Shown here one piece after another: positions 1-64,000 of a DNA stretch of 64,000 nucleotides. The stretch covers positions 558,001-622,000 of the forward strand of contig NZ_CP051680.1 in the NCBI RefSeq assembly GCF_012849095.1, in the 5' to 3' direction. Made by a program: the position numbers and the translations under genes. Origin of the DNA: Cohnella herbarum. Lineage in GTDB: Bacteria > Bacillota > Bacilli > Paenibacillales > Paenibacillaceae. The notes beneath the pieces were generated by a model. The model had not been told where the DNA came from. It ran no database searches and saw only the letters and a program-made list of their open reading frames with translations. Every line of letters starts with the position of its first letter. The stretch's first letter is position 1.

Positions 1-135
1 CTAAAGGAAGGCGGAGGCCGTTTTTTAATGTTTTACGTATTCGTAAACAAAATCGTAGTCGTTGTTCAGAAGACGACTGACAAGGTGATTCTTCTAGGTG
101 ATTACACGACATTCGGCGCGTTTATGTCGTAAAAC

Positions 136-149
136 TGGAATCGATTCCA
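136..149. promoter_or_regulatory. LacI-type operator O1
   Basis: A perfect 14-bp palindrome, TGGAATCGATTCCA, with the central CG usual for LacI-family operators. It lies about 30 bp upstream of the likely -35 box of the regulator gene at 325. A 13-of-14 copy lies at 289-302. Binding by the adjacent LacI-type protein is inferred. Confidence 0.7.
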
Positions 150-177
150 AAATATTTTTGAAAATGGCGACAACCTG

Positions 178-207
178 TTGACTTTTAGTAAGCGTTTTTA
201 TTATTAT
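178..207 (+). promoter_or_regulatory. Probable sigma-A promoter of the sugar cluster
   Basis: TTGACT at 178-183 and TATTAT at 202-207 are separated by 18 bp. The promoter lies between the two operators and leaves a leader of about 110 nt before the regulator gene. The -10 assignment could shift by one base. Confidence 0.5.
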
Positions 208-288
208 GAATACAACAAAGCGAGGAATTAAAGGCTTTGGTGATGTATGGAAAAATAGTGTTGTTTACTGGAACTCAATATAAATAAC

Positions 289-302
289 TGGAATCGATTC
301 AA
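289..302. promoter_or_regulatory. LacI-type operator O2
   Basis: TGGAATCGATTCAA, one mismatch from the palindrome at 136-149, lies in the leader 23 bp before the regulator start. The two centres are 153 bp apart with the promoter between them, an arrangement suited to looping or roadblock repression. Confidence 0.65.
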
Positions 303-324
303 TTATTGTGGACGAGGTGCTCAA

Positions 325-1359
325 TTGAAAAATCAGAAGGTAACGATTAAAGACGTAGCTCGTCATGCGGGGGTCGGGATTGGCAGCGTATCCCGCGTAA
401 TCAATAATCTGCCCGGCGTTAGCAAGGACAAGAGGATGGCCGTCGAGCGGAGCGTCGCGGAATTGGGGTACGAGCCGGATTCGCTGGCGAGAAGCTTGCG
501 CACGCAGCGGACGCAGACGATCGCGTTTTTCGTTAACGACATTTCCAACGTAGCGTTCTCGACGATCGCCAAAGGGATTCACGAAGAGCTCGAACAGAAC
601 GGATTTAATCTGCTTCTGTACAACACCGGCAACGACAAGGTGAAGGAGAAAGTGCTTGAAGCTTTCAGGATCAGGAAGTTCGACGGCATGATCATTTCTT
701 TTCCGGATGAAGACGAACAGACGATCAAGCAGATCATGAAGAGCAACATTCCGTTTATCCTGCTGGACCGGGAATATCAGCAATTTCAAGCCGATGCCGT
801 CTATTCCGACTACTACAACGGCATTCGTCAGGCGGTCGAGTATTTGATCTCCCTTGGACATACCGATATCGGTTTCGTTACGAGCGACAAGGATATTCGG
901 CCAAGCCGGGAAAGTCTTCGGGGTTACCATGACGCGATGAAGCTGAAAGGACTCAAAGTGAAACCCGATTGGATCAAACGCGGAACGTTTACGGTGGAGT
1001 ACGGCAGACAAGCGTTCGAAGAGTTGTTGCGCGAAGGTGAAGTTACCGCTTTGATCGCGGGCAGCAATCAATTGTTGGTCGGTTGCGTAGAAGGCGTGCG
1101 AGAGCATAACATCCATGTGCCGAAGCAATTGTCGCTTATCGGGTTCGAGGATTCGGACTTTACGCGACTCATGTCGCCCGCGATCACGGTCGTGAAGAGG
1201 CCTTTGATCCAGATCGGCAAACAAATCGCTTACATGTTACTGAAAAGATTGAACGTGGGAGATTCTAACAACGAAGTATTCAATTTGGTCGTCTCGACGG
1301 AATTGGTCAAGAGAGATTCCTGCGCAGAGCTTGTCAAACCTCCAAGAAAGAAGGAATAA
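325..1359 (+). CDS. LacI/GalR-family transcriptional regulator
   Basis: A 344-residue one-component regulator, the usual family length. Residues 5-50 form the LacI helix-turn-helix (VTIKDVARHAGVGIGSVSRV) with hinge, followed by a periplasmic-binding-protein-like effector domain. The TTG start has a GAGGTG site 5 nt upstream (314-319). It heads the sugar cluster and is flanked upstream by two copies of a TGGAATCGATTCCA palindrome, so autoregulation and control of the downstream genes are likely. The effector is unknown; a sugar or sugar acid handled by the cluster is the natural guess. Confidence 0.93.
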   Translation: MKNQKVTIKDVARHAGVGIGSVSRVINNLPGVSKDKRMAVERSVAELGYEPDSLARSLRTQRTQTIAFFVNDISNVAFSTIAKGIHEELEQNGFNLLLYNTGNDKVKEKVLEAFRIRKFDGMIISFPDEDEQTIKQIMKSNIPFILLDREYQQFQADAVYSDYYNGIRQAVEYLISLGHTDIGFVTSDKDIRPSRESLRGYHDAMKLKGLKVKPDWIKRGTFTVEYGRQAFEELLREGEVTALIAGSNQLLVGCVEGVREHNIHVPKQLSLIGFEDSDFTRLMSPAITVVKRPLIQIGKQIAYMLLKRLNVGDSNNEVFNLVVSTELVKRDSCAELVKPPRKKE

Positions 1360-1362
1360 ACG

Positions 1363-1560
1363 ATGCCGGCCATAGCGGTTACGATGAAGACCAGAAGTAT
1401 CGAGTCGCGGAAAAACATTGCCAAAGGAATTACGGAAGTGATCTCCAGGGAGACCGGCGTCGATCCGGAGTGGATTACGATCCACTTCTACGAAACGGAC
1501 GAAGAACGAGTCTCTCGCGGAGGAGTCATGCTGTCGGATCGAACGGATAAAAACAATTAA
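1363..1560 (+). CDS. 4-oxalocrotonate tautomerase-like small protein
   Basis: A 65-residue protein beginning Met-Pro, so removal of Met would expose the catalytic Pro1 of the tautomerase superfamily. The motif VDPEWITIHFYETDEE and the length fit the 4-OT fold. It starts 3 nt after the regulator's stop, with its ribosome site (AAGAAGGAA) inside that gene's end, so the two are co-transcribed. In this cluster it may tautomerise a 2-keto or enol acid produced by the dehydratase. The substrate is unknown. Confidence 0.8.
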   Translation: MPAIAVTMKTRSIESRKNIAKGITEVISRETGVDPEWITIHFYETDEERVSRGGVMLSDRTDKNN

Positions 1561-1593
1561 AGTTAATCAATAGCATCTAGAGGAGGAACAACT

Positions 1594-2352
1594 ATGAAGC
1601 TTAAAGGGAAACGGGCGTTGGTGACGGGAGGATCGCGCGGGATCGGCGGGGCCGTCGTGGAAGCGCTGTCAAATGAAGGCGCTTGCGTCGCGATTAATTA
1701 TTTGAGCGATGCGAATAGCGCGCAAGCGTTGAAAGACGCAATCGAAAGTCGAGGAGGTAAAGCGATCACGGTACAAGGCGACGTCGGAAAGTACGACGAC
1801 GTGGACCGGATGATCGAAGAAACGGTCCAAGGACTCGGCGGCATCGACATCGTCGTCAACAACGCCGGTATTTGCTGGTTCATGCCTTTCCTCGAGATAT
1901 CCAGAGAAGCTTGGGAACGGACGATGGGAGTCGATCTGACCGGGACGTTCTATTGCAGCCAACAAGCGGCTAAGCGGATGGTCGAGCAAGGAAGCGGAGG
2001 AAGGATTATTAACGTCACTTCCGTGGGGGCATTCCAATCCAATGCGACGCAGACGCATTACTGCGCGGCCAAGGGCGGCGTGGACATTCTGACCAAGGGA
2101 ATGGCCATCGAATTGGCTCCTTACGGAATCACCGTTAACAATCTGGCGCCCGGAACGATCGTGACGGATATTAATGCCGATTTTTTCTCCGAGCCGGGTA
2201 ACTTGGATAGATATCACCAGAAAATTCCGTTAGGCAGACTTGGACAACCTCAAGAGTGCGCCGGCGCCGCGGTGTTCCTCGCATCGGACGATTCTTCTTA
2301 TATAACGGGCACGACGATCTTGATCGACGGGGGCCATTTGGCTCAATTGTAA
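1594..2352 (+). CDS. Short-chain dehydrogenase/reductase (FabG-like)
   Basis: A 252-residue classical SDR. TGGSRGIGG near residues 10-18 is the NAD(P) glycine motif, VNNAGI is the second signature, and Ser plus Tyr-x-x-x-Lys (SVGAF, then YCAAK) forms the catalytic site. The C-terminus (TTILIDGGHL) is typical. It is one of three SDRs in the cluster, so it probably oxidises the sugar at C1 or a keto-deoxy acid at C4. Which step it does cannot be told from sequence. A GAGGAGG ribosome site precedes the ATG. Confidence 0.88.
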   Translation: MKLKGKRALVTGGSRGIGGAVVEALSNEGACVAINYLSDANSAQALKDAIESRGGKAITVQGDVGKYDDVDRMIEETVQGLGGIDIVVNNAGICWFMPFLEISREAWERTMGVDLTGTFYCSQQAAKRMVEQGSGGRIINVTSVGAFQSNATQTHYCAAKGGVDILTKGMAIELAPYGITVNNLAPGTIVTDINADFFSEPGNLDRYHQKIPLGRLGQPQECAGAAVFLASDDSSYITGTTILIDGGHLAQL

Positions 2353-2456
2353 CTATAGAGGAGTAGATTCTTACTGGAGGTGAGGTGCGGCAAGCAAACG
2401 GCAATTGTCATACGTCATCCGGAATACACAACACACCTAGAAGGGGAGTAACAAGT

Positions 2457-3491
2457 ATGAAAAACGGATTTCTAAAGAAAACGATGGGTTTGCTAGTCGT
2501 AACGAGCATGTTCGGGGCGGTCGTCGTTGGATGTTCCTCGAACAATGATAATTCCAACGCCTCGCCATCCGGTTCGCCTGCAGGTTCTGCCGGCGCTTCC
2601 TCGCCGGCTGCCGAAACGAAGTACAAGATCGGATTCGCGAATCTGGCCGAAAATGCCCCTTTCTTCGTAGATGTTCGTAAAGGCATCGAGAAAGTCGCTA
2701 AGGAAAAAGGCATCGAATTGATTACGGCGGACAATAAGGCGGACGGAGCAACCGCGTTGTCCAACGCCGAGAACTTTATCACGCAGAAAGTCGATCTCGC
2801 GATCGAGTTCCAAAGTGATGCCAAATTCGGCGAAGTGATCATGGATAAGTTCAACGAGAAGAAAATCCCGGTTATCGCGATCGATATTCCGATGAACGGC
2901 GCGGTATTCATGGGCGCGAACAACAAACAAGCCGGTATTCTCGCCGGAGAAGCCATCGGTAAAGCCGCTCAAGAAAAATGGAACGGTCAAATCGACAAAG
3001 TCATTATGCTCGAATTGCCGCAATCCGGCGAAGTGCCGGCGCTGCGCATGAGCGGTCAATTGGAAGGCCTTAAATCCGTCATTCCGGACATCAAAGACGA
3101 AGACATCATTCGTCTGGATAGCAAGAACACGCTGGAAGAAGCGAAACGCTTGATCACGGACGTATTGACGACTCTCCCGAACGCTAAGCATATCGCTATT
3201 CTTTCCATCAACGATGATACCGCTTTAGGAGCCGTAGCCGCGCTTGAAATCGCGAAACGCACGAACGATGCGCTTATCGTAGGTCAGGGTGCCGACCAAC
3301 GCGGTCGCGAAGAGTTAGCCAAAGAAAATACGCCGTTCGTCGGTTCCACCGGATACTTCCCCGAGAAATACGGCGAATACCTGATTAACGCCGCAATCGA
3401 TATGCTGCAAGGCAAAGACGTAGGCAAAGAGATTTTGATGGAGCACGTGTTTATCGGCAAAGACAATTTGAAAGAATACTATCCGGACTAA
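2457..3491 (+). CDS. Sugar ABC transporter substrate-binding lipoprotein
   Basis: A 344-residue lipoprotein. The ATG at 2457 is chosen because AAGGGGAG lies just upstream and a lipoprotein signal follows at once (hydrophobic core, then VVVGC with lipobox Cys near residue 23), then a Ser/Pro/Ala-rich linker. The mature part resembles RbsB/periplasmic-binding-protein type I proteins (YKIGFANLAENAPFFV near the start). It delivers a sugar to the ATPase and permease encoded next. An upstream in-frame extension to 2385 is unlikely to be translated. Confidence 0.9.
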   Translation: MKNGFLKKTMGLLVVTSMFGAVVVGCSSNNDNSNASPSGSPAGSAGASSPAAETKYKIGFANLAENAPFFVDVRKGIEKVAKEKGIELITADNKADGATALSNAENFITQKVDLAIEFQSDAKFGEVIMDKFNEKKIPVIAIDIPMNGAVFMGANNKQAGILAGEAIGKAAQEKWNGQIDKVIMLELPQSGEVPALRMSGQLEGLKSVIPDIKDEDIIRLDSKNTLEEAKRLITDVLTTLPNAKHIAILSINDDTALGAVAALEIAKRTNDALIVGQGADQRGREELAKENTPFVGSTGYFPEKYGEYLINAAIDMLQGKDVGKEILMEHVFIGKDNLKEYYPD

Positions 3492-3503
3492 TCTAAAGCT
3501 GAG

Positions 3504-3535
3504 GGGAGAGGATTAAGTTCGCTTAGTCCTCTCTC
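3504..3535 (+). other. Intercistronic stem-loop with TTCG tetraloop
   Basis: A 14-bp stem with two G-U pairs (3504-3517 with 3522-3535) closes a TTCG loop between the binding-protein and ATPase genes. No U-tract follows, so it is more likely an mRNA-stabilising or processing structure than a terminator. Such elements commonly keep binding-protein mRNA more abundant than the transporter mRNA. Confidence 0.6.
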
Positions 3536-3557
3536 TAATCGTAAAGGGTGATTAACA

Positions 3558-5066
3558 ATGACTACACCGGATCGTTTAATTATGCATAACATCAGGAAGT
3601 CGTTCTCCGGCAACGTCGTTCTCAAAGGCGTCACGCTCAACTTGAAAAAGGGCAGGGTGCTCGCGTTGCTCGGCGAGAACGGGGCAGGCAAGTCGACGAT
3701 GATCAAAATTTTAAACGGCGACTATGCCAAGGACGACGGCGAAATCATCGTCGAAGGCGAAACCGTAGCCATTCAAACGCCGTCTGATGCCGCTAAAAAA
3801 GGGATTCGCGTTATTTATCAAGAGCTGAATTATTTGCCGGAATTAACGGTCATGGAAAATATTTATCTGGGGCATCTTCCTTATAAAAACGGGTTTCAGA
3901 TCGATTGGAGCACATTAAGGCGCAATTCGGAACAATTGCTTCAATTGCTTGGCAGCACCGTGTCCCCGGACGACATTGCGGGAACGCTCAGCATCGCGGA
4001 CAAGCAGTTGGTGGAAATCGCGAAGGCGCTGTCCAAAGAAGCGAAAATACTAGTCATGGATGAACCGACGGCCGCCCTTACTGCCAAAGAAGTCGACAAC
4101 TTGTTCAAAGTCATTCGCAGCTTGAAGGAAAAAGGCGTCTCCATTATATATATTTCGCATCATCTGGATGAAATCATGACGATCTGCGACGACATTATGG
4201 TCATGAGAGACGGAGAAAAGGTAGGCGAAGGAGAAACCCGGGACTATACGCCGGAGAAAATCGTTAACTTGATGGTCGGCAAGGTGGTCAAGCATGAATA
4301 CGCGGCCAGCGCTCAAATCACGGCTGGGAAACAGCCGGTTCTCAAAACCGATTCATTGACCAAAAACGGACTATTCAGCAACGTGTCGCTCGAAATGTTT
4401 CCTCATGAAATCGTAGGCGTATATGGTTTACTAGGCTCCGGCAAAGAGGAATTAGGTAAAGCGCTGTTCGGAAATCTGGCGCTGGACGGCGGAGAGATTA
4501 CGGTCGACGGTCATAAAGTGAAAATCAAATCGCCCGTGCACGCCAAGAAGGCCGGAATCGCTTACGTTCCACCGGATCGCAAAATGGCCGGACTCGTCCT
4601 CGATATGTCCGTTAAGCAGAATTTGACGTTGTCGCATATGAAGTCCGTTTCCCGATACGGTTTTTTCCGCCGGAAAAAGGAAGAAACGATCGTCAGCCAT
4701 TGGATCGGCAAGCTTAAGATCAAGCTTTCCGGCAGCTTTGACCGGGAAATCCGTTATTTGAGCGGAGGAAATCAACAGAAGGTTATTTTGTCCCGCTGGT
4801 TGATGGAGAAGACGAAAGTATTGATTCTATGCGATCCGACAATGGGCGTGGACATCGGCGCGCGAGCCGATATTTATCAATTGCTGCACGAATTGCGAAA
4901 CGATGGCTTGTCCATTATGGTAATCAGTTCCGATCTCACCGAATTAGAGTCGATCTGCGACCGCGTCATTGTCATGAGTGAAGGAACGATCAACAAACAG
5001 CTGATGCGGGGACATTTCGATCAAGAATCGTTGTTATCCGCGGCAATGGGGGTAGGCGCGCAATGA
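3558..5066 (+). CDS. Sugar ABC transporter ATP-binding protein (RbsA/MglA type)
   Basis: A 502-residue tandem ATPase. The first domain has Walker A GENGAGKS near residues 38-45, a degenerate signature and Walker B VMDEPTAAL. The second has a weak P-loop (GLLGSGKE), the signature LSGGNQQ and CDPTMGVDIGA. This pairing of one strong and one degenerate site is typical of CUT2 importers for ribose, galactose, rhamnose and similar sugars. It overlaps the permease gene by 4 nt (ATGA), indicating translational coupling. Confidence 0.93.
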   Translation: MTTPDRLIMHNIRKSFSGNVVLKGVTLNLKKGRVLALLGENGAGKSTMIKILNGDYAKDDGEIIVEGETVAIQTPSDAAKKGIRVIYQELNYLPELTVMENIYLGHLPYKNGFQIDWSTLRRNSEQLLQLLGSTVSPDDIAGTLSIADKQLVEIAKALSKEAKILVMDEPTAALTAKEVDNLFKVIRSLKEKGVSIIYISHHLDEIMTICDDIMVMRDGEKVGEGETRDYTPEKIVNLMVGKVVKHEYAASAQITAGKQPVLKTDSLTKNGLFSNVSLEMFPHEIVGVYGLLGSGKEELGKALFGNLALDGGEITVDGHKVKIKSPVHAKKAGIAYVPPDRKMAGLVLDMSVKQNLTLSHMKSVSRYGFFRRKKEETIVSHWIGKLKIKLSGSFDREIRYLSGGNQQKVILSRWLMEKTKVLILCDPTMGVDIGARADIYQLLHELRNDGLSIMVISSDLTELESICDRVIVMSEGTINKQLMRGHFDQESLLSAAMGVGAQ

Positions 5067-6031
5067 AATCCAATCAAGCGACAGCAGGGGAAATCAACAA
5101 ACCGAAAGGATTCCAACTCAAATCCGGCGTCGGACTTCTTATTTTGTACATCATTATCGTCGTGTTCTTTTCGCTTAAGTCACCGTACTTTCTAACCGTT
5201 AACAACTTCCTGAACATCGGTTTGGCGACCTCGATCTTGGGAATTATCGCCGTCGCGATGACCTTCGTCATCATATCCGGCGGTATCGATTTGTCGATCG
5301 GCTCTATCGTCGCGCTAACGGGGGTCATAACCGCACAGGTGTACGAATCGTCGGGATCGCTTCCGCTCGCGATTATTTCCGGGCTGTGCATCGGGGTCGT
5401 CATGGGATTGCTGAACGGGTTTTTGATTACCTACCTTAAGATTAACCCTTTAATCACGACGTTAGGCACGATGTCGATCGGCCGCGGATTAGCGTTCGTA
5501 ATGAGCGGCGGATCGACGAGTTCGATGGCGGATTTCAAGTATTTGGGCCGCGGCTATTTGCTGGGTATCCCTTTCCCGCTCATTTTGATGATTATTATTT
5601 TCATCATTGCATATTTCGTTCTTAAACATACGATTTTCGGCAGAACGGTATACGCGATCGGGGGCAACGAAGTCGCAAGCCGGCTGGCCGCTATCCCGGT
5701 TCGTAGAAATCAAATGTTGATCTATCTGATTTGCGGCTTGGCAGCGGCTCTAGGCGGTTTGATTCTGACTTCGCAATTGGGAGCCGGGGCGCCTCAAGCC
5801 GCTACGGGGATCGAAATGAGCGTTATCGCCGCCGTTATTCTGGGAGGTTGCTCGCTGGCGGGCGGACGTGGAACGATCATCGGTACTTTGCTCGGCGTTA
5901 TCATTCTGGGAACGGTGAACAACGGACTGGTGTTGCTGAACGTATCGTCTTATTGGCAGGAAGTCGCTAGAGGTTTCGTTCTCTTGGCGGCCGTCGCGAT
6001 CGATCAAGTGCAGAAGCTGCGCAAAAAATAG
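5063..6031 (+). CDS. Sugar ABC transporter permease (RbsC type)
   Basis: A 322-residue membrane protein with many hydrophobic segments. The conserved GGIDLSIGS motif of the BPD_transp_2 family lies near residues 73-81 and ALGGLILTSQLGAG further on. Length and motifs match CUT2 permeases, which work as homodimers with the double ATPase. It overlaps the ATPase stop codon by 4 nt. Substrate identity is not readable, but the next gene is a rhamnose-mutarotase homologue. Confidence 0.93.
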   Translation: MKSNQATAGEINKPKGFQLKSGVGLLILYIIIVVFFSLKSPYFLTVNNFLNIGLATSILGIIAVAMTFVIISGGIDLSIGSIVALTGVITAQVYESSGSLPLAIISGLCIGVVMGLLNGFLITYLKINPLITTLGTMSIGRGLAFVMSGGSTSSMADFKYLGRGYLLGIPFPLILMIIIFIIAYFVLKHTIFGRTVYAIGGNEVASRLAAIPVRRNQMLIYLICGLAAALGGLILTSQLGAGAPQAATGIEMSVIAAVILGGCSLAGGRGTIIGTLLGVIILGTVNNGLVLLNVSSYWQEVARGFVLLAAVAIDQVQKLRKK

Positions 6032-6052
6032 TAAGCAAGCGGAGGTATCGAT

Positions 6053-6373
6053 ATGGGAAGACATTTTTTCAAGCTGCAATGCAAGCCGGGTTCGGAACAA
6101 GAGTACGTAGAGCGCCATCAAGCGGTATTTCCCGATTTACTGGACGCATTTAAACGGGTTGGCATCCGGAGTTACAGCATCTTCATGCAAGGCAACGGCC
6201 TCTATGCTTATATGGAAGCGGACGATTACGATTACGCAATGGCCGAACTGGATAAGGATCCGGCGAACGAGCGATGGCAGGCTTATATGAAGGACATCAT
6301 GCTGCCTTTCGAAGGCGGAACGTCGCTTGTCCAACCCGTCGATAACGAAGTTTTCTTTTTCGATAACAAATAG
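6053..6373 (+). CDS. L-rhamnose mutarotase-like protein
   Basis: A 106-residue protein of the RhaM/YiiL family, which interconverts alpha and beta anomers of 6-deoxy sugars. The N-terminal Tyr-x-x-x-His of the family active site is present (EYVERH), as are IRSYSIFM and the W near residue 86. The length matches the family. It sits directly after the importer genes, supporting L-rhamnose or a related deoxyhexose as substrate. A GGAGG ribosome site precedes the ATG. Confidence 0.85.
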   Translation: MGRHFFKLQCKPGSEQEYVERHQAVFPDLLDAFKRVGIRSYSIFMQGNGLYAYMEADDYDYAMAELDKDPANERWQAYMKDIMLPFEGGTSLVQPVDNEVFFFDNK

Positions 6374-6394
6374 GATGAAAGAGGGCGACCTTCC

Positions 6395-7177
6395 ATGACC
6401 TACAGCGTCGATATCATTCAAGCGGGAAGAACCCAAGTGCCGACTATCGAGATCAATTGGATGGACATCGATCATCTGGACCGATGGGAGGAGATCGTCT
6501 TCTCCATGGTTCTGATTCGCGGCCAAGGGAAGACGATTCTGATCAACAGCGGGCCTCCCGCCGACTACAAGAAGCTTAGCGACTTCTGGGTGGAGAACGT
6601 CCATGCCAATCATGCGTTACAAGTGAGCGAAGACGAGCAGCCGCTACGGGCATTGGAACGTTACGGCGTGAAGCCGGAGGATGTCGATTACGTTCTCGTG
6701 ACCCCGCTCACGACCTACGCGACGGGCAATCTGAACTTGTTTCCGAATGCCAAGATCGTGCTGGGGCGTAAAGGCTGGGTAGATTTCTTGGCTCCGGAGC
6801 CTTATGTTCACCGGTTACCCAAGCACATCTATATGGCCGATCCGATCTTCGATTACGTCATGAACGAGGCGTTCGGCCGCATCGTCTTGCTGGAAGACGA
6901 GGATAGCGAAGTTCTGCCCGGCATTGCTTCGTTCTTCACGGGAAGCCACCACAGGAGCAGCATGGCGTACGTGGTCGACACCGACCAAGGCAAAGTGATT
7001 ATCTCTGATTGTTATTTCAAATATCGCAATATTGAGCAGAATATTCCGCTCGGCATTAACGAAAGCATGGAAGAAACGCTTAGAAGCTATGATAAAATTC
7101 GCAAAATCGGCGGCATCGTATTGCCTTTATATGATCCGGAAGCATTCGTGCGCCATCCCGGCGGCAAAGTCGTCTAA
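6395..7177 (+). CDS. Metallo-beta-lactamase-fold protein lacking most metal ligands
   Basis: A 260-residue protein whose pattern follows MBL-fold lactonases (ILINSGPP strand, VDYVLVT strand, SHH and ISD motifs). The HxHxDH motif is replaced: the position reads TPLTTYATGN where active members read T-H-x-H-x-D-H. The later His (GSHHRSS) and Asp (ISDCYF) remain, but the final His of the family is Tyr in LPLYDPE. A dinuclear zinc site therefore seems impossible. In position it would suit a sugar lactonase; with the ligands gone it may act by another mechanism or be structural. Confidence 0.75.
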   Translation: MTYSVDIIQAGRTQVPTIEINWMDIDHLDRWEEIVFSMVLIRGQGKTILINSGPPADYKKLSDFWVENVHANHALQVSEDEQPLRALERYGVKPEDVDYVLVTPLTTYATGNLNLFPNAKIVLGRKGWVDFLAPEPYVHRLPKHIYMADPIFDYVMNEAFGRIVLLEDEDSEVLPGIASFFTGSHHRSSMAYVVDTDQGKVIISDCYFKYRNIEQNIPLGINESMEETLRSYDKIRKIGGIVLPLYDPEAFVRHPGGKVV

Positions 7178-7207
7178 CTAAATCCCTATTCGATGGAGGA
7201 ATTCAAC

Positions 7208-7960
7208 ATGAGCATTTCAAGGGATGAAGTCGTGAAGTCTTTTTCGACCCCTATTGATAATCCGTTAATCCCAAGGTTTCCCGTACAGTTTCGCAAGAAT
7301 GAAATATTGACCGTCTTATACCGCACGGATCGCGCCGCGATCGAAAGGATTTTGCCAGACCCGCTGGAAGCCGTCGACGATCTCGTTATCGTACATTTCT
7401 ATCATATGACGGACGCGGAATGGTTCGGCAACTACTATGAATCGGCTATTCAAGTGCAAGTTCGGTTGAAGGGTACCGATATTCTGGGCGCTTACTCGCC
7501 ATACTTGTATTTAGGGAACGACGGCGCGATCGCCGCCGGAAGAGAAATCTACGGACAACCGAAGAAATCCGGCAATCCGTCCATTAAATTCGTGGACGAT
7601 CTGATCGTCGGCAAGGTAGAGCGCAACGGGATCGACATCATCACGGGAACGATGGCTTACAAGCAAAGAAGATCTTCGAGAGAAGAGATGCTGAGCGCGA
7701 TTCCTTTTACGACGAATATTAATTTGAAAATCATCCCCCATATCGACGGAACGCCAGCCATTCACCAATTGACGGCGCGCACGTTCAGCAATCTCGTCGT
7801 GCATGAATGCTGGCGCGGACCGGCTACGATGGAAATCCGCCCGAACGCTCAGGCTCCGGTGCATAACTTGCCTGTTCGGGAAATGATGGACGGTTATTAT
7901 TGGGTTTGCGATTTCGATCTTCCGATGGGCGAAGTCATTCACGATTATTTGAAATCCTAA
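7208..7960 (+). CDS. Acetoacetate decarboxylase-family protein
   Basis: A 250-residue member of the ADC fold. The segment GREIYGQPKKSG carries the Lys-Lys pair equivalent to the Schiff-base lysine and its neighbour in acetoacetate decarboxylase. The ATG at 7208 is preferred because GGAGGA at 7195-7200 is its ribosome site; the ATG at 7193 lies in front of that site. Relatives include decarboxylases and aldolase/dehydratase-type enzymes. In this cluster it might act on a keto acid. Catalysis is inferred only. Confidence 0.8.
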   Translation: MSISRDEVVKSFSTPIDNPLIPRFPVQFRKNEILTVLYRTDRAAIERILPDPLEAVDDLVIVHFYHMTDAEWFGNYYESAIQVQVRLKGTDILGAYSPYLYLGNDGAIAAGREIYGQPKKSGNPSIKFVDDLIVGKVERNGIDIITGTMAYKQRRSSREEMLSAIPFTTNINLKIIPHIDGTPAIHQLTARTFSNLVVHECWRGPATMEIRPNAQAPVHNLPVREMMDGYYWVCDFDLPMGEVIHDYLKS

Positions 7961-7999
7961 AGATAAACCGCGATCGGCGGATTGGAGAGGAAGATCATC

Positions 8000-8758
8000 A
8001 TGGCGAAATGGGAATTTGCGAACGAAGTCGTATTAATAACGGGGGGTTCCGGCGGTCTGGGGATGTCTTTGGTCAGAAAACTTCTGGATGCCGGCGCTAA
8101 GGTGTACGCAAGCGATTGGAGCGATCGCAACCTGGGGGCGATGCGCGCTTCTTTCCCGGAAGCCGAGAATGGAAATCTCGTTCTCGATAAGGTCGACGTA
8201 AGAAACATATCTTCACTGCAAAGCTGGGTACAAAGCGCGGTCGAGCGAGAAGGAGAAATCCACGTCCTCGTTAATGCCGCCGGCATTTGCGGAATGGATT
8301 CCTATGACAAAGTAACGGAGAGCTACTGGGATGACGTCGTAGACATTAACATGAAGGCCACTTTCTTCGCGATTCAATCGGTCGCCGAGATCATGAAAAG
8401 TCAGCAATACGGCAAGATCGTCAATATCAGTTCCGTCGGCGCCTTCACGGGCGGCGCGATCGCGACCCCGCCTTATGCCGCTGCCAAAGCGGGCATTCTG
8501 GCTCTGACCAAATCGTACGCGAACGCGTTGTCTCCATCCGGAATCTGCGTCAACACCGTTGCGCCCGGTCCGTTCGACACCGAGATGATCGCAGACTTCC
8601 CGCAAGACACGATGAGCCGGATCGTGGCTTCCACGCCATGCCGCCGAGTCGGATTGCCGGACGAGGTCGCGGATGCGGTTCTGTTCCTCGCCGATCGCGC
8701 GAACAAGCATATTACCGGAGCAACGCTGGATGTTAACGGCGGCTTGTACCTGAGGTGA
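8000..8758 (+). CDS. Short-chain dehydrogenase/reductase
   Basis: A 252-residue SDR with TGGSGGLGM, a VNAAGIC variant of the NNAG motif, catalytic Ser and Tyr-x-x-x-Lys (SSVGAF, then YAAAK), and a typical C-terminal ATLDVNGGLYL. The start at 8000 follows GGAGAGGAAG; a TTG at 7982 overlaps that site and is rejected. It lies 4 nt before the dehydratase gene, so it probably oxidises the dehydratase's substrate precursor or product. Confidence 0.87.
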   Translation: MAKWEFANEVVLITGGSGGLGMSLVRKLLDAGAKVYASDWSDRNLGAMRASFPEAENGNLVLDKVDVRNISSLQSWVQSAVEREGEIHVLVNAAGICGMDSYDKVTESYWDDVVDINMKATFFAIQSVAEIMKSQQYGKIVNISSVGAFTGGAIATPPYAAAKAGILALTKSYANALSPSGICVNTVAPGPFDTEMIADFPQDTMSRIVASTPCRRVGLPDEVADAVLFLADRANKHITGATLDVNGGLYLR

Positions 8759-8762
8759 TCCT

Positions 8763-9887
8763 ATGAAAATCGCGAAAATAGAAGCCTACGGCATCCGTTG
8801 CCCGGAGCCTAACGATAATGGAAATTTACGCCACGCGGCTTTGGTGCGGGTGGAGACGGACTGCGGACTCGTCGGCTGGGGAGAAGGCATCGCGATGTGG
8901 CCGGAAGCGGTTCGCGCCGTGACGGTGCTCATCGAGCATGGCTTCGCTCCGATGTTGATCGGCCAAGATCCTACGGAGACGGAAGCGATCTGGAATCAAA
9001 TGAAACGTCACGTATGGTGGTACGGAGAGGGAGGCATTGCCTCGTTCGCTATCAGCGCCATCGATATCGCATTGTGGGATATTAAGGGCAAAGCGCTAGG
9101 CGTACCTCTCTATAAGCTGTTCGGGGGCAAAGTCCAGGACAAGCTGCCTTCGTGCGCGAGCATTCACGTTAAGCATGCGACCCATGAAGAGAACGCCGCG
9201 GAAATCTACGGTTATATGGAAGAAGGCTATCAATCCGTCAAGGTCGGTTTCGGCAAGAAAGGCCAAGCCCGACTCGGTCGGGAAGCGCGCTACGATCAGG
9301 ATTTCGCGCGGACGGTCAGAGAGAGAATCGGCGACGACAAAGGCTTCATCATCGATATCGGCAACAACGTGAAATGGGATGTCGCCCATGCGATCCGTAT
9401 GACGAAAGCTTTCGAGCAATACGGCATTCATTGGATCGAAGAGCCTTTCCATCCGAGCGATATCGAAGCTCACCGTCAACTGCGCGAGGCGACCTCGACG
9501 TTGATCGGCACGGGAGAACGCGAATGGACCGTGGACGGTTACCATAAGTTGCTGAAGAGCGGCATCGTCGACGTCGTCGGAGTCGATCCGGCTAGGGTGG
9601 AAGGCATCACCGCTTTCCGCCAGATCATCAACTTGACGGGAGCCGAGAAGAGGAAGTTTAACGCGCACGCTTGGAGCACCGCGATTACGTCGGCCGCAAG
9701 CATCCATCTGTCGATCTCTTCGCCGCACTGTTTATTAATGGAATACAAACCTCTGCCTAACCCGATGCAGGACGAACTCGTATACGAACCGATCAAGCAC
9801 AAAGACGGCTACGCGGTCGCTCCGGAAGCGCCTGGCCTCGGAATCGAAGTTAATGAAGATAAGGTTCGGGAATACCGATTCATATAA
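8763..9887 (+). CDS. Mandelate racemase/muconate lactonizing family sugar-acid dehydratase
   Basis: A 374-residue enolase-superfamily enzyme. Metal ligands are visible in order: Asp in IIDIGNN, Glu in IEEPF and Glu in GTGERE. The general-base His appears in NAHAWST and its dyad Asp in GVDPARVEG. The canonical Lys-x-Lys after strand 2 reads Lys-Val-Gly (SVKVGFGKKG). The family dehydrates acid sugars to 2-keto-3-deoxy acids; rhamnonate, fuconate or a similar acid fits the mutarotase and importer context. The precise substrate is unresolved. Confidence 0.85.
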   Translation: MKIAKIEAYGIRCPEPNDNGNLRHAALVRVETDCGLVGWGEGIAMWPEAVRAVTVLIEHGFAPMLIGQDPTETEAIWNQMKRHVWWYGEGGIASFAISAIDIALWDIKGKALGVPLYKLFGGKVQDKLPSCASIHVKHATHEENAAEIYGYMEEGYQSVKVGFGKKGQARLGREARYDQDFARTVRERIGDDKGFIIDIGNNVKWDVAHAIRMTKAFEQYGIHWIEEPFHPSDIEAHRQLREATSTLIGTGEREWTVDGYHKLLKSGIVDVVGVDPARVEGITAFRQIINLTGAEKRKFNAHAWSTAITSAASIHLSISSPHCLLMEYKPLPNPMQDELVYEPIKHKDGYAVAPEAPGLGIEVNEDKVREYRFI

Positions 9888-9910
9888 TTCATCGCGGGGA
9901 GGTGCACGAG

Positions 9911-10672
9911 ATGAGACTTGAACGCAAAGTAGCCCTGATTACGGGGGCATCCCGCGGAATAGGCAAAGCGGTGGCGATGGGTTTCGCGCGCGAAGGCGCC
10001 AAAGTCGTCATCTTATCGGACGAGCCGCAGTCCGTCGGCATGGAAGTCGTAGCGGAGATCGCGAGCTTAGGCGGGCAAGCGCTCTATCTTCAATGCGACG
10101 TTTCCGAGAAGGAACAAGTGTTGATGACGGTCGAGAAGTCCGTTGCTTATTTCGGGAATATCGATATTTTGGTCAACAACGCGGGGATATGCCCCTTTCA
10201 TGATTTCCTGACGATGCCGATTTCCTTGTGGGAAAGGGTCACGGACGTGAATCAGAAAGGCACCTTCCTATTCTCTCAAGCCGTGGCCAATCATATGGTG
10301 CTCAAGGGGACGAAAGGCAGAATCGTCTCGACCAGCTCGATCGGCGCATGGGTAGGGGGCTCGACGCAAACCCATTATTGTCCGTCGAAGGCGGCTATCG
10401 AGAACATGATGAAAAGCATGGCCGTCGCGCTCGGACCGCACGGAATTACTTGCAATTCCGTGCTCCCCGGCGCGATCGAAACGGACATTAACCGTGAAGA
10501 TCTCGCCGATCCCGTCAAACGGGAGTATTTCATCCAACGGACGCCGGTCAGAAAGCTCGGACAGCCGGAAGACCTTGTCGCCGCTTACGTGTTCTTCGCA
10601 TCGGATGACGCTTATTTCGTTACGGGATCGAGCTTGCTTGTAGATGGCGGCATGTTCGTGAATTTGCAATAA
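9911..10672 (+). CDS. Short-chain dehydrogenase/reductase
   Basis: A 253-residue SDR with TGASRGIGK, NNAGIC and a Ser/Tyr-x-x-x-Lys site (SSIGAW, YCPSK). The ATG at 9911 has GGGGAGG 8 nt upstream; the GTG at 9902 overlaps that site. It resembles the SDR at 1594 (shared GA, TQTHYC and SLLVDGGMF-type segments), suggesting an in-cluster duplication. A role as 2-keto-3-deoxy acid 4-dehydrogenase, feeding the FAH-type hydrolase, is plausible but unproven. Confidence 0.87.
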   Translation: MRLERKVALITGASRGIGKAVAMGFAREGAKVVILSDEPQSVGMEVVAEIASLGGQALYLQCDVSEKEQVLMTVEKSVAYFGNIDILVNNAGICPFHDFLTMPISLWERVTDVNQKGTFLFSQAVANHMVLKGTKGRIVSTSSIGAWVGGSTQTHYCPSKAAIENMMKSMAVALGPHGITCNSVLPGAIETDINREDLADPVKREYFIQRTPVRKLGQPEDLVAAYVFFASDDAYFVTGSSLLVDGGMFVNLQ

Positions 10673-10704
10673 GAGGTTGTTCTATAAGGAAAGGAATGCA
10701 AACT

Positions 10705-11664
10705 ATGAAAATCGTCATAACGGATAGCAATTTTACGAGCGATCAGTCGGAACGCGAAGTTCTCGCGGGCGCCGGTCTGACGTTGGAGCGCTTTAACGCG
10801 AAGACGATCGAGGAAATGAAGGAAGCGGGGAAAGACGCGACGGCTGTATTGGTGCAATTCTCCCCGGCTCCCCGCGAAGTGCTGGAGAGCTGGAAGTCGT
10901 GCAAGCTGATCGTCCGATACGGAATCGGTTACGACAACGTGGACGTTCAAGCCGCGACGGAACTCGGCATTACCGTGTGTAACGTCCCATCCTATTGTCT
11001 GGATGAAGTGGCGGATCATACGGCTTCTCTCCTATTGTCGGGTTTGCGCAAGATCGTCGCATTCGATGCGTCGGTTCGCAGAGGCGAATGGAATGTCGAG
11101 AAGGTCGCGAAGCCGATCCGCAAATTCGACGAGTCCATCATCGGCCTGGTCGGGTTCGGACGGATCGGAGCCCGCGTAGCCGCGCGAATGAGACCTTTCG
11201 GATTCGAGATCATGGCTTACGATCCGTATCTGAGCGAAGATAAAGCGACGGAGTTAGGCGTGAAGAAAGCCGCGTCTCTCCGGGAGTTGCTCAGCGTGGC
11301 GGACGCCGTGTCGCTGCACTCTCCGTTGACCGCCGAAACCCATCATATGATCAACGAGCAGTCGCTCTCTTGGATGAAACCGAACGCGTGGATCGTGAAT
11401 ACCTCGCGCGGAGGTTTGATTAACACGGTCGACTTGGCCCGTGCTTTGTTAGCGAGAAAGCTGGACGGAGCGGCATTGGACGTATTCGAACGGGAACCGT
11501 TGGAAGCTGATCATCCGCTGCGCCAATGCGCCAACGTCATTCTAACCCCGCATGCTGCGTATTACTCGGATGCGTCGATAGATAATTTGCAGCGTCAAGC
11601 CGCGGAGGAAATCGTGCGGTTTGCCAAAGGCGAGCCGTTACAGTCGCCGGTCAACCGGGTATAA
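10705..11664 (+). CDS. D-isomer-specific 2-hydroxyacid dehydrogenase
   Basis: A 319-residue member of the SerA/CtBP-like family. The Rossmann motif is GFGRIGARVA, and the catalytic Arg, Glu and His appear in NTSRGG, FEREPL and LTPHAA. The ATG at 10705 sits about 10 nt from AAGGAAAGG, while the ATG at 10696 is too close. It may reduce or oxidise a 2-keto or 2-hydroxy acid from the pathway, for example pyruvate-lactate type chemistry. The substrate is unknown. Confidence 0.87.
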   Translation: MKIVITDSNFTSDQSEREVLAGAGLTLERFNAKTIEEMKEAGKDATAVLVQFSPAPREVLESWKSCKLIVRYGIGYDNVDVQAATELGITVCNVPSYCLDEVADHTASLLLSGLRKIVAFDASVRRGEWNVEKVAKPIRKFDESIIGLVGFGRIGARVAARMRPFGFEIMAYDPYLSEDKATELGVKKAASLRELLSVADAVSLHSPLTAETHHMINEQSLSWMKPNAWIVNTSRGGLINTVDLARALLARKLDGAALDVFEREPLEADHPLRQCANVILTPHAAYYSDASIDNLQRQAAEEIVRFAKGEPLQSPVNRV

Positions 11665-11691
11665 CAAAATAGGAGCAGCGGGAGGAACATC

Positions 11692-12606
11692 ATGAAACTC
11701 GTAACTTGGATGAAAGACGGCGAAAGCCGATTGGCGATCCGGACGGATCGGGGACTGATCGACTTGATCGAGGCGCAGAAGGGCTTCCCTTCCCCGAAGG
11801 GTTCCGCGCTTCCGAAAGACATTATGGAAGTGATCGGCAAAGGCGATGAAGCCGTATCCGAGCTTGCCGCTTACGTCGAGGCGCTTCTCGCTTCAGGGGA
11901 AATGAACGCCCAGATTCTGCTTGACGAGAGCGTAATCGATTACGCGCCATGCGTCACCCGCCCTAACAAAATGATTTGCGTCGGCTTGAACTACCGGAAA
12001 CACGCGGAGGAAACGAACGCCGCGATCCCGGTATTCCCGATCCTGTTTAATAAATTTGCCAATACGCTCACGGGACACGGACATGACGTGCCGTTGCCGA
12101 AAGTATCCGACAAAGTGGATTACGAAGCGGAGCTCGCGATCGTTATCGGGAAAAAAGCCAAGTATGTCGCTAAAGAGGACGCGTTAAATCATGTGTTCGG
12201 TTATTGCAACGTGAACGATTTGTCGGCACGGGATCTTCAACTGCGCACCCAGCAGTGGATGCTCGGGAAGTGTCTGGATAGCTTCAGCCCTCTGGGTCCA
12301 TACTTGGTCACGGCCGATGAGATCGCGAATCCGAACGATCTAACGATCAAATGTATCGTCAACGGAGAAGTCCGGCAAAACTCCAATACTTCGGATATGA
12401 TTTTCCATTGCGACGAGATCGTCAGCTATATTTCCCAACATATGACGCTGGAGCCGGGCGATGTCATCTTGACCGGAACTCCGGAAGGCGTCGTGCTGGG
12501 GTACCCGGAAGACAAGCAGGTATATTTGAAACCGGGCGACGTCGTCACGATCGAGATCGAAGGATTGGGCAGCATCACGAACCGCATGGTTGAAGAAGTT
12601 CAATAA
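11692..12606 (+). CDS. Fumarylacetoacetate hydrolase-family protein
   Basis: A 304-residue FAH-family enzyme. The metal-binding Glu motifs are visible (VDYEAELAIVIG, then DLSARDLQ), as is the C-terminal TGTPEGV. Family members include 2,4-diketo-3-deoxy-L-fuconate and -rhamnonate hydrolases, which split the diketo acid to pyruvate and lactate. That fits the end of a non-phosphorylating deoxy-sugar route and explains the absence of a kinase and aldolase here. It is the last gene before a strong terminator. Confidence 0.88.
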   Translation: MKLVTWMKDGESRLAIRTDRGLIDLIEAQKGFPSPKGSALPKDIMEVIGKGDEAVSELAAYVEALLASGEMNAQILLDESVIDYAPCVTRPNKMICVGLNYRKHAEETNAAIPVFPILFNKFANTLTGHGHDVPLPKVSDKVDYEAELAIVIGKKAKYVAKEDALNHVFGYCNVNDLSARDLQLRTQQWMLGKCLDSFSPLGPYLVTADEIANPNDLTIKCIVNGEVRQNSNTSDMIFHCDEIVSYISQHMTLEPGDVILTGTPEGVVLGYPEDKQVYLKPGDVVTIEIEGLGSITNRMVEEVQ

Positions 12607-12616
12607 GGATAAAGTT

Positions 12617-12654
12617 AAAGCCGCGACTCTACGCTTTCGTAGAGTCGCGGCTTT
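12617..12654. terminator. Bidirectional terminator between convergent genes
   Basis: A perfect 17-bp stem (12617-12633 with 12638-12654) closes a CTTT loop. Its A-rich left edge and T-rich right edge let it serve both the sugar cluster and the convergent ArsR-type gene. Confidence 0.9.
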
Positions 12655-12658
12655 TGCG

Positions 12659-13558
12659 TTAGTAGTGCAGATCGATTTCGATCTCTTGGTCGTAATTGCC
12701 GAAATGCTTGCCGAACAGGCTGACGCCGCCCGGATGCTCCGCATTCTCGTGGCTCGCGATTCGGAAGCGGATATCTTCGCCGTATTTAATGCCTAACCCG
12801 TCGACTGTCATGCCCGAAAGCCGAACGCCGTCCAAATACGTACCGTCGGCTCGCACCGAGATCGTTTTTAACAAGCCGTGTTGCGTTCCGAACTTCCACC
12901 ATTTCGGAGTGAACGCTCCGGGCTTGCTTCCGAAATCTCCCGGACATGTCCATGTGCCGATTTCGACTCCGTTGAACGAGAACGTAATGTCGGACGGCCA
13001 ATTCTCGTTAAAACCCGGAGCCTCCGAGCAGAGCTCGAGAGAGAGCGTGATGCTGCGGACCGACTGATTGCCGACAAGGTAGTTCGGAATCCGATATTCG
13101 ACGTAACCTCCGGCGAACCAAATATGTTTGGCTTTGACGTGATCGGGATCGGAGAAATAACGGGGATCGTCGAAGTACCCGATAATGGCGCTTTCGGAAG
13201 CCAGTCCGCAAGTCGGTTTAACTTGGAATTCGGAGTACTGGCCGACGGGAATGGAAATAGAGGACTGGCGTCCGACCTGAGGGTCTGGCGTTCTGAATTG
13301 CAGCGTGACGGCATCGGGCAGAAGACGGCAGAGCTTCTGCCTGCCGCGCAGTCCGGTTAGGCTTTCCGTCCCGACGATGCCGGCTTCCTCCAACTTCTGG
13401 ACATGTTTCGTGACGATAGCGGAGGAAACGGATAATTCGGCGGCAAGCTCCTTAATATTCATAGGTTTACGATCTAATAGCTCTATCATGCGCAATCGCG
13501 TTTCGGAAGCGAAACACTCGAAGTAGCCTAGGTTAAGAGGAGAAACTTGAATCTTCAT
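12659..13558 (-). CDS. ArsR-family HTH regulator with large C-terminal domain
   Basis: A 299-residue protein. Residues 1-70 form an ArsR-type winged helix (ETRLRMIELL, ELAAELSVSSAIVTKHVQKLEEAG). A further 220 residues, rich in Tyr, Trp and Gly, look like a beta-rich ligand domain, unlike the usual 100-residue ArsR. The ATG at 13558 has AAGGAG 7 nt upstream; an upstream ATG at 13588 would include this site. It is divergent from the GH2 gene with a TAACCTGTAGGTTA palindrome between them, so it probably senses a sugar and controls that gene. Confidence 0.82.
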   Translation of the reverse strand: MKIQVSPLNLGYFECFASETRLRMIELLDRKPMNIKELAAELSVSSAIVTKHVQKLEEAGIVGTESLTGLRGRQKLCRLLPDAVTLQFRTPDPQVGRQSSISIPVGQYSEFQVKPTCGLASESAIIGYFDDPRYFSDPDHVKAKHIWFAGGYVEYRIPNYLVGNQSVRSITLSLELCSEAPGFNENWPSDITFSFNGVEIGTWTCPGDFGSKPGAFTPKWWKFGTQHGLLKTISVRADGTYLDGVRLSGMTVDGLGIKYGEDIRFRIASHENAEHPGGVSLFGKHFGNYDQEIEIDLHY

Positions 13559-13592
13559 ATGAAAACTCCTTCGCGTTAATTTCACCATTATA

Positions 13593-13606
13593 TAACCTGT
13601 AGGTTA
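13593..13606. promoter_or_regulatory. Candidate operator of the ArsR-type regulator
   Basis: A 14-bp palindrome, TAACCT-GT-AGGTTA, lies 35 bp upstream of the regulator start in the divergent intergenic region. ArsR-type proteins bind 12-2-12-like palindromes, so this is the best operator candidate. Confidence 0.5.
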
Positions 13607-13716
13607 ATCAAACAATTCCGTATTGACTTAAACCTTTATTTATCTAATAATATCACTATGTAATGAACTTATGTATTATTTAATTAATTAAATGGTTAAA
13701 TAAAGGAGAGAAAAGA

Positions 13717-15474
13717 ATGACGGAGCAATATCGATCTGAACATCCCCGTCCTCAGTTCGTTCGGAAGGACTGGTTAAGCTTAAACGGACAATGGGAATTC
13801 GAATTCGACGATCATGGAATCGGCGAAGGCGAGGGCTGGTACAAAGGCGACCGGCCGCTGGGCAGTCGCATTCAAGTCCCGTTCGCGTATCAAAGCCGAT
13901 TGAGCGGAATCGCGGATCCGGATTTTCACGATACGGTTTGGTACCGGAGCGCGCTGGAAGTGCCCGCCTCTTATGCCGGCAAACAAATTCTTCTCCATTT
14001 CGGAGCAGTCGATTATGAAGCATCCGTATGGGTAAACGGCAAGCTTGTGGCCCAACACGAAGGAGGGCATACGCCGTTCCACGCCGATATCACGGACGCG
14101 CTTAAGCCGACAGGGAATACGTTGGTCGTTAAAGCGGTCGATTACAGCAAAGACGTCACCTTGCCGCGAGGCAAGCAGTATTGGCTGGCGGACTCCGCGA
14201 GCATTTTCTATACGAGAACGACGGGGATTTGGCAGTCGGTTTGGCTGGAAGCGGTTAATCGTTCCTACGTGGACAAGGTTAAGTTTACTCCGGATATCGA
14301 CAACAACGACATCGAGATGCAACTGTTTATCCGGGGACTTCCGCGGAATGGCGCTGAACTAAGCCTTCAAATCGAAATCTCGTTTAACGGAGATGAGGTT
14401 TCCCGCGATGTGGTGGTCGTGAACAACCCCCAGGAAACGAGAACCGTTAGGCTGACGGATTTCAACGATCACTCCAAGGGTCGCTGGTGGTCCCCCGAGA
14501 ATCCGAACTTGTACGATGTCAAGCTGACGTTGCTGGATGGCATTGCGGTGATCGACGAAGTGGAGAGCTATTTCGGGATGCGCAAAGTTTCCATAGAAAG
14601 CGGAAAATTCTGTTTGAATAACCGGCCGTATTTCCAAAAGTTAGTACTCGATCAAGGTTATTTTCCGGACGGGAACCTGACTCCGCCTAGCGACGAAGCG
14701 ATTAAGCAAGACGTAGAATTAACGAAGGCGATGGGCTTTAACGGCGCGCGCAAGCATCAGAAACTCGAAGATCCTAGATACTTGTACTGGTGCGATAAGC
14801 TTGGATTGCTCGTATGGAGCGAGGCCGCGAATGCCTATGCGTATAGCGAGGAGTACGTGCGCCGGTTCGTCAACGAGTGGCAAGAGTCTATCGACCGCGA
14901 TTACAATCACCCGTCCATCGTCGTATGGGTACCGCTCAACGAAAGCTGGGGCGTACCCAACATTCAGATCGACAAGCGGCAACAGCAGCATGCGTTAACG
15001 ATGTACCACTTGACGAAGTCTCTTGATCCGATGCGTTTGGTCATCTCGAATGACGGGTGGGAAATGGTTCGGACCGATCTATTCAACATTCACGATTATG
15101 AATCAAGCCGAGAGGTGTTGGAGGAACGTTACGGCTCCGTGGATAACGCGGTAAGCGCAATGCCGGCCAATAGAAAACTTGCTGTAGAGGGCTTTCCTTA
15201 TGCCGGTCAACCGATACTCGTGACGGAGTTCGGCGGGATCGCTTATAAGAAAAGCGATTGGGAAGGCTGGGGATATTCCGGAGCGGACAACGACGAAGAT
15301 TTCGCCGAACGCCTCCGTGCCGTCATTCAACCCCTATTGAAATCGGGAATCGTGCAAGGTTATTGCTATACCCAATTAACCGACGTCGAGCAGGAAATTA
15401 ACGGTATGCTGACCTATGATCGGGTACCGAAGCTGCCGGTCGAGCTCATTCGGGCGATTAACGAAGGCAAGTGA
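13717..15474 (+). CDS. Glycoside hydrolase family 2 protein
   Basis: A 585-residue protein with the GH2 order: a sugar-binding jelly roll (LNGQWEFEFDD, TVWYRSALEVP), an Ig-like beta-sandwich around residues 190-290, and a TIM barrel. The acid/base region VWVPLNESWG (Asn-Glu) and the nucleophile region LVTEFGGIA are present. It lacks an obvious signal peptide, so it probably acts in the cytoplasm on imported oligosaccharides. GH2 covers beta-galactosidase, mannosidase and glucuronidase; specificity is not clear. AAAGGAGAG precedes the ATG. Confidence 0.9.
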   Translation: MTEQYRSEHPRPQFVRKDWLSLNGQWEFEFDDHGIGEGEGWYKGDRPLGSRIQVPFAYQSRLSGIADPDFHDTVWYRSALEVPASYAGKQILLHFGAVDYEASVWVNGKLVAQHEGGHTPFHADITDALKPTGNTLVVKAVDYSKDVTLPRGKQYWLADSASIFYTRTTGIWQSVWLEAVNRSYVDKVKFTPDIDNNDIEMQLFIRGLPRNGAELSLQIEISFNGDEVSRDVVVVNNPQETRTVRLTDFNDHSKGRWWSPENPNLYDVKLTLLDGIAVIDEVESYFGMRKVSIESGKFCLNNRPYFQKLVLDQGYFPDGNLTPPSDEAIKQDVELTKAMGFNGARKHQKLEDPRYLYWCDKLGLLVWSEAANAYAYSEEYVRRFVNEWQESIDRDYNHPSIVVWVPLNESWGVPNIQIDKRQQQHALTMYHLTKSLDPMRLVISNDGWEMVRTDLFNIHDYESSREVLEERYGSVDNAVSAMPANRKLAVEGFPYAGQPILVTEFGGIAYKKSDWEGWGYSGADNDEDFAERLRAVIQPLLKSGIVQGYCYTQLTDVEQEINGMLTYDRVPKLPVELIRAINEGK

Positions 15475-15598
15475 TGCCCGATATGAAGCTGCATCGGTAG
15501 ATCAAGCGCAGAAGTAATAAAATATACATCTTTACTTTAAATGGATAATATTTATAAAAGTTGATATCCGTTTCCAAATGTGGTACCCTATATGAATT

Positions 15599-15629
15599 GA
15601 GGCATCTCGCGCCAGAGCGAGGTGTCTTC
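15599..15629 (+). other. Stem-loop in leader of small-protein genes
   Basis: GAGGCATCTCGC and GCGAGGTGTCTTC pair with two G-U wobbles around a GCCAGA loop. A T-rich run (TTCATTCTTT) follows, so it may end GH2 transcription or act in the leader of the small genes downstream. Confidence 0.5.
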
Positions 15630-15678
15630 ATTCTTTGTATGGGTACTTTTTACATTAAATGGGCAAGGTGGTGATGCT

Positions 15679-15816
15679 ATGTTTTCTGTCTTATTCCCCA
15701 AGCCTTGGGGACAGGTTTCGTACAAAGTCGACCGTTGGAACGTACAAATCATGCAAAAGGGAGAGGAAATGAAAGATGGCTACCAAAACTCGTGGAAATG
15801 TGTTGTCAGGCCTTGA
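15679..15816 (+). CDS. Possible 45-residue peptide
   Basis: An ATG with AAGGTGGTG a few nt upstream opens a 45-codon frame (MFSVLFPKPWGQ at its start). It ends 41 nt inside the next gene in another frame. I do not recognise it. The strong ribosome site and the position suggest a leader peptide coupled to the zinc-ribbon gene, but it could be fortuitous. Confidence 0.3.
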   Translation: MFSVLFPKPWGQVSYKVDRWNVQIMQKGEEMKDGYQNSWKCVVRP

Positions 15817-15961
15817 ATCGAAAGGCAGGGGCGAATGCCCTCGCTGCGCAAGAACGGGTATTAAATTACTTTACGAAGGAATAGTCGTAGACGGCGTTTC
15901 GGTAAAGGTATGTAAATTTTGCCGACCTAAGAAACAGCTGAAGAAAGCAACGGGACAGTAA
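15776..15961 (+). CDS. Small zinc-ribbon protein
   Basis: A 61-residue protein with CPRC at residues 21-24 and CKFC at residues 46-49, a four-Cys zinc-ribbon, and a basic tail (KKQLKKATGQ). The ATG follows GGGAGAGGAAATG. It is paired with the YdjO-like gene 33 nt downstream, so both may belong to a stress or cold response. I do not recognise a precise family. Confidence 0.65.
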   Translation: MATKTRGNVLSGLESKGRGECPRCARTGIKLLYEGIVVDGVSVKVCKFCRPKKQLKKATGQ

Positions 15962-15994
15962 CAATGAACTCATCTCTAGAGGGGGCAGTTGGAC

Positions 15995-16201
15995 TTGGCT
16001 AAATTTTATCGAAGCAAGCAAAATGCTGTCGCCGTAAATATGATAGATACGCAAATTTGGATCTGTTCCAATCAGGATTGCAACTGCTGGTTGAGGAGCG
16101 AATTCTCATTCTCGCAAATGCCGCTCTGTCCCATGTGTAAATCTAGTATGACCAACCAAACGAAGCCATTACCGGAAATCGTAAGAGCGAATATCTACTA
16201 A
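15995..16201 (+). CDS. YdjO-like cold-inducible small protein
   Basis: A protein of about 68 residues with two Cys pairs in the YdjO arrangement: WICSNQDCNCWLR, then MPLCPMCKSSM. The TTG at 15995 is 9 nt from AGAGGGGG; the TTG at 15989 is closer than usual but possible. In Bacillus the family is named for cold induction; its function is unknown. A terminator follows at 16221. Confidence 0.7.
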   Translation: MAKFYRSKQNAVAVNMIDTQIWICSNQDCNCWLRSEFSFSQMPLCPMCKSSMTNQTKPLPEIVRANIY

Positions 16202-16220
16202 ATTAAGGTACGCCAACACA

Positions 16221-16259
16221 ACGCAGAATCTTGGGCTTTTCCTTGATTCTGCGTTTTTC
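16221..16259 (+). terminator. Rho-independent terminator after ydjO-like gene
   Basis: ACGCAGAATC (16221-16230) pairs with GATTCTGCGT (16245-16254), followed by a T-run. Confidence 0.85.
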
Positions 16260-16361
16260 GTTATAGTCGTTATTGCTGTAGACTGGCATCTTTAATCGTT
16301 AGCCAATATTATTAAAGAGCATGGGAATGCTACTATACAACTGTCCCAATCGGAGGTCGCG

Positions 16362-16895
16362 ATGATGAATACTCAACCGCAGAAGGTTCCCTTTGGCTAT
16401 GAGCCGCCGATAGATCGGGAAAAAGGTACGTTAATCTACTATGATACTTTCGAGCAAACAACGGAAGAGGAACTGGATCTTGCGCTAGAAGCTGCCGTCG
16501 CTCGGTCTTTCGCGAAATTCGTATTATACCCAATCCATGAGGAGACCGCCAAGCGAATGTCCAAGGAACCGGTGAGTCCTTATTACAAGCGGGAAAAGCT
16601 TCTTCGCGAATGGGAGCCGGAAAGAGGTCGGATAGCGATCGCGATCGACGGCTGGGAGGGGAAAAGAAAGAAATACACTCCGATCGATTCCGCGCTTCGG
16701 CACTTGACGGAGACGTTGCCTGCCCCGCATTTTCTATTAGTCACGCCGCAGACGGCGAACCAATTCGCATCGTTCGCTTCCTTCGAGGAATGGATCGTGA
16801 AAATTCGATTGCTGATGTCGTCCGAACCGAGTCGACTCCATCCCCGGTTGGAGCAAAATCGACATCGGTGGGACTTGATGGAACGATCGGATTAG
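16362..16895 (+). CDS. Uncharacterised 177-residue protein
   Basis: A soluble, charged protein preceded by a GGAGG site, with two adjacent ATGs (16362, 16365). Visible features are FAKFVLYPIHEET, a basic stretch GWEGKRKKYTP and LPAPHFLLVTP. I do not recognise a family. It precedes the VTT-domain gene by 84 nt and may share its transcript. Confidence 0.65.
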   Translation: MMNTQPQKVPFGYEPPIDREKGTLIYYDTFEQTTEEELDLALEAAVARSFAKFVLYPIHEETAKRMSKEPVSPYYKREKLLREWEPERGRIAIAIDGWEGKRKKYTPIDSALRHLTETLPAPHFLLVTPQTANQFASFASFEEWIVKIRLLMSSEPSRLHPRLEQNRHRWDLMERSD

Positions 16896-16979
16896 TAAAG
16901 ATTTACGATGGAATTGGAACGGGATCATGTTACAATTCGTATTAGAAACATAGGAATTAACGGTTAGGAGATAAACGCG

Positions 16980-17597
16980 ATGGGCGAGACGATTAACGGT
17001 TGGATAGACGCGCTAGTCGCTTTCACGGGACTGAGCGGATTGTGGATTTTACTCATTACAATACCGCTCGGAATCATTCAGGGATTTCTCGGTCTTTTCC
17101 CTTTCGCAACGATAATCATGCTGCATATTTCCGCGCTTGGACTGGTCAACGGCATTATGGCAAGTTGGATTTCCGGAACCGTCGCGGCAGTCGTCGTGTT
17201 CTGGGTGAGCCGGTCCTTGTTCGCGAATTGGGTGCTTCGCAAATGGGAGAAACGGCTGCAGAAGTACGGAAGGTGGCAGCTTCGCTTCGAGAAGTACGGG
17301 TTATGGGCCATTATTCTGCTGCGGACGATTCCGATTATGCCTAATAATCTGATCTCCTTCATGGCAGGGATTTCCCCGGTGAAAATGATCCCTTATATAT
17401 GGTCTTCCATCATCGGGAATCTCTCGCACATATGGTTGTTCGCGATTATTAGTTCTTCGATTCTCATTCCGGATATCGACAATGTCGTTTTGATCTTATC
17501 GTACGCCGGATTCTGTATAGTTCTGCTGGCGGTGTTTTTCTTTACGGTCTATAGGAAACCGGGGAGCCATGGCAAGGATAACGAAGTGACCATGTGA
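16980..17597 (+). CDS. TVP38/TMEM64 (VTT-domain) membrane protein
   Basis: A 205-residue protein with about five hydrophobic segments. The motif FPFATIIMLHISALGLVNG is at residues 38-56 and ILLRTIPIMPNNLISFMAG is central, which fits the VTT/DedA-related family. This family is linked to lipid scrambling and membrane homeostasis. AGGAGATAAACGCG precedes the ATG. Its stop lies 20 nt from the end of the convergent gene. Confidence 0.8.
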   Translation: MGETINGWIDALVAFTGLSGLWILLITIPLGIIQGFLGLFPFATIIMLHISALGLVNGIMASWISGTVAAVVVFWVSRSLFANWVLRKWEKRLQKYGRWQLRFEKYGLWAIILLRTIPIMPNNLISFMAGISPVKMIPYIWSSIIGNLSHIWLFAIISSSILIPDIDNVVLILSYAGFCIVLLAVFFFTVYRKPGSHGKDNEVTM

Positions 17598-17617
17598 CTT
17601 GGATCCGGCTAGAGATA

Positions 17618-18478
17618 TTACGTCTTGGGGACATCGACGCTGAGTATAGATACCCTTCCCGCAAAGCGCGGATCGAAAACGCGGATTCGATCGCCTTCGT
17701 CTTGCGTGACGACGAAAGGCGCGAATAAGAGAAGATCCCTAGCGGGACGGTATCGGCGCAGTTGCTCAACGTCCACGGGGTCGTTCCGATAGGTCTGAAC
17801 AATCCCGCTGTCTCCGCCAACTTCATGTCTGCCTTCGACGACGATGTCGTCTTTTTTGGCGTAATAAGAGATGCCCCCGGGCAACCGATCCGCTCGGATG
17901 GCGACTTGGGAGTAGCCTTCGTTCTTCAAATCCATGTATACGTAAGCGGAATGAACGATTTGGAAGCCGGAATAAACGGCCCCCAATATCCAGAAAACGC
18001 GGAATATCCGTTGCCGATGTTCTTTCGCGCGATACAGCGCGAAGAATGGAAGGAGAACGGCCATGAACCCCCAGAAAATATACCCTTTGTTCGGAATAAA
18101 ACCGCCGGCGTACCTATTTGATACAAAGGGTTCGAATAGTCCGATCCCCCAAGCGTTCGACCAGTCGCTAATAATATGCAGAAGCACCCCTGTAACGGCC
18201 GTGAGGAATATTCGACGGTCTAGCACGCGGAATACAACATAGCTCAAGAAGGAAAACAAAGCTGCCCAGACGGGAACCATAAAGAATGAATGGGTAAACC
18301 CTCTATGCGACATTAAATAATCCGCGCTCGCTCTTGTCCATTGGACGTCGATGTCGGGGATCACGTTAGCGCCGACCGAGGTGGCGAACAGTGCCCATTT
18401 CGTTTTCGTATCCATATTGAGTTTGTTCAGCGCGCCATAGATAGCGACTCCGAACAGCGTATGGGTCATGTAATCCAA
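17618..18478 (-). CDS. Membrane-bound metal-dependent hydrolase-like protein (YfhP/YdjM type)
   Basis: A 286-residue protein with an N-terminal THTLFG motif, DIDVQW, SHRGFTHSFF and HIISDW, the His/Asp pattern of the DUF457-type family, and four or five membrane segments followed by a soluble C-terminal domain. The family includes Bacillus YfhP and LexA-controlled YdjM; their reaction is not established. It is convergent with the VTT gene and divergent from the araC-type gene. Confidence 0.8.
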   Translation of the reverse strand: MDYMTHTLFGVAIYGALNKLNMDTKTKWALFATSVGANVIPDIDVQWTRASADYLMSHRGFTHSFFMVPVWAALFSFLSYVVFRVLDRRIFLTAVTGVLLHIISDWSNAWGIGLFEPFVSNRYAGGFIPNKGYIFWGFMAVLLPFFALYRAKEHRQRIFRVFWILGAVYSGFQIVHSAYVYMDLKNEGYSQVAIRADRLPGGISYYAKKDDIVVEGRHEVGGDSGIVQTYRNDPVDVEQLRRYRPARDLLLFAPFVVTQDEGDRIRVFDPRFAGRVSILSVDVPKT

Positions 18479-18557
18479 TGGTCGGATAAGCCTCCTCCAA
18501 ATACACTTCCACTATTCTATGATCATCGGTATTCATTCAGTAATCAACGAACTCTAT

Positions 18558-18578
18558 TGATAATGATAATTATTTTCA
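18558..18578. promoter_or_regulatory. Fur box upstream of the AraC-type gene
   Basis: Two overlapping 7-1-7 Fur matches: 18564-18578 (TGATAATTATTTTCA) agrees at 13 of 14 positions and 18558-18572 at 12. They sit about 50 bp before the regulator start, so iron repression is likely. Confidence 0.75.
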
Positions 18579-18628
18579 ATTATAATCATGTACAAGGACA
18601 TTCGGCTAGAAGGGATGGAAACAAGGCA

Positions 18629-20611
18629 ATGAATCTGAACGAACACATCGTGCTGTGGAATCATGTTTCGGTTAAGGTAATCGACGTACGCCGTATCCTC
18701 TTGAAGAGCGGAGAGGAGTTGCGCTCTTATCGGCTGCCCTCCAGCGCTTATCTATATATCGTCCGCGGTAGCGCGCAAGTGAAGTGGGACGGCAAGGTGA
18801 CCTTAGCGAAACGATTCCATGTGCTGCACGGCGGGAAAGGGATGTGCCTCGATATAGAGGTCGATGAGCTTTTCGAATATTACTTGATTTTATACAAGGC
18901 GTTCCTGCCCCTCCCGAGTCGGCAAGACCTAGTGCGTATGATGGAAAACAACAATCCTTTTCTCATGCAATACGGATTCGATCCTCACTATCCGATCGCT
19001 TTATTCCATAAGGTTGAATTAATGGGCGCAATCTGGCGTCAAACGGAAGCGGTAGATAAATTATACGTCAAAGCGCTATTCTATCAATTCGTTCACGAAA
19101 TGATGCGGCAATTGAGCCATCAAGGGATTCACCCGGTCAAACCGGATCCGGTTGCTCAAGCGATCCGATATATTCACGAGAATTACAAGGACCATGTAAC
19201 GCTCGAGTCGCTTGTCGACATGCTGGATCTGAATTCCAGACAATTCCTGAGAATGTTCAAGAGCCAGATGGATACGAGTCCAATCGACTATTTAATACAA
19301 GTCCGAATGAATAAGGCCAAGGAGCTACTGCTTAACTCGGAGTTTACGTTAAGAGAAATCGCGGAGTGGGTCGGTTATTCGGATAGCTATTATTTTAGCA
19401 GAATATTCAAGAAGGCCGAAGGACTTTCGCCGACAAGCTTTAAGGAAAATGCTCGAAAGACGGCTTTCGGTCGAAATAATCCATCCCGGATGTCCAAATA
19501 TCCCATTGTTGCGAAAAACCTTCGCCGTTATATTGTTAATGAGCATGATAATCATTATCAACGTATCGACAGAAGGGGAGACTTACATATGTACAGAAAG
19601 TCCAAAGTTTCAATGGCGGCAACCTTGTTATTTTGTTTCACGTTAATTCTGAGCGCCTGTGCGTCCAACGCGGGGAATTCGAATTCCACGAACGGAGGAG
19701 CAGCGTCGCCAAGCGGAAGCGAGGCGGCCGCAACGCAAACGGCTAGCCCATCGTCCGAGAACGAAGCTCCGCGGGTCGTTAAACATGCAATGGGCGAAGA
19801 AACGCTGACGGGCACTCCTAAACGGGTCGTGATTCTCACGAACGAAGGTACCGAGGCATTGCTGGCAGTCGGCATTAAACCCGTTGGCGCCGTCCAATCG
19901 TGGATCGGAGATCCTTGGTACGATCACATCAAGGACGAGATGGTTGACGTAACGGCAGTCGGCGACGAACTGCAGCCGAACGTCGAATTGATCGCTAGCC
20001 TTAAACCCGACCTGATCATCGGAAATAAAGTCCGTCAGGAGAAAATATACGAGCAGCTGAAGCAAATCGCGCCTACCGTATTCTCCGAAGATTTAGCGGG
20101 GGACTGGAAAATCAACTTTAAACTCTATTCGGAAGCGGTCAATAAGCAAGCCGAAGGGGAAAAAGCGATGGAAGCCTTCGACAAGCGGGTTGAGGAAGTG
20201 AAAGCCAAGCTTGGCGACAAGGCGGCTACGAAGGTATCGGTTGCCCGATTCTCTGCTTCGCAAGTAAGGATCTATCAGAAGCAAACTTTCTCCGGCGTTC
20301 TCTTGAGCCAATTGGGAATTGCCCGGCCTGCGTCGCAGGACAAGGACTCCTTCATCGAGGTCATGACCAAGGAGATGATTCCTAGCATGGACGGGGATGT
20401 TCTGTTCTATTTCGTGTCGGAGGCTCCCGGCAAGACGGATGCTTCCAAGGTCGTGGAGGAATGGATGAACGATCCGTTGTTTAAGAATTTGGAAGTAACC
20501 AAGAACAATAAAGTCATTCAAGTGGATGAAGCGATTTGGAATTCCGCCGGTGGTTATGAAGCGGCGAATTTACTTCTGGATGAGCTCGTCGAATATTTCG
20601 AAGTGAAGTAG
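18629..20611 (+). CDS. AraC-family regulator, open in frame into the siderophore-binding gene
   Basis: The ATG at 18629 starts a frame of 660 codons with no stop until 20611. Residues 1-180 form a cupin-like sensor part and residues 185-280 the double AraC helix-turn-helix (SLVDMLDLNSRQFLRMF, then IAEWVGYSDSYYFSRIFKK). A normal protein would end near SPTSFKE, but about 38 residues of linker run straight into the lipoprotein signal of the next gene. That gene has its own Fur box, ribosome site and ATG. Either the regulator's stop codon has been lost or a read-through fusion is made. Bacillus Btr-type activators are natural AraC plus binding-domain fusions. Confidence 0.8.
   Translation: MNLNEHIVLWNHVSVKVIDVRRILLKSGEELRSYRLPSSAYLYIVRGSAQVKWDGKVTLAKRFHVLHGGKGMCLDIEVDELFEYYLILYKAFLPLPSRQDLVRMMENNNPFLMQYGFDPHYPIALFHKVELMGAIWRQTEAVDKLYVKALFYQFVHEMMRQLSHQGIHPVKPDPVAQAIRYIHENYKDHVTLESLVDMLDLNSRQFLRMFKSQMDTSPIDYLIQVRMNKAKELLLNSEFTLREIAEWVGYSDSYYFSRIFKKAEGLSPTSFKENARKTAFGRNNPSRMSKYPIVAKNLRRYIVNEHDNHYQRIDRRGDLHMYRKSKVSMAATLLFCFTLILSACASNAGNSNSTNGGAASPSGSEAAATQTASPSSENEAPRVVKHAMGEETLTGTPKRVVILTNEGTEALLAVGIKPVGAVQSWIGDPWYDHIKDEMVDVTAVGDELQPNVELIASLKPDLIIGNKVRQEKIYEQLKQIAPTVFSEDLAGDWKINFKLYSEAVNKQAEGEKAMEAFDKRVEEVKAKLGDKAATKVSVARFSASQVRIYQKQTFSGVLLSQLGIARPASQDKDSFIEVMTKEMIPSMDGDVLFYFVSEAPGKTDASKVVEEWMNDPLFKNLEVTKNNKVIQVDEAIWNSAGGYEAANLLLDELVEYFEVK
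19546..19560. promoter_or_regulatory. Perfect Fur box before the siderophore-binding gene
   Basis: TGATAATCATTATCA is an exact 7-1-7 inverted repeat, 28 bp before the ATG at 19589. It lies inside the open frame that links the regulator to the lipoprotein. Confidence 0.85.
19589..20611 (+). CDS. Iron-siderophore ABC transporter substrate-binding lipoprotein
   Basis: A 340-residue lipoprotein read from an internal ATG with AGAAGGGGAG just upstream. The signal ends at the lipobox LILSAC (Cys near residue 24) and a Ser/Ala linker follows. The body is a FecB/BtuF-type fold (RVVILTNEGTEALLAVGIKPVGA, LKPDLIIG, NLLLDELVEYF). It captures a ferric siderophore for the two permeases next to it. No ATPase gene is nearby, so a shared ATPase elsewhere is likely. 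The frame is continuous with the AraC-type gene upstream. Confidence 0.9.
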   Translation: MYRKSKVSMAATLLFCFTLILSACASNAGNSNSTNGGAASPSGSEAAATQTASPSSENEAPRVVKHAMGEETLTGTPKRVVILTNEGTEALLAVGIKPVGAVQSWIGDPWYDHIKDEMVDVTAVGDELQPNVELIASLKPDLIIGNKVRQEKIYEQLKQIAPTVFSEDLAGDWKINFKLYSEAVNKQAEGEKAMEAFDKRVEEVKAKLGDKAATKVSVARFSASQVRIYQKQTFSGVLLSQLGIARPASQDKDSFIEVMTKEMIPSMDGDVLFYFVSEAPGKTDASKVVEEWMNDPLFKNLEVTKNNKVIQVDEAIWNSAGGYEAANLLLDELVEYFEVK

Positions 20612-20630
20612 TCGGGATTGTTGAATCGGC

Positions 20631-20670
20631 AAGCTGACGCCTTAACCGCGTCGGCTTGTTATTCTTTCAG
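20631..20670 (+). other. Weak terminator or attenuator inside the siderophore operon
   Basis: AAGCTGACG (20631-20639) pairs with CGTCGGCTT (20649-20657), followed by GTTATTCTTT. A leaky stop here would make more binding protein than permease. Confidence 0.5.
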
Positions 20671-20687
20671 CGGCAGGTGTGCGGAAA

Positions 20688-21698
20688 ATGGCATTAGCAA
20701 TGAGAAGCCGCAAGAGCAAGCTTGTCGGCCTTGGAATCGGATTGGCAGTGCTGCTGATTAGCTTGATCTGCAGCGTGTTGTATGGGATTCACCGTTTCGG
20801 ATTAAACGATTTGTGGTTGGCTTATCGACATTTCGATGGATCCAACGAACATCTTATCTTAACGACGACGCGCGTTCCCCGTGCTTTAATCGCGGCCGCG
20901 GTAGGAGCCAGTCTCGCCGTTGCAGGGACGATCATGCAAGTGATGACGAAGAATCCGTTAGCTTCGCCCTCCGTCTTCGGGATTAATTCGGGCGCGGCTT
21001 TGTTCATCGTAATCGGATTGGTAGCTTTCGGGTCGTCGTTATCGATGCAAACGATGATCTGGGTCGCCTTTGCGGGAGCTATCGCCGCTTCGGTATGCGT
21101 CTATGCTTTGGGAGCTCAACAGAGGGGCGGATTCGATCCGGTTAAGCTGACCCTTGCGGGAGCGTCTATCGCGGCGTTCGCTTCCTCGGTCACCTCGGGC
21201 TTGATGCTCATTCATAAAGAGTCTTTGGAGTCGGCCTTATTTTGGATGATCGGTTCGGTCTCGGATAGGCGATTGGATCATCTGTCGATCGTGTTCCCCT
21301 ATATGCTCTCGGGTTTATGCATCGCGGTTCTGCTATCGGGCACGCTCAACGTGATGGCTTTAGGAGACGATAGCGCCAAAAGCCTCGGCCAACGGATCAT
21401 GCTTATGAGAGTGATCGCAGCCGTTGCAGTCGTTCTGTTAGCGGGAAGCTCGGTATCCGTAGCAGGACCCATTGCCTTCATCGGACTGATCGTCCCGCAT
21501 TTATGCAGGTACTTAGTGGGGAATGATCATCGATGGTTAATCCCTTATTGCGCGTTAACGGGCGCGACGCTGTTAGTGACGGCAGATATCGCTTCGCGAT
21601 TCGTATTGATGCCTAAGGAAGTTCCCGTAGGCGTCGCAACGGCATTGATCGGGGTTCCGTTCCTGATTCATGTCGCGAGAAGGAGGAAACATGCATAG
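20688..21698 (+). CDS. FecCD-family siderophore permease subunit 1
   Basis: A 336-residue membrane protein of the BtuC/FecC/FhuB family with about ten segments. Family motifs include RVPRALIAAAVGASLAVAG and GPIAFIGLIVPH. The ATG at 20688 has AGGTG 8 nt upstream; the GTG at 20679 overlaps that site. It overlaps the next permease by 8 nt, as expected for a heterodimeric channel. Confidence 0.9.
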   Translation: MALAMRSRKSKLVGLGIGLAVLLISLICSVLYGIHRFGLNDLWLAYRHFDGSNEHLILTTTRVPRALIAAAVGASLAVAGTIMQVMTKNPLASPSVFGINSGAALFIVIGLVAFGSSLSMQTMIWVAFAGAIAASVCVYALGAQQRGGFDPVKLTLAGASIAAFASSVTSGLMLIHKESLESALFWMIGSVSDRRLDHLSIVFPYMLSGLCIAVLLSGTLNVMALGDDSAKSLGQRIMLMRVIAAVAVVLLAGSSVSVAGPIAFIGLIVPHLCRYLVGNDHRWLIPYCALTGATLLVTADIASRFVLMPKEVPVGVATALIGVPFLIHVARRRKHA

Positions 21699-22689
21699 AA
21701 AACGAACGCGGAAATCGATCGTCCTCCTGATCGGGCTATGCCTCTTAACGGTTTTCTTGAGTTTGGTTTGTTTGTCTCTGGGCGGAGTAACCATACCGTT
21801 AAAAGAAATCATTCTCTCTCTCGTCGGACGGAACGCGGAAGGTAGCGACCTTATTATCATGCAATTCCGATTGCCGCGAATCGTAGCCGCGTTGTTGATT
21901 GGGGCAGCTTTGGCGGTTTCCGGAGCGGTGCTCCAAGGCGTCATTCGCAACCCGCTTGCCTCGCCGGATCTCGTCGGGATCACCGGGGGAGCGTCGGTAG
22001 CCGTCGTTGCCTTCATGACCTTGTTTACGGGATACAGCATTCATTGGATTCCATGGATTGCCGTCGCGGGCGCTTTCGTTACCGCCCTTCTTAGCTATGC
22101 GTTAGCTTGGAGCAAGGGAGTGTCGCCATTCAGGCTTGTTCTGATCGGGCTCGGCATATCGACGGCGATGGGCGCGCTTACGATGTTCTTGCTCATTAGC
22201 GGTCCGGCGTATTTGGCAGCGCAAGTGCTCAATTGGATGACGGGAAGCATCTACGGCACCAACTGGTCTTATATTAACGCTCTATGGCCGTGGATCGCCG
22301 TGTTCTTTCCCCTGACCTTATGGCATGCGAGGGAATTGAACGTGCAGTCGCTGGGAGACGAGATTGCCGTCGGCTTGGGAAACCGCCTTCAGCTTAGCCG
22401 CTTGGTCTTCATATTCTATAGCGTCGCTCTTGCGGGCGCGGCGGTAGGGGTGGCCGGGACGATCTCGTTTATCGGATTGCTGGCACCCCATATGGCGAGG
22501 AGATTAGCGGGGCGTTCTTACCGGATACTTATTCCGGTTTCGGCTCTGCTTGGAGCGATCTTATTGCTATTGGCGGATCTTGCGGGAAGAATGCTGTTTC
22601 AACCTCTCGATATTCCCGCGGGCGTGTTTACGGCAGGAATCGGCGCACCTTTTTTCATGTATCTGCTGTTCAGACGTAAAAAGGGATAG
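21691..22689 (+). CDS. FecCD-family siderophore permease subunit 2
   Basis: A 332-residue protein. The ATG at 21691 follows AAGGAGG and overlaps the previous stop. Motifs RLPRIVAALLIGAALAVSG and GTISFIGLLAPH mark the family. It pairs with the preceding permease to form the membrane channel and needs an ATPase of the FhuC/YusV kind supplied from elsewhere. Confidence 0.9.
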   Translation: MHRKRTRKSIVLLIGLCLLTVFLSLVCLSLGGVTIPLKEIILSLVGRNAEGSDLIIMQFRLPRIVAALLIGAALAVSGAVLQGVIRNPLASPDLVGITGGASVAVVAFMTLFTGYSIHWIPWIAVAGAFVTALLSYALAWSKGVSPFRLVLIGLGISTAMGALTMFLLISGPAYLAAQVLNWMTGSIYGTNWSYINALWPWIAVFFPLTLWHARELNVQSLGDEIAVGLGNRLQLSRLVFIFYSVALAGAAVGVAGTISFIGLLAPHMARRLAGRSYRILIPVSALLGAILLLLADLAGRMLFQPLDIPAGVFTAGIGAPFFMYLLFRRKKG

Positions 22690-22712
22690 AAACGGAGAGG
22701 GGAGGAAACGGG

Positions 22713-23753
22713 ATGAACGGGGAATCGGAGCTATACGATTTGACCATTATCGGCGGTGGCCCAGCGGGACTATATGCCGCTTTCTACGGCGGAATGAGGG
22801 ATATGAAAACAAAGCTGATCGAGGCCAGGGAAGAGCTAGGCGGAAGAACGGTGATGTATCCGAATAAGATCGTTTGGGATATCGGCGGTGTGCCTCCCAC
22901 CCGATGCGGGCAGATCACCTCGCGAATGATCGAGCAGGCGATGACGTTCGAACCGACGATCGTGCTGGGACAGCAGATTGCGGGATTGGAGCGCTTGATC
23001 GATGGAACGATGGTAGTGACGTCGGACAGAGGGGAGCGTCATCATACGCGCTCGTTGATATTGGCGGTCGGACATGGCGCGTTAAAGCAAGCAAAGCTGG
23101 CGATTGAAGGCGCGGAGCGATTTGAGGCGGCCAACCTTCATTACTCGGTGACGGATTTGGAAGTTTATCGAGGGAAACGGATTTTGATTTCCGGCGGCGG
23201 AGATTCCGCCGTGGATTGGGCTAACGAGTTGGAGCGGGTAGCCGCTAGCGTCGCCTTGGTACACCGTCGCAATCGGTTTACCGGACATGAGCTGAACGTG
23301 AAACGAATGAAGGAGTCGTCCGTCGAAGTTCGCACGCCGTACGCAATCAAGGAGTTGCACGGCGACGGAGACCGGATCGAAGAGGTTTCGATCGCGCGAC
23401 TGGATTCGGAGGGACAGCCTTCGGAACCGCCGGAAAGGTTAGCGGTGGACGCGGTCATCGTTAACCACGGCTTGCGCGGCGACTTCGGAAGGATCGTCGA
23501 TTGGGGGCTGGAGATGGGGGATTGGAATATTCGCGCCGACGCGAAGCTGGCGACGAATATTCCCGGGGTATTCGTCGCTGGCGATACGGCCGACCATCCA
23601 GGCAAGCTGCACCTCATCGCGGGAGCGTTCGCGGATGCGGCACTTGCGGTAAACGGCGCTAAGCGCTATTTGGACCCAGAAGCACCGAGGGCGGCATCGG
23701 TTTCTTCGCATAACGCCAAGTTCGACGAGAAAAACTCGGCGTTATCCCGTTAA
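22713..23753 (+). CDS. Ferredoxin/flavodoxin-NADP reductase-like flavoprotein (YumC type)
   Basis: A 346-residue protein of the thioredoxin-reductase fold. The FAD motif is GGGPAGLYAAFYGG near residues 13-26, the NADPH motif ISGGGDSAVDWANEL is in the middle, and the FAD site VFVAGDTADHPGKLHL is near the C-terminus. No CxxC is present, which marks the ferredoxin-NADP reductase group rather than thioredoxin reductase. Following the ferric-siderophore permeases, it may reduce iron released in the cytoplasm. That role is inferred. Confidence 0.83.
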   Translation: MNGESELYDLTIIGGGPAGLYAAFYGGMRDMKTKLIEAREELGGRTVMYPNKIVWDIGGVPPTRCGQITSRMIEQAMTFEPTIVLGQQIAGLERLIDGTMVVTSDRGERHHTRSLILAVGHGALKQAKLAIEGAERFEAANLHYSVTDLEVYRGKRILISGGGDSAVDWANELERVAASVALVHRRNRFTGHELNVKRMKESSVEVRTPYAIKELHGDGDRIEEVSIARLDSEGQPSEPPERLAVDAVIVNHGLRGDFGRIVDWGLEMGDWNIRADAKLATNIPGVFVAGDTADHPGKLHLIAGAFADAALAVNGAKRYLDPEAPRAASVSSHNAKFDEKNSALSR

Positions 23754-23763
23754 CGGCAAGTTT

Positions 23764-23806
23764 AAGCCCGACCGTTCTCCGGAGAGGAAAGGTCGGGCTT
23801 GTTTTT
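23764..23806 (+). terminator. Terminator of the siderophore operon
   Basis: AAGCCCGACC (23764-23773) pairs with GGTCGGGCTT (23791-23800), followed by GTTTTTG. Confidence 0.9.
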
Positions 23807-23834
23807 GCGTAATTGGCTTCGGTGTTAAACGGTG

Positions 23835-25097
23835 TTAAGCGGAATTCTGCTTCATCGACTCGGTTGGCTTCGATCGCTGTTGATTTCTGCGAAACCAGTA
23901 GATGGAAAGGGCTATAAAAACGCCTGCAGAGCCCCAATAGATCGGATAAAACCCGACGTTCTCCACGATCCAGAACGCCGCTACCGGTCCAAGCGCCGCG
24001 CCTAGATCCAATGTAATGGAATATACCGTGATGACGTCTCGTTTATCGCCTTCTTGGCGAGCAGCAACGGAGGCCGCAAGGTAATCCAACAACGTGCTGA
24101 TGAACGTAGAGCATAGCAATATGCCTAAGGTAACGAGAATCCATGCGGCTAACGGCATGGATAGAGGGAACGCAAGCAACAGGATCCAAGACGCGATCAG
24201 GTTGATCGCGATCATCGGTATCGCATGGAATTTACGATCCGTTAGCCGGCCTACGTAAGGCGAGAGAAACGGACTCCATCCCCATCGCATAGCTTGAAGT
24301 CCTCCCGATAGAAGAGCTCCCCCGATCGTAAAGCCAAGCCAGGTGGCGGTTAATTGTTTGTTCTCGATATAGTTACTGAGCAAGGACGCGAACATCCCCT
24401 CGAAGATCAGGGCGGATCCCAATGCCGTGACCAACAAGCTGAGGACGCCATTCGTCTTGAATAAGGCCAGCTTGTTTTTTTTAAACGTTGACTGCCGTTC
24501 CGTAGCATGTTCATCTTGGCTGTCCCGAATAGCGGCAAAGGGGAGCATTTTTAAAAAAATCGGAATTCCGCAGAGAGCTAGCGCCGCTAGCAACAATGAG
24601 AGGGCGCGGAGCCCGAGCAGTTCCGCAAATCCTCCGCCGAGCAGCATCCCGACGAGACTACCCACCCTGTAGTGCCCGTTATAAACCCCGAACAGTTGAC
24701 CCCGATTCCGTTCCGTCTGGAGATCCAATATGGCATAGTAGCCGCCTAATCTCAACAAGGACCAAGCGAATCCCCAAAGCGCGCGCAAGCCGATCCAGAA
24801 CAGAAAACTATCCGCTATTCCGTAAGAGGCGGTTGTAATAATAGCTAAGACGAATGCGATTCCTAATCCTTGCCGCAAAGTGATATACCGGTAGATCCGG
24901 CTAACGATCGGATTCAAGGGCAATCTGATTAATCGATTGACCGATAGAACGACTCCGACTTGCACCAGGGATTCAAGCCCGGCCTCCTTCCAGTGCAGCG
25001 GAAGGACGATATACAGCATCGAGTCGCCCATTAAGCAGAGCGCCGTTATCCACGCCATTCGGAGAACGTGTTTCTTTTGTTTATTTTCAATGTCCAT
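23835..25097 (-). CDS. MFS transporter
   Basis: A 420-residue protein with about 12 hydrophobic segments and the MFS loop pattern (VGRLTDRKFHAI in the middle, NRLIRLPLNPIVSRIYR early). It is divergent from a LysR-type gene across 95 bp, a classical regulator-target pair. Beside siderophore uptake genes it could export a siderophore or drug; specificity is not visible. Confidence 0.85.
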   Translation of the reverse strand: MDIENKQKKHVLRMAWITALCLMGDSMLYIVLPLHWKEAGLESLVQVGVVLSVNRLIRLPLNPIVSRIYRYITLRQGLGIAFVLAIITTASYGIADSFLFWIGLRALWGFAWSLLRLGGYYAILDLQTERNRGQLFGVYNGHYRVGSLVGMLLGGGFAELLGLRALSLLLAALALCGIPIFLKMLPFAAIRDSQDEHATERQSTFKKNKLALFKTNGVLSLLVTALGSALIFEGMFASLLSNYIENKQLTATWLGFTIGGALLSGGLQAMRWGWSPFLSPYVGRLTDRKFHAIPMIAINLIASWILLLAFPLSMPLAAWILVTLGILLCSTFISTLLDYLAASVAARQEGDKRDVITVYSITLDLGAALGPVAAFWIVENVGFYPIYWGSAGVFIALSIYWFRRNQQRSKPTESMKQNSA

Positions 25098-25126
25098 GGT
25101 TCAAAAATAATACAGCGCAAAGCAAG

Positions 25127-25161
25127 TTACTAATATATAATTGAACTCTATTGATAAGTAA
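25127..25161. promoter_or_regulatory. Candidate LysR-type binding region
   Basis: The divergent spacer holds an interrupted inverted repeat: TTACTAAT at the left end and ATAAGTAA at the right end match at seven of eight paired positions. This suits a LysR-type regulator controlling both genes. Confidence 0.4.
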
Positions 25162-25192
25162 AACTAATGATTCGTGGAGGCGATGATCGTAA

Positions 25193-26179
25193 GTGAACCT
25201 ACACGCCATAAAAGTATTTCATTTCGTAGCACGAAACGGCAACGTAACAAAAGCAGCGGATGAACTGCGAATTAGCCAACCGGCCGTGACCCAGCATCTA
25301 AGAAAACTGGAGAAGGAATTGGGAATCAAGCTCGTGAAGCCGGATGGAAGGGGAATCGGACTTACCTACGCGGGGAAGGAGCTCTTCGAATTATCGGGTA
25401 AAATGCTTGCCGTGGAACACGAAATTGAGACGAAAATGAAGGATCTATTGAGCGGGGACGGCGGTGAACTGACGATTGCGGCGACGTATTTACCGGCAAC
25501 CGTACTTCTTCCCAAGTGGATTGCTTTCTTCAAATCGGAGCATGAGAGCGTTAGAATAAACGTCGTCACGGGAAATAGCCAGATGGCTTTCGATAGAGTA
25601 AATAATCATAGCGCGGATGTGGCGATCATCGGAGGAGGCTGGGAGAGGCCGAACATCCATTGGGATCACTTGTTCGACGACGAATTATGGTTTATCGTGC
25701 CGCCGGGGCACCCTCTTGCCAACCGGGAAGTCTCGTTGCATGAAATGATGGAAGAAACCTTCGTCATCCGGGAAGAGGGAAGCTCGACCCGGGAAAGATT
25801 TCTTTCCATGTGCAGAACCTATAACGTAAGGCAACCGAAGATCGGTATGCAGCTCAACGGGCTTTACGAAACGATCAAGGCGGTCGGAGCGGGTTACGGG
25901 GCCAATCTGTTATCGTCGTTAGCCGTCAAGGAATTCATCGACCGCGGCGAAGTGTCCAGGGTAAAAGTTACGGATCTCGAACTTAGAAGGCCTATCGCCA
26001 TCTGCACGGCTCAGAATAGAATTTTATCTCCGATCGCCAATGCGTTCATAACATTAATTCGGGAGAAATTGCGACATTCCTATGGGAATCCGCCCTATCG
26101 GCCAGTTCAACTAGATCCATCCGATCAACCCGATCGATCAGATCGGTCCATATCGATAACCCCGGATTTCCTCGGGTAG
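25193..26179 (+). CDS. LysR-family transcriptional regulator
   Basis: A 328-residue protein. The N-terminal winged helix is at residues 2-60 (VTKAADELRISQPAVTQHLRKLE) and the effector domain follows (LTIAATYLPATVLLPKWI). The GTG start is the only in-frame option after GGAGG, with a spacing near 12 nt. The last 25 residues (DPSDQPDRSDRS region) are low-complexity and probably an appended tail. It is divergent from the MFS gene, its likely target. Confidence 0.9.
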   Translation: MNLHAIKVFHFVARNGNVTKAADELRISQPAVTQHLRKLEKELGIKLVKPDGRGIGLTYAGKELFELSGKMLAVEHEIETKMKDLLSGDGGELTIAATYLPATVLLPKWIAFFKSEHESVRINVVTGNSQMAFDRVNNHSADVAIIGGGWERPNIHWDHLFDDELWFIVPPGHPLANREVSLHEMMEETFVIREEGSSTRERFLSMCRTYNVRQPKIGMQLNGLYETIKAVGAGYGANLLSSLAVKEFIDRGEVSRVKVTDLELRRPIAICTAQNRILSPIANAFITLIREKLRHSYGNPPYRPVQLDPSDQPDRSDRSISITPDFLG

Positions 26180-26191
26180 GGTCGTCACGAT

Positions 26192-26227
26192 AGCCATCCT
26201 TATGGCTTACGGGGCGGCTGTTTTTTT
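26192..26227 (+). terminator. Terminator after the LysR-type gene
   Basis: AGCCATCC pairs imperfectly with GGGGCGGCT, and a run of seven T follows. An internal AGCCAT/ATGGCT pairing is an alternative fold. Confidence 0.65.
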
Positions 26228-26312
26228 ATCTTTCGGAATTAAAATCCGGGATTGGGGAATGATACATACGTTTAAGATTAAGATATTACATAGAGGATAA
26301 GAGGCGATCGAT

Positions 26313-27008
26313 ATGCTAGAAAACCTAATCTTGTTATTGGAAATATTGCTCATTAACATCGTCCTTAGCGGGGACAATGCCGTCGTGATCGCGATGGCGA
26401 GCCGCAATCTGCCGGAGCGGATGCGGAATCGGGCGATATGGCTGGGGGCCATCGGCGCGGTTGGTCTTCGGATCGTTTTGTCGGTTGCGGCGGTCGCTCT
26501 GCTGGACATTCCGGCCGTGCAGATCGTGGGCGCGGTACTTCTGTTGTACATCGCGATTCACCTGCTCTTGGACGATGGGGCGGAGAAGGAAGTGAAAGGC
26601 GTAGGCTCGCTCGGTAAGGCGGTAGGCATCATATTGGTGTCCGATTTGGTCATGAGCTTGGATAACGTGCTCGCGATCGCGTCCATCGCCAAGAATGAGC
26701 TATGGCTCATGGCGACAGGGATCGCGCTCAGCATCCCGCTTATTATATGGGGGAGTCAGCTCATCTTGAAACTTCTGAACCGGTTTCCGGCCGTCGTATG
26801 GGTCGGTTCGGCTATTCTAGGGTACACCGCGGGCGAGATGTTAATAGGGGTTCAAGCCGTCAAAGGGATGTTGCCGATCTGGGGCTCGTTGGGACTCGGC
26901 TGGTTTCCCTTGTCTACCGCGATACTCGTATTGTTGATCGCGTTCGTATGGCGGAAGCTATCTATGGATCTATCAGAGAGGGCAACGGAGAGGAAAGGGA
27001 CATCGTAA
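26313..27008 (+). CDS. TerC-family membrane protein
   Basis: A 231-residue protein with about seven membrane segments and the two TerC acidic motifs, SGDNAVVIAM (residues 19-28) and SLDNVLAIA (residues 117-125). Relatives YjbE and YkoY are tied to Mn export or metal loading of exoenzymes. The ribosome site is AGAGGCGATC. It stands alone between the LysR-type gene and efeU. No yybP-ykoY riboswitch is recognisable upstream. Confidence 0.88.
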   Translation: MLENLILLLEILLINIVLSGDNAVVIAMASRNLPERMRNRAIWLGAIGAVGLRIVLSVAAVALLDIPAVQIVGAVLLLYIAIHLLLDDGAEKEVKGVGSLGKAVGIILVSDLVMSLDNVLAIASIAKNELWLMATGIALSIPLIIWGSQLILKLLNRFPAVVWVGSAILGYTAGEMLIGVQAVKGMLPIWGSLGLGWFPLSTAILVLLIAFVWRKLSMDLSERATERKGTS

Positions 27009-27051
27009 CGATTAGAGTGGCGCAATAAATGTAAAATCCCAAAAAACCCGA

Positions 27052-27080
27052 TTGACACCTTGAAGCAGTAGGAATATAAT
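27052..27080 (+). promoter_or_regulatory. Consensus sigma-A promoter of efeUOB
   Basis: TTGACA (27052-27057) and TATAAT (27075-27080) are both perfect, with a 17-bp spacer. Such strength suits a gene set held down by a repressor, and a Fur-like box follows at once. Confidence 0.9.
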
Positions 27081-27092
27081 AAACCCTTGTAC

Positions 27093-27107
27093 TGAGAACG
27101 GTTATCA
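27093..27107. promoter_or_regulatory. Fur box at the efe transcription start
   Basis: TGAGAACGGTTATCA agrees with the 7-1-7 Fur box at 11 of 14 positions. It lies 13-27 bp after the -10 box, in position to block initiation. Confidence 0.65.
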
Positions 27108-27153
27108 ATGTCATTACGACGATATCAAGATTACAATCGGGGGCGCATTCGAA

Positions 27154-28668
27154 ATGAAAACAACAGACCGTCGGACAGTTAAATTATCGTTTCCGCTGGT
27201 TAGTTCTATCATTTTGATGGCGTCCCTTTTTCTGTTGTTTTTCCCGGTTGCGCAAACGAATGCAGCTGCGGCTAACGAACCCATCGGAACGACACTCGCG
27301 CAATCCGATGATCTATTCGCCAACCTGGAATCCGGGAACTTGGACCAAGGTGCGGTTGCTTTTGCTTCCATCAAGAAATGGTGGGCTGCCAATAAGCAGA
27401 ACGTCAAACAAAACTCGCTGGACATGGCGCTCGAGATCGACCGCCAGATGGCGAGTCTTTCTTTGGCCTTCTTGAATAAAGACGTTCAGAAAGCTAAGGA
27501 AGAAGCGGGTGCGCTGCAATTCTCGCTTCGGAATTACTCGGACGGCGCTTATGTCGATAACGACGGGCAACAAAGGATGTCGCTGAGCGCTTACGTCATG
27601 AAGCTGAGGGAAGCCGGCGATCTGATGGAGAAGCAATCCTGGTCGGAAGCGCTTAGCGCTGTAAAGCTGCTCCAGCGTCAGTGGTTGTCCATCGAAGGCG
27701 ATATCGTAAGCAAGTCGCAAACCGTTTACAATCATTCCGAGCGCGATCTCGTTTTAATGGATGCTTACTTGTCGAACGAGGGTAAACAGGATGAAGCTAG
27801 GCAGATCGTGGATAGAATGATCGATTCCTTGACTCCGCTCATCGATGCCCAATACTCTTGGTGGGACGCGGCCCTGATTCCGATCCGGGAAGGGCTTGAA
27901 GCGTTGTTGGTCGTAGGGACCTTGTTAATGTACGCCAAGAGAGCGGATTCCAAACCCGCCAAACGATGGGTCATCGTCGGATCGAGCGCCGGAGTGCTCG
28001 TATGCATTGCGCTTGGTTTAGCCGTCGCTTTCTTATTGTCTTCGAGCACGTTCGGTCACAACAATTCGTTGATCAACGGCTGGACGGGCGTAGGAGCGAG
28101 CTTGTTGCTTCTGTACGTCAGTTATTGGTTACATCGCAATTCCGACGTGAAACGCTGGAATCGGTTCATGCAATCGAAGAGTACGCAAGCGCTCACGAAC
28201 GGAAAGATGATCTCGTTAGCTCTTCTTGCTTTTTTCGCGATCGTGCGCGAAGGGCTAGAGACGGTGATTTTCTTAGTCGGCATGGTCAATAAGATGCCGG
28301 GCGTGGAGTTAGCGGTAGGAATTGCCGCCGGGTTCGGGATTCTCGCGGTATTCGCGGTTATCATGATCAAGCTCGGAACGCGATTGCCGGTACGGCCCGT
28401 TTTCCTAGTATCCAGCGTTATCGTCTTTTACTTATGCTTTAAGTTTATGGGATCGGGGATCCACAGCTTGCAGATGGCAGGCGTGATTCCATCCACGGTA
28501 CAAGAGTACTTGCCGGAGCAGCTATCGATTAGCTTATATCCATCATGGTATAGCACGCTTCCGCAATTGTTATTCGTATTGATCGCGGCAATCGTTGTCG
28601 TCTATCAGAAGATGACCAGCAGATCAGCAGGCAAAGAATTGAAAATACTTGCAACAAAAATGAACTAA
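27154..28668 (+). CDS. efeU: Iron permease EfeU (FTR1 family)
   Basis: A 504-residue protein with a signal segment, an extracytoplasmic region of about 220 residues, then an FTR1 domain with seven membrane segments. The two Arg-Glu-x-x-Glu iron motifs are present (REGLEALL near residue 246 and REGLETVI near residue 363). It moves iron through the membrane as part of EfeUOB. A consensus promoter with a Fur box lies upstream. Neighbours efeO and efeB follow with gaps of 14 and 20 nt. Confidence 0.93.
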   Translation: MKTTDRRTVKLSFPLVSSIILMASLFLLFFPVAQTNAAAANEPIGTTLAQSDDLFANLESGNLDQGAVAFASIKKWWAANKQNVKQNSLDMALEIDRQMASLSLAFLNKDVQKAKEEAGALQFSLRNYSDGAYVDNDGQQRMSLSAYVMKLREAGDLMEKQSWSEALSAVKLLQRQWLSIEGDIVSKSQTVYNHSERDLVLMDAYLSNEGKQDEARQIVDRMIDSLTPLIDAQYSWWDAALIPIREGLEALLVVGTLLMYAKRADSKPAKRWVIVGSSAGVLVCIALGLAVAFLLSSSTFGHNNSLINGWTGVGASLLLLYVSYWLHRNSDVKRWNRFMQSKSTQALTNGKMISLALLAFFAIVREGLETVIFLVGMVNKMPGVELAVGIAAGFGILAVFAVIMIKLGTRLPVRPVFLVSSVIVFYLCFKFMGSGIHSLQMAGVIPSTVQEYLPEQLSISLYPSWYSTLPQLLFVLIAAIVVVYQKMTSRSAGKELKILATKMN

Positions 28669-28682
28669 GCGGGGGAAATAGA

Positions 28683-29870
28683 ATGAACAGACAAATGAAA
28701 TTAGCGAGCGTTATTTTGGTAGCGACACTAGTGCTTGGAGCCTGCGGTAAAAACAATGACAGCGAGCCTGCGGCAGGGACTGCAAGCTCAAGTCCAAGCG
28801 CTAGCCAGCAATCCGAAGCGTCGGGCGGAGATACGAGCGCCATTCAACAGGGGACGGCCAAGCTTCAAGAGGAAACGGCCAAGCTGCAAGAAGCGATCGA
28901 CAAGAAGGATGCCGACGAAGTCAAACGTCTAGGGAAGTCAATCAACGAGGCATGGTTAGCTTACGAGAATTCGGTTCGTCAGTTGTTCCCGATCGAATAT
29001 ACGGAAGTCGAGAAATACGAATTACCGATCTTCTCGGCTTCGGCATACGACAAAGTGGATTTCGATGCGTTGAAAGTAACGGCCGAGAAGCTGCAAGTTG
29101 CGCTGACTAGCCTTCTTAACGCCAAAGAAACGACGGGCAGCACCTCCGAGCTTCTTACTAAAGCAGTTGCGAATTACAAGGTTTACGTAGAGGAACAAGC
29201 GGATAATCTGGTCATTCAGACAAAAGTATTCGTTGAAGCGGTTAAAGCGGGCGACGCGGAGAAAGCGAAGCTCGAGTATCCTAAGGCGCGCGTGTTTTTC
29301 GAAAATATCGAACCGATCGCCGAAAGCTTCGGAGATTTGGATCCGAGAATCGATGCCCGCCTAGCGGACGTAGAGGACGAAAGCACTTGGACCGGTTTTC
29401 ATAGACTCGAGAAGGCGCTCTGGTCGGATAATTCCCTAGAGGGTATGGAGAAATACGCTGATCAATTGGTTAAAGATACGGAAGAATTGCAATCGAAAGT
29501 AAAAACGATCGAACTGGAACCGAAAGCCATGGTCGCAGGAGCGATGGAACTTTTGAACGAAGCGGCGATATCCAAAATTACGGGCGAAGAGGAAATCTAT
29601 TCCCATACCGATCTTGTAGATTTCGCGGCTAACGTGGATGGATCGAAATCGGTGTACTTGGCTATTATTCCTGCTCTTAACGAGAAAAATCCCGACCTGG
29701 GAACGCAATTGGATCAGCAATTCTTATTGCTTGAGGAAACTCTCCGCGGACACAAAACGACGGGACATTACGTCAGCTACGATAAGTTAACGGCAGAACA
29801 AATTCGTCTCATCAGCGATCAAATCAGCCAGCTATCGAACTTGATGTCCCAAACGGCCAGCATCCTGTAA
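28683..29870 (+). CDS. efeO: Iron uptake lipoprotein EfeO (M75 family)
   Basis: A 395-residue lipoprotein with lipobox LVLGAC (Cys near residue 20), a Ser/Gln-rich linker, a helical segment and an M75/imelysin-like domain with the HxxE motif in GFHRLEKALW. EfeO presents iron to EfeU outside the membrane. GGGGGAAATAG precedes the ATG, and the gene is inside the efe operon. Confidence 0.92.
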   Translation: MNRQMKLASVILVATLVLGACGKNNDSEPAAGTASSSPSASQQSEASGGDTSAIQQGTAKLQEETAKLQEAIDKKDADEVKRLGKSINEAWLAYENSVRQLFPIEYTEVEKYELPIFSASAYDKVDFDALKVTAEKLQVALTSLLNAKETTGSTSELLTKAVANYKVYVEEQADNLVIQTKVFVEAVKAGDAEKAKLEYPKARVFFENIEPIAESFGDLDPRIDARLADVEDESTWTGFHRLEKALWSDNSLEGMEKYADQLVKDTEELQSKVKTIELEPKAMVAGAMELLNEAAISKITGEEEIYSHTDLVDFAANVDGSKSVYLAIIPALNEKNPDLGTQLDQQFLLLEETLRGHKTTGHYVSYDKLTAEQIRLISDQISQLSNLMSQTASIL

Positions 29871-29890
29871 CGCATAGATGGGGTGGGGAA

Positions 29891-31132
29891 ATGGATACAG
29901 GTAACAAACAAGAAGGAATCTCAAGACGCGATTTTCTTAAAATAACCGCTTCCGTAGGCGTGGGTTTAGCCATCGGGGCATCGGGAATGGCCGCGATCGA
30001 GAAAGTTGTCTCTCCTACAAGCAAGGCGGTAGCAGGCAACGATCCGACGGAAGATCGTATCCCCATGTACGGGGAGCATCAATCCGGGATTATTACCCCG
30101 CAGCAAACGTATATGTATCTCGCTAGCTTTCGAATTACGACCGCGGATCGTGCAACGTTGATTAGGGTCCTTCGCGATTGGACGAAGTTTAGCGATCTGA
30201 GCATGGCTGGCCGAACGATGCAGACGGGAGATAATCCGTTGCTTCCTCCGAGCGATACGGGAGAGACTTTGGATCTTCCCGCATCGAAATTAACGGTGAC
30301 CTTCGGATTCGGCCCTACCTTCTTCAGCGCGGATGGCAAAGATCGATTCGGCATCGCCGGTAAGCTTCCTCGATATTTGAAGGATATTCCGCGGATGCCG
30401 AGCGATAAGCTCGATGCTTCCCAGTCAGGCGGAGACGTTTGCATCCAAGTATGCGCCGAGGATCAACAGGTCGCTTTTCACGCATTGCGCAACTTCATTC
30501 GCCTCTCGATGGGGGCGGCTACGCTGAATTGGATGCAGGAAGGCTTCATCAGCGGCGGCTCGGGAGGACAAACTCCGCGTAACCTGTTCGGATTTAAGGA
30601 CGGAACCGCCAACCAACTTCATCAGTCTGAAGGCGGTTATCAAGACGTCGTGTGGGCGGGCGAAGGCGAACCGGACTGGATGCGCGGGGGCACCTACATG
30701 GCTTATCGCAAAGTACGGATGTTTCTTGAGGTATGGGATCGGTCATCGTTAGCCGATCAGGAGGATACGTTCGGACGTTATAAGGAGTCTGGCGCAGCCT
30801 ACGGGACGAAGGGCGAGTTCGATAAGCCCGATCCGTCGAAAATGCCGATCGCGTCGCATGTGCGGCTGGCCAAGGAATCGAAGCAGTTGATCCACCGCAG
30901 AGGTTACTCTTACACGGATGGAGTCGATCCGCGAACAGGTAACGTGAACGCGGGATTGTTGTTTATAAGTTATCAGAGAAACCCCGATGAGCAATTGTTG
31001 CCGATGCTGAAGCTTATGCAGAGCAAAGATGCGCTGAACGAATACGTCTCCCATATCGCTAGCGGACTATTCGCTTGTCCGGGCGGCTTACGGGAAGGGC
31101 AATACATTGGGCAAAGCATACTGGAATCATAA
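29891..31132 (+). CDS. efeB: Dye-decolorizing heme peroxidase EfeB
   Basis: A 413-residue DyP-type peroxidase with a twin-arginine signal (SRRDFLK, then a hydrophobic region), so it is exported folded. The GxxDG motif appears as GFKDGTANQ. EfeB oxidises ferrous iron or handles heme outside the cell for the EfeUO importer. It ends the operon before a strong terminator at 31234. Confidence 0.93.
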   Translation: MDTGNKQEGISRRDFLKITASVGVGLAIGASGMAAIEKVVSPTSKAVAGNDPTEDRIPMYGEHQSGIITPQQTYMYLASFRITTADRATLIRVLRDWTKFSDLSMAGRTMQTGDNPLLPPSDTGETLDLPASKLTVTFGFGPTFFSADGKDRFGIAGKLPRYLKDIPRMPSDKLDASQSGGDVCIQVCAEDQQVAFHALRNFIRLSMGAATLNWMQEGFISGGSGGQTPRNLFGFKDGTANQLHQSEGGYQDVVWAGEGEPDWMRGGTYMAYRKVRMFLEVWDRSSLADQEDTFGRYKESGAAYGTKGEFDKPDPSKMPIASHVRLAKESKQLIHRRGYSYTDGVDPRTGNVNAGLLFISYQRNPDEQLLPMLKLMQSKDALNEYVSHIASGLFACPGGLREGQYIGQSILES

Positions 31133-31233
31133 AATGGCATAGGCTGAGTCGAACGAGAGAAACTTGGATGCTTTGGCTGGAGTCTTGGATTTCTAGGCTG
31201 GAGACTAGGATTTGTTGGCGAGAAAATACGATT

Positions 31234-31276
31234 ATGAGGCGGTCCGGGATTATTCCCGTGCCGCCTCATTTTTTTG
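31234..31276 (+). terminator. Terminator of the efe operon
   Basis: ATGAGGCGG (31234-31242) pairs with CCGCCTCAT (31261-31269), with a nested CGGGA/TCCCG hairpin and a run of seven T. Confidence 0.93.
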
Positions 31277-31324
31277 CAACATGCTGCTGGTTACTTATAA
31301 AAAGCGGTCTGGAAGTACCTTGGG

Positions 31325-31944
31325 AGGAAATAGAGCGACTATGCCGCTTTAAATCGAGCATGGAGGCACTTTGGAAAGAAATAGAGCGGCTGTGCCGCTT
31401 TAAATCGAGCAAAGAGGCACTTTGGGAGGAAATAGAGCGGCCGTTCCGCTTTAAATCGAGCATGTAGGCACTTTGAGAGGAAATAGAGCGGCTATGCCGC
31501 TTTAATTCGAGCATAGAGGCACTTTGAGAGGAAATAGAGCGGCTGTGCCGCTTTAAATCGAGCATGTAGGCACTTTTGGGAAGAAATAGAGCGGCTGTGC
31601 CGCTTTAAATCGAGCAAAGAGGCACTTTGGGAGGAAATAGAGCGGCCGTGCCGCTTTAAATCGAGCAAAGAGGCACTTTGGGAGGAAATAGAGCGGCCGT
31701 GCCGCTTTAAATCGAGCATGTAGGCACTTTGGGAGGAAATAGAGCGGCTATGCCGCTTTAAATCGAGCAAAGAGGCACTTTGGGAGGAAATAGAGCGGCC
31801 GTGCCGCTTTAAATCGAGCATGTAGGCACTTTGGGAGGAAATAGAGCGGCTATGCCGCTTTAAATCGAGCAAAGAGGCACTTTGAGAGGAAATAGAGCGG
31901 CTATACCGCTTTAAATCGAGCATAGAGGCACTTTGGGAGGAAAT
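31325..31944. repeat. 51-bp tandem repeat array 1 (12 units)
   Basis: Twelve contiguous units of 51 bp, one of them 52 bp because of an extra T near 31575. Each carries AAATAGA followed by a 5-3-5 hairpin (GCGGC, 3-nt loop, GCCGC), then TTTAAATCGAGCA and GGCACTTT. The repeats abut with no spacers. As 51 is divisible by three, the reverse strand stays open with a 17-residue periodic translation; no start signal supports a gene. A single partial unit recurs at 32078-32107. Confidence 0.95.
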
Positions 31945-32127
31945 ACTTCCGTTCAACAAGGCACATTTTGCCCTAATTTCGGCGCACTCGCCATACTTCC
32001 TTTCAACAGAGTAAATTCGGAATTGGCAACTAAGAGTATCGAGACTAAGAAGGGAAAAAGAGTGACCTGAGTAGTAACGGCTATGCCGCTTTAAATCGAG
32101 CAAACAGGATAACTCCCACTATAGTCT
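31945..32127. other. Spacer between the two arrays
   Basis: About 180 bp without a supported gene. It contains two related segments (ATACTTCCGTTCAACA and ATACTTCCTTTCAACA, about 56 bp apart) and one partial array-1 unit (GGCTATGCCGCTTTAAATCG). Confidence 0.7.
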
Positions 32128-32161
32128 GAAATTCCGCTTTATCACACTAAAGCGGAATTTC
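32128..32161. repeat. 14-bp stem-loop between arrays
   Basis: GAAATTCCGCTTTA and TAAAGCGGAATTTC pair perfectly around TCACAC. It shares the CCGCTTTA core with array 1 and directly precedes array 2. Confidence 0.85.
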
Positions 32162-32175
32162 TTGTTGCTTTATCT

Positions 32176-32845
32176 CACCAATTAGACCGCTCACAGCGGC
32201 TTCCAGCACACTTTCCCTAGGAATCCGACCAATTAGACCGCTCTAAGCGGCTTCCAGCACACTTTCCCTAGGAATCCGACCAATTAGACCGCTCTAAGCG
32301 GCTTCCAGCACACTTTCCCTGGATATCTGACCAATTAGACCGCTGGTAGCGGCTTCCAGCACACTTTTCCTAGGAATTCGACCAGATAGACCGCTCGCAG
32401 CGGCATACAGCACACTTTTCCTAGATATCCGACCAATCAGATCACTCGCAACGGCTTAGAGCACACTTTCCCTCGGAATCCGACCAAATAGACCGCGCTC
32501 ACAGCGGCTTCCAGCACACTTTCTCTAGGAATCCGACCAAATAGACCGCTCACAGCGGCTTCCAGCACACTTTTCCTAGGAATCCGACCAAATAGACCGC
32601 TCACAGCAGCTTATAGCACACTTTCCCTCGGAATCCGACCAAATAGACCGCTCCCAGCGGCTTCCAGCACACTTTCCCTCGGAATCCGACCAAATAGACC
32701 GCTCCCAGCGGCTTCCAGCACACTTTCCCTGGATATCTGACCAATTAGACCGCTCGCAGCGGCATACAGCACACTTTTCCTAGATATCCAACCAATTAGA
32801 AAGCTCGAAGCGGCTTACAATACACACATTTGCTCCGCAAGTCCG
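32176..32845. repeat. 51-bp tandem repeat array 2 (13 units)
   Basis: Thirteen contiguous units with unit starts every 51 bp from 32181 (one unit is 53 bp). Each reads AATTAGA or AAATAGA, a 5-3-5 hairpin (CCGCT, variable 3-nt loop, AGCGG), CTTCCAGCA, CACTTT, then CCCTAGGAATCCGACC. The loop varies between units (CAC, CTA, GGT, CGC, CCC) while the stem is kept. The last units are degenerate. No gene is supported. Confidence 0.95.
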
Positions 32846-32867
32846 TTTTCCCGCCAGTAACCGTTGC

Positions 32868-33767
32868 TCAGAACCGCAAAGATGTGCTGTGGGAGGAATT
32901 AGAGGGGCTACCCCGCAACGTGAACACCGCTAGCTCGGGATCGCTGCCGATCCGAATCGGAATACGAGTCGTTCCGATCCCCCGGTTGACATACAGCAGG
33001 TACGGCCGTTCCTTTCGCTGGCTGTCATGGATGAGATACTTTCCTTTAAGGTACTTCCTTCCGAGACGGGTTCTGACCAAAGCTCCGACAAGCGGAAGCG
33101 ACACTTGCCCCCCATGACTATGTCCCGATAGTTGCAAGTCGACAGGGAACCGCGTCAATCGGTCGGCAACGTCGGGTTCATGAGCGAGCAAAATATTAAA
33201 TCCGTCTTTATCCAGTTTGGATAAAGTAGATTCAGCATTCGGCTTGCCAAGTACGTAATCATCCAGACCGGCAATCGTAATCGAATCGCCGCCGGGTAAC
33301 GTAATTTTCTCCCTCTCGTTGACGAGCATCTTGAATCCCGCGCGGCTAAGGAACGAACCGGAGCTCCGAGTTTTCCTTCCGTATCCGAAATCGTGATTGC
33401 CGTAAACCGCATATTTGCCTAGCGGGGCTTGAATATCTGCCAATAGGGGAGAAGGATCATATTTGGCGATATTATCTGCACTTCCGGCATCGTGCAAATC
33501 TCCGGTAAACACGACGATATCCGGACGTATAGTTTGAATAACGTCGACGAGCTGCCGAAGTCTAGGAAGAGTGAATTGGGGGCCGAGATGGGTATCGCTG
33601 AATTGCAGGAGCGTGACTCCCTCGAAGCTTTCCGGAAGAGACGGGGAATAAACCTCAAGTCGGGTTATGGACAAGCGTTTAGGAACGATGGTAAATCCAT
33701 AAGCGTATATGAATACAATTATAGCGGCAAAAACAGTCGCTAACCCTAAGAACAGTTGAACATGCAT
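32868..33767 (-). CDS. Calcineurin-like metallophosphoesterase, membrane-anchored
   Basis: A 299-residue protein with an N-terminal membrane segment and the full metallophosphoesterase motif set: FSDTHLG, FTGDLHD, YGNHDFG and LSGHSHGGQ. It resembles YkuE/YaeI-type enzymes. The usual C-terminus ends around PELAVFTLRG; here about 13 further residues (SPSNSSHSTSLRF) are encoded by a degenerate unit of repeat array 1 in the same frame as the array's periodic translation. The adjacent arrays lie directly downstream of its stop. Confidence 0.9.
   Translation of the reverse strand: MHVQLFLGLATVFAAIIVFIYAYGFTIVPKRLSITRLEVYSPSLPESFEGVTLLQFSDTHLGPQFTLPRLRQLVDVIQTIRPDIVVFTGDLHDAGSADNIAKYDPSPLLADIQAPLGKYAVYGNHDFGYGRKTRSSGSFLSRAGFKMLVNEREKITLPGGDSITIAGLDDYVLGKPNAESTLSKLDKDGFNILLAHEPDVADRLTRFPVDLQLSGHSHGGQVSLPLVGALVRTRLGRKYLKGKYLIHDSQRKERPYLLYVNRGIGTTRIPIRIGSDPELAVFTLRGSPSNSSHSTSLRF
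32877..32915. repeat. Degenerate array-1 unit inside the phosphoesterase 3' end
   Basis: This 39-bp segment matches an array-1 unit at 31 of 39 positions without gaps, including GGGAGGAA and TTAGA followed by a hairpin (GGGG-CTA-CCCC). It lies in coding sequence. Confidence 0.75.
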
Positions 33768-33900
33768 TTCTGATCACCTTTCTTTCTGTAGTTAACTTAA
33801 CATGTTGGCGAATGAAATTGAAGTGTGATATTGATCACAGTGTCCTTCCCCTGCTCAAGGTTAGAATAGGAAGACGTCTAGGCATCGGGGGAGAAACGGA

Positions 33901-35175
33901 ATGCACAGCAAATTCGGCATCGTTAAGAAAATGGTTATCGGCATCACGGTCGCTTCTTCGGTTACATACGGGACAAGCGCGTTTTTCCTGCTCGTGCTTA
34001 AGGATATGTTCACGGGAATACCCGGGTGGCTATTCGTACTCCTTACGCTTCTTATCGGCGTTTTCTGGACTGGGTTATTCGGTTATTTCGCCGCGAGATG
34101 GCTATTGAAGCCGCTATTAGCTTTAACGGCTGCCGCGCAGGAAGCCGCAACGGGAAACCTTGGAGTTAAGGTTGCTACGAGCCGTTCGAACGACGAGCTT
34201 CAGACGCTCGGAGAAGCTTTCGGGCAAATGCTTGGGCAACTTAAGACGATCATCACGGAGATCAAGGACAATACCCGCCTTACGGATACTCATGTGAAGG
34301 AATTGCAAGAAGCGATCGGTCAGGCGACGGGACAGATCGAGCAGATGACGAACGAGTCGGAGGCGATAACGTCGGGGACGCAAAGGCAAGCGAACTCGGC
34401 AGACAGACTGCACCATGACGTCGAGGAAATGTCGCATGCGGCCGATCGTATGAGCGAGGAAGCTAACGCCGCGAGAGAGCGGGCTTGGCATATGAACAAT
34501 GCCGCGAAGCAAAGCGAGGAAGTGTTCCGCTCATTAGTCGGAGGCATGCATCAGTTGACGGAGTTAAACCGGGATGCGATGGACGTCGTAGCTACGCTTA
34601 GCGGATATGCGAATGAAATCGGCGCGATCTCTAACGTCGTTGGCGACATAGCCGACCAAACGCATTTGCTCGCCTTGAATGCTTCCATCGAAGCGGCAAG
34701 AGCCGGCGAAGAGGGCAGAGGATTCGATGTGGTCGCCCAATCGGTTAAATCGCTTGCGGATGAAAGCGCCGTCTCGGTTAAGAATATCCGTAAGCTCATC
34801 CAGCAAATCCAGAGCGAAGTGACGCGGGCGGTCGGACATATCCGCGCGCAGCACGAAGTGTCGGAGCGGGAAGCGAGAAGAGGGGAAGAGTTCGCGACCG
34901 CATTCCATGAGGTTAACGAACAGGCGCAGCATGTGGTCGGAATCGTGGAAACGATGGCCGGCGATCTTATCGTGCAAGCGCGACAGGCTACCGATCAATT
35001 AAACGAAGCGAGACTTGTCGCCGAAGTGGCGGAGCAAATTCGTTTAGGCGCGCAGCAAGTGTTCTCGGCATCGGAGGAGCAGACGGCGGTTATGGAAGAA
35101 ATATCCGCTTCTACGGATTCACTACGCGCCAAATCGAAGGATTTGCGAAGCAAAGCGGAATTTTTTAGATACTAA
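33901..35175 (+). CDS. Methyl-accepting chemotaxis protein
   Basis: A 424-residue chemoreceptor with two adjacent N-terminal membrane segments and hardly any external loop, a HAMP domain (residues 60-115) and a signalling coiled coil with the hairpin tip IADQTHLLALNASIEAARAG. Absence of a sizable ligand domain suggests intracellular or membrane-state sensing. GGGGGAGAAACGGA precedes the ATG. Confidence 0.9.
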   Translation: MHSKFGIVKKMVIGITVASSVTYGTSAFFLLVLKDMFTGIPGWLFVLLTLLIGVFWTGLFGYFAARWLLKPLLALTAAAQEAATGNLGVKVATSRSNDELQTLGEAFGQMLGQLKTIITEIKDNTRLTDTHVKELQEAIGQATGQIEQMTNESEAITSGTQRQANSADRLHHDVEEMSHAADRMSEEANAARERAWHMNNAAKQSEEVFRSLVGGMHQLTELNRDAMDVVATLSGYANEIGAISNVVGDIADQTHLLALNASIEAARAGEEGRGFDVVAQSVKSLADESAVSVKNIRKLIQQIQSEVTRAVGHIRAQHEVSEREARRGEEFATAFHEVNEQAQHVVGIVETMAGDLIVQARQATDQLNEARLVAEVAEQIRLGAQQVFSASEEQTAVMEEISASTDSLRAKSKDLRSKAEFFRY

Positions 35176-35209
35176 ATAGGTTCTAGCGCGGAAAGCGGGT
35201 GCGGAAGAG

Positions 35210-35980
35210 ATGAAGTCGATGAACAACGCAATGAATGATACGGCTACCGAATATCGAACGCCGGATGGGGCGCCAACGGATATCGTTATTTTTACGATTA
35301 CTTCGAGGGAGCGCTTATCCAGGAAGAAATCGCTCCCTATTAGAGAGTTGAAGGTATTGCTGATCGAACGGGGAAAATGGCCCTTCGCCAATCAGTGGGC
35401 ATTGCCCGGAGGATTCGCCACCGAGACGGAAACGATTCATGAATGCGCCAAACGCGAGCTGAGGGAAGAAACGGGAGTAGAGGGAATTCATATTGAGTAC
35501 TTCAACGTATACAGCTCGATGGGCAGGGATCCGAGAGGGTGGATGATCTCCCATGCGTTCTTCGCGTTGGTGAACGAAGCCTATCTCTCGAATCGCAAAG
35601 CCGCGGACGATGCGGCAGGCGTGAAGCTGGTTCCTGTCTCCGAGGCATTGGAGATGCCGCTAGCCTTCGATCATAATCGGATTATACGGGATGCCCTGGA
35701 GCACATTCGGCTAAAAATGTTAACGACTACGATCGCCAAGCAGTTCCTGCCGAAGGAATTTACGATGAGCGAGCTGTATCAAGTAATCGAGACGGTCGTT
35801 CCGGATTTCGTCGAAAAAAATTTCATTCGAAAAATCACTTCTACGCAAAGCCGTAAGGGTATACTGGAAGTTGTAAAGGACGCTTACGGTAACTCCAAAG
35901 GATCGAATCGCTATTCCCAACGATCCGCGCAGCTTTACCGTTTTACGGAATACCAGCCTCAGCTGTCCATTTACAGCTAG
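35210..35980 (+). CDS. Nudix hydrolase with NrtR-like C-terminal domain
   Basis: A 256-residue protein. A complete Nudix box (GFATETETIHECAKRELREE, then TGV) lies near residues 66-88, followed by a winged-helix-like region (FTMSELYQVIETVV, KNFIRKI). NrtR repressors of NAD genes have this layout, and pncA and pncB follow directly. The intact box means it could still hydrolyse ADP-ribose-type substrates, unlike NrtR proteins with decayed boxes. A terminator overlaps its end. Confidence 0.82.
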   Translation: MKSMNNAMNDTATEYRTPDGAPTDIVIFTITSRERLSRKKSLPIRELKVLLIERGKWPFANQWALPGGFATETETIHECAKRELREETGVEGIHIEYFNVYSSMGRDPRGWMISHAFFALVNEAYLSNRKAADDAAGVKLVPVSEALEMPLAFDHNRIIRDALEHIRLKMLTTTIAKQFLPKEFTMSELYQVIETVVPDFVEKNFIRKITSTQSRKGILEVVKDAYGNSKGSNRYSQRSAQLYRFTEYQPQLSIYS

Positions 35981-35996
35981 GCTTTATTTTTTAACC
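35955..35996 (+). terminator. Terminator overlapping the Nudix gene end
   Basis: AGCCT plus AGCTGT pair with ACAGCT plus AGGCT around CCATTT, then TTTATTTTTT. The stem includes the last codons and stop. Confidence 0.7.
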
Positions 35997-36053
35997 ATTG
36001 ATCCTGTCAAAATCATATCATCAACTCAGATGAAAATAAGGAGAGGGCCGCAA

Positions 36054-36611
36054 ATGAAAGCATTGATCGTGATCGATTACACCGTCGATTTCGTTGTCGG
36101 GAAGCTGCCTGTCGGTAAGCCTGGGGTTGAGATCGAGACTCGGATCCTCGAGATTGTCGAACAATTCGCCAATAATGGAGACGACATCGTAATGGCGGTA
36201 GATCTCCACGAGGAAGGAGACGCTTATCATCCCGAGACGAAGCTGTTTCCTCCCCACAACATTCGGGGAACGGAGGGCAGGAAGCTCTACGGCAAGCTAG
36301 AAGATTGGTATGCCGCTAATGAGCGGCTTGTTTACTGGATGGATAAGAAACGGTATAGCGCTTTCTGCGGAACCGATCTGAAACAGAGGCTTCGCGAGCG
36401 AAATATCGTTGAAATTCACCTTGTCGGCGTCTGCACAGATATTTGCGTGTTGCACACTGCCGTGGATGGCTACAATAAGGGGTTCCGCATGATCATCCAC
36501 GAAGACGCGGTAGCTAGCTTCAATCCGTTAGGGCACGAGTGGGCGATCGGACATTTCGAGAAGGTGCTTGGCGCTCGGATTGCAAACAAGGGGAGAGGCA
36601 CCGATGAATGA
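36054..36611 (+). CDS. pncA: Nicotinamidase (isochorismatase family)
   Basis: A 185-residue hydrolase converting nicotinamide to nicotinate. The Asp-Lys-Cys triad is visible: Asp in VIDYTVDF, Lys in WMDKKRYSAF and Cys in GVCTDICVLH. The ATG at 36054 follows AAGGAGAGG; the ATG at 36030 is upstream of that site. It overlaps pncB by 8 nt (ATGAATGA), so the two enzymes are translationally coupled in NAD salvage. Confidence 0.9.
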   Translation: MKALIVIDYTVDFVVGKLPVGKPGVEIETRILEIVEQFANNGDDIVMAVDLHEEGDAYHPETKLFPPHNIRGTEGRKLYGKLEDWYAANERLVYWMDKKRYSAFCGTDLKQRLRERNIVEIHLVGVCTDICVLHTAVDGYNKGFRMIIHEDAVASFNPLGHEWAIGHFEKVLGARIANKGRGTDE

Positions 36612-38049
36612 CGCGAACCTAACGCTACATACGGATAAATATCAGATCAACATGATGTACGCGCACTGGAAAAGGGGCTCGATGAACGAGAAGGCCGTGT
36701 TCGAAGCGTATTTTCGCAAGCTGCCTTTCGGCAATGGGTTTGCCGTATTCGCGGGGTTGGAGAGGATAGTCGCGTACATTCGATCGCTTGCGTTCAACGA
36801 CGAGGAAATCGAATATCTCCGTATGCAAGAAGAAAAATACGATGAAGATTTCCTCTTGGAGCTGAGGAAGTTCAAATTTACGGGCAACCTGTTCGCGATG
36901 AGGGAAGGTACGCTCGTCTTTCCGAACGAACCGCTCGTTCGGGTGGAAGCGCGCGTGTTCGAAGCGCAGCTTATCGAGACGGCGATGCTGAACTTCATGA
37001 ACTATCAGACGCTGATCGCGACTAAGGCGGCTCGGATTAAACAAGTCGCGACGAATGAACGCCTGCTTGAATTCGGGACGCGTCGCGCGCAGGAGGCGGA
37101 TGCGGCGGTCTGGGGAGCTAGGGCGACTTATATCGCCGGGTTTCATGCGACGTCCAACATGCGCGCGGGCATGCTATTCGGCATCCCGAGTTCGGGCACG
37201 CATGCGCATTCCTGGGTTCAAGGTCACGATAGCGAAGAGGAGGCGTTCAAGGAATACGCCGAAGCCTTGCCGGATCATGTGACACTGCTCGTAGATACGT
37301 ACGATACTTTAAGGAGCGGCGTTCCTAACGCGATCAAGATCGCAAAGGAGCTGGAGCAGCGAGGCAAACGTCTGAAAGGAATCCGGCTCGACAGCGGCGA
37401 CTTGGCTTATTTGTCTAAGCGGGCGAGGAGCATGCTGGATGAAGCGGGATTCACCGATGCGCTAATCGTGGCTTCCAACGATCTTGACGAAGACATCATC
37501 GCCGAGCTTAAGGCGCAGGGCGCGAGAATCGACGTCTGGGGCGTCGGAACGCAATTAATTACGGCTTTCGATCAGCCTTCCTTAGGGGGCGTATATAAAC
37601 TCGTCGCAAGAGAGAAGAACGGCATCTTGGAGCCGGTCATCAAGATTTCGGGCAATCCGGAGAAAATATCGAATCCAGGCGTGAAGGAAGTCTATCGTGT
37701 CGTGAACCGACAGACTGGAATGGCGGTTGCGGACTATATGTGTTTACCCGAGGAAGAGGAAGAAATTCGCAAGGGGCAACCGATCAAGCTAAGCGATCCG
37801 CTTCATCCTCACCGGTCTATACTTGTTGAAAATTATGAAGCGATTGCACTATTGCAACCTATTTTCGATAAGGGAGAGTTAGTCTACGAGTTGCCTAAGT
37901 TGGATGAAGCGCGAAGCTTTCATCAGGACCAACTCGGCCATTTCTGGCCCGAGCATCTCCGCAAGTTGAATCCGGAAATGTATCGCGTCTATTTCAGCCG
38001 TTCGATATTGGAATTAAAGACAGAGCTGTTGAACAAGTATCAAGGTTAG
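36604..38049 (+). CDS. pncB: Nicotinate phosphoribosyltransferase
   Basis: A 481-residue enzyme that joins nicotinate to PRPP to give NaMN. Family motifs include LHTDKYQINMMY at the N-terminus, EFGTRRAQ, TYDTLRSG and IRLDSGDLAYLS. The start at 36604 follows GGGGAGAGGC and overlaps the pncA stop. It may be controlled by the upstream Nudix/NrtR-like protein. Confidence 0.93.
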   Translation: MNDANLTLHTDKYQINMMYAHWKRGSMNEKAVFEAYFRKLPFGNGFAVFAGLERIVAYIRSLAFNDEEIEYLRMQEEKYDEDFLLELRKFKFTGNLFAMREGTLVFPNEPLVRVEARVFEAQLIETAMLNFMNYQTLIATKAARIKQVATNERLLEFGTRRAQEADAAVWGARATYIAGFHATSNMRAGMLFGIPSSGTHAHSWVQGHDSEEEAFKEYAEALPDHVTLLVDTYDTLRSGVPNAIKIAKELEQRGKRLKGIRLDSGDLAYLSKRARSMLDEAGFTDALIVASNDLDEDIIAELKAQGARIDVWGVGTQLITAFDQPSLGGVYKLVAREKNGILEPVIKISGNPEKISNPGVKEVYRVVNRQTGMAVADYMCLPEEEEEIRKGQPIKLSDPLHPHRSILVENYEAIALLQPIFDKGELVYELPKLDEARSFHQDQLGHFWPEHLRKLNPEMYRVYFSRSILELKTELLNKYQG

Positions 38050-38151
38050 TTACCGCAAGACATAAATGGGTACAAGTTATGCTTGACACTGACACGGTTA
38101 GTAGCCTATCCTTTCCTTCTACATCTTGAGGGTAACAGGGGAGAGAAATTC

Positions 38152-39318
38152 GTGTCATCGAAGACGTCGCTTACGCTGTTGTTGGTTAATATTTTTCTGG
38201 CCATGCTTGGCATCGGCCTTATTATTCCGGTTTTGCCCGAGTTTCTGAAAGAATTCGACGCCGGCGGACAAGCCGCCGGTTACTTGGTTTCGGCTTTCGG
38301 TTTGACGCAATTCATGTTCTCGCCGATCGCGGGCGAGTGGTCGGACAAATACGGCCGCAAACCGATGATCGTTATCGGACTTAGTTTGTTCGCGCTGTCT
38401 AATCTCTTGGCGGCTGTAGCAGGCGATTTGACGATACTTTTCGTGTCAAGGTTAATCGGAGGAATCGGCTCCGCGGCTTTGATTCCTTCCATTATGGCTT
38501 ATTTGGCCGATATTACGACGGACGAGCAAAGAGGCAGAGGTATGACGCTGTTAGGCGCAGCCATGTCTTCCGGATTCATCATCGGTCCGGGAGTCGGAGG
38601 GTTACTTGCCGAATTCGGGATACGGGCGCCGTTCTTCGCCTCTGCGGGAATCGGTCTAGTCGCGATGTTATGCAGTTTGGTTCTGTTACCGGAATCTTTA
38701 TCCCCGGAACAAAGGCTGAGGCGCCGACAATCCAAGGATAAAAGAGAAAGCGTGTTTCGGCAACTGGCGTTGTCGTTTAAATCCAAATATTTTATTCTTT
38801 TGTTTATCGTTTTTGCTCTAACGTTCGGCCTTACGCATTTCGAAGCGATATTTCCGCTATTCGTCGTGCAACGATATGGATTTACTACTCGGGATATCGC
38901 CATTCTGATCATGGTTTGCTCTCTGCTGGGCACCGTTAATCAACTGGTGTTATCGGGCTGGCTAACTAGGCGCTTCGGGGAAAAGGCGATCGTGGATTAC
39001 ACGCTTCTGTTGTCGGCGGTCGCGCTCGTGCTTATGCTTTTGTCGGGAAATTTCTTCTACGTGTTGATCATTATGATGCTCTTCTTTACATTCAACAACA
39101 TAATGCGTCCTACGTTAAACACCTTGTTATCGAAACAAGCCGGCGAGGATCAAGGATTCGTAGCGGGGATGAATAACGCCTACATGAGCCTCGGCAATAT
39201 TTTCGGACCGGCGCTTGCGGGAATTTTATTTGACGTTCATATGAATTTGCCGTACTTGTTCGGAGCATTCGTACTGTTCGTCAGCTTCTTAATCGCGTTT
39301 AAGTATATTAGGAAATAG
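38152..39318 (+). CDS. MFS drug-efflux-type transporter
   Basis: A 388-residue protein with about 12 membrane segments. The drug-efflux motif GEWSDKYGRKPMIV lies between segments 2 and 3, and GPGVGGLLAEFG is motif C. The GTG at 38152 is preferred because AGGGGAG lies 8 nt before it. An upstream TTG at 38083 overlaps a TTGACA promoter-like box. A multidrug role is likely; substrates are unknown. Confidence 0.87.
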   Translation: MSSKTSLTLLLVNIFLAMLGIGLIIPVLPEFLKEFDAGGQAAGYLVSAFGLTQFMFSPIAGEWSDKYGRKPMIVIGLSLFALSNLLAAVAGDLTILFVSRLIGGIGSAALIPSIMAYLADITTDEQRGRGMTLLGAAMSSGFIIGPGVGGLLAEFGIRAPFFASAGIGLVAMLCSLVLLPESLSPEQRLRRRQSKDKRESVFRQLALSFKSKYFILLFIVFALTFGLTHFEAIFPLFVVQRYGFTTRDIAILIMVCSLLGTVNQLVLSGWLTRRFGEKAIVDYTLLLSAVALVLMLLSGNFFYVLIIMMLFFTFNNIMRPTLNTLLSKQAGEDQGFVAGMNNAYMSLGNIFGPALAGILFDVHMNLPYLFGAFVLFVSFLIAFKYIRK

Positions 39319-39406
39319 AAGGAAAGTTGCGATGGGCTAGCGCGGAATGATAGACTAATGGGATAGCCACAGCATTGAAAAACATCAAGTGAAAGCAGGC
39401 TGACCC

Positions 39407-40249
39407 TTGAGCATGATTAGAGTGGTAACCGATTCTACCGTCGATCTATCCGATGATATTTTACAGGAGTACGGCGTTGAAGTCGTCCCGTTATCCTTAT
39501 GCATTGATAATGAAACGTTTCTCGATCGCGTGGATATTCAACCGACGGAATTTATCGAGAAAATGCAGAAGTCCAAGGAGCTTCCCAAGAGCTCCCAGCC
39601 TCCGGCAGGCGCTTTCCTTGAAGTATACGATCGACTGGGCGGCGATGGTAGCCAAGTTCTTTCAATTCATATGACCGGTGAAATGAGCGGGACCGTGCGA
39701 TCAGCGGAGATGGGCGCGGAAATGTCCGAATCTAACGTAACCGTGGTGGATTCCCGATATATTACGAAAGCACTCGGATTTCAAGTGTTGGAAGCCGCAA
39801 CTATGGCGAAGCAAGGCCGAAGCATGGCTGAAATCCTCGAAAGACTCGAACAGATTCGTCTTCAAACCCGGTTGTTCGTGGTCGTCGATACGCTGGACAA
39901 TCTGGTTAAAGGCGGCCGAATCGGCAAAGGCAAAGCTTGGATCGGTTCCTTGCTGAAGATTAAGATCATCGCCACGTTAGACGGGGGAGAGTATACGCCT
40001 GTCGCGAAAGTCCGGAGCAAAGCGCATGTGATCGATTATTTGGCGAAGCAATTTGCGGAGGACGTGAAAGGCAAAGCGATCAAAGGAGTCGGGCTTGTGC
40101 ATGCGGCTGGTTACGAACTGGCATCGAAGCTGAAAGACTCCATCGTCGCCATGACGGGATTCGATAAGATCAGTATCGAAGACACGACGCCGATCATTAG
40201 TACGCATACCGGCGTCGGGGCGATCGGATTTACTTATTATTTTGAGTAG
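39407..40249 (+). CDS. DegV-family fatty-acid-binding protein
   Basis: A 280-residue protein with the DegV signatures VTDSTVDLS (N-terminal), HMTGEMSGTVRSAE and VDSRYITKALGFQV. The family (FakB) binds fatty acids and hands them to the FakA kinase. The TTG start is 7 nt from AGCAGG; an ATG follows at 39413. It stands alone, with a terminator downstream. Confidence 0.88.
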   Translation: MSMIRVVTDSTVDLSDDILQEYGVEVVPLSLCIDNETFLDRVDIQPTEFIEKMQKSKELPKSSQPPAGAFLEVYDRLGGDGSQVLSIHMTGEMSGTVRSAEMGAEMSESNVTVVDSRYITKALGFQVLEAATMAKQGRSMAEILERLEQIRLQTRLFVVVDTLDNLVKGGRIGKGKAWIGSLLKIKIIATLDGGEYTPVAKVRSKAHVIDYLAKQFAEDVKGKAIKGVGLVHAAGYELASKLKDSIVAMTGFDKISIEDTTPIISTHTGVGAIGFTYYFE

Positions 40250-40286
40250 GACAACCTATTGATTCAGCATGCGTTTATCGAAATCA

Positions 40287-40331
40287 AGCTAATCTATGAT
40301 CGCCTTAGGGCGGACGGGGTTGGCTTTTTTA
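40287..40331 (+). terminator. Terminator after degV
   Basis: AGCTAATC pairs with GGGTTGGCT (G-U pairs) with a nested CGCC/GGCG hairpin, followed by six T. Confidence 0.75.
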
Positions 40332-40403
40332 ATGGAAAAAAAGGGGGAATCCGGACGGTTGTCGAATAGGAGATAGCGGAAAGTAATGGAAGGAGCTATA
40401 AAT

Positions 40404-41309
40404 GTGGGGAAACTGAAATTTTCGTTAAGTTTTATTATGCTATGGATCGCTCTATGCCCGACGCTAATCGTCAATGCGGCACAGCCGGAAGCGAAAGAGT
40501 CAGTTGGGCTTGCCGAATTGGAACCGATAGTTCTGCCGAAGCCGCCTTTCCAGTATTACGTGAGCAAGTTCGCGGACGCCGGCCCTAAGTCAAAGAAAAC
40601 CGTGAAATTATCGTTGACCAAGAAATCCGTTAAGAACCTCCCGTTCGACCAGAGTTTCGAGGATTACGCCTTGTTCGCGGACAAGGAATACACCGTTCCG
40701 AATTCCTATAGGTCCATTGCCGGGAATTTGCCGGAAGGAACTCCAACCGAATATCGAGGAGAGATGCTCGTTAGGGCGATAAAGGGGAAAAACGGCGTTT
40801 TTCTCATCTACGGACGCGATTTCGGCGAAAACCGTTACCTGGTCGCTATGGACAAGTCGATGACGAAGGTTTTGTATGCTTACGATTTTATCAATTACGC
40901 TTATGCACCCAAATACTTGAAGGCCGATTACGATTATATTTATGAGCAAATCCAGTGGGCTTACGAAGAGGATGGCATTCTTTACGTTTCGAATAGCCAT
41001 CGGACATATGCCAAGAGTTCCAAGGGGATGAATGGATACGTTACGGCGATCCGTCTATCCGACAATAAAACGTTATGGAGATCCGCATCGCTAGTCGGCA
41101 ATGCCCGTAGCTTCGAAGTCGTTGGGGATGTCATCTTGTCCGGCTACGGTTTTACGGCGGAGAAGGATTATCTCTACCAGATCGATAAGCGAACCGGCAA
41201 AACGCTCGACAGAGTCGCGTTAAAAGACGGTCCCGACTATATCGGCAAACAAGGAAACGAAATTGTCGTCTACGGATACTCGGTCGTGACCCGATTTCAG
41301 TTAAAGTAA
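40404..41309 (+). CDS. Secreted protein of unknown function
   Basis: A 301-residue protein with a signal peptide (KLKFSLSFIMLWIALC, cleavage likely after VNA). Repeated segments such as NRYLVAMDKSMTKVLYAYD and DYLYQIDKRTGKTLDRVAL look like blades of a PQQ-type beta-propeller, though I cannot assign a family. The GTG at 40404 has AAGGAG 8 nt upstream; the ATG at 40386 lies in front of that site. Confidence 0.7.
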   Translation: MGKLKFSLSFIMLWIALCPTLIVNAAQPEAKESVGLAELEPIVLPKPPFQYYVSKFADAGPKSKKTVKLSLTKKSVKNLPFDQSFEDYALFADKEYTVPNSYRSIAGNLPEGTPTEYRGEMLVRAIKGKNGVFLIYGRDFGENRYLVAMDKSMTKVLYAYDFINYAYAPKYLKADYDYIYEQIQWAYEEDGILYVSNSHRTYAKSSKGMNGYVTAIRLSDNKTLWRSASLVGNARSFEVVGDVILSGYGFTAEKDYLYQIDKRTGKTLDRVALKDGPDYIGKQGNEIVVYGYSVVTRFQLK

Positions 41310-41324
41310 TTCTCATGCCCATGA

Positions 41325-41365
41325 AAAACCTCCATCGCCGCTTAACGTGCGGAGTTGGAGGTTTT
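41325..41365. terminator. Bidirectional terminator between convergent genes
   Basis: AAAACCTCCA (41325-41334) pairs with TGGAGGTTTT (41356-41365), enclosing a CCGC/GCGG hairpin. Confidence 0.9.
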
Positions 41366-41381
41366 ATACGATTGCTGATTG

Positions 41382-43382
41382 TTAAATGATAGTATCCGAA
41401 AGCTGAATTCCCGCGTATTTGTTGACGAGTTGCACCCTGTTTTTAATGTCCATCTTCTTGAAGATGTTTGAAAGATGTTTTTTGATCGTAGCTTCACTTA
41501 CGAAGAGGAAACCTGCGATTTCAATATTGGAATATCCTCGGATTAACAGTTCGATGATCTCCTTCTCGCGATCCGTCAGATGCGTTGGGTGCTGATCCTT
41601 TTGTTCGATTTCTTCTAGCAAACCGAGCGAAGCGATCATCGTATTCAGAAAGGGATGAAGTTTATCTCCGCGCGTGTCGGCAACGAAGACGGGGGTGGGC
41701 GTATGTTCGTCGTAGTCGTAGTGGACAACGCCGGATTCTTCGCATCCTAAGCTCGAGATGATGGCTTGAGACAAAGGGTGAGGCGGAGGCGAAGCAACGA
41801 TATAACCGGGAGATAACATATGGGTAATGAAGGTGATCCCGGATGATTGCAACATTGTAGGGTCGGCGAAATCGTAGGTGTCGAGCGTTTTGATAAAATA
41901 CCCCGCTCTGGACGATCTAGGCACCTTTAACTCGTTTTGCTTAGATTCGGGCAGATGGTTGAAGTAGTTCGATGAAAGCGGTTTGGCTTTCAAGTAGTCC
42001 AGCGTATATTCGTTAATGGGGATAATGACCGATAAACCGCAAATCGTGCCATGTGTATTACGGGTTAGCGTAACGAAACTTGGGTCGAGCTCGGTGAGCT
42101 CGTCCAGATCGACATGTTTTAATCCATAGAGGCTGTCCCGGACCGTAATACTGAACTCGACTTCTTCGTTCGTCGCTTTGTCCACGTACCGGACTTGTGT
42201 TTCCTTGGCGGTAGCATGGCGCTGCGCGATGTATCGTTCGGCTTCGGCACGATTCGACGCCGATAGAGGCTCTATCGAGTAGGTGATCGAAGTCTGGAAA
42301 AAGAACGATTGGATCAGTCTATCGCCGATGTAATAGAAACACTCGATATTTTCCCATGCTTCCAGCTTATCTCGCGCAGAGTTTTTGATTTTTTCGTAAT
42401 AGTATAGAACGCATCTTTTCCACAACCGATCGTAATCTTGCGGAACAAGCAATCTCATATTTTCATTGATGGCATTGCGGAATAAATCATGCAGCAACCA
42501 CCCCTGCTCGACCTTGCGGACGAACGAATAACCGATCAGCTTGCGAAAATACTCCGTCGCGACGGGTCTTCCCAATACATAGGATAGGGACTGATGATCG
42601 AAATGTCGCAAGACGGAAGCGGCTTCGACGATCTCGCGCATAAGAACGTTCGGAATTTCCTTTAACCAGATCGGCACAAGGCGATTGAGAAGCTCGTCAT
42701 CCATGTATGTTTCATCCTGTAAGCTAGCGGTTAACGCCGTTGCGGCGAGTAAGCTAAGCGTTAATGGGTGACCGCCGGTTCTGTGCCAAATCCGGTTAAT
42801 AAGATCATCTTGATGAATCCCGGATCGCATGAGCAATTGTTTGACCGAGTCGTAATCCAATTCTCCGAGAGGCATTGGAGTTATCCTTTGACGCTGAGAA
42901 GACTGAGCATACCATTGAGCGTTTAAGGGAGTTCTGCCGGAAATAAGGAGGAGCACGGAAGGGGCCAGATGAGCGACGAATTGTTCTCGCAGCCAATTTT
43001 CCATTTCGCCGACCTCTTCGAACGTGTCGAGAGCTAGAACGAGTTTGTTGTCTTTAGAAGTATTTCGGATCGTATTCAGGCATAAGTCGAGCAGATGATT
43101 AAGGTCTTCCGTGCTTTGGATGGATGGGATAGGATAACGGAGCAGACGCAGAAGATGCAAACAAAACTCGGGAGGATTACGGGTGAAGATCGGAATATCC
43201 AGCAATAGAAATTTGCTGCGTGCATCCGTGCTGAGACGCCGGAATTCATCCAACAAGTAGCTTTTTCCGATACCTCCGCTTCCATAAATATTAATAATTC
43301 GACTCTGGCCGTTATTAGCCGATAGATGTTGGAAGAACGTCTGGATTTCTTGATCTCTTCCCAAGAGAAGCTGCCGTTCCAT
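41382..43382 (-). CDS. LuxR-type regulator with N-terminal STAND-like ATPase
   Basis: A 666-residue protein. Walker A GSGGIGKS is near residues 34-41 and a possible Walker B LVLALDTFEE near residue 120, as in STAND/MalT-type switches. A middle region of about 300 residues follows without a recognised domain, then the C-terminal LuxR helix-turn-helix (LTDREKEIIELLIRGYSNIEIA). It lies 19 nt after a lipoprotein gene, so the two are co-transcribed. The ribosome site is weak. The signal sensed is unknown. Confidence 0.82.
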   Translation of the reverse strand: MERQLLLGRDQEIQTFFQHLSANNGQSRIINIYGSGGIGKSYLLDEFRRLSTDARSKFLLLDIPIFTRNPPEFCLHLLRLLRYPIPSIQSTEDLNHLLDLCLNTIRNTSKDNKLVLALDTFEEVGEMENWLREQFVAHLAPSVLLLISGRTPLNAQWYAQSSQRQRITPMPLGELDYDSVKQLLMRSGIHQDDLINRIWHRTGGHPLTLSLLAATALTASLQDETYMDDELLNRLVPIWLKEIPNVLMREIVEAASVLRHFDHQSLSYVLGRPVATEYFRKLIGYSFVRKVEQGWLLHDLFRNAINENMRLLVPQDYDRLWKRCVLYYYEKIKNSARDKLEAWENIECFYYIGDRLIQSFFFQTSITYSIEPLSASNRAEAERYIAQRHATAKETQVRYVDKATNEEVEFSITVRDSLYGLKHVDLDELTELDPSFVTLTRNTHGTICGLSVIIPINEYTLDYLKAKPLSSNYFNHLPESKQNELKVPRSSRAGYFIKTLDTYDFADPTMLQSSGITFITHMLSPGYIVASPPPHPLSQAIISSLGCEESGVVHYDYDEHTPTPVFVADTRGDKLHPFLNTMIASLGLLEEIEQKDQHPTHLTDREKEIIELLIRGYSNIEIAGFLFVSEATIKKHLSNIFKKMDIKNRVQLVNKYAGIQLSDTII

Positions 43383-43401
43383 TTCGCGATCGCATCCAAT
43401 C

Positions 43402-43881
43402 TTATTTCGTATAAGAGATCGTCACTGAGCTTTCGCCCGGCATCTTAGAAGATTTGGCAATCGTGATGTAGAAGATCCAAGAGGCCGTGCTCCCGGTAAG
43501 GGAGACGCTATCCGTTACGGGCTCGTCTTCGTAGTTATATTTATTATCGGCAAGTACTTTACGATAACGTAGTGCCGTGTCCTTGAAATCGGTCGCTAGT
43601 TGATACGAGAGCTGATAGAAGCCGTCTCCTTTAGTTACTCCGTCGCCTGTTCGTACTGCGGATATTCCTTTGGCGCCTTCTAGAATCGGGATATCCGTCG
43701 GTACATCGGGAGGTAGAGTCGGGCTAGGTTGGTGGGCAAGCGCAGTCTTCGCGGTTTGTTGGTCCGACTGGCCGGCACCTTTTCCGTCAATCCATTCGGC
43801 AAGTTGGCTGCATCCGACGAGTAGGGATAAAGAGAGGATGGCAATCGAAACGATTAAACTCTTTTTATGCGCGGGACCCAT
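43402..43881 (-). CDS. Putative lipoprotein
   Basis: A 159-residue protein with a signal and lipobox LSLLVGC (Cys near residue 24), then a Gln/Thr-rich linker and a domain of about 100 residues (DGFYQLSYQLATDFKDTALRY). No family is recognised. AAGGAGTGAATTC precedes the ATG. Its co-transcription with the LuxR-ATPase gene suggests an envelope partner of that regulator. Confidence 0.75.
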   Translation of the reverse strand: MGPAHKKSLIVSIAILSLSLLVGCSQLAEWIDGKGAGQSDQQTAKTALAHQPSPTLPPDVPTDIPILEGAKGISAVRTGDGVTKGDGFYQLSYQLATDFKDTALRYRKVLADNKYNYEDEPVTDSVSLTGSTASWIFYITIAKSSKMPGESSVTISYTK

Positions 43882-44380
43882 GAATTCACTCCTTGCTCTG
43901 AATCAGATCATCATGATACAAATTGTATCAAATGAGTGAAAAATAAGCAACCGCATGGGTTAATTCTTAAGTTGAAAAGTGCTTGTCTGAACGGAATAGT
44001 TCCATTATGGCTCAATTGGTGCTCCATTCGGTAGCGCGTGTGGTCGCGTAACCGCCGGAAGCTTAGAGAAAGCCACAAATTCGGAAAGATAAAGTGGTTA
44101 GTGAACCCCTTTGGCGCCTAACCGATTGATGGGAACATGCTCATTGCGTCGACTCTAGGAAAAACCAGCTACTTACTCATCTAATCATTCGAAGTAAATA
44201 AATTTATGGATTTATACAATTAATTTCCAAGGAATCCCACCAATATAAGCAAAAAAGCGTACTTCGCGGACGTCACTGCTTTGGGAAGAGTGACTGTAAT
44301 GAAGATAATGGAAAAGATCGCGAGGGGATGGAGATTGTGTTTCTATTGTGACTAATCTAAATGATGACTAATCTAAATGA
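43882..44380. other. Gene-poor spacer upstream of the cob promoter
   Basis: About 500 bp with no supported gene. It holds a solo segment resembling the array-2 junction (AAGGAATCCCACCAAT at 44229-44244) and a perfect 16-bp tandem duplication, TGACTAATCTAAATGA, at 44349-44380. Confidence 0.7.
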
Positions 44381-44409
44381 TTGCATTCACGAATAGGGCG
44401 GGCTATAAT
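44381..44409 (+). promoter_or_regulatory. Promoter of the cob operon
   Basis: TTGCAT (44381-44386) and TATAAT (44404-44409) are 17 bp apart. Transcription would start about 50 nt before the riboswitch. The -35 box abuts a 16-bp tandem duplication. Confidence 0.7.
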
Positions 44410-44462
44410 TCCAAGTGATCGATAACTCGTACCAATTGAATAGTTTAATATGCCTATGGGTG

Positions 44463-44657
44463 CCTTATCGAAAGCAACGATTAAGGTTAAAAGGGAAGCC
44501 GGTGCGAATCCGGTACGGTCCCGCCACTGTGGAATAGGATTTGGCCTTCGCATAGTTTCCGCTCGGATTCGGCGAATGGACTGGCGAGTTCCGTCGGAAT
44601 CCTATCAGTCAGACGACCTGCCCTAGGCGCGGCAGACGAATTCCTTCGCGGATAAGG
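44463..44657 (+). ncRNA. Cobalamin riboswitch
   Basis: Hallmark segments are in order: AAGGGAAGCCGGTGCGAATCC (P3 region, from 44491), CCCGCCACTGT (from 44520), and the B12-box region CAGTCAGACGACCTGCC (44606-44622). The closing helix P1 is visible as CCTTATC (44463-44469) with GATAAGG (44651-44657). It precedes a terminator hairpin and the cob genes, so adenosylcobalamin probably stops transcription. Confidence 0.93.
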
Positions 44658-44716
44658 ATACGGCTCACTCGGGAATTTACATAGCGAAAGATAACATTCC
44701 AATTCCCTGTTTGCTG

Positions 44717-44752
44717 AACCCTAGTCCGTGATTTGCGGTCTAGGGTTTTTTG
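44717..44752 (+). terminator. Riboswitch expression-platform terminator
   Basis: AACCCTAG (44717-44724) pairs with CTAGGGTT (44740-44747) with inner CCG/CGG pairs, and six T end the stem. It lies 60 nt after the aptamer. Confidence 0.85.
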
Positions 44753-44974
44753 GAACGATTAGACGGGTTACCATTCGATGAAATTCTACTCATATTAACG
44801 CTCGGTACAATTCTGAGTATGAAACGATGAAGATAAGGTGCTTTGAGTGCGCTGCGAGCTGGGTCGGTGAACAAACAGACAGCGCCGGGCATCCGTAGGT
44901 GGAGGTAAGGTACTCTCAGTGCGCTAAAGTAACGGATTATTTCACATAAAACGATCGAGAGAGGAAATGATCTC
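44753..44974 (+). other. Long leader between riboswitch terminator and cobT
   Basis: No gene is seen. Two imperfect direct repeats (44835-44853 AAGGTGCTTTGAGTGCGCT and 44907-44925 AAGGTACTCTCAGTGCGCT, 16 of 19 identical) are present, of unknown role. Confidence 0.6.
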
Positions 44975-46039
44975 ATGACTCCGAACGTCTCTCAACAACT
45001 GCAATTTATGACCCAATCCATTAAACCAATGGATTTAGATGCGATGGAGGCTGCTCAGCTTCGGCTGGATAGCTTGACTAAGCCGCCCGGCAGCCTGGGC
45101 AAGCTCGAAGCTATCGCCAAGCAAGCGGCGGGGATAACCGGAGAAAGCCTCCCGGATCTGTCCCGAAAAGCGGTTATCGTTATGGCGGGCGATCATGGCG
45201 TGTGCGAAGAGGGTATTAGCGCGTTCCCAGCCGAAGTCACGCCTCAGATGGTGCTGAATTTCTTAGGCGGCGGAGCTGCGGTTAACGTGCTGGCACGCCA
45301 TGCGGGAGCGGATGTCGTCTGCGTGGACATCGGCGTAAACGCGGATCTGCAGCACCCGGAGCTTGTGTCGCGCAAGATCCGCAAGGGCACCGCGAACATC
45401 GCGAAGGGAGCTGCGATGTCCCGGGAAGAAGCGGTCGCGGCCATCCGCGTCGGCTACGACCTCGTGTGCGAGCTCGCCGCCAAGGGAACCCGCGTGTTCG
45501 CGACGGGAGAGATGGGCATCGGCAACACGACGCCGAGTGCCGCCATGCTTGTCGCTCTGGCGGGAATCCCGCTAGAGCAAGCCGTTGGCCGCGGCACGGG
45601 CATCGACGATGCCCGCTTGCGGCATAAGCGCGGCGTCATCGAGCGCGCGCTGCAAGTGAACGCCGCCGACCCGGCCGATCCTCTCGACGTCCTCGCGAAG
45701 CTCGGAGGACTAGAGATTGCCGGCCTCGTCGGCGTCATACTAGGCGCTGCCGCCAATCGCGCCGTAGCCGTCATCGACGGCTTCATCTCTTCGGCCGCGG
45801 CACTTGTCGCCGGCCGCCTTGCTCCGCAAGCTTTGCCATACATGATGGCATCACATATGTCTCTGGAACAAGGGCACGCCGGCATGCTGGAAGCGGTCGG
45901 ATTGTCCCCGATGATTCACATGGATATGCGTCTTGGCGAAGGTACGGGTGCGGTATTATGCTTTCATTTGATCGACGCGGCAGGAAAGATCATGCGGGAA
46001 ATGGCAACGTTCGAGAGCGCGGGAGTGTCGCAATCATGA
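44975..46039 (+). CDS. cobT: Nicotinate-nucleotide-dimethylbenzimidazole phosphoribosyltransferase
   Basis: A 354-residue enzyme that activates the lower ligand as alpha-ribazole phosphate. Motifs TKPPGSLGKLE, VMAGDHGV, GEMGIGNTTPSAA and RLGEGTGA (catalytic Glu) are present. GAGAGAGGAAATGATC precedes the ATG. It overlaps cobQ by 4 nt and is first in the riboswitch-controlled operon. Confidence 0.95.
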   Translation: MTPNVSQQLQFMTQSIKPMDLDAMEAAQLRLDSLTKPPGSLGKLEAIAKQAAGITGESLPDLSRKAVIVMAGDHGVCEEGISAFPAEVTPQMVLNFLGGGAAVNVLARHAGADVVCVDIGVNADLQHPELVSRKIRKGTANIAKGAAMSREEAVAAIRVGYDLVCELAAKGTRVFATGEMGIGNTTPSAAMLVALAGIPLEQAVGRGTGIDDARLRHKRGVIERALQVNAADPADPLDVLAKLGGLEIAGLVGVILGAAANRAVAVIDGFISSAAALVAGRLAPQALPYMMASHMSLEQGHAGMLEAVGLSPMIHMDMRLGEGTGAVLCFHLIDAAGKIMREMATFESAGVSQS

Positions 46040-47655
46040 CGGATAAATATGTTATCGCGGGTCATCGACCGGCGCGGACGTTGATGATACAAGGGACGGC
46101 ATCGGATGTCGGCAAAAGCATCCTGACGACGGCGATATGCCGCATCCTTGTTCAAGACGGGTATGCCGTAGCCCCGTTCAAATCGCAAAACATGTCGCTG
46201 AACAGCTACGTGACGCCCGACGGTAAAGAGATCGGACGCGCGCAAGGCATGCAAGCCGATGCTTGCGGCATCGCGGCCACGACCGACATGAATCCGATCT
46301 TGCTCAAGCCGACGACGGATCGAGCTTCGCAAGTCGTCGTGCACGGAAAGCCGTACCGCACGATGGACGCATTCAGCTACCGCAACGAATATTTAGCCGA
46401 AGCCGGCCTTATCGTGAGGGAAGCCTTGAACCGGCTTCGCGCCGAGTATGATGTCATAATCCTCGAGGGCGCGGGCAGTCCCGCGGAGATTAATCTTAAA
46501 GATCGCGACATCGTGAACATGAGAATGGCGGGCTGGGCGGACGCTCCGGTTATTCTGGTCGCGGACATCGACCGCGGAGGCGTATTCGCTTCGATCGTCG
46601 GAACGTTGGAGCTTCTAGAGCCGGATGAACGGGCGAGGGTAAAAGGGTTTATCATCAATAAATTTCGCGGCGATGTCGGGCTGCTTCAGCCGGGTCTGGA
46701 TTGGTTGGAAAATCGGACGGGCAAACCGGTACTCGGCGTCATTCCGCATATCGATAAACTGAGACTGGAATCGGAGGATTCCTTGTCGATCCAGACCTCT
46801 TCCTTGGCTGCCGGGACGGATGAAGAGCGATTGGACATCGCGGTCATCCGGTTTCCGCGCATTGCGAATTTCACGGACATCGATCCTCTCTTCGCGGAGA
46901 GGGATACGTCCGTGCGGTATGTGACTCGGGTCGAAGATTTCGGACAACCCGATATTGTCCTGCTCCCCGGGAGCAAAAACACGGCGGAAGACCTTTTGTT
47001 CCTTAAGGAAACGGGGCTAGATCTAGCCATTCTCGCTCATCGAGAACAAGGGGGATGGCTCACGGGCATTTGCGGCGGTTATCAGATGCTTGGACAAAAG
47101 CTGCTTGACCCGGATGGCATCGAATCCGGCAACGAGTATTTAGCCGGCCTTGGTTTGTTTCCGATGGAAACCGTATTCTCGCCGGACAAGAAGACGGAGC
47201 GCGTCTTCGGCCAAGCGATCGGATGGAGAATCGGTGAAAATAGCGCCGATAATAGCACTGAAGATGGACGTACATTCCCGATGAACGTACCGATCGAAGG
47301 ATACGAAATCCATATGGGAATCACCTCTTTTATCCAATCCGTAGAACATCCGATGAGCATCGGACTAAAGCGGGAACCTGGAGTTTCGGAAACCCTGTAT
47401 CATGAAGGGGCTCGATCGACGGACGGCAAAGTATGGGGAACTTATATTCACGGAATATTGCATAATGACGAGTTCCGGCGCAATTGGTTAAACGCGATCC
47501 GATCCGGTAAGGGCTGGATGCCGCTCGAAGGGCTATTAAACTTTAACGGGCTGCGCGAAGCGGAGTTCGATCGTTTAGCCGACCATGTGCGCCGGTATAT
47601 GAACATGCCTAAAGTATATGAAATCATAGCAACGGGACAGGAGAACGGACAATGA
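46036..47655 (+). CDS. cobQ: Cobyric acid synthase
   Basis: A 539-residue glutamine amidotransferase that amidates the corrin side chains. It has an N-terminal P-loop (GTASDVGKS) and KSQNMSLNSYVT, and a C-terminal GATase domain with the nucleophile GICGGYQMLG and His in YIHGILHNDEF. The ATG at 46036 overlaps the cobT stop (ATGA); an earlier in-frame start would lie inside cobT. Confidence 0.95.
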   Translation: MTDKYVIAGHRPARTLMIQGTASDVGKSILTTAICRILVQDGYAVAPFKSQNMSLNSYVTPDGKEIGRAQGMQADACGIAATTDMNPILLKPTTDRASQVVVHGKPYRTMDAFSYRNEYLAEAGLIVREALNRLRAEYDVIILEGAGSPAEINLKDRDIVNMRMAGWADAPVILVADIDRGGVFASIVGTLELLEPDERARVKGFIINKFRGDVGLLQPGLDWLENRTGKPVLGVIPHIDKLRLESEDSLSIQTSSLAAGTDEERLDIAVIRFPRIANFTDIDPLFAERDTSVRYVTRVEDFGQPDIVLLPGSKNTAEDLLFLKETGLDLAILAHREQGGWLTGICGGYQMLGQKLLDPDGIESGNEYLAGLGLFPMETVFSPDKKTERVFGQAIGWRIGENSADNSTEDGRTFPMNVPIEGYEIHMGITSFIQSVEHPMSIGLKREPGVSETLYHEGARSTDGKVWGTYIHGILHNDEFRRNWLNAIRSGKGWMPLEGLLNFNGLREAEFDRLADHVRRYMNMPKVYEIIATGQENGQ

Positions 47656-48797
47656 GCGACAGCCCTATCGGAACCGAATTGGAGCCCTTCGGTCACGGGG
47701 GAGACCTTGTAACCGCATCAAGTCGATTCGGTATTCCTTCGAGCGAATGGCTCGACTACAGCGCGAACATTAATCCGTTAGGTCCGCCTGTTCAAGTGAT
47801 GGGTGCCCTCTCTAACGGATTTCGTTCGATCGTCAATTATCCGGATCCGGCACATCGCGAGCTGAAGCGGTTGCTGTCAGATAAGCTTGGCGTCGCGACG
47901 GATCATCTGATCATCGGCAACGGCGCTGCGGAAAACATGGCTCTCGCCTTGCTTGGCTTGGATATCCGCTCGGTCGGCGTAGTCGCTCCATGTTTCTCGG
48001 AGTACGCGCAATTAGCGGAGCATTTCGGGGCGGAAGTGTTCACGGTCGTGGGCAAAGAAGAGAACGGCTTTCAAGCCGACCCGGACGATCTCCTGCCGCT
48101 CCTGGAAAAGGTAGATTTACTGTTCCTCGGCCACCCGAACAATCCGACGGGGTTGACCTATACGTTAGACCAGCTTCGAACGGTCGCCCGGTTCGCGGAA
48201 CGCGCTTCTACTTATCTTGTCTTAGACGAAGCTTTCATCGATTTTATCGCTCCCGATGAGCGCGTAACGCTGTTGCCCGAGCTTGAGCAATATCCCCATG
48301 TCATTCTGATCCATTCGATGACGAAGTTTTACGCGATTCCCGGTCTCCGTCTCGGCTATGCGATTGCCGCTCCTAATCTCGTCCGGAAGATGACGCGCAA
48401 GCAGGTCACTTGGAGCGTTAACGGCTTGGCTCTCCTCGCCGGACAAGCATGCCTGCACCCGGATGTAGCCGAATATGAAAGAAGGACGCGCGAGCTTATT
48501 GCGCGGGAGAGGGATTTTCTGCAAGAGGAGATCAAGAACGGCTTCGGTTGGCAAGTGTGGCCCGGGGAAGCGAATTTTCTGCTCGTCAGGGTCGGGAAGG
48601 CATGGACGGCAAGCTCGCTTCAGCAGGCGTTAGGTCCTAAAGGCGTTATGATCCGAAGCTGCGCCATGTACGAAGGGTTGACCGAGAGAGACATCAGGAT
48701 CGCGGTACGCGGCAGAGAACATAACGAACGGTTATTGCAAACGTTCCGGGAAGCGAATCGGGAAGCCGAGCGGGAAGGGAGGGGAGTTGCCGAATGA
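47652..48797 (+). CDS. cobD: Threonine-phosphate decarboxylase
   Basis: A 381-residue PLP enzyme of the aminotransferase fold that makes (R)-1-amino-2-propanol phosphate for the nucleotide loop. Motifs: LDYSANINPLGPP, GHPNNPTGL and the PLP lysine in SMTKFYAIPGLRLGYA. Histidinol-phosphate aminotransferases are the closest alternative, but the cob context decides. It overlaps both neighbours by 4 nt. Confidence 0.9.
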   Translation: MSDSPIGTELEPFGHGGDLVTASSRFGIPSSEWLDYSANINPLGPPVQVMGALSNGFRSIVNYPDPAHRELKRLLSDKLGVATDHLIIGNGAAENMALALLGLDIRSVGVVAPCFSEYAQLAEHFGAEVFTVVGKEENGFQADPDDLLPLLEKVDLLFLGHPNNPTGLTYTLDQLRTVARFAERASTYLVLDEAFIDFIAPDERVTLLPELEQYPHVILIHSMTKFYAIPGLRLGYAIAAPNLVRKMTRKQVTWSVNGLALLAGQACLHPDVAEYERRTRELIARERDFLQEEIKNGFGWQVWPGEANFLLVRVGKAWTASSLQQALGPKGVMIRSCAMYEGLTERDIRIAVRGREHNERLLQTFREANREAEREGRGVAE

Positions 48798-49348
48798 AAA
48801 TCGTCATGGTCACCGGGGGCGTTCGTTCGGGCAAAAGCGCATATGCCGAGAAGCTTACGCTCGAGCACTCCATGGTTCCTTCTTCTAATGACAGAGTCCT
48901 ATATGTAGCTACCGGTATGCGATACGACAATGAAATGGATATGCGAATCGAACGTCATCTGCAACGCCGTCCGTCTTCGTGGGACACGTTGGAAGCTCCG
49001 GATGAACTATCCACGGCAGCCTATCGGGGATATGGCGTCATTCTTGTCGACTCGTTATCTGCATGGATCGGCAATAAATTAATGGCCGTCCCGGAAGAGC
49101 GATGCAGAGACGTTGAAACGACGCAGTTCGTCCAATCGCAAATTCGGGAATACCTCGCGGAATTGATACAGTCGGAAATGGTCGCGGTCATCATCGTCAC
49201 GGATGAGGTTGGATGGGGTGGGGTAGCCATGACCCCGCTCGGGCGTTGGTTTCAAGACGTCGTAGGCGAGGTAAATCAGCAGCTTGCTGACCAAGCCGAT
49301 GAGGTTATTGCCGTTATTAGCGGATTGCCTTGGAGGTTAAAGGGATGA
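48794..49348 (+). CDS. cobU: Adenosylcobinamide kinase/guanylyltransferase
   Basis: A 184-residue bifunctional enzyme. The P-loop GGVRSGKSAYAE is near residues 7-18, the catalytic-site region RIERHLQRRPSSWDTLE and VDSLSAWI follow, and TDEVGWGGVAMTPLGRWFQD is conserved. It phosphorylates adenosylcobinamide and adds GMP to give AdoCbi-GDP. ATGA overlaps join it to cobD and cobS. Confidence 0.93.
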   Translation: MKIVMVTGGVRSGKSAYAEKLTLEHSMVPSSNDRVLYVATGMRYDNEMDMRIERHLQRRPSSWDTLEAPDELSTAAYRGYGVILVDSLSAWIGNKLMAVPEERCRDVETTQFVQSQIREYLAELIQSEMVAVIIVTDEVGWGGVAMTPLGRWFQDVVGEVNQQLADQADEVIAVISGLPWRLKG

Positions 49349-50097
49349 GCGCATTCTGGCAGGCTGTCGGCTTCTTGACCCGGTTTCCCGTTCCGGCTAA
49401 AGCTCAGACCCTGAAGGGATGGGATAACAGCCCTCGCTACTACCCTGTCGTAGGTCTTATGCTCGGAGCCGTCATTTGGTTAGTCGGTTGGCTTGCGGAG
49501 CTCGGATTCGGATCGTTTGGTTTCACGGTGTCCGCAGTCGTAATCGTAGCCTCGTGGATCTTCTTGACCGGAGCGCTTCATCTGGATGGCTGGATGGATT
49601 TAGCGGATGGTTTGGGCAGTTACCGCAGCCGTGAACGGATGCTTGAAATTATGAAAGACAGCCGAGTCGGAGCCATGGGCGTCGTCGCGGCCATCGTTCT
49701 CATCGGTCTGAAGGTTGCGGCCTTGCAGCAACTCGTTATTCATGACGAACTCGCCATAGTCGCAATGGTGCCGGCGGTAGCAAGGTTTGCGCTTCTTGGC
49801 GTTATCTATATTTTCCCATATATACAGGTTCAAGGCTTAGGCACCGGGTTGCGACAAGGCGTAAATCGAGCTAGCCTCGTGCTTAATCTGCTCTTGCTGC
49901 TAGCCGTTGCGTATTTCATCGCAGGATTCATCGGATGGGTAGCGATAGGCGCAGTCATCGTTGCCGCGTGGCTATTCGGACGATTTATCGTGCGCAAGTT
50001 AGGCGGCTTTACCGGAGATGCTTACGGCGCTCTTGTTGAAGCGATGGAAACTTTTATGCTGCTGATCATTCTGATTCTAGTCAATCATTTCGGGTAA
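49345..50097 (+). CDS. cobS: Adenosylcobinamide-GDP ribazoletransferase (cobalamin synthase)
   Basis: A 250-residue membrane enzyme. Motifs FLTRFPVP at the start and TGALHLDGWMDLADGLGS are characteristic, with about six membrane segments. It joins AdoCbi-GDP to alpha-ribazole. The ATG at 49345 follows GGAGG and overlaps the cobU stop. Its stop codon lies within a 13-bp sequence repeated before cbiZ. Confidence 0.93.
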   Translation: MSAFWQAVGFLTRFPVPAKAQTLKGWDNSPRYYPVVGLMLGAVIWLVGWLAELGFGSFGFTVSAVVIVASWIFLTGALHLDGWMDLADGLGSYRSRERMLEIMKDSRVGAMGVVAAIVLIGLKVAALQQLVIHDELAIVAMVPAVARFALLGVIYIFPYIQVQGLGTGLRQGVNRASLVLNLLLLLAVAYFIAGFIGWVAIGAVIVAAWLFGRFIVRKLGGFTGDAYGALVEAMETFMLLIILILVNHFG

Positions 50098-50104
50098 GCC
50101 AACG
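50092..50104. repeat. 13-bp direct repeat, left copy
   Basis: GGGTAAGCCAACG spans the cobS stop codon. An exact copy lies at 50735-50747, 40 nt before cbiZ. Confidence 0.8.
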
Positions 50105-50193
50105 GGCAATCGCTCACGAATTCAAGCAGCATTACCATTTCCCCAGCTAGGGCTGACGCATTAGAATTGTTGTCTGCCAATATCAAATAAATC

Positions 50194-50377
50194 TTAGTGT
50201 ATTTCCTACACTTAGTTCTGGGTTATTGCCGACTCACTCCATCTAATTGTATTTCGTACAACTCGTTTACCGCATTTCATGTCATCCACCTCAAACCCGC
50301 ACATCTAGTTGCACTTTTTGCACTTAGTCTGTAGATGAGAGATATTTTCCTTAGATTAAGTGTACAAAATACACTTA
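50194..50377. repeat. Four related palindromes about 51 bp apart
   Basis: Palindromes centred near 50204, 50254, 50316 and 50367 each have a 5-nt loop. The last is perfect (TAAGTGTA-CAAAA-TACACTTA). They share the consensus AGTGTA/TACACTTAG. Confidence 0.65.
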
Positions 50378-50384
50378 GTGCGAG

Positions 50385-50551
50385 TTCAAAAAGTCCGGTT
50401 TTCAGCACCGAGAAGGTTGAAAGAAGCTTAGGGACTGAGGAACGGAGCGTAGGAAGAACCTACGTGAGTACCGGAAGGCCCGGCTGAATTCAAGATTCGA
50501 TGTCGAGTACGCTTCTAGATAGGCTTCGTGATCAAAATTGGACTTTTTGAA
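50385..50551. mobile_element. 167-bp structured element with 12-bp inverted ends
   Basis: TTCAAAAAGTCC at 50385-50396 and GGACTTTTTGAA at 50540-50551 are perfect inverted repeats. Inside are a CGTAGG-AAGAA-CCTACG hairpin and long-range pairs (TTCAGC with GCTGAA, AGAAGC with GCTTCT), as in a folded RNA. It is either a small dispersed element or a structured RNA. Confidence 0.6.
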
Positions 50552-50734
50552 TAACCTCACTTAGTCGGTGCAGAAAAAATAGATAGGCTACACTCTAATG
50601 CATTAGCCCTGTTTCCAAGCTAACGCGGTATAGATAAGTTGGTTTCGTCGGCGTTACTAGCGGTAAAATTATCCGAAATTATCGTACAGCTCGCGCTTGA
50701 CTCGATATGCATTAATTTCGTAAGCGATTGTCAT

Positions 50735-50747
50735 GGGTAAGCCAACG
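50735..50747. repeat. 13-bp direct repeat, right copy
   Basis: GGGTAAGCCAACG is identical to 50092-50104. Together they bracket the interruption between cobS and cbiZ. Confidence 0.8.
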
Positions 50748-50786
50748 ATTTAGAATAAGTATCTATAGACAGGCGGGAGAACATAG

Positions 50787-51515
50787 ATGACACAACCTTT
50801 TCGCGATCGTACGGTTACGGTCTATCGATCCGCCTTATGGCCGGAGCTGGAACTTCGCTATGTCGCGAATGAGGGCCATGTCCTAATCCGCAGCGATGAC
50901 ATCTACGATGTGCTCAGCAATGCGCCTTATCGCGGCGGGGCTAGCAAAGCGAATCGATTCGTGAACTGGAAGGTGCCCTTAACCTATAATTGCTCGGATC
51001 CCGCATCGATGATGCGTGAAGAGATGCACCTGTGGGGATACCCGCCGGATATGGCGATCGGACTGCAGACTGCCGCTCATATTACGCACAGCGCCTTCGC
51101 CGAAGAGAACGGAGACGAGTTTAAGCTGCTGGTCTGCGCATCCGCGGGAACGGGTAACGCGGCCAGAGCCGGTCTTGTTCGCGAGACTTTCTCGGCATAC
51201 GTACCGGGGACGATCAATATTATGATTTTCGTCGATGGCAAGATGACGCATAGCGCCATGGTGAACGCGATCATTAGCGCAACGGAAGCGAAGAGCGCCG
51301 CCTTGGACGATTTGAAAGTGAAGGATTACGCTCATGATCGCGTTGCGACGGGAACGACGACCGACACCGTCCTCGTCGCGGTGAGTCAATCGGATACTTA
51401 CGCGCCGATCCATCAATATGCCGGGGCGGCGACGACGATCGGCAACGCGATCGGTCGGCTTGCGTACGAAGCAGTATATGAAGCGGTTCGGACGCAGGGA
51501 GAACCCCTATTATGA
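50787..51515 (+). CDS. cbiZ: Adenosylcobinamide amidohydrolase
   Basis: A 242-residue CbiZ-family protein that cuts the side chain of adenosylcobinamide or pseudo-cobamides so they can be rebuilt (corrinoid remodelling). Motifs: NAPYRGGASKANRFVN, LQTAAHITHSA, CASAGTGNAARAG and a Thr-rich GTTTDTVLVA near the end. It is preceded by GGCGGGAG and overlaps cbiB by 4 nt. Confidence 0.9.
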   Translation: MTQPFRDRTVTVYRSALWPELELRYVANEGHVLIRSDDIYDVLSNAPYRGGASKANRFVNWKVPLTYNCSDPASMMREEMHLWGYPPDMAIGLQTAAHITHSAFAEENGDEFKLLVCASAGTGNAARAGLVRETFSAYVPGTINIMIFVDGKMTHSAMVNAIISATEAKSAALDDLKVKDYAHDRVATGTTTDTVLVAVSQSDTYAPIHQYAGAATTIGNAIGRLAYEAVYEAVRTQGEPLL

Positions 51516-52507
51516 TAGAAGCGGGAATTATCGCCAGCGCGTTTATTATCGATCTGGCGGTCGGAGATCCGAGAGCGCTGCCTCACCCTGTCGTCGGGAT
51601 GGGATATATTATTCGTAAATTGGAGCGACCTTTGCGCAATTTGGCTAATCAGAGGTGGTTCCGCAAGCTTTGCGGCGGTTCCGGGTCTTCGAGGGGCAGA
51701 GCGTTGAAGATAGCCGGGGTCGCATATCCGATCGTGCTTGTCGGAGGTTCTTTCGCGCTTACTTGGCTGTTGATCGGTTTGTTATTCCGGTTACACCCTT
51801 GGCTCGCGTATGGGATGGAAGCTTGGCTGATCTCTACGACGATCGCGACACGCGGTTTAGGCGATGCCGGAATGGACATTTATCGTTTGCTTAAGCAACG
51901 GGATCTGCCGAAATCCAGGCATGCGTTGTCCATGATCGTAGGTCGCGATACGGATACGTTGGATGAAAGCGAGATTACGCGCGGGGCGGTAGAAACCGTA
52001 GCGGAAAATATCGTTGACGCCATCCTATCCCCGCTATTGTTCGCGTTAATCGGCGGCGCTCCGCTTGCCATGGCCTACCGTGCGGCGAATACGCTCGATT
52101 CGATGGTCGGCTATAAGAACGACAAATATCTCGATCTCGGTTGGGCATCGGCGCGCTTCGATGACGTAGCCAACTTTATTCCGGCTCGGCTCTCGGCGTT
52201 GTTCATCGCGATCGCCGCTTCGATGCTCCGCCTGCCGTTCAAGCGCTCTCTACGCACGGTGAACCGCGACGCCCGCCTGCATCCGAGTCCGAACAGCGGT
52301 TTCCCCGAATCCGCGGTAGCGGGAGCCTTGGGCGTACAGCTTGGCGGCCTCAACTATTACAAAGGCGTAGCATCGGACAGGGCTAGAATGGGCGAGCCCC
52401 TTCAACCGCTCAAGGCCGACCACATCAGGCTGACCGTTCGTCTCATGTATGTGAGCTCGACATTATTTTTGGTTTTGATAGTCGTTGCTGCCGCGCTGCT
52501 AAATTAA
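51512..52507 (+). CDS. cbiB: Adenosylcobinamide-phosphate synthase
   Basis: A 331-residue membrane enzyme that attaches aminopropanol phosphate to cobyric acid. Motifs DLAVGDPRALPHPVVGMG at the start, ETVAENIVDAILSPL in the middle and YKNDKYLDLGWASARFDD are family hallmarks. It needs the product of CobD. ATGA couples it to cbiZ and a terminator follows. Confidence 0.93.
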   Translation: MIEAGIIASAFIIDLAVGDPRALPHPVVGMGYIIRKLERPLRNLANQRWFRKLCGGSGSSRGRALKIAGVAYPIVLVGGSFALTWLLIGLLFRLHPWLAYGMEAWLISTTIATRGLGDAGMDIYRLLKQRDLPKSRHALSMIVGRDTDTLDESEITRGAVETVAENIVDAILSPLLFALIGGAPLAMAYRAANTLDSMVGYKNDKYLDLGWASARFDDVANFIPARLSALFIAIAASMLRLPFKRSLRTVNRDARLHPSPNSGFPESAVAGALGVQLGGLNYYKGVASDRARMGEPLQPLKADHIRLTVRLMYVSSTLFLVLIVVAAALLN

Positions 52508-52525
52508 AATACCGTATTCGATTAG

Positions 52526-52553
52526 GCGGCCCGTGGGGTCGCTATTTTTTTTA
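52526..52553 (+). terminator. Terminator of the cob operon
   Basis: GCGGCCC pairs with GGGTCGC (one G-U) around GTG, then TATTTTTTTT. Confidence 0.8.
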
Positions 52554-52629
52554 TAATAAAAGTGTAATGATAGAGCAAAACCGACGTCTAATTCCATATA
52601 AAGATCGCGGAAGCGGATGGGAGGGGCAA

Positions 52630-53160
52630 ATGGACGGATATTCGAAGATCGAGGAGTGGTTTCTGACCTATGGGTCCGATGTCCATCATTTCCTTGTCTA
52701 CTATACGGGCCAGAATCAGGTGGAGGACCTCGTTCAGGACGTGTTCGCGAAAGCGATGAAAGGTTTGCATCGTTTCGAAGGAAGATCGAGTCCGAAAACA
52801 TGGCTATTCTCAATCGCCCTTCGCGTTGCCATGGACGACCAGAGAAAGAGGAAGAGGATCGGGTTGCTAGGGCATCGATTGAGAAGAGAGCAAACGGTGT
52901 CCGTCCCGACTCCGGAGGAAATTCATTTTCATCGCGAGGATCTGCAAAGCGTGTATGTCTGTCTGATGAAGCTCAAGCGCACGTATAGAGACGTGTTGCT
53001 TCTGCGCGTGATGGAAGACTTCTCGGCTAACGAAACGGCGGAAATTCTGAATTGGACCGCTACTCGGGTTAACGTAACGTTACATCGGGCGATCAAGAAA
53101 CTACGAATCCAATACGAGTCGTTAGAAGGAGGCGGGAAACTTGCTACGGGAAGAGAATGA
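52630..53160 (+). CDS. ECF-type RNA polymerase sigma factor
   Basis: A 176-residue sigma factor with region 2 (VEDLVQDVFAKAMKGLHRFEGRSSPKTW in two parts) and region 4 (YRDVLLLRVMEDFSANETAEIL). The ATG at 52630 follows GGAGGGG; an earlier start at 52567 has no comparable site. It overlaps the next gene, a membrane protein likely to be its anti-sigma factor, by 20 nt. Confidence 0.88.
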   Translation: MDGYSKIEEWFLTYGSDVHHFLVYYTGQNQVEDLVQDVFAKAMKGLHRFEGRSSPKTWLFSIALRVAMDDQRKRKRIGLLGHRLRREQTVSVPTPEEIHFHREDLQSVYVCLMKLKRTYRDVLLLRVMEDFSANETAEILNWTATRVNVTLHRAIKKLRIQYESLEGGGKLATGRE

Positions 53161-54112
53161 GATGGACTTGCTTGAGCGGATCAGACAAATGCCCAGAAAG
53201 CAGTTGAGTGCGGATGCGGAGCAAACGATTCTTAGCAACCTTAGACGATTGAATGGGCAAAAGCAGCAGAATGTCAAGAAAAATAGAGTTTGGCAGAACG
53301 CGCTTCTTGTCGCTTCCGTTCCGGTATTGCTGGTATGCCTGTTTTTGATACCTGCTATTATGGAAAAATTTTCTTACAGCAATATGGTTTCCAAGAGTCC
53401 TCCGATATCCTCTAGCACTACGGAGTTGAGTCCTAAGTTTGATTTAGTCGCTAAAGACGGCAGCGTGATCTACTCCGATCGTCTCCGAGGCATTAAGGGT
53501 AAAATCGCATTTTCGGAAAATTACGAAATCGTAGCGAAGTCTTATGAGACGGTCTCGAAAATTTTCTGGTATGCATGGGGAGATCCTAGTCTGCTTAACA
53601 AAGCCCAATTGACGGCTACGGCGGTAAACCTGGATACGGGAGAGAAGTTTCTAGCCAATGAATCGACGCTCGGCAGCCCCATTAACGGGGCGGACGCTCA
53701 CGCGGTCACGAATTTCAATCCTTTTCCGAGCAAAGGAAAATGGAGATTGGACGTGATGCTTAACGAGCAGCCTTATGCTTCGATCGTCATTCCCGTAAAA
53801 GACGAATACATCCATACCGATACGGCCCGATTTCTAGTCTCCAAGGACGATGCGGTTACCGGGACTTTGACCACGCTACTCGTCGTACAGGGACACGACT
53901 TAGGCGATTCTGTAAAAGTACGCGCTTTTCCCTTTAATAACGAGGATGAGGTTCGCAGCTTCACGTTTCACAGCGGTGGTGAGTTTATTCAGGCTAACGA
54001 TCTGATTCCGATTACTCAGTTCTCGGGCAATCTGGAATTCGATACCCCCGGCAAATGGCAAATCGAGGTGAATGGCGAGAAAACGATCGTGAACGTTAGA
54101 GAAGGACGGTAA
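53141..54112 (+). CDS. Membrane-anchored putative anti-sigma factor
   Basis: A 323-residue protein: a cytoplasmic N-terminus of about 50 residues, one membrane segment (NALLVASVPVLLVCLFLIPA), and an external beta-rich domain of 240 residues. The TTG at 53141 has AAGGAGG 8 nt upstream, inside the sigma gene; the ATG at 53162 is a weaker option. The gene order and overlap suggest it holds the sigma factor, but no classical zinc anti-sigma motif is present. Confidence 0.72.
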   Translation: MLREENEMDLLERIRQMPRKQLSADAEQTILSNLRRLNGQKQQNVKKNRVWQNALLVASVPVLLVCLFLIPAIMEKFSYSNMVSKSPPISSSTTELSPKFDLVAKDGSVIYSDRLRGIKGKIAFSENYEIVAKSYETVSKIFWYAWGDPSLLNKAQLTATAVNLDTGEKFLANESTLGSPINGADAHAVTNFNPFPSKGKWRLDVMLNEQPYASIVIPVKDEYIHTDTARFLVSKDDAVTGTLTTLLVVQGHDLGDSVKVRAFPFNNEDEVRSFTFHSGGEFIQANDLIPITQFSGNLEFDTPGKWQIEVNGEKTIVNVREGR

Positions 54113-54208
54113 GTAAAGTTTGATAAAATAAGGTTGCCTTACACATAATTTACCTCTGATAAGCCCACACTGAATACGAATAAATTCCGTGGAAATGGGC
54201 TGATGCGT

Positions 54209-54874
54209 ATGTGTAATCGATATTCGTTAACGGCGGAGCTGTCGGATCTGACTGAGGATTTCCGCATCGACAGCGTTCATGTTCCCTATTTCATGCGTTA
54301 CAATATCGCGCCGACCCAACAGGTTCCGATTATTCAGCAGATCGGCGAAGAACGCTGCTTGAACCAGCACCGGTGGGGTTTAATGCCTTATTGGGGCAAA
54401 AACTCGATCAACGCGAACGTGGATACGCTGGGAGACCGGCAATATTTGCGAACGATGCTGACGAAGAAAAGATGCGTCGTTCCTTGCAGCGGATTCTACA
54501 TTTGGAAGCAGGAAGGCAAGAGCAAAAGCGCTTGGAGAGCCGTCCATCGGAAGAAAGCAACGTTCGCGATGCCGGGTATTTACGATGTATGGCTCGATTC
54601 GGAGAAAAACGAGTTTCCGATGTGCACCGTCATTACGAGGGGATCCGCATTCGATACCGACCACACGCTGCCGGTTATATTGGATGAAGAAGCGATGGAC
54701 TTGTGGCTCGATCCGAAGGAAACTCGGACGGAAATGCTTCAGTCGCTGCTTCAATCTCTGCCGGACGCCGATTTCAGAACCTACCCCGTGACGCCGTTCG
54801 TGGAAAATATCGCCTGGGAAACACCGGATTGCATCGCGGAAGTCCACTCGTCGTTGTCGCTCGTTAAAATCTAA
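54209..54874 (+). CDS. SOS response-associated (SRAP/YedK-type) protein
   Basis: A 221-residue SRAP protein. The ATG at 54209 gives Met-Cys at the N-terminus, needed because Cys2 forms the crosslink to abasic sites. Motifs MCNRYSLT, APTQQVP, RWGLMPYW and HTLPVILDEEAMDLWL are present. The usual Gly-Phe/Trp-Tyr-Glu-Trp segment reads GFYIWK, so the conserved Glu is replaced by Ile. Confidence 0.85.
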   Translation: MCNRYSLTAELSDLTEDFRIDSVHVPYFMRYNIAPTQQVPIIQQIGEERCLNQHRWGLMPYWGKNSINANVDTLGDRQYLRTMLTKKRCVVPCSGFYIWKQEGKSKSAWRAVHRKKATFAMPGIYDVWLDSEKNEFPMCTVITRGSAFDTDHTLPVILDEEAMDLWLDPKETRTEMLQSLLQSLPDADFRTYPVTPFVENIAWETPDCIAEVHSSLSLVKI

Positions 54875-54900
54875 CCGATTTTGAGTTCTTTGCGGAAAAG

Positions 54901-54936
54901 AAAAGCAGCTTCGCCACTGGCGTTGGCTGCTTTTTT
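54901..54936 (+). terminator. Terminator after the SRAP gene
   Basis: AAAAGCAGC pairs with GCTGCTTTT around a CGCC/GGCG inner hairpin, followed by more T. Confidence 0.88.
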
Positions 54937-55111
54937 ACGTGCGTCAAGCATGGGCGCAATCATAATTGTCGCTGCTTCATTGCGCGATCGCGCAATTAAT
55001 CGTGCGTAAGTTCCTTTACAATCTTGCGGAGCATACGGATTCGGTGAGATTTGCTTGAATGGTATGTTTACTAAGAAGTCATTCCAGTAGACATTCATAA
55101 GGAGCAACGAC

Positions 55112-57121
55112 ATGAACATTGTAACAAGAACGTTTCGAAGCTTGCTTGGCGTAACGCTCGTAATCGCTTTGACTATTCCGTCGAATAGTTATGCAAGTAC
55201 GCCGGCAACACAATCAAACGGGCCATCCGATCCCCATGAGGTCGAGAATTTTATGGACGGGTTTTTTCGACGGGCCGATGTGAAAACGATGCTCGTTGGC
55301 GCGGTAGTTGCAATAGTCAGCGGAGATAAGGTACAGCTTAATAAGGGGTATGGCTACTCTAATCTAAAGCTTCGGTCGCTTGTTGATCCCGACCGTACGT
55401 TGTTCCGGGTAGCTTCGATTTCGAAGACGATAACGGCAACGGCCGTGATGCAGCTTGCCGAACAAGGGAAGGTAGACCTTGATGCCGACGTGAACCGATA
55501 CATGGCAGGGGTTAGCATTCCTAATCGGACAGGGACGACATTAACGTTGAAGCATCTGTTGACCCATACAAGCGGCTTCGATTACACGGATGGGACGGAG
55601 GATGAGGGAGATCCTTCGGAAGCTCCGTTACCGTTGGAAAGCTTTGTGAAAGAGCAGCTGCCGACGGTCGTTCGCAAGCCTGGCGAAGCGTTCCGCTATG
55701 ATAACTACGGTTATGATGTGCTAGGTTATGCGGTTCAGAGCGTGACAGGCAAGCCTTTCGAAAAGGTTGCCGCTAACGAAATTTTTACCCCGCTCGGCAT
55801 GGTAAACAGCTCATTCGCGCTAACTCCGAATGTTCAATCCAGGATGGCAACTCCGTATGACGGAGAAGGGAATCCCCTTCCTCAGTATGCTACGATTCCG
55901 AGCATCTTGCCGGACGGGGGAATGATCTCGACGGGAGCGGATATGGCAAGGTTTATGCTGGCGCAATTAAACGGCGGCAAGGCGATCGGTTCCGGTTCTT
56001 CGATTCTGAACGCGACATCGATTAACGCTATGCAACGGCTAAGCGTCTCGATTCATCCCGGCATTCCGGGAGTCGGCTATGGATTCGAGTCATCGTATCC
56101 AAGCTTGAACAATGGTCAGTATGTGGTAGATAAAAGCGGTGTTTCCTCGGGGTTTCAATCCCACTTGTGGCTGCTTCCGGACCGTAAGGCGGGCCTGTTC
56201 GTGGCGCTGAATAGCACGCGGGATGCCAAGAAGCTTCGAGCGGCGCTGATTCAAGCTTTTATGGATCACTACTATCCTAAAACAAATGAAACTGAAACTT
56301 TGACTCCGCTTCATCTCAAGAGGCAGCAGCTTCAGCGGTTTGAAGGGGAATACAGCGACCTGAGAATGAAATATTTGCACTACGGGATCACGGCGCATGA
56401 CGACGGCTTAACCGTCAACGATTCTAATGGAGAGCATGAGCTTATTCCGATTGAACCTTTGCTATTTCGGGATTCAGAAGGCAAGCTTGCTGCTTTCAAA
56501 GAAGACGACAAGGGAAACATCGCTTATTTTTCCTACAGCAAGGCGGATAGTTGGTCCGAAAGATTGCCGGATAGAAAGCTCTACGCCGATGTGCCGGACA
56601 ATCATCCGTACGCAAAATTCATTTATTACGCACAGCAGCAGAGCCTGCTTCGGAAAGAGGAAGAACCGGCCTTCAGGCCGGAAGAGACTATAACGCGTGC
56701 CGAATTCGTTGGTCAATTAATGACTTTAGCCGGGGATCCGCTTTCTAATGAACCTAGTTTGTTCGTAGATACGAACAACCAACGCTATGCTTCCGAAATT
56801 CAAACCGCATTAGAATACGGCATCATCAAGGGGACGCCTGGGGGGCGATTCGAGCCAAACCGTCCAATGACTAGGCAAGAAGCGGCTATGGCGTTAACTC
56901 GCGCGCTTCTGATCGGTCTCGGTTCCGCGGGAGCCGTTCCGCTCGAAGCCGAATTAAAGGGAGATACCGACCCGTGGGCCATTAAAGGGGTGGAAAACGT
57001 GGTCGCGCGCGGCTACTATGGGCCGGAAGTCGTTAAGGATGCCGAGGGTAAGGTCGATTATCGTTCCAAACAGCCTATGCTTCGTCAAGAAGCCGCGGCT
57101 ATGTTTTACCGATTTCCGTAG
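55112..57121 (+). CDS. Beta-lactamase-fold serine hydrolase with S-layer homology domains
   Basis: A 669-residue exported protein with a signal peptide ending near SYAS. A class C beta-lactamase/esterase domain (residues 45-390) carries SISK (Ser-x-x-Lys), YDN (Tyr-x-Asn) and KSG motifs. Residues 505-669 hold three SLH-like repeats (RAEFVGQLM, RQEAAMALTRALL, RQEAAAMFYRF), which should anchor it to secondary wall polymers. AAGGAGCAACGAC precedes the ATG. A peptidase or esterase on the cell surface is likely. Confidence 0.88.
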   Translation: MNIVTRTFRSLLGVTLVIALTIPSNSYASTPATQSNGPSDPHEVENFMDGFFRRADVKTMLVGAVVAIVSGDKVQLNKGYGYSNLKLRSLVDPDRTLFRVASISKTITATAVMQLAEQGKVDLDADVNRYMAGVSIPNRTGTTLTLKHLLTHTSGFDYTDGTEDEGDPSEAPLPLESFVKEQLPTVVRKPGEAFRYDNYGYDVLGYAVQSVTGKPFEKVAANEIFTPLGMVNSSFALTPNVQSRMATPYDGEGNPLPQYATIPSILPDGGMISTGADMARFMLAQLNGGKAIGSGSSILNATSINAMQRLSVSIHPGIPGVGYGFESSYPSLNNGQYVVDKSGVSSGFQSHLWLLPDRKAGLFVALNSTRDAKKLRAALIQAFMDHYYPKTNETETLTPLHLKRQQLQRFEGEYSDLRMKYLHYGITAHDDGLTVNDSNGEHELIPIEPLLFRDSEGKLAAFKEDDKGNIAYFSYSKADSWSERLPDRKLYADVPDNHPYAKFIYYAQQQSLLRKEEEPAFRPEETITRAEFVGQLMTLAGDPLSNEPSLFVDTNNQRYASEIQTALEYGIIKGTPGGRFEPNRPMTRQEAAMALTRALLIGLGSAGAVPLEAELKGDTDPWAIKGVENVVARGYYGPEVVKDAEGKVDYRSKQPMLRQEAAAMFYRFP

Positions 57122-57130
57122 GGAAGAGAA

Positions 57131-57172
57131 TAGAGCAAACATGATCCTGCGGGCATGTTTGCTCTATTTCCT
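57131..57172 (+). terminator. Terminator after the SLH protein gene
   Basis: A 13-bp perfect stem (57131-57143 with 57154-57166, TAGAGCAAACATG) precedes TTTCC. Confidence 0.75.
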
Positions 57173-57216
57173 ATCTATCGGATAAGATCTGTTATACTCG
57201 AATTGGGTGATCGACA

Positions 57217-59439
57217 ATGATACAATCAAGCCTGTTTCAATTCAAGAGCAAAGCGGAAAGAGGGATTATTCTCTCTATCGTTTGTTTTGTTCTTTTTGCT
57301 TCCTATGTCCATTTAGTATCTATTAAAGCTCCTTACATAGGCATTGTTTTTTCTCAAGCTACGGCCACAAGCGGCGTCGTGATAGCGGTTAACGAAGGCG
57401 GAAAGGCATTGGACTGGGGAATACAGCCTGGCGACCGGCTTCTTTCCGCTGAAGGCAACCCCTATCCGAGATTATACGTAAAGGGCGCGGAGGCTGAATT
57501 AACGAAAGCCGTGAGCATCGTCGTGGAGAAGCGGGACGGGCAGCGACTCGTCTATAGAGCGGAAGCCCGACGGGCGGATTTCACCGTCATGGTCGTCTCC
57601 TTAATAATGGAGGCGATGCTGCTAGGCATTGGCTGGAATGCCGTTCGAGCCAAGCCGGAATCGCGAGTTATACGACAATTTTATACGTTAAATTATACGA
57701 TGGCTTTAATCGTGCTAACGATTTACTCCAGAGAGAAAAGCCTGTCCGACATCGTTGTCACCTCCTGCGCGATTTGGCTGCCTTATCTGATCTTTTCCTT
57801 TTATCTCCTGTTCGTGTTTCGCGCTATGCATTCCAGATTCGGTAAGCTGCTGCTCGCCATTCGAATGTATTCGATTGCCCTTTCCGCCTACATGATTTAT
57901 CTGATTGCCAGCAGCGGAGAGGTATCGAAGTGGGTTTCCGATCTCTTAAATCTGTCGACTGTGTTGACCCTTATTACGTTGGCGTGCATTACGCTCTTTT
58001 ATTGGAAATCGTTTCATCGATTAGAAAGAAACCAGCTCTTGCTGCTGTTCTCCGGGCTATTCTTGAGCATGACGCCGCTTACGTTCTTGTATGCGGTTCC
58101 GGTACTCCTCGGAAACGAGGCGATCATTCCGCTCAGTTACGCATTGATCGGTCTTCTTCCTTTCTCGGGATTATTGACCTATCTGCTCGTTGTCCGAAGC
58201 TTGTTAACGATGAAGATAAGTTCAAGAAGTTTGCTACATCATCGCCGGGCCGAGCGACTACGGGAGAACTGGATGTCGCAGCAGAAGCTGAGCTTGTCCA
58301 TTCGATTGTCGGAGAAGAAGATGATCCGAGATCGGATGAAAAGAGTAGCTTATAGCCTTCATGGCATGATGGATATCGGGGGAGTTTGCTTAATCTGGCG
58401 GCAAGATCGTCGTACTTATGCATATGCTACGAGAATCTACTCTGGAACGGAGAATGCGGTCGTTGCTGCCGGTAAGATCAGCGCGGAACAATTGGCGCAG
58501 CATTTTGGGTTCGATAAAGTAATCGCGCTTTCAGATGATAACGGGGAGCAGACGCTCGGATTCTTATGTCTAGGGTATTCGCCTAATCACTTGCGGTTAA
58601 CGGACGAAGAGGAGCAAATTCTATTCGAGGCGGGCGAGGATGCTGTTCGAATATTGACGGAAACGGCGCGCCTGTCCGAGTATTATAGAGATGATAGGCT
58701 AGCTAGGGAGCAGTTGATGCGAAGCGGGCGAACAATGTCCGACGTTTCGTATGATAGCGAGGCTCTGATGGAGGAGTTGGAGTCCCATCGAATGCGCACG
58801 ACCAATTTTCTTCATGATAACTTGCTGCAAAACTTGATTTTTTTATCGCGGGATTTGGAGGAGCTTCACGATTCGGGTTCGGCCTCCCAGGAAGAGGTCG
58901 CCGTTTGGCTAAAGTGCGTTTATGATTCCCAACGAGATATTCGAGCTTTATGCGACGAGTTATATCCTCCCATTATCGATGAAGGCAACCTGAAGGAAGC
59001 ACTGCAATGGCTGCTTAGGACGATGAAGGAAAAAGGCGATACGAGCGCGAATCTTCGATACGAGCTTAAGACGAAGGAGTTGGAGCGCGAGACGGTTAAG
59101 ATTGGCTTGTTCCGATCGATTCGGGAAATCGTCTATAACGTGTTCAAGCACGCTCAAGCGGAGAAGATGACGATTCATTTGTGGGAAGACGAACATACGA
59201 TTTATTGTGAAATAAAGGACAACGGACGGGGATTCGATGTATCGAAGGTGCTTGATTCGGCCGTTCCGGGCGAGCGTCGATTCGGACTTCTATCCGTGCA
59301 TAGTCAAATTCGCCGTCTCGGAGGGGATATCGACATTCATTCCGAGCTAGGCAGGGGAACCGCGGTGACGATTATCCTTCCGCTTGATAAGGAGGTTTAT
59401 GACGATGAAGATTTCGGAAAAGGAGCAACGGAAAATTAG
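57217..59439 (+). CDS. ComP-like sensor histidine kinase
   Basis: A 740-residue kinase. A first membrane segment is followed by a PDZ-like extracytoplasmic region (GVVIAVNEGGKALDWGIQPGDRLLS), then about seven membrane segments, a GAF-like stretch, a HisKA_3 phosphoacceptor (NFLHDNLLQNLIFL) and a HATPase domain (VYNVFKHAQA, NGRGFDV). This layout resembles ComP. The response regulator gene overlaps its end. No signal peptide precursor (ComX-like) is visible. Confidence 0.87.
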   Translation: MIQSSLFQFKSKAERGIILSIVCFVLFASYVHLVSIKAPYIGIVFSQATATSGVVIAVNEGGKALDWGIQPGDRLLSAEGNPYPRLYVKGAEAELTKAVSIVVEKRDGQRLVYRAEARRADFTVMVVSLIMEAMLLGIGWNAVRAKPESRVIRQFYTLNYTMALIVLTIYSREKSLSDIVVTSCAIWLPYLIFSFYLLFVFRAMHSRFGKLLLAIRMYSIALSAYMIYLIASSGEVSKWVSDLLNLSTVLTLITLACITLFYWKSFHRLERNQLLLLFSGLFLSMTPLTFLYAVPVLLGNEAIIPLSYALIGLLPFSGLLTYLLVVRSLLTMKISSRSLLHHRRAERLRENWMSQQKLSLSIRLSEKKMIRDRMKRVAYSLHGMMDIGGVCLIWRQDRRTYAYATRIYSGTENAVVAAGKISAEQLAQHFGFDKVIALSDDNGEQTLGFLCLGYSPNHLRLTDEEEQILFEAGEDAVRILTETARLSEYYRDDRLAREQLMRSGRTMSDVSYDSEALMEELESHRMRTTNFLHDNLLQNLIFLSRDLEELHDSGSASQEEVAVWLKCVYDSQRDIRALCDELYPPIIDEGNLKEALQWLLRTMKEKGDTSANLRYELKTKELERETVKIGLFRSIREIVYNVFKHAQAEKMTIHLWEDEHTIYCEIKDNGRGFDVSKVLDSAVPGERRFGLLSVHSQIRRLGGDIDIHSELGRGTAVTIILPLDKEVYDDEDFGKGATEN

Positions 59440-60061
59440 AGTCGTGTTGCTTGACGACCATCCCCTTGTCATGGAGGGCTTGAGAAATCGGTTAGAAAAG
59501 GAGCCCGATATCGAGGTTCCGAGAACCTTTGGCGATCCGCGAGAGCTGCTTGCCGGAATTGAAGACTGTCGGCCGGACGTGCTGATTATGGATATTTTCA
59601 TGCCACATATGAGCGGGTTTGAACTGGGCAGAGCGCTTAAGGAGCGGTATGGTCATTCTCTGAAAATTATTTTGTTGTCCGGCTACACTTACGATGAATT
59701 TTATAATAAAGCCTATGAGTTAGGCGTACATGCCTACTTGTCCAAGCAAAGCACGTATGCTCAGATCATTAACGCGATTAGGCAAAGTATGCTGGGACAC
59801 GCCCTTGTTTCCGAAAAGATGCTCGCGAAAGCGGTAGATCCTCTCACGCCCGCTGAGCTAGAGGTGCTGAAACAAGTGGCAGAGGAGAAGACCAACAAGG
59901 AAATAGCGCTATTGTTTTCCATTAGCCAACGAACCGTGGAGTACCATCTGAATGCAATAAACCAGAAGCTTGGAGTCAAGTCTCGAATCGGCGCCGTCGT
60001 GAAAGGGTACGAAACGGGTTTGCTGGGCTCTTTGCCGCTGACCGAGGACGATCAAAGATAA
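59405..60061 (+). CDS. NarL/ComA-like response regulator
   Basis: A 218-residue regulator with a receiver domain (VVLLDDHPLVMEGL, phosphoacceptor Asp in VLIMDIFMP) and a LuxR-type helix-turn-helix (LTPAELEVLKQVAEEKTNKE). The ATG at 59405 lies 9 nt after AAGGAGG; the ATG at 59399 is too near. It overlaps the kinase gene by 35 nt, so the pair is coupled. Confidence 0.9.
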   Translation: MKISEKEQRKIRVVLLDDHPLVMEGLRNRLEKEPDIEVPRTFGDPRELLAGIEDCRPDVLIMDIFMPHMSGFELGRALKERYGHSLKIILLSGYTYDEFYNKAYELGVHAYLSKQSTYAQIINAIRQSMLGHALVSEKMLAKAVDPLTPAELEVLKQVAEEKTNKEIALLFSISQRTVEYHLNAINQKLGVKSRIGAVVKGYETGLLGSLPLTEDDQR

Positions 60062-60211
60062 GCGCCAATCAGCCACAATCGCTTCAAGTCGAAAAATGTT
60101 GATTAAAGTCGATATCTATGGTTCAATTTGGATGAATCTCGTGAAATATATTCCAGCAGGGTCGGGGAGAATCATTGTCTTTTTTTGTGCTGGAAGAAAG
60201 AAGTGTGCGCT

Positions 60212-62605
60212 GTGGAAGCTATGGAATCTATGAATCATGTACAGGGTACATATGATCGGATACTCGTTATTTTTTCGTATATCGTCGCGGTTGTGGCTTC
60301 CTATACCGTGTTGGACTTGGCTGGCAGAGTTACGGCGACGAAGGGGAAGAGCAGATGGTTGTGGCTCTCGTTCGGAGCGGTAGCGATGGGGATGGGCATT
60401 TGGTCGATGCATTTTATCGGGATGATGGCTTTTTCTCTGCATGTGCCGGTCTCGTACGATCTTGTCATCGTATTCGTGTCGGTGATAGCGGCTATCGTTG
60501 CCTCCTTCATCGCTTTGTTCGTCGTGAGCAGGGATCAAATGACGGCCGGACATTTGTTAGGCGGCGGATTAATGCTGGCTACCGGGATTTCGGCGATGCA
60601 CTACATCGGTATGGCAGCCATGCAGATCGATATCGAATATGATCCGTTCTACTTTTCGTTATCCATCGTCATTGCGATCGTCGCCTCAATTGTTGCATTG
60701 TGGTTGTCGTTCTACTTCCGTAAGGGCGGGGGACGCGGCGACGTATGGAAGAAGCTCGGCAGCGGGCTCATTATGGGGGCGGCGATCGTCGGAATGCACT
60801 ATACGGGCATGACCGCAAGCCGGTTTCATCTGGGAAGCAAATCCGCCTTATCGTCAGGCATGACGTTGGATCAGCAATGGCTTGCTTATTTTATAGCCGG
60901 GGGGACCTTGTTTACGCTCGGTCTTTCTTTGTTAGGAATTTTCATTTCCAAGCGGTTCTCGTTCAAAGATTCGGAAATTCGGAGTAAGCAAAAAGAAATC
61001 CATTCGATCAATCAAGAGCTTCTGCAATTAAACGAAAACCTGGAACGATTGGTGGCGGAACGGACCGCGCAGCTTGAGAAGGCTCACGACGAAGCGATTC
61101 AAGCGAACCGGATTAAGAGTCAGTTCCTAGCCAATATGAGCCACGAGTTGAGGACGCCGCTGAACGCTATTATCGGTTATAGCGAGATGCTGATGGAGGA
61201 ATCGGAGGAGCTCTGCGAACCGACCTTTACGGAGGATCTTGGGAAAATCAGCAAATCCGGCAAACATCTTCTCGCCTTGATCAACGATATTCTGGATATT
61301 TCAAAGATTGAAGCCGGAAAAATGGATATGTATTTCGAAACTTGCGAAGTGTCGGAGCTCGTGCAGGAAGTGATCACGACGGTTAATCCGTTAATCGAAG
61401 CGAACGGAAATCGATTGCGGACGAAGCTCGTCGAAGGCGTGATGAATACGGACATTACGAAGCTGCGACAAATTCTGCTCAATTTGCTAAGCAATGCAAG
61501 CAAGTTCTCGAAGGACGGTACGATTACGTTCGAAGTGAGCGGCGAAACCCGGAATAACAAATCCGGTTATCGTTTCAGCGTGCAGGACACGGGAATCGGC
61601 ATGACGAACGAGCAAATCGCCAAGCTGTTCCAGCCGTTCACTCAAGCCGACTCTTCTACGACGCGCAAATATGGCGGCACCGGTCTCGGCCTTGCGATCA
61701 GCCAGCGTTTCTGCCAGATCCTGGGCGGGGAAATCGGCGTCGAAAGCGAGTATGGACAGGGCAGCACTTTTACCTGTTGGCTTCCGGCTTCTCTAACCAA
61801 CGAGGTAGCGGTCGTGAATCTATCGGACGATAACGTCCAAGCCGCGCAGGAGGAAACAAGCCAAGTTAGCATTCTTCTTATCGACGACGAGCCGATCAAT
61901 CAGCAAATATTGCGAAGCTATCTTGCTAAGGAAGGCTGGACGCTTGCATTCGCCGAAAGCGGACAAGAAGGCATTAAGCTTTCGAAGCAGCTTCGTCCTA
62001 AAGTGATCTGCCTGGATATCCTCATGCCCAGTATGGACGGGTGGAGCGTATTAACCGCGCTGAAGAGCGATCCGGAATTGGCGGACATTCCGGTCGTGAT
62101 TATGTCGATGACTAGCGACAAGCAGCTCGGGTATTCGCTTGGCGCCTCGGAATTTCTGACTAAGCCGTTGCAGCAAGATAGACTCATTTCGATAATGGAT
62201 AAATACATCTCCGACCGGAAAGAGCACTCCGTGCTCGTGGTCGAGGATGATGCAACGACAAGCGAATTGATGACTAGGCTGCTGCAGAAGGAAGGCTACG
62301 CCGTGAAGCAAGCGTCGAACGGTAGAGTAGCTTTGGAACAAATGGAGACGGCGGAGCCGTCTTTGATCTTGCTCGATCTCATGATGCCGGAGATGGACGG
62401 ATTTCAATTCGTCGAGGCGTTGCGGAAGCAGGAGCGCTGGGGCGAGATTCCGATCGTGGTGGTGACGGCGAAATCCATCACGTTGGACGATCGGACGAAA
62501 TTGAACGGATACGTGAAGGGCGTTATTCAGAAAGGCTCGTTCGATCATAAATCGCTATTGACGGAAATTCGCCGTTACATGGAGGTAACCAAGGAGCATG
62601 AGTGA
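60212..62605 (+). CDS. MHYT-domain hybrid histidine kinase
   Basis: About 797 residues from this GTG; ATGs at 60221 and 60230 are alternatives because no strong ribosome site is visible. Seven membrane segments carry the three MHYT motifs ([24 protein letters not shown]), thought to bind copper and sense O2, CO or NO. Then come a coiled coil, HisKA ([16 protein letters not shown]), HATPase and two receiver domains with phosphoacceptor Asp in [10 protein letters not shown] and [10 protein letters not shown]. Confidence 0.87.
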
Positions 62606-62975
62606 ACTACAGACGATACTGCTAGTCGAAGATAACGAGTTAAACCGGGATATGTTATCCCGGCGCCTTATCCGCAAAGGGTATCGGGTTCTGCTAGCCG
62701 AGGACGGTAAGCAAGGCGTAGAGCTTGCCGAAGAATTAAGCCCGGATCTGATCCTAATGGACATGAGCTTGCCGGTATTGGACGGTTGGGAAGCGACCCG
62801 GATATTGAAGGATTCTCCGAAATCCAAGGGAATTCCGATTATCGCTTTGACCGCGCACGCGATGGCCGGCGACAGAGAGAAGGCTTTCCAGGCGGGGTGC
62901 GATGATTTCGATACGAAACCGATCGAACTGGCGCGTCTGATCGAGAAAATGGAAACGGCATTGGCTAAGAAATGA
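62598..62975 (+). CDS. CheY-like single-domain response regulator
   Basis: A 125-residue receiver: [14 protein letters not shown], phosphoacceptor Asp in LILMDMSLP, then IIALTAHAM and Lys in DTKPIEL. It overlaps the hybrid kinase gene by 8 nt. With the receivers of the kinase it forms a phosphorelay chain toward the HD-GYP regulator downstream. Confidence 0.9.
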
Positions 62976-62998
62976 TGTTGAAAGGTGAGAACACAGCT

Positions 62999-64000
62999 AT
63001 GGATGAGCTCAAGCTATCCAAAATATTAATCGTGGACGATCAGGAATACAATATTAGTTTATTAGAGCGAATTTTAAGCCGGGCGGGCTTTAATCATATT
63101 CATAGCACGATGGATCCGTTGCAAATCGAGAACATTTTAACGGAGCTGGATCCGGACATTATTTTGCTCGATCTGCATATGCCGGGGATGGACGGCCTGC
63201 AAGTACTTAGAATGATTCGGGAGCAATCCGACGCGGATAATTACTTGCCCGTGCTGATGCTTACCGCGGATATGACCCCCGAGGCGAGACAACAAGGTTT
63301 GCAAGCGGGAGTTAACGATTTTCTGACGAAGCCTTACGATCGCACCGAAGTGATTCTTCGAATCAATAATTTACTTCGGACGCGGTACTTACATTTGCAG
63401 TTGCTCCAGCATAAGAACACGCTTGAAGACAAGGTATTGGAACGTACGAACGAGTTGCAGCAAGCCAAATTCGAAATTTTGCAGGTGCTCGGACGAGCGG
63501 CCGAATATCGAGACGATATGACCGGACAGCATACGCAGAGAGTCGGGGATTTATCCGGACTCATCGCTAGCCGCATCGGACTCCCGGAACCGCACGTCGA
63601 TTTAATCCGCAAAGCTGCTCCCCTGCACGACATCGGCAAAATCGGCATCCCGGACGAACTGCTGTTGAAACCGGGCAGGTACGAGCCCCATGAATTCGAT
63701 CGGATGAAATTGCATACGACGATCGGCGAGAGCATTCTGGAAGGCAGTTATTTTAAGGTGTTGAAGCTGGCAGGGACGATCGCGAGGTCTCACCACGAGA
63801 AATGGGACGGTTCAGGATATCCGTACGGGCTTAAGGGCGAAGAGATTCCGATAGAGGCGCGGATCGTGGCGCTCGCCGATTTCTACGATGCGCTGACCCA
63901 TGAGCGACCTTACAAAAGAGCTTGGACGTCGGAAGAGGCAATTACGGAGATCGAGAGACAGAAAGGACTTCACTTCGAACCGCGAATCGTGGAGGCTTTC
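62999..64000 (+). CDS. Response regulator with HD-GYP domain (cut by window end)
   Basis: The frame is open to the last base (334 codons). A receiver domain (KILIVDDQEYN, Asp in IILLDLHMPGMDG) is followed by a coiled coil and an HD-GYP domain with HDIGK and HHEKWDGSGYPYGLKG. Such enzymes degrade cyclic di-GMP. The ATG at 62999 has AAAGGTGAG 9 nt upstream; an in-frame ATG at 62975 is less likely. It follows the CheY-like gene by 23 nt. Confidence 0.88.
   Translation, partial: MDELKLSKILIVDDQEYNISLLERILSRAGFNHIHSTMDPLQIENILTELDPDIILLDLHMPGMDGLQVLRMIREQSDADNYLPVLMLTADMTPEARQQGLQAGVNDFLTKPYDRTEVILRINNLLRTRYLHLQLLQHKNTLEDKVLERTNELQQAKFEILQVLGRAAEYRDDMTGQHTQRVGDLSGLIASRIGLPEPHVDLIRKAAPLHDIGKIGIPDELLLKPGRYEPHEFDRMKLHTTIGESILEGSYFKVLKLAGTIARSHHEKWDGSGYPYGLKGEEIPIEARIVALADFYDALTHERPYKRAWTSEEAITEIERQKGLHFEPRIVEAF

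Follow-up and report, generated by a model that had tools for sequence, protein, structure and literature searches.

Tandem arrays of many sequences and one unit length of about 51 bp in gene spacers of Cohnella

The unit length of bacterial tandem repeats usually differs between loci. Among the minisatellites of this kind, the MIRU elements of Mycobacterium tuberculosis are intergenic tandem units of about 50 to 80 bp that occur at many loci and in several unit lengths, and to our knowledge no conservation of a paired stem has been described for them. REP elements, which are short extragenic palindromes, are moved by the Y1 (RAYT) transposase. Several other systems bear on the question of how a repeat unit keeps its form. 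REPINs show compensatory changes in their hairpins, and the length of the spacer matters (PMC3116915). The boxB units of the pneumococcal BOX element are 45-bp intergenic tandem units found at multiple loci, and one intergenic 51-bp VNTR is described alongside them (PMC1315331). The tandem repeats of Borgs evolve rapidly and are scattered over the genome as perfect units of differing lengths, 20, 18, and 21 nt among them, some lying within genes (PMC9879509), and most units of eukaryotic satellite DNA are either of nucleosomal length or 5 to 10 bp long (PMC8122249).

We analyzed a window of 64,000 nucleotides from Cohnella herbarum (NZ_CP051680.1) in which two tandem arrays lie side by side on the forward strand. 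Array 1 (31316..31945) contains 12 units of 51 bp and ends in a partial unit; the hairpin of its unit is AGCGGC-N3-GCCGCT, after the flank AAATAGA. Array 2 (32168..32832) contains 13 units of 51 bp with a CCGCT-N3-AGCGG hairpin after AATTAGA or AAATAGA, one of these two flanks being present in 11 of the 13. The inner stem GCGGC-N3-GCCGC is perfect in 9/12 units of array 1, where it can be extended to nine pairs including one G-T, and the array 2 stem is perfect in 9/13. The unit is well conserved over its whole length, with a mean column identity of 94% in array 1 and 86% in array 2, and TRF, run independently, returned a period of 51 for both. The original prediction of an exact 51-bp period describes 21 of the 23 spacings (ten of 11 in array 1 and 11 of 12 in array 2) and fails at the other two, one of 52 in array 1 and one of 53 in array 2. 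The unit alignments do bear out an AAATAGA-like flank directly 5' of a 5-3-5 hairpin in both arrays, and a common flank of this kind is unlikely to be a coincidence (at least 6/7 matches in any of four comparisons of composition-matched flanks has P = 0.004). The hexamer CACTTT, also proposed as a shared part, is rejected as such: its start is 19 nt past the stem for array 1 but 10 nt for array 2, and chance gives a pair of such 51-mers at least one common 6-mer with a probability of 0.30. Between the arrays there is a degenerate solitary unit of the array 1 type (32043..32108, forward strand; E = 0.001), and at 32128-32161 a hairpin of 14 pairs is followed by a T-rich tail.

The arrays together fill the spacer between two convergent genes, an EfeB-like Dyp-type peroxidase with a TAT signal (29891..31132, forward strand) and a calcineurin-like phosphoesterase (32868..33767, reverse strand). 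The former has its own terminator-like hairpin with a T run before array 1 (31233..31275, forward strand). The coding end of the latter, corresponding to its C terminus, contains a stretch that resembles array 1 in 22/26 bases (32891..32916, forward strand), and matches to this protein in relatives end at residues 284 to 292 of 299. The gap between the two genes is 1735 bp in C. herbarum. Four other Cohnella have the same convergent pair free of arrays, with gaps, measured between the matches, of ~27 bp in C. terricola, ~85 bp in G022, ~29 bp in G016, and ~761 bp in G023. Directly downstream of efeB, C. caldifontis has a 52-bp array (L106 5403-5588) and G012 a 50-bp array (L179 2836-2959), each of another sequence. 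These array-free, 52-bp, and 50-bp versions imply that arrays of differing sequence have been gained or lost in a single spacer.

Units related to both arrays are present at many places in the C. herbarum genome. At E ≤ 0.1, the array 1 model has at least 98 matches and the array 2 model at least 76, with 150 first-pass candidates scored for each, so that this is an extragenic palindrome in many copies. The two types lie close together at five sites (34.6-35.4 kb, 128.8-131.0 kb, the window, 2652 kb, and 3590 kb) and at two further places in G029, but their order and orientation vary among these co-occurrences, which rejects a fixed two-part module; two adjacent arrays need not be one designed module. 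Outside this genome, at E 1e-5, the array 1 model matched 4/59 relatives, all of them Cohnella, and the array 2 model 1/59, under filters stricter than those used for C. herbarum, which missed array-2-like arrays in G029 that TRF detected. Neither model matched any of 23 genomes of other families at the same E value. Searches of an open-access library yielded no account of arrays like these for Cohnella or Paenibacillus, in line with the expectation of an undescribed repeat.

A census of tandem arrays with TRF (period of at least 20) shows one period in many sequence clusters. Among 2.44 Mb of Cohnella DNA, partly picked around matches, 120 of 162 arrays had a period of 50 to 53 (111 of 51, eight of 52, and one of 50). 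This length is also common in a 1.28-Mb sample placed at round coordinates, independently of hits, where 25/49 arrays were in the range and 23 of them at exactly 51. Outside Cohnella, only 1/7 arrays in 338 kb fell in the range, with a period of 53. Grouping all 121 at 30/51 identity gave 21 clusters, 20 from Cohnella and one formed by the sole non-Cohnella array alone. Further subfamilies thus keep 51 bp, and with related units at many places and a period that is nearly constant, the original prediction stands where it supposed a group with relatives elsewhere and no freely varying length. Density is uneven, from eight arrays in 140 kb of G023 to no 50- to 53-bp arrays in 140 kb of Cohnella G009; 13 arrays in 540 kb would correspond to ~200, with a wide error, in the 8.35-Mb chromosome.

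Arrays of other periods were also encountered. One in G023 (L158 19570-19873) has a period of 46 bp, the other sampled arrays of that genome being of 51. An array of 67-bp period (L061 5026-5189; G000:C1:324025-324188) has a repeat that is CRISPR-like in appearance and that we take to resemble a type I-C CRISPR repeat. Two longer cases are a 26-copy array of 60-bp units that is probably coding (L050, G000:C1:3025305-3026862) and arrays of 36-bp and 90-bp units within a long open reading frame that is collagen-like in appearance (L068, G000:C1:2661630-2662970).

We examined whether the length is held from the variants within and between arrays. Over ~700 units there were 100 indel events against 2420 substitution events, and length variants occur in ~14% of units. 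That ratio predicts ~35 changes of period among the 94 arrays of eight related groups, and four arrays had a non-modal period; the prediction rests on a rough indel/substitution ratio and on TRF periods that leave compensating internal indels uncounted. Indels are also seldom common to units: in 80 arrays of at least four copies, 9/62 indel variants were present in two or more units, compared with 473/1212 substitution variants (p = 7e-5). Seven of the nine shared indels return to 51 a unit whose TRF consensus has 50 or 52 letters, and some of these cases reflect just such a consensus, whose length is sometimes unequal to the TRF period; the remaining two (L081 and L082) shift away from 51. 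That so many sequences keep nearly the same length suggests that a unit of about 51 letters is protected in some way.

The stem also appears to be held within the group that contains arrays 1 and 2. With the frame set by the flank alone, for the 42/55 arrays of the largest cluster that were usable, 138/160 cells were paired, compared with 96.7 ± 4.2 in shuffles. In an alignment of 38 real units, drawn from a list of 42 after omission of one member of an identical locus family and three apparently misframed units, 92.5% of cells were paired (72.0% in shuffles), and the covariation score of 0.487 (0.168 in shuffles) was reached in none of 500 shuffles. However, pairs changed on both sides and further pair types were not above shuffles, structures slid by +3 and −3 columns retained some of the signal, and the one difference between array 1 and array 2, inherited by many rows, makes up much of the covariation. 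Five fully paired stem types, in frames chosen partly by pairing, are seen (GCGGC/GCCGC, CCGCT/AGCGG, CCGGC/GCCGG, CCGAC/GTCGG, and GCGGA/TCCGC), which points to several paired changes in this group. This agrees with the view that the two arrays are subfamilies within one group of repeats in which the length of the unit and the geometry of the hairpin are kept; between the two, the stems differ by paired changes. Across 72 consensus units from C. herbarum, the mean palindrome score was 5.7 against 4.3 for shuffled units, with 35/72 reaching the shuffled 95th percentile and 10/72 above the 99th. Several clusters have a palindrome that does not surpass that of shuffled units, so the arrays are not limited to hairpin units. 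An outer-arm pattern, GARWTA...TAWYTC, picked after many clusters had already been viewed, fits 68/121 arrays and 9/21 clusters, compared with 2.5% of 2000 intergenic 51-mers.

Taken together, we regard the chances as about even that these are genus-wide, extragenic, mostly hairpin-bearing, satellite-like arrays in which local copying transmits a unit only if it is about 51 bp long. The two arrays of the window would then be members of a Cohnella-wide class whose sequence turns over while the unit stays at 51 bp, or sometimes 52. A unit seeded in a gene spacer would expand in place by unequal exchange or slippage and then be homogenized locally; only units in register at about 51 bp would be copied, with length variants lost and substitutions spread. 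Stem pairing may allow hairpins to form in DNA while it is single-stranded, or in RNA. The cell would not need to benefit, and spacers at the 3' ends of genes may simply be where arrays are tolerated. Against this, homogenization alone fails to explain the equal length of dissimilar clusters unless they had a common ancestor, only 9/21 clusters fit the outer-arm template, and palindromes are enriched without being universal. A putative length-measuring process in Cohnella, based on a copying enzyme or on a protein lattice, may build or maintain 51-bp arrays of any sequence; we consider this less likely than not.

A protein lattice as the ruler, taken as an explanation by itself, seems to us unlikely. 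A nucleoid protein or a topoisomerase, comparable to gyrase at the BIME-2 elements of Escherichia coli, would sit on each dyad, regularly spaced units would be kept, and arrays at the 3' ends of genes would absorb supercoiling. It would account for a length kept while sequence changes and for dyads maintained through paired changes, and the binding of gyrase by BIME-2 arrays, as reported in PMC2817692, offers a precedent. It is also consistent with placement: arrays occupy 22/201 convergent, 53/719 co-directional, and 7/208 divergent gaps (convergent versus divergent, p = 0.003), counted from 119/121 arrays, 111 of which fell in a gap, with genes called as longest ORFs and with loci picked for model matches among those included. 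However, there is little sequence common to the clusters for one protein to read, some clusters are without a clear dyad, and neighboring arrays share no phase. Of 30 pairs within 800 bp, 14 of which join different clusters, 16 were usable; they carried over neither the 51-bp phase (p = 0.67) nor a helical phase (p = 0.3 to 0.7), and phasing on one face or jointly across arrays is rejected. The expectation of about five turns per unit, with hairpins on one face of the DNA, is not supported: 51 bp corresponds to 4.86 turns at 10.5 bp/turn and to 5.0 only at 10.2, and the helical phasing proposed as a check was absent from these 16 pairs.

A role in RNA, in which 3'-untranslated hairpins would end transcripts or protect mRNA where genes converge, is in our judgment rather improbable. 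Each array gives a better fold than its shuffled versions do (z = −8.0 and −4.7), and positions 31000-33000 contain 18 terminator-like matches against 2.2 expected, mostly on the minus strand within the arrays. Arrays in co-directional gaps also lie closer to the upstream stop in 41/65 cases (p = 0.046). On the other side, where 60 to 250 nt separate a gene end from the array it faces, 27/69 ends have a terminator-like hairpin in that interval, against 142/885 array-free ends, and the efeB-like gene has its own before array 1. The genes are again longest-ORF calls in a set that includes loci picked for model matches, and 33/102 gene ends, that of the phosphoesterase in the window among them, lie within 60 nt of an array and are not judgeable. 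The T tracts are weak, and units show no preferred orientation to the upstream gene (10 same and seven opposite for the array 1 type; four and two for the array 2 type). A terminator role is thereby weakened. We give an equally low probability to common descent alone, by which the descendants of a single 51-bp ancestor diverged and inherited its length without constraint. The relatedness of the array 1 and array 2 types and the reach of the outer-arm pattern speak for it, but length variants, present in ~14% of units, are under-represented in comparisons between arrays and in the set of variants that units share.

As short extragenic palindromes in which a conserved tag adjoins a hairpin of variable but paired stem, the units do resemble REPs and REPINs, but mobilization by a RAYT transposase is very improbable and is rejected, as the C. 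herbarum genome has no match to the Y1 transposase model PF01797 (the control was positive in 5/14 known genomes) and the unit alignments of both arrays have AAATAGA/AATTAGA flanks and lack a GTAG or CGTC tag at the base of the hairpin, as do both consensus sequences. Other known classes were rejected: a CRISPR array, since the whole 51-bp unit repeats without unique spacers; an Rfam RNA family, with no model matching 31000-33000 at E up to 1; and plasmid or phage origin, with no similar DNA to 31300-32850 in plasmid or phage records at E 1e-3. A coding repeat is rejected as well, as 62/63 consensus units are open in some frame yet so are 98% of shuffled ones; 45/66 real arrays are open throughout, and the existence of 52-bp arrays counts against it.

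One length across arrays that look unrelated makes Cohnella a natural system for asking what sets the length of a repeat unit, with in-register recombination, a protein ruler, and descent as the candidates to compare, and the arrays offer many candidate typing loci. Of the systems considered at the outset, REP, BIME, and REPIN elements of Gammaproteobacteria and others are, as described, likewise extragenic and palindromic, present in many copies and sometimes in regular arrays, with compensatory changes in their hairpins. The Cohnella units differ from them in running head to tail instead of in alternating orientation, in having neither tag nor, in C. herbarum, a Y1 match, and in that their clusters have length in common, not sequence. 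Pneumococcal boxB is similar in its intergenic tandem units at multiple loci, but BOX is one sequence family with boxA and boxC ends, whereas the Cohnella arrays form about 20 clusters and showed no fixed modules at their ends. MIRU elements share the intergenic tandem arrangement at many loci but have several unit lengths. Borg repeats are also tandem repeats that evolve fast and are scattered over the genome, but their units are perfect, partly genic, and of differing lengths. Eukaryotic satellites of nucleosome length resemble the arrays in that unit length is kept during sequence turnover. We know of no nucleosome-like ruler in Cohnella; if a length-measuring process does operate there, it would be a bacterial counterpart of those satellites.
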